A stretch of DNA of 6,237 bases from Nitrospinae bacterium RIFCSPLOWO2_12_FULL_45_22 (lineage in GTDB: Bacteria > 2-12-FULL-45-22). Each line of letters starts with the position of its first letter. The first letter of the stretch is position 1. Below, one piece after another: positions 1 through 6,237 of the stretch. The notes below the pieces were generated by a model. The model was not told the DNA's origin. It searched no databases and was given only the letters and a program-made list of their open reading frames with translations. The DNA lies in the NCBI GenBank assembly GCA_001803565.1, contig MHDQ01000227.1, forward strand, positions 1 through 6,237. The letters are read 5' to 3'. Made by a program: the position numbers and the translations under genes.

Positions 1-10
1 GAGGCATGAG

Positions 11-328
11 ATGAAAAAACGAAAGAAGGTCATAACAAAAGAAGAGATCATTGAGACCCTAAGAAAGCATAGAGATACTTTGTTGAAATACAAAGTCAAA
101 GAAATTGGGCTTTTTGGGTCTTTTGTTAGGGGTGAACAAGGTGAGAAAAGTGATATAGATTTTTTTGTAAATTTTGAAGAGCCATCACTTGAAAATTTTA
201 TGGGGCTTTCTGCTTTATTAGAAGACCTTTTGCAGAGAAAGGTAGAAATTCTCACCCCTGCTGGTATTGAGAGTATCAGAATTAACTATGTTAAGGAAGA
301 AATAAAAAGGAGCATTGTTTATGCCTAA
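11..328 (+). CDS. mntA: MntA-type nucleotidyltransferase antitoxin
   Basis: Minimal nucleotidyltransferase of 105 residues, the antitoxin of the type VII MntA/HepT module. In characterised systems it adds AMP from ATP to a tyrosine of the HepT toxin and so switches it off. The sequence shows the exact GSX10DXD signature: G36-S37 in GLFGSFVRGE, then D48 and D50 in SDID, which bind metal. The third acidic position is E79 in KVEIL, where many relatives have Asp (KVDL). The C-terminal stretch IRINYVKEEIKRSIVYA matches the family ending. The ATG at 11 has GAGG at 1-4 as ribosome-binding site. The stop overlaps the hepT start by 8 nt, so the pair is translationally coupled. The window edge hides the promoter. 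The region is visibly richer in A+T than the genes to the right, which suggests transfer. Confidence 0.93.
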   Translation: MKKRKKVITKEEIIETLRKHRDTLLKYKVKEIGLFGSFVRGEQGEKSDIDFFVNFEEPSLENFMGLSALLEDLLQRKVEILTPAGIESIRINYVKEEIKRSIVYA

Positions 329-671
329 AAGGACGGATAAAGAATTTTTGTTAGATATTATGGAAGCAATAAATAGAATTGAGCTTTATACAAAAGGATT
401 AAATTACCAGGATTTCTTACAGAAAATAGAAACGCAGGATGCAGTGGTGCGCAACCTTGAAATCATCGGCGAGGCGGTTAAGAACACCTCAAAAAATCTA
501 AAGGCCAAATATGATAATATTCAATGGAAAGAAATCGCAGGAATGCGAGACAAAGTTATCCATTTTTATTTCGGGGTAAACTGGGATATTGTCTGGAAGG
601 CTGCAAAAGATAGCTTACCACAACTTAAAGAGAAAATAGAAAGAATTCTTCAGGAGATAAAGGAAAAGTGA
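321..671 (+). CDS. hepT: HepT-like HEPN RNase toxin (DUF86 family)
   Basis: HEPN-domain protein of 116 residues, the toxin partner of the preceding gene and a predicted RNase that acts on RNA in the cytoplasm. The all-alpha fold ends in the diagnostic motif R76-DKVI-H81-F-Y83, which fits RX4HXY. R and H are the catalytic pair, and the Y is the residue AMPylated by MntA in the studied Shewanella pair. The following YFGVNWDIVW is typical of the family. I chose ATG 321 over an in-frame TTG at 315 because AGGAG at 308-312 sits 8 nt before ATG and the resulting start MPKRTDKEFLLDI fits relatives. It overlaps mntA by 8 nt. All key residues of both partners are intact, so the module looks functional. 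Confidence 0.93.
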   Translation: MPKRTDKEFLLDIMEAINRIELYTKGLNYQDFLQKIETQDAVVRNLEIIGEAVKNTSKNLKAKYDNIQWKEIAGMRDKVIHFYFGVNWDIVWKAAKDSLPQLKEKIERILQEIKEK

Positions 672-818
672 ACATAGAAAAACACCTTGTCTTACTTCTA
701 CCTGATAACTTTTAACCTCTTCCTCGTTCAACTCTCTATATTGAAAACGGATAATCATGGTTTTATCATCAATTCGCTGTAATGGATTTTCATCGTCCAG
801 AACAAAGAACCTTTCCAT
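615..818 (-). pseudogene. Truncated small ORF of unknown function
   Basis: Minus-strand frame of 67 codons starting MERFFVLDDENPLQRIDDK. The first 40 or so residues look like real protein: mixed charge, a good ribosome-binding site (GAGG at 824-827, 5 nt before ATG), and a stop of another frame 12 nt upstream. From about codon 45 on it runs antisense into the 3' end of hepT and turns hydrophobic and low-complexity (LLKNSFYFLFKLW), so the original 3' end seems lost. I do not recognise the family. It is probably the 5' remnant of a gene cut off when the toxin-antitoxin segment joined here. Confidence 0.35.
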
Positions 819-829
819 AATTACCTCGC

Positions 830-975
830 TTATTTACTTTTACTTTTACTTTTATTTACTTTACCTTTCTTTCCTGAAGAAGATTTCATATTTTGTAATA
901 CTCGCTCTAACGCTTCTTCACTTATCCACTTATCAATTACCTCCTCTTAAACCGCCACTGCCCGGCGATTTTCAT
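830..975 (-). pseudogene. Decayed small ORF, lysine-rich tail, likely frameshifted
   Basis: Minus-strand coding-like stretch just upstream of the 615-818 frame. The readable part gives IDKWISEEALERVLQNMKSS and then a Lys/Ser-rich tail that ends at a stop at 830-832. It has no ATG, GTG or TTG in frame. A strong GAGGAGG (940-946) precedes an ATT codon at 937-935. In another frame an ATG at 975 opens MKIAGQWRFKRR and stops 10 nt before the ATT, so a one-base shift could join the two. The tail is encoded by a short ACTTTT microsatellite. Function unknown. It looks like part of the same lost minus-strand operon as the next frame. Confidence 0.28.
836..853. repeat. (ACTTTT)3 microsatellite
   Basis: Three perfect copies of ACTTTT, followed by degenerate copies to about 870. 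Read on the minus strand it encodes the KSKSKSK tail of the small frame ending at 830. Copy-number slippage here would lengthen or shorten that tail in steps of two residues without a frameshift. Confidence 0.7.
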
Positions 976-979
976 AAGG

Positions 980-1017
980 GTTTCAATTCTTTATTATCTA
1001 TTATCGTATTTTCAAAC
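980..1017 (-). repeat. Solitary CRISPR-repeat-like sequence
   Basis: On the minus strand this 38-nt sequence begins GTTTGAAAATACG and ends AAAGAATTGAAAC. A GTTT start and an ATTGAAAC end are typical of many type I and III CRISPR repeats, and the length is in range. There is only one copy, so there is no array here. It may be a lone leftover repeat or chance in AT-rich DNA. The broken minus-strand frames follow it in the same orientation. Confidence 0.2.
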
Positions 1018-1058
1018 CTCAAATGCGGTAGGCGAAAATTGGCTAAAATCGTCCAGGC

Positions 1059-1132
1059 TGGCTCGGGGGCCAGGATTCGAACCTGGATTAGAGGATCCAA
1101 AGTCCTCGGTCCTGCCGTTAGACGACCCCCGA
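1059..1132 (-). tRNA. tRNA-Gln (UUG anticodon)
   Basis: A complete cloverleaf can be drawn. Acceptor TCGGGGG pairs with CCCCCGA. The anticodon stem GAGGA/TCCTC encloses the loop CTTTGGA, giving anticodon UUG, which reads CAA. The T arm is CCAGG-TTCGAAT-CCTGG, the discriminator is G, and CCA is encoded (1059-1061). The weak U1-A72 first pair and G73 are usual for bacterial tRNA-Gln. Its 3' end faces the AT-rich toxin-antitoxin segment. I see no clear terminator after it. Confidence 0.96.
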
Positions 1133-1142
1133 TTATTTCTCC

Positions 1143-1171
1143 ATTATAGCAATAAAGCCCTGTTATAGCAA
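1143..1171 (-). promoter_or_regulatory. Sigma-70 promoter of tRNA-Gln
   Basis: Minus strand: -35 TTGCTA (1171-1166), a 17-bp spacer and a perfect -10 TATAAT (1148-1143). The tRNA begins 10 nt after the -10 box, so the transcript would start only a few bases before the mature 5' end. Confidence 0.85.
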
Positions 1172-1255
1172 GGGATAGGCTTTTTCTTTTAGATTAGAAA
1201 AGAGATGAGAGAAGGATTGAGCAGGAGCGAGAAGGAAGGGGGTTAGCAGGGAATA

Positions 1256-2284
1256 CTAGCAAGCTACTTTTCCCAGGAGGAGTATATTATCTAAAACCTT
1301 TCCTGTCCCGATGACCGTGGTAGCAAGGGGGTCTTTGGTCAGATAAACCGGTACCCCGGTTGCCTCTGCTAATAGCACGTCTAGTCTTCTTAGCAGGGCT
1401 CCCCCTCCGGTAAGGAATATACCCCTTTCTGCTATATCGCCCACTAATTCTGGGGGAGTGTTATCCAGAGCGGTTTTAACCGCGGCTACTATGGCCTTGA
1501 GGGGTTCAGCGATGGCTTCTCTAACCTCTTCTTCAGTAATATCTAAGATCTTTGGTAGCCCATGCACCAGGTCCAACCCCTTTATCACCATATGCTCTTC
1601 TAAGCTATTACCATTAGGGCAGGCAGAGCCTAGCCTTATTTTTATCTCTTCGGCCGTCTTTTCTCCCACCATAAATTTGTATTTCTTTTTCAGATAATGG
1701 GCGATCATCTCGTCCATTAGATTACCCCCTACCCTAATGGATCTGCTATATACTATCCCGGCAAGGGATATGACCGCTATCTCAGTAGTGCCACCACCAA
1801 TATCTACAATCATATTGCCTATAGGCTCTTGCACAGGCAATTCGGCTCCTATTGCCGCAGCCATAGATTCTTCTAACAAAAAGACATACTTAGCACCAGC
1901 AAACTCCGCTGATTCTTTTACTGCCCGCTTCTCGATCTGGGTTATCCCCGAAGGGACCGAGATAATAATCCTGGGTTTGAAGAACCTTCTCCAGGGGTGA
2001 ACCTTGGCAATGAAATGACGCAGCATAAACTCTGCTAACTCAAAATCTGCTATCACTCCATCCTTCAAGGGCCGTATAGTTTCAATTGACTCTGGGGTCC
2101 GGCCCAACATTCGTTTCGCTTCATCACCTACCGCTAGGACCCTTTTTGTGGTTTTATCAATAGCTACTACTGAGGGCTCCTTCAGGGTTATCCCCTTACC
2201 CTTAATAAAGATCAAGGTATTAGCTGTCCCTAAATCTATTGCTATTCTATTAAAAAACCAGCTACCCCAATAATTCGATGGCAT
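1256..2284 (-). CDS. mreB: Rod shape-determining actin homologue MreB
   Basis: Bacterial actin of 342 residues, the usual family length. It forms membrane-bound filaments that direct the elongasome during side-wall peptidoglycan synthesis. The ATPase motifs are clear: phosphate 1 D17-LGTANT, the catalytic region EES-MAAAIG (138-146, where most MreBs have EEP), phosphate 2 VDIGGGTTEIAVIS (160-173) and adenosine loop LTGGGALLRRLD (291-302). The first 11 residues (MPSNYWGSWFF) are aromatic and could help membrane binding. The ATG is preceded by GGTGA six bases upstream. mreC and mreD are not adjacent: tRNA-Gln follows downstream, so mreB stands alone here. No convincing terminator is seen after the stop. 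Confidence 0.98.
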   Translation of the reverse strand: MPSNYWGSWFFNRIAIDLGTANTLIFIKGKGITLKEPSVVAIDKTTKRVLAVGDEAKRMLGRTPESIETIRPLKDGVIADFELAEFMLRHFIAKVHPWRRFFKPRIIISVPSGITQIEKRAVKESAEFAGAKYVFLLEESMAAAIGAELPVQEPIGNMIVDIGGGTTEIAVISLAGIVYSRSIRVGGNLMDEMIAHYLKKKYKFMVGEKTAEEIKIRLGSACPNGNSLEEHMVIKGLDLVHGLPKILDITEEEVREAIAEPLKAIVAAVKTALDNTPPELVGDIAERGIFLTGGGALLRRLDVLLAEATGVPVYLTKDPLATTVIGTGKVLDNILLLGKVAC

Positions 2285-2334
2285 GGCTATTCACCGCCCT
2301 GGAGAAATTTTTATCCTTATCTTTCCTTATCGGT

Positions 2335-2384
2335 GGGATACTAAAAATAGTTTAGTCCCTCACGCCGGTTTAGCAACAAAACCG
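2335..2384. repeat. Two adjacent small inverted repeats over the mreB promoter
   Basis: First dyad: GGG-AT-ACTAAA (2335-2345) pairs with TTTAGT-CCC (2351-2359) around a 5-base loop, with a 2-base bulge. Second dyad: CGGTTT (2366-2371) pairs with AAACCG (2379-2384) around a 7-base loop. The first covers the proposed -10 box of mreB and the second its -35 box. They could be operator half-sites or structured DNA. No protein can be named. Confidence 0.45.
2349..2376 (-). promoter_or_regulatory. Likely mreB promoter
   Basis: Minus strand: -35 TTGCTA (2376-2371), 16-bp spacer, -10 TAAACT (2354-2349). The -35 is identical to that of tRNA-Gln and the -10 to that of tRNA-Thr in this window, which supports the call. 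The leader to the mreB ATG would be about 60 nt. Confidence 0.5.
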
Positions 2385-2454
2385 AGGAAGAGCAATTATC
2401 ATGCCACAATCCAATTTATTCTTCTTAGTTAGTTGCCTTGGCCTGAAGCCTTAA

Positions 2455-2529
2455 TGGTATGGAATCATCAGGGATACCATTGAGGAAGTGGCTGCCAACC
2501 TGATTACTTTTGGCGCCAAAAAATTGGTC
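2455..2529 (+). pseudogene. Short remnant, possibly of a creatininase-like gene
   Basis: A 25-codon coding-like stretch with no start, reading IIRDTIEEVAANLITFGAKK then LV. It resembles the segment before the metal-binding NGHGGN motif of creatininase-family amidohydrolases, where a helix of the type RDVLESLARHGFRRLVIV is typical. Here the frame has a stop just upstream (2452-2454). After LV it enters a 13-bp inverted repeat and then tRNA-Thr, so the motif itself is absent. The family match is from memory of the pattern and weak. Confidence 0.25.
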
Positions 2530-2549
2530 AGTACGTCAATTTTTTGGCG
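2514..2549. repeat. 13-bp perfect inverted repeat (possible terminator hairpin)
   Basis: CGCCAAAAAATTG (2514-2526) and CAATTTTTTGGCG (2537-2549) are perfect complements around a 10-base loop. It lies 14 nt beyond the 3' end of tRNA-Thr. It could stop transcription from tRNA-Thr, although the U run sits inside the stem rather than after it, so it is not a canonical intrinsic terminator. The left arm lies within the coding-like remnant. Confidence 0.6.
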
Positions 2550-2562
2550 ATTACCATGGGTT

Positions 2563-2637
2563 TGGAGCCGGCGGGGGGAGTCGAACCCCCGGCCTACTGA
2601 TTACGAATCAGTTGCTCTACCCCTGAGCTACGCCGGC
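2563..2637 (-). tRNA. tRNA-Thr (CGU anticodon)
   Basis: A full cloverleaf is visible. Acceptor GCCGGCG pairs with CGCCGGC, D arm GCTC/GAGC, anticodon stem ACTGA/TCAGT with loop TTCGTAA (anticodon CGU, reading ACG), T arm GGGGG-TTCGACT-CCCCC, discriminator U and encoded CCA (2563-2565). It is transcribed away from hflX. Confidence 0.97.
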
Positions 2638-2651
2638 CTAATTCTTTTCTG

Positions 2652-2680
2652 AGTTTATGTTAGCTCCCCTTGTTTGTCAA
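2652..2680 (-). promoter_or_regulatory. Sigma-70 promoter of tRNA-Thr
   Basis: Minus strand: perfect -35 TTGACA (2680-2675), 17-bp spacer and -10 TAAACT (2657-2652), 14 nt before the mature tRNA. It is divergent from the hflX promoter, with about 110 bp between them. That stretch holds no gene I can support. Confidence 0.85.
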
Positions 2681-2789
2681 GCTAGTAGTCCTTGTGCCGT
2701 CTTGGCCAAAGCAAAAACTCCCCATTTGAATAAGGGCGCTATGGGCTCCTGTTCTGCCGAAGAGCAGAGGACGAAGGGGTGGCTTAAAG

Positions 2790-2817
2790 TTGACATTATG
2801 GCCAGGGGAGCTATAAT
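2790..2817 (+). promoter_or_regulatory. Near-consensus sigma-70 promoter for hflX operon
   Basis: TTGACA (2790-2795), 16-bp spacer, TATAAT (2812-2817): both hexamers are perfect consensus. Transcription would start near 2824, leaving a leader of about 80 nt before the proposed hflX start. It probably drives hflX and at least originally the shikimate kinase gene behind it. Confidence 0.85.
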
Positions 2818-2903
2818 AATCTTGAGCAGACGGCTATTGTTGCTCTAAACGACCCGTAAAATAGTCCTTTGATCACCCAGGAAAGAAGGAGGGGGAAAGG
2901 GAG

Positions 2904-4070
2904 ATTTTAAATTCTTCCGGTAAAGAAGAAAGGGCTATATTAGTAGCCTTAAAACCGGGTAATATTAAAAGATATCAGCTCGAAGAGTCTCTGGATGAGC
3001 TAGGGCGCTTAACAGAGACCGCTGGTGCTGTAGTCGTCACCCGGGTAGTTCAGGAAGCAGAAGCCCCTAATCCTGCTCTTTATATCGGCAAGGGTAAGGC
3101 AGAAGAGATAGGCCTTCTCGGTTATGAAAAGGATGCTAACCTGGTCATCTTTGATAACGAATTAAGCCCGGCTCAACTGCGGAATTTAGAAAAGTTTATC
3201 CCTTTCAAGATTATTGACCGGACGCAATTGATCCTGGATATCTTTGCCCAGAGAGCCCGTAGCCATGAAGGTAAGCTACAAGTAGAGTTGGCCCAACTCT
3301 CTTACCTACTGTCCCGGTTGGTAGGGCGGGGCATTGAGATGTCCCGGTTAGGTGGTGGCATAGGGACCAGGGGTCCAGGAGAAACTCAGTTGGAGGTGGA
3401 TAGGCGAAGGATATTAAAGAGGATCCACACGATTAAGAGCAGGATAAAAGAGATACAAAAAACCCGCAAGCTCCATCGGCAGCACCGACATTCTTTAGGA
3501 TTACCTATCCTGGCCCTTATAGGCTATACCAATACCGGCAAGTCCACCCTGATGAACCGGCTTACTGCGGCTGATGTAATGGTGGATGACAAACTCTTTG
3601 CTACCCTTGATCCGACTGTCAGGGGGCTAAAATTATCTAATGGGCTAATGGCTTTGGTTTCTGATACTGTGGGCTTTATTCAGAAACTGCCTCATACGCT
3701 GGTAGAGGCTTTCAAAGCTACCCTAGAAGAAGTAAAGGGGGCCGATATTTTACTCCATGTGATAGATTCCAGTCATCCAGAAGTAGATAGGCAGATTCAG
3801 GATGTATATAAGGTTTTACAGGAACTAGGGGCCGATCAGAAGCCGATCATTTCGGTCTACAATAAAGTAGATAAGCTCTCCCGGGATGAAGCCGACGAGA
3901 AAATCTTACGGGTTAGAGGCAGAGGGATTGCTATATCGGCCTTAAAGGGCTATGGGATAGAAGATTTACTTGAGGCTATACGAGACGAACTGCAGAGGAT
4001 AAAGAATCCTGCAACCGCTGGCGTTAAACAAAGCAAATCTGTAACAGTTCACGGGGTTCAGTTAACTTAA
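2904..4070 (+). CDS. hflX: GTPase HflX, ribosome-splitting factor
   Basis: TRAFAC-class GTPase of 388 residues that binds the large ribosomal subunit and splits stalled ribosomes under stress. An N-terminal HflX domain ([41 protein letters not shown]) leads to the family glycine-rich motif [20 protein letters not shown] (150-169). The G domain has G1 GYTNTGKST (207-215), G3 DTVGF (254-258), G4 NKVD (320-323) and G5 SALKG (345-349). Homology runs upstream through [12 protein letters not shown] to near 2910, yet between the stop at 2862 and codon TTG 3228 there is no in-frame ATG, GTG or TTG. ATT at 2904 is the best start, with AAGGAGG at 2886-2892, 11 nt ahead. The last nine residues (380-388) and the stop come from an inserted element. 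Confidence 0.95.
4033..4040. repeat. Left target-site duplication GCAAATCT
   Basis: Exact 8-bp direct repeat of 4559-4566. It abuts the left end of the inserted element and lies within hflX codons. Confidence 0.85.
4041..4061 (+). repeat. Left terminal inverted repeat of the insertion
   Basis: Begins GTAACAGTTCACGGGGTTCA. It matches the reverse complement of 4538-4558 with mismatches only at positions 1, 10 and 17. It encodes hflX residues 380 onward. Confidence 0.8.
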
Positions 4071-4088
4071 CTTTGTCACATTTGCCAT

Positions 4089-4116
4089 GTCATTCTGAGC
4101 GAAGCGAAGAATCTTG
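4089..4116 (+). repeat. Dispersed repeat GTCATTCTGAGCGAAGCGAA
   Basis: The stretch starting GTCATTCTGAGCGAAGCGAA and ending GAATCTTG is a motif I know from intergenic regions of many unrelated environmental bacteria. It occurs once here, inside the insertion, and encodes nothing. Confidence 0.6.
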
Positions 4117-4132
4117 TTACCGGAAGGCTGAG

Positions 4133-4174
4133 ACCCTTCGCGGAGTTTATCCTGAGCACAGTGAAGGGCTCAGG
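4133..4174. repeat. Interleaved double palindrome
   Basis: Two overlapping dyads: CCCTTC (4134-4139) with GAAGGG (4163-4168), and CCTGAGC (4151-4157) with GCTCAGG (4168-4174). Only one of the two hairpins could form at a time. The same kind of palindrome is common as a dispersed intergenic repeat. It lies inside the insertion. Confidence 0.65.
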
Positions 4175-4198
4175 AAAAGACTTTAATTTTTGGTAATA

Positions 4199-4400
4199 GT
4201 TTAGCCACAAAAAGGCACAAGAAAATTCTGGTTAAGTTTATAACCACAAAGACACCAAGGGCACAAAGAATTCAATTGACCATCCTCGATATGCCACCCT
4301 TCTTTTTCTTAGTGTTCTTTGTGGCTTTGTGGTTCATATTGTTTTTGTTCCTTTTGCGCATTTTTGCGGCTTATTTTTAGAAGACTTTAGTTGGCTAAAC
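4199..4400. repeat. Nested long inverted repeat with CACAAAG units
   Basis: Three nested arms. The outermost GTTTAGCC (4199-4206) pairs with GGCTAAAC (4393-4400). A middle arm, 4203-4222, matches the reverse complement of 4352-4371 at 16 of 20. An inner arm, 4242-4270 (AACCACAAAGACACCAAGGG...), matches the reverse complement of 4306-4334 at 24 of 29. The inner unit is a CACAAAG-type repeat common in intergenic DNA of many bacteria. RNA from either strand could form a long hairpin. It forms the core of the insertion. Confidence 0.8.
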
Positions 4401-4447
4401 ATTTACGAATCTTAAATGGTCATCAATATTTGGAGATTGAGCGAAAG

Positions 4448-5083
4448 ATGTCTTTGAGGAAAAGAGTGCCTGTCTGTGCCGTGTCCCCGCCTGCTATGCG
4501 GGCATGCGTCACGGCAGACAGGCCTGACAACCGATCCCTGACCCCCGTTAACTGTTATGCAAATCTTATTCTTATCGGATTTAAAGGCTGTGGCAAGAGC
4601 TATGTAGGGGATGCCCTGGCCTACCGGCTGGGATGGCCTTTTCTTGATCTGGATAATTTGATCGAGGGCTTTTATGCTGAGAGACAAGGCGAAGTCTTAG
4701 GCTATCGAGAGATCTATAAGAGACACGGAGCGGTTTTTTTCCGGCAACTGGAAGAAGAGTCCCTAAAGAAAGCCCTAATTAAAGGTAGACAGGTTATTGC
4801 CCTGGGTGGTGGCACTATCTTTGCCTCGCCTGCTATTGCTGCTTTATTACAGGATCAGGTAGTGATCTATTTGACTGTCGAGCCTACCCTACTTTTCCAG
4901 CGTATCATGAGCCAGGGCACCCCCGCCTTCTTTGATCCCAATGATCCCGAGGGCTCTTTCTGGTCTCTGTACCAGGAACGCCCCCCCCATTATCAAAAAC
5001 TGGCCCATTATACCTTTGATAATACTACCAAGAAGGTGGAAGAACTGGTGGAAGAGATTATCATAACTTTGGGACTAGAGTAA
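4448..5083 (+). CDS. aroK: Shikimate kinase
   Basis: Phosphorylates shikimate at its 3-hydroxyl with ATP, a late step to chorismate. The kinase core occupies 4562-5080, 173 residues, the normal family length. From ATG 4448 (211 aa) it shows Walker A GFKGCGKS (44-51), DLD (67-69) in place of the usual DxD, FRQLEEE (98-104), GGG (120-122) in ALGGG, and a C-terminal ERPPHYQKLA with the substrate-binding Arg. The lid reads GTPAFFDP instead of the commoner RPLL. The first 38 residues belong to the inserted element and have no homology. The frame stays open back to TTG 4391. ATG 4448 (GGAG 12 nt ahead), GTG 4466 (GAGGA 5 nt ahead) and ATG 4496 are all possible starts. There is no standard start at the core boundary, so the true start is uncertain. 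Confidence 0.9.
   Translation: MSLRKRVPVCAVSPPAMRACVTADRPDNRSLTPVNCYANLILIGFKGCGKSYVGDALAYRLGWPFLDLDNLIEGFYAERQGEVLGYREIYKRHGAVFFRQLEEESLKKALIKGRQVIALGGGTIFASPAIAALLQDQVVIYLTVEPTLLFQRIMSQGTPAFFDPNDPEGSFWSLYQERPPHYQKLAHYTFDNTTKKVEELVEEIIITLGLE
4468..4523. repeat. Strong GC-rich palindrome inside kinase lead-in
   Basis: GCCTGTCTG-TG-CCGTG (4468-4483) pairs with CACGGCAGACAGGC (4510-4523), with a 2-base bulge. Inside it, CCCGC (4486-4490) pairs with GCGGG (4498-4502). This hairpin covers ATG 4496 and lies just after GTG 4466, so in mRNA it could hide or select starts of the shikimate kinase. Confidence 0.75.
4538..4558 (-). repeat. Right terminal inverted repeat of the insertion
   Basis: Reverse complement starts ATAACAGTTAACGGGGGTCA. 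It matches the left end at 18 of 21. Its outer base is A rather than the G of the left end, so it may be slightly decayed. Confidence 0.8.
4559..4566. repeat. Right target-site duplication GCAAATCT
   Basis: Exact copy of 4033-4040. Here it forms the first codons of the conserved shikimate kinase core (A-N-L). Confidence 0.85.
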
Positions 5084-5091
5084 CGTAATAA

Positions 5092-5163
5092 TAGTATCAG
5101 TATCACCTATTAGTATTAGGTCATAGTTAGAGGCTCTAACAACTTATACTGACACTGATACTA
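5092..5163. repeat. Stem-loop of inverted 6-bp microsatellites before aroC
   Basis: TAGTATCAGTATCA (5092-5105) matches the reverse complement of 5150-5163 with one mismatch. The loop holds a further perfect dyad, GTTAGAG-G-CTCTAAC (5126-5140). Each arm is made of near 6-bp units (AGTATC; ACTGAC, ACTGAT, ACTAAC), and the right-hand units run on to about 5178. No T run follows, so it is not a typical terminator. It fills most of the 103-bp gap between shikimate kinase and aroC. Confidence 0.7.
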
Positions 5164-5186
5164 ACAACTGGCACTAAGTACAAAAT

Positions 5187-6237
5187 ATGGCAGGGAACTC
5201 CTTTGGGCAACTATTCCGGATCCATACCTGGGGTGAGTCGCATGGACCAGCTATTGGTGTGGTAGTAGATGGTTGCCCGGCGGGATTAGAATTGAGCGAG
5301 GAGGATATCCAGAAAGAGCTGGATAGACGCCGGCCCGGCCAAAGCCTTATCACTACCAGCCGGCAAGAAACAGACCAGGTGGAAGTCCTCTCTGGTATTT
5401 TGGCGGGTAAGACTACTGGTACTCCTATTTCCCTCCTGATAAGGAACCTTGATGCCGATTCTCGACCTTACCAGGAACTGGCTGATGTCTTTCGGCCCGG
5501 TCAGGCTGATTATACTTATTGGGTAAAATATGGCCTGCGGGATTGGCGTGGTGGAGGGCGGGCCAGTGCCCGGGAGACAGTGGCCCGGGTAGCAGCCGGT
5601 GCTATTGCCCGAAAAATTTTGGCTCAAGAGAAGATAGAGATTATTGCCTATACCATAAGGGTAGGAGATATTGAGGCGCAGGAGTTTGATCCCCAGGAGA
5701 TAGAGCGAAACCCGATCCGTTGCCCGGACCCGATCCGGGCTAAAGAAATGGTAAACAAGATCCTGGGTATCAAAGAGAGCGGAGATTCTATTGGTGGGGT
5801 AGTGGAGGTTAGGGCGAGCGGTATACCAGCCGGATTAGGGGAACCGGTTTTTGATAAGCTGGATGCCGACTTAGCCAGCGCACTGATGAGTATCGGGAGT
5901 GTCAAGGGAGTAGAGATTGGTGCTGGCTTCCAGGTCAGCCGATTGCTGGGATCAGAAAATAATGACCCTTTTTATCTGGATGGTGGCCGGATTAGATCCC
6001 GGACAAATCAGGCAGGTGGTATCCTGGGTGGTATCTCTACTGGTGAAGATATCATTATCCGCCTGGCGGTCAAGCCCACACCTTCTATCGCCAAACCTCA
6101 AGAGACTGTGGATACTCAGGGAAACCCAAGAACCATCGCTATCCAGGGCCGGCATGACCCCTGTATCTGTCCCCGGATAGTCCCTGTAGCAGAAGCTATG
6201 GTTGCCTTAGTCCTGGTTGACCATTTGCTCCGACACC
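5187..6237 (+). CDS. aroC: Chorismate synthase (3' end beyond window)
   Basis: Converts 5-enolpyruvylshikimate 3-phosphate to chorismate using reduced FMN, the last step of the shared aromatic pathway. The window holds 350 codons of a usual 360 or so. Seen in order: [19 protein letters not shown] (signature 1, catalytic H19), [15 protein letters not shown] (102-116), [20 protein letters not shown] (signature 2, 121-140), [15 protein letters not shown] and [18 protein letters not shown] (signature 3). At Q106 the family normally has the second catalytic His (PGHAD). The ATG at 5187 is the only possible start, as an in-frame stop lies at 5175-5177, yet no ribosome-binding site precedes it. It follows shikimate kinase in the same direction by 103 bp, so the two probably share a transcript. 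Confidence 0.97.

Follow-up and report, generated by a model that had tools for sequence, protein, structure and literature searches.

What transposed into the boundary between hflX and the shikimate kinase gene aroK in Nitrospinae bacterium RIFCSPLOWO2_12_FULL_45_22, and what has become of the two genes? The locus lies within a stretch of 6,237 nucleotides (the window), which is the whole of contig C227 in a 3.67-Mb assembly of 321 contigs that is 85% complete. The original prediction described an element bounded by inverted ends and an 8-bp direct repeat, and its coordinates proved exact. The ends are identical at 18 of 21 positions (left, GTAACAGTTCACGGGGTTCAG; right, ATAACAGTTAACGGGGGTCAG, the reverse complement of 4538-4558), and both flanks carry GCAAATCT, a perfect 8/8 target duplication. 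We scanned for pairs of identical 8-bp repeats, spaced by 60-1500 bp, with inverted ends between them matching at 18 or more of 21 positions; one such arrangement was present in the window, versus 0 in 200 shuffles of it. The terminal tetranucleotides are GTAA on the left and ATAA on the right, and the right end alone departs from GTAA, which most other copies have at both ends. No gene is present inside the element, which supports its description as non-autonomous.

Overall, the explanation that we consider very likely is that a 144-bp IS66-type MITE at the hflX/aroK boundary was later invaded by three repeats and now probably carries the aroK start. An IS66 transposase would have inserted the MITE in trans, duplicating GCAAATCT, and the MITE's ends would be those of a single-ORF (ISBst12-like) IS66 element. 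The later entries would comprise, first, a second IS66-type MITE of 214 bp, the 8-bp duplication of which has since degenerated; second, a TA-flanked repeat, the right part of which was subsequently lost at a 10-bp repeat present in both it and the MITE; and third, a 54-bp palindrome. The outcome would be the present element, situated between two same-strand genes and supplying all canonical aroK starts. We infer both the mobilisation in trans by an IS66 transposase and the order of the three inserts relative to each other. What the DNA itself shows is the composite build of the element, its number of copies, the duplications, the IS66-type ends and the start codon positions (Table 1).

Table 1. 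Features of the composite element and of the genes on either side, in window coordinates.
Feature	Position	Strand	Basis
hflX, called from internal TTG, frame open from 2865	3228..4070	+	TIGR03156, translation
Left target duplication copy GCAAATCT	4033..4040	.	sequence; perfect match to 4559-4566
MITE core segment 1, IS66-type left end GTAACAGTTCACGGGGTTCAG at 4041-4061	4041..4066	+	alignment to uninterrupted copies
Insert B (98 bp), another interspersed repeat (ACTTGACTTTGTCACATT...) in truncated form	4067..4164	+	longer copies L006, L007, L009
MITE core segment 2	4165..4192	+	alignment to uninterrupted copies
Insert C left duplication copy, degenerate, AATTTTTG	4185..4192	.	length count: 144 bp exactly remain after excision
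Insert C, complete 214-bp second IS66-type MITE	4193..4406	+	stand-alone copies L002, L003, L004
MITE core segment 3; in-frame ATG 4448, GTG 4466, GAGG 4456-4459	4407..4468	+	alignment; start scan
Insert C right duplication copy, degenerate, GAATCTTA	4407..4414	.	
aroK (shikimate kinase) frame, probable start in MITE (ATG 4448 or GTG 4466); conserved part from ~4559	4448..5083	+	PF01202, start scan
Insert D, 54-bp palindrome CCTGTCTG...CAGACAGG, length multiple of three	4469..4522	+	
MITE core segment 4; IS66-type right end 4538-4558 (minus strand)	4523..4558	+	alignment to uninterrupted copies
Right target duplication copy GCAAATCT; opens conserved shikimate kinase part (GCA AAT CT.)	4559..4566	.	

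The original prediction placed the element at the junction of hflX and the shikimate kinase gene. It does lie between the two, but the site is the beginning of aroK and not a neutral junction. The conserved part of the kinase begins with the right copy of GCAAATCT. When the aroK frame is followed upstream to the stop at 4388, every ATG, GTG and TTG is located inside the element; GTG 4466 has a GAGG six bases before it, and the GGAG of ATG 4448 is farther off. When the flanks are joined without the element, CTG and ATC are the only codons on offer as far back as a stop at 4000. Because all canonical starts of the frame are inside the element, we lean towards translation of aroK from a start codon within the MITE, in which case the shikimate kinase probably has an N-terminal extension, encoded by the MITE, of about 30-37 residues. 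It is unlikely, though a serious alternative, that the insertion instead broke aroK and that the open frame through the MITE is accidental. The insertion did cut the gene off from its earlier upstream context, and a start codon within a MITE can be a product of chance, but the SKI domain is complete (PF01202 spans residues 66-226 of the ORF at 4391-5083), the frame is open and is preserved by the 54 bp of insert D, and the assembly contains no second SKI match. Whether a MITE can provide an essential protein with its start can be tested concretely on aroK.

The hflX stop codon (4068-4070) is also inside the element, resulting in ten MITE-encoded C-terminal residues. At the other end of this gene, the frame from 2862 to 3228 has no ATG, GTG or TTG before the internal TTG at 3228, and an ATT after the purine-rich GGAGGGGGAAAGGGAG would fit as its start. 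Since hflX is without a canonical start at the expected place, non-canonical starts may be used in this organism, which weakens the case for an aroK start in the MITE. Sites that would indicate a promoter or terminator role of the element were not more numerous than in shuffles, and RNA folding of 4430-4600 was not unusual (z -0.81).

Elsewhere in the window, an Rfam search returned two tRNAs only, and no repeats were seen when the other intergenic parts were compared with the examined loci, which is a weak result. The gap between aroK and aroC (5092-5163) has an inverted repeat, TAGTATCAGTATCA / TGACACTGATACTA, possibly another small repeat, and a perfect 13-bp inverted repeat, CGCCAAAAAATTG / CAATTTTTTGGCG, lies between mreB and tRNA-Thr (2514-2549). 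At the contig edge (11-671), a nucleotidyltransferase (PF01909) is paired with a HepT-like protein (PF01934), a candidate toxin-antitoxin system of the MntA/HepT type.

The IS66-like character of the element, as named in the original prediction, is supported by complete IS66 elements, whose ends and 8-bp duplications match. Six such elements on public plasmids were retrieved with the source genome's IS66 protein. Their ends include GTAACCGTTCACAGGATC, GTAACCGTTTAGCCCCC, GTAACTATTCAGCCAC and GTAAGTATTCACCGG, each with a perfect 8-bp duplication; examples of matching ends with such duplications are those of the complete elements from Nostoc (GTAACCGTTCACAGG) and Thiodictyon (GTAACCGTTTAGCC) and of ISGst1 (GTAACTATTCA) and ISKpn15 (GTAAGTATTCACCGG). 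Several IS families make 8-bp duplications, and a complete cognate IS66 was not found; the ends might thus come from another such family and resemble IS66 by convergence. We regard this as very improbable, given that all six complete elements fit the same GTAA-type pattern in ends and duplications, that such an end precedes the IS66 gene in this genome, and that ISDge4 of the ISBst12 group, for which transposition was observed, has the end GTAACTGCTCAGCA and an 8-bp repeat (PMC12898284).

That IS66 gene, the only one in the assembly, sits 133 bp inside the end GTAACCGTTCACCC and is truncated, covering positions 1-262 of the 387 in the transposase model before a scaffold gap and host-like sequence. 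The gap (nine N; L101 2179-2242, G000:C275) has the same stretch, TCGAAGTCGGTGGTTTTGAGAAGCTCT, on both sides, and because of this identity the join probably reflects an artefact of overlap, with host sequence downstream. No complete IS66 transposase anywhere proved to have the end GTAACAGTTCACGGGG, the best ends differing at the sixth base or more. A complete cognate IS66 in the same genome usually accompanies such MITEs but does not strictly define them, as a parent may disappear or escape an assembly. At 16 sites with unpaired ends, up to about 4-5 kb inward were searched for a longer autonomous element, without finding a transposase accompanied by another matching end. None of the IS66 genes in ten end-carrying genomes is located between ends GTAACAGTTCAC, and the IS66 of Candidatus Magnetocorallium has the terminus GTAACTACTCAGGT. 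Eight Magnetocorallium contigs (L201-L208) begin or end in one IS66 gene with this terminus; this IS66 has multiplied recently and breaks the assembly.

The size of the mobile unit can be read from other copies in the source genome. Allowing at most three mismatches, we found 61 matches to the left-end 21-mer, versus 0 for a backwards-read control; of some 40 end sites, only about 20 have a partner within 620 bp, and many sites are fragments. Perfect 8-bp duplications differ between copies (GTCATTGG, CCCCCTTA, CCATATTT, AAAGGCAG and AATATTAT). The expectation of many copies was thus borne out, and of the two confirmations that the original prediction had named, copies with different 8-bp repeats or a full IS66 with the same ends, the source genome delivered the first and not the second. 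Aligned copies have an uninterrupted form of 143/144 bp and, in the same genome, a longer form of 158/159 bp; those in C20, C136, C246, C241 and C287 contain other material in their middle. When inserts B (98 bp), C (214 bp) and D (54 bp) and one 8-bp duplication copy are taken out of the window copy, exactly 144 bp remain. This reconstructed core matches four uninterrupted copies at 126-135 of 144 positions (88-94%), the same level as these copies show among themselves (129-137/144). Judged from these alignments, the unit of transposition is a 144-bp MITE of IS66 type with dozens of copies in the genome, and the remainder of the block consists of three later inserts. The original reading, in which all 518 bp moved as one non-autonomous IS66 derivative, is scarcely tenable: the entire block does lie between the outer ends and within the perfect GCAAATCT pair, but the genome has no second copy of the 518-bp arrangement, every part occurs alone elsewhere, and the core is found uninterrupted.

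The uninterrupted copies are paralogous empty sites for the nested inserts and provide a clean "empty" version of each insertion, which makes order and mechanism readable from the sequence. Insert C has ends of the GTAA type, GTAATAGTTTAGCC (4193-4206) and GTAAATGTTTAGCC (4393-4406, minus strand), and elsewhere stands alone in three copies with perfect 8-bp duplications (GGTTATTC, AAAATAGG and AACAAGTT). Its flanks in the window agree at 4/8 positions only and are no longer alike, so its duplication there is deduced from length bookkeeping. Insert B corresponds to the left portion of a longer repeat, other copies of which terminate in AATGTGAC... and apparently have TA on their flanks. In the window it breaks off at AGGGCTCAGG, and because this sequence is common to insert B and the MITE core, the break suggests that the right part was lost by deletion between the two AGGGCTCAGG copies. 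For insert D, a clear target duplication was not seen. The CATTCTGAGCGAAGCGAAGAATCT module of insert B also occurs in or near other IS66-type MITEs (L138 1432-1462, L260 1431-1462 and L109 426-456), as if small palindromes were passengers common to unrelated MITEs.

Across the genome, exact IS66-type ends are abundant: GTAANNGTTYAGCC occurs 116 times and GTAANNGTTCAC 110 times (226 in total), versus 2 + 2 = 4 for reversed controls. Among 53 end pairs at the loci examined, 23 have duplications (18 with 8/8 and 5 with 7/8 matches), against a mean of 0.7 with permuted flanks. The ends fall into at least four families, GTAACAGTTCACGGGG, GTAACCGTTCA[CG]CC, GTAATAGTTTAGCC and GTAAGCGTTCAGCCGTC. The pattern GTAACAGTTCACNGGGNTCAG was found in 32 stretches of the GTDB collection, with carriers among MAGs labelled Zixibacteria, Magnetocorallium, Desulfobacteraceae, Deltaproteobacteria, Nitrospirae and NPL-UPA2, and once in Duganella. 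The Deltaproteobacteria MAG CG_4_8_14_3_um_filter_43_13 has the whole 159-bp form at ~80-84% identity with 8-bp duplications (L160, L164 and L172), and four further loci (L167, L169, L183 and L187) have the same ends and 8-bp duplications around a different interior. In viral contigs, neither matches to the ends nor relatives of the truncated transposase were detected, and matching DNA was absent from the sole same-order genome examined. We put at even chances the full picture, in which IS66-type MITEs number around a hundred copies in this genome, fall into four or more end families, nest in one another and have ends in common with elements of distant phyla, with one case now providing the translation start of the sole shikimate kinase gene.

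What lifts this case above the routine is the nesting, the high copy number with no complete parent found, and the start of aroK. IS66-derived MITEs are absent from the literature that we found, including a 2024 review of prokaryotic MITEs, the text of which is without IS66 (PMC10969869). Like the MITEs of that review, those described here are short and without a gene, have inverted ends, target duplications and many copies, and presumably move by means of a parental IS; here, however, several IS66-type families occur in one genome and are nested in one another. The window element resembles the ISBst12 group of IS66 (ISDge4, PMC12898284; ISGst1 on pGS18; the Nostoc p057_G IS66) in its GTAACnnTTCA-type ends and 8-bp duplications, but the members of that group have a single-ORF transposase, whereas the window element has no gene, a core of 144 bp and an end at least one base off each of theirs. 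The addition of residues by MITEs is already known: in some genes the four residues at the start (MQQS) come from MITEAba12 (PMC6382973), and the Rickettsia palindromic elements are short mobile repeats that add residues to neighbouring genes (PMC10969869). The element at aroK is like both in adding residues to, or starting, adjacent genes, but those repeats are of other IS types or origins, and here an essential enzyme would gain ~30-37 residues.
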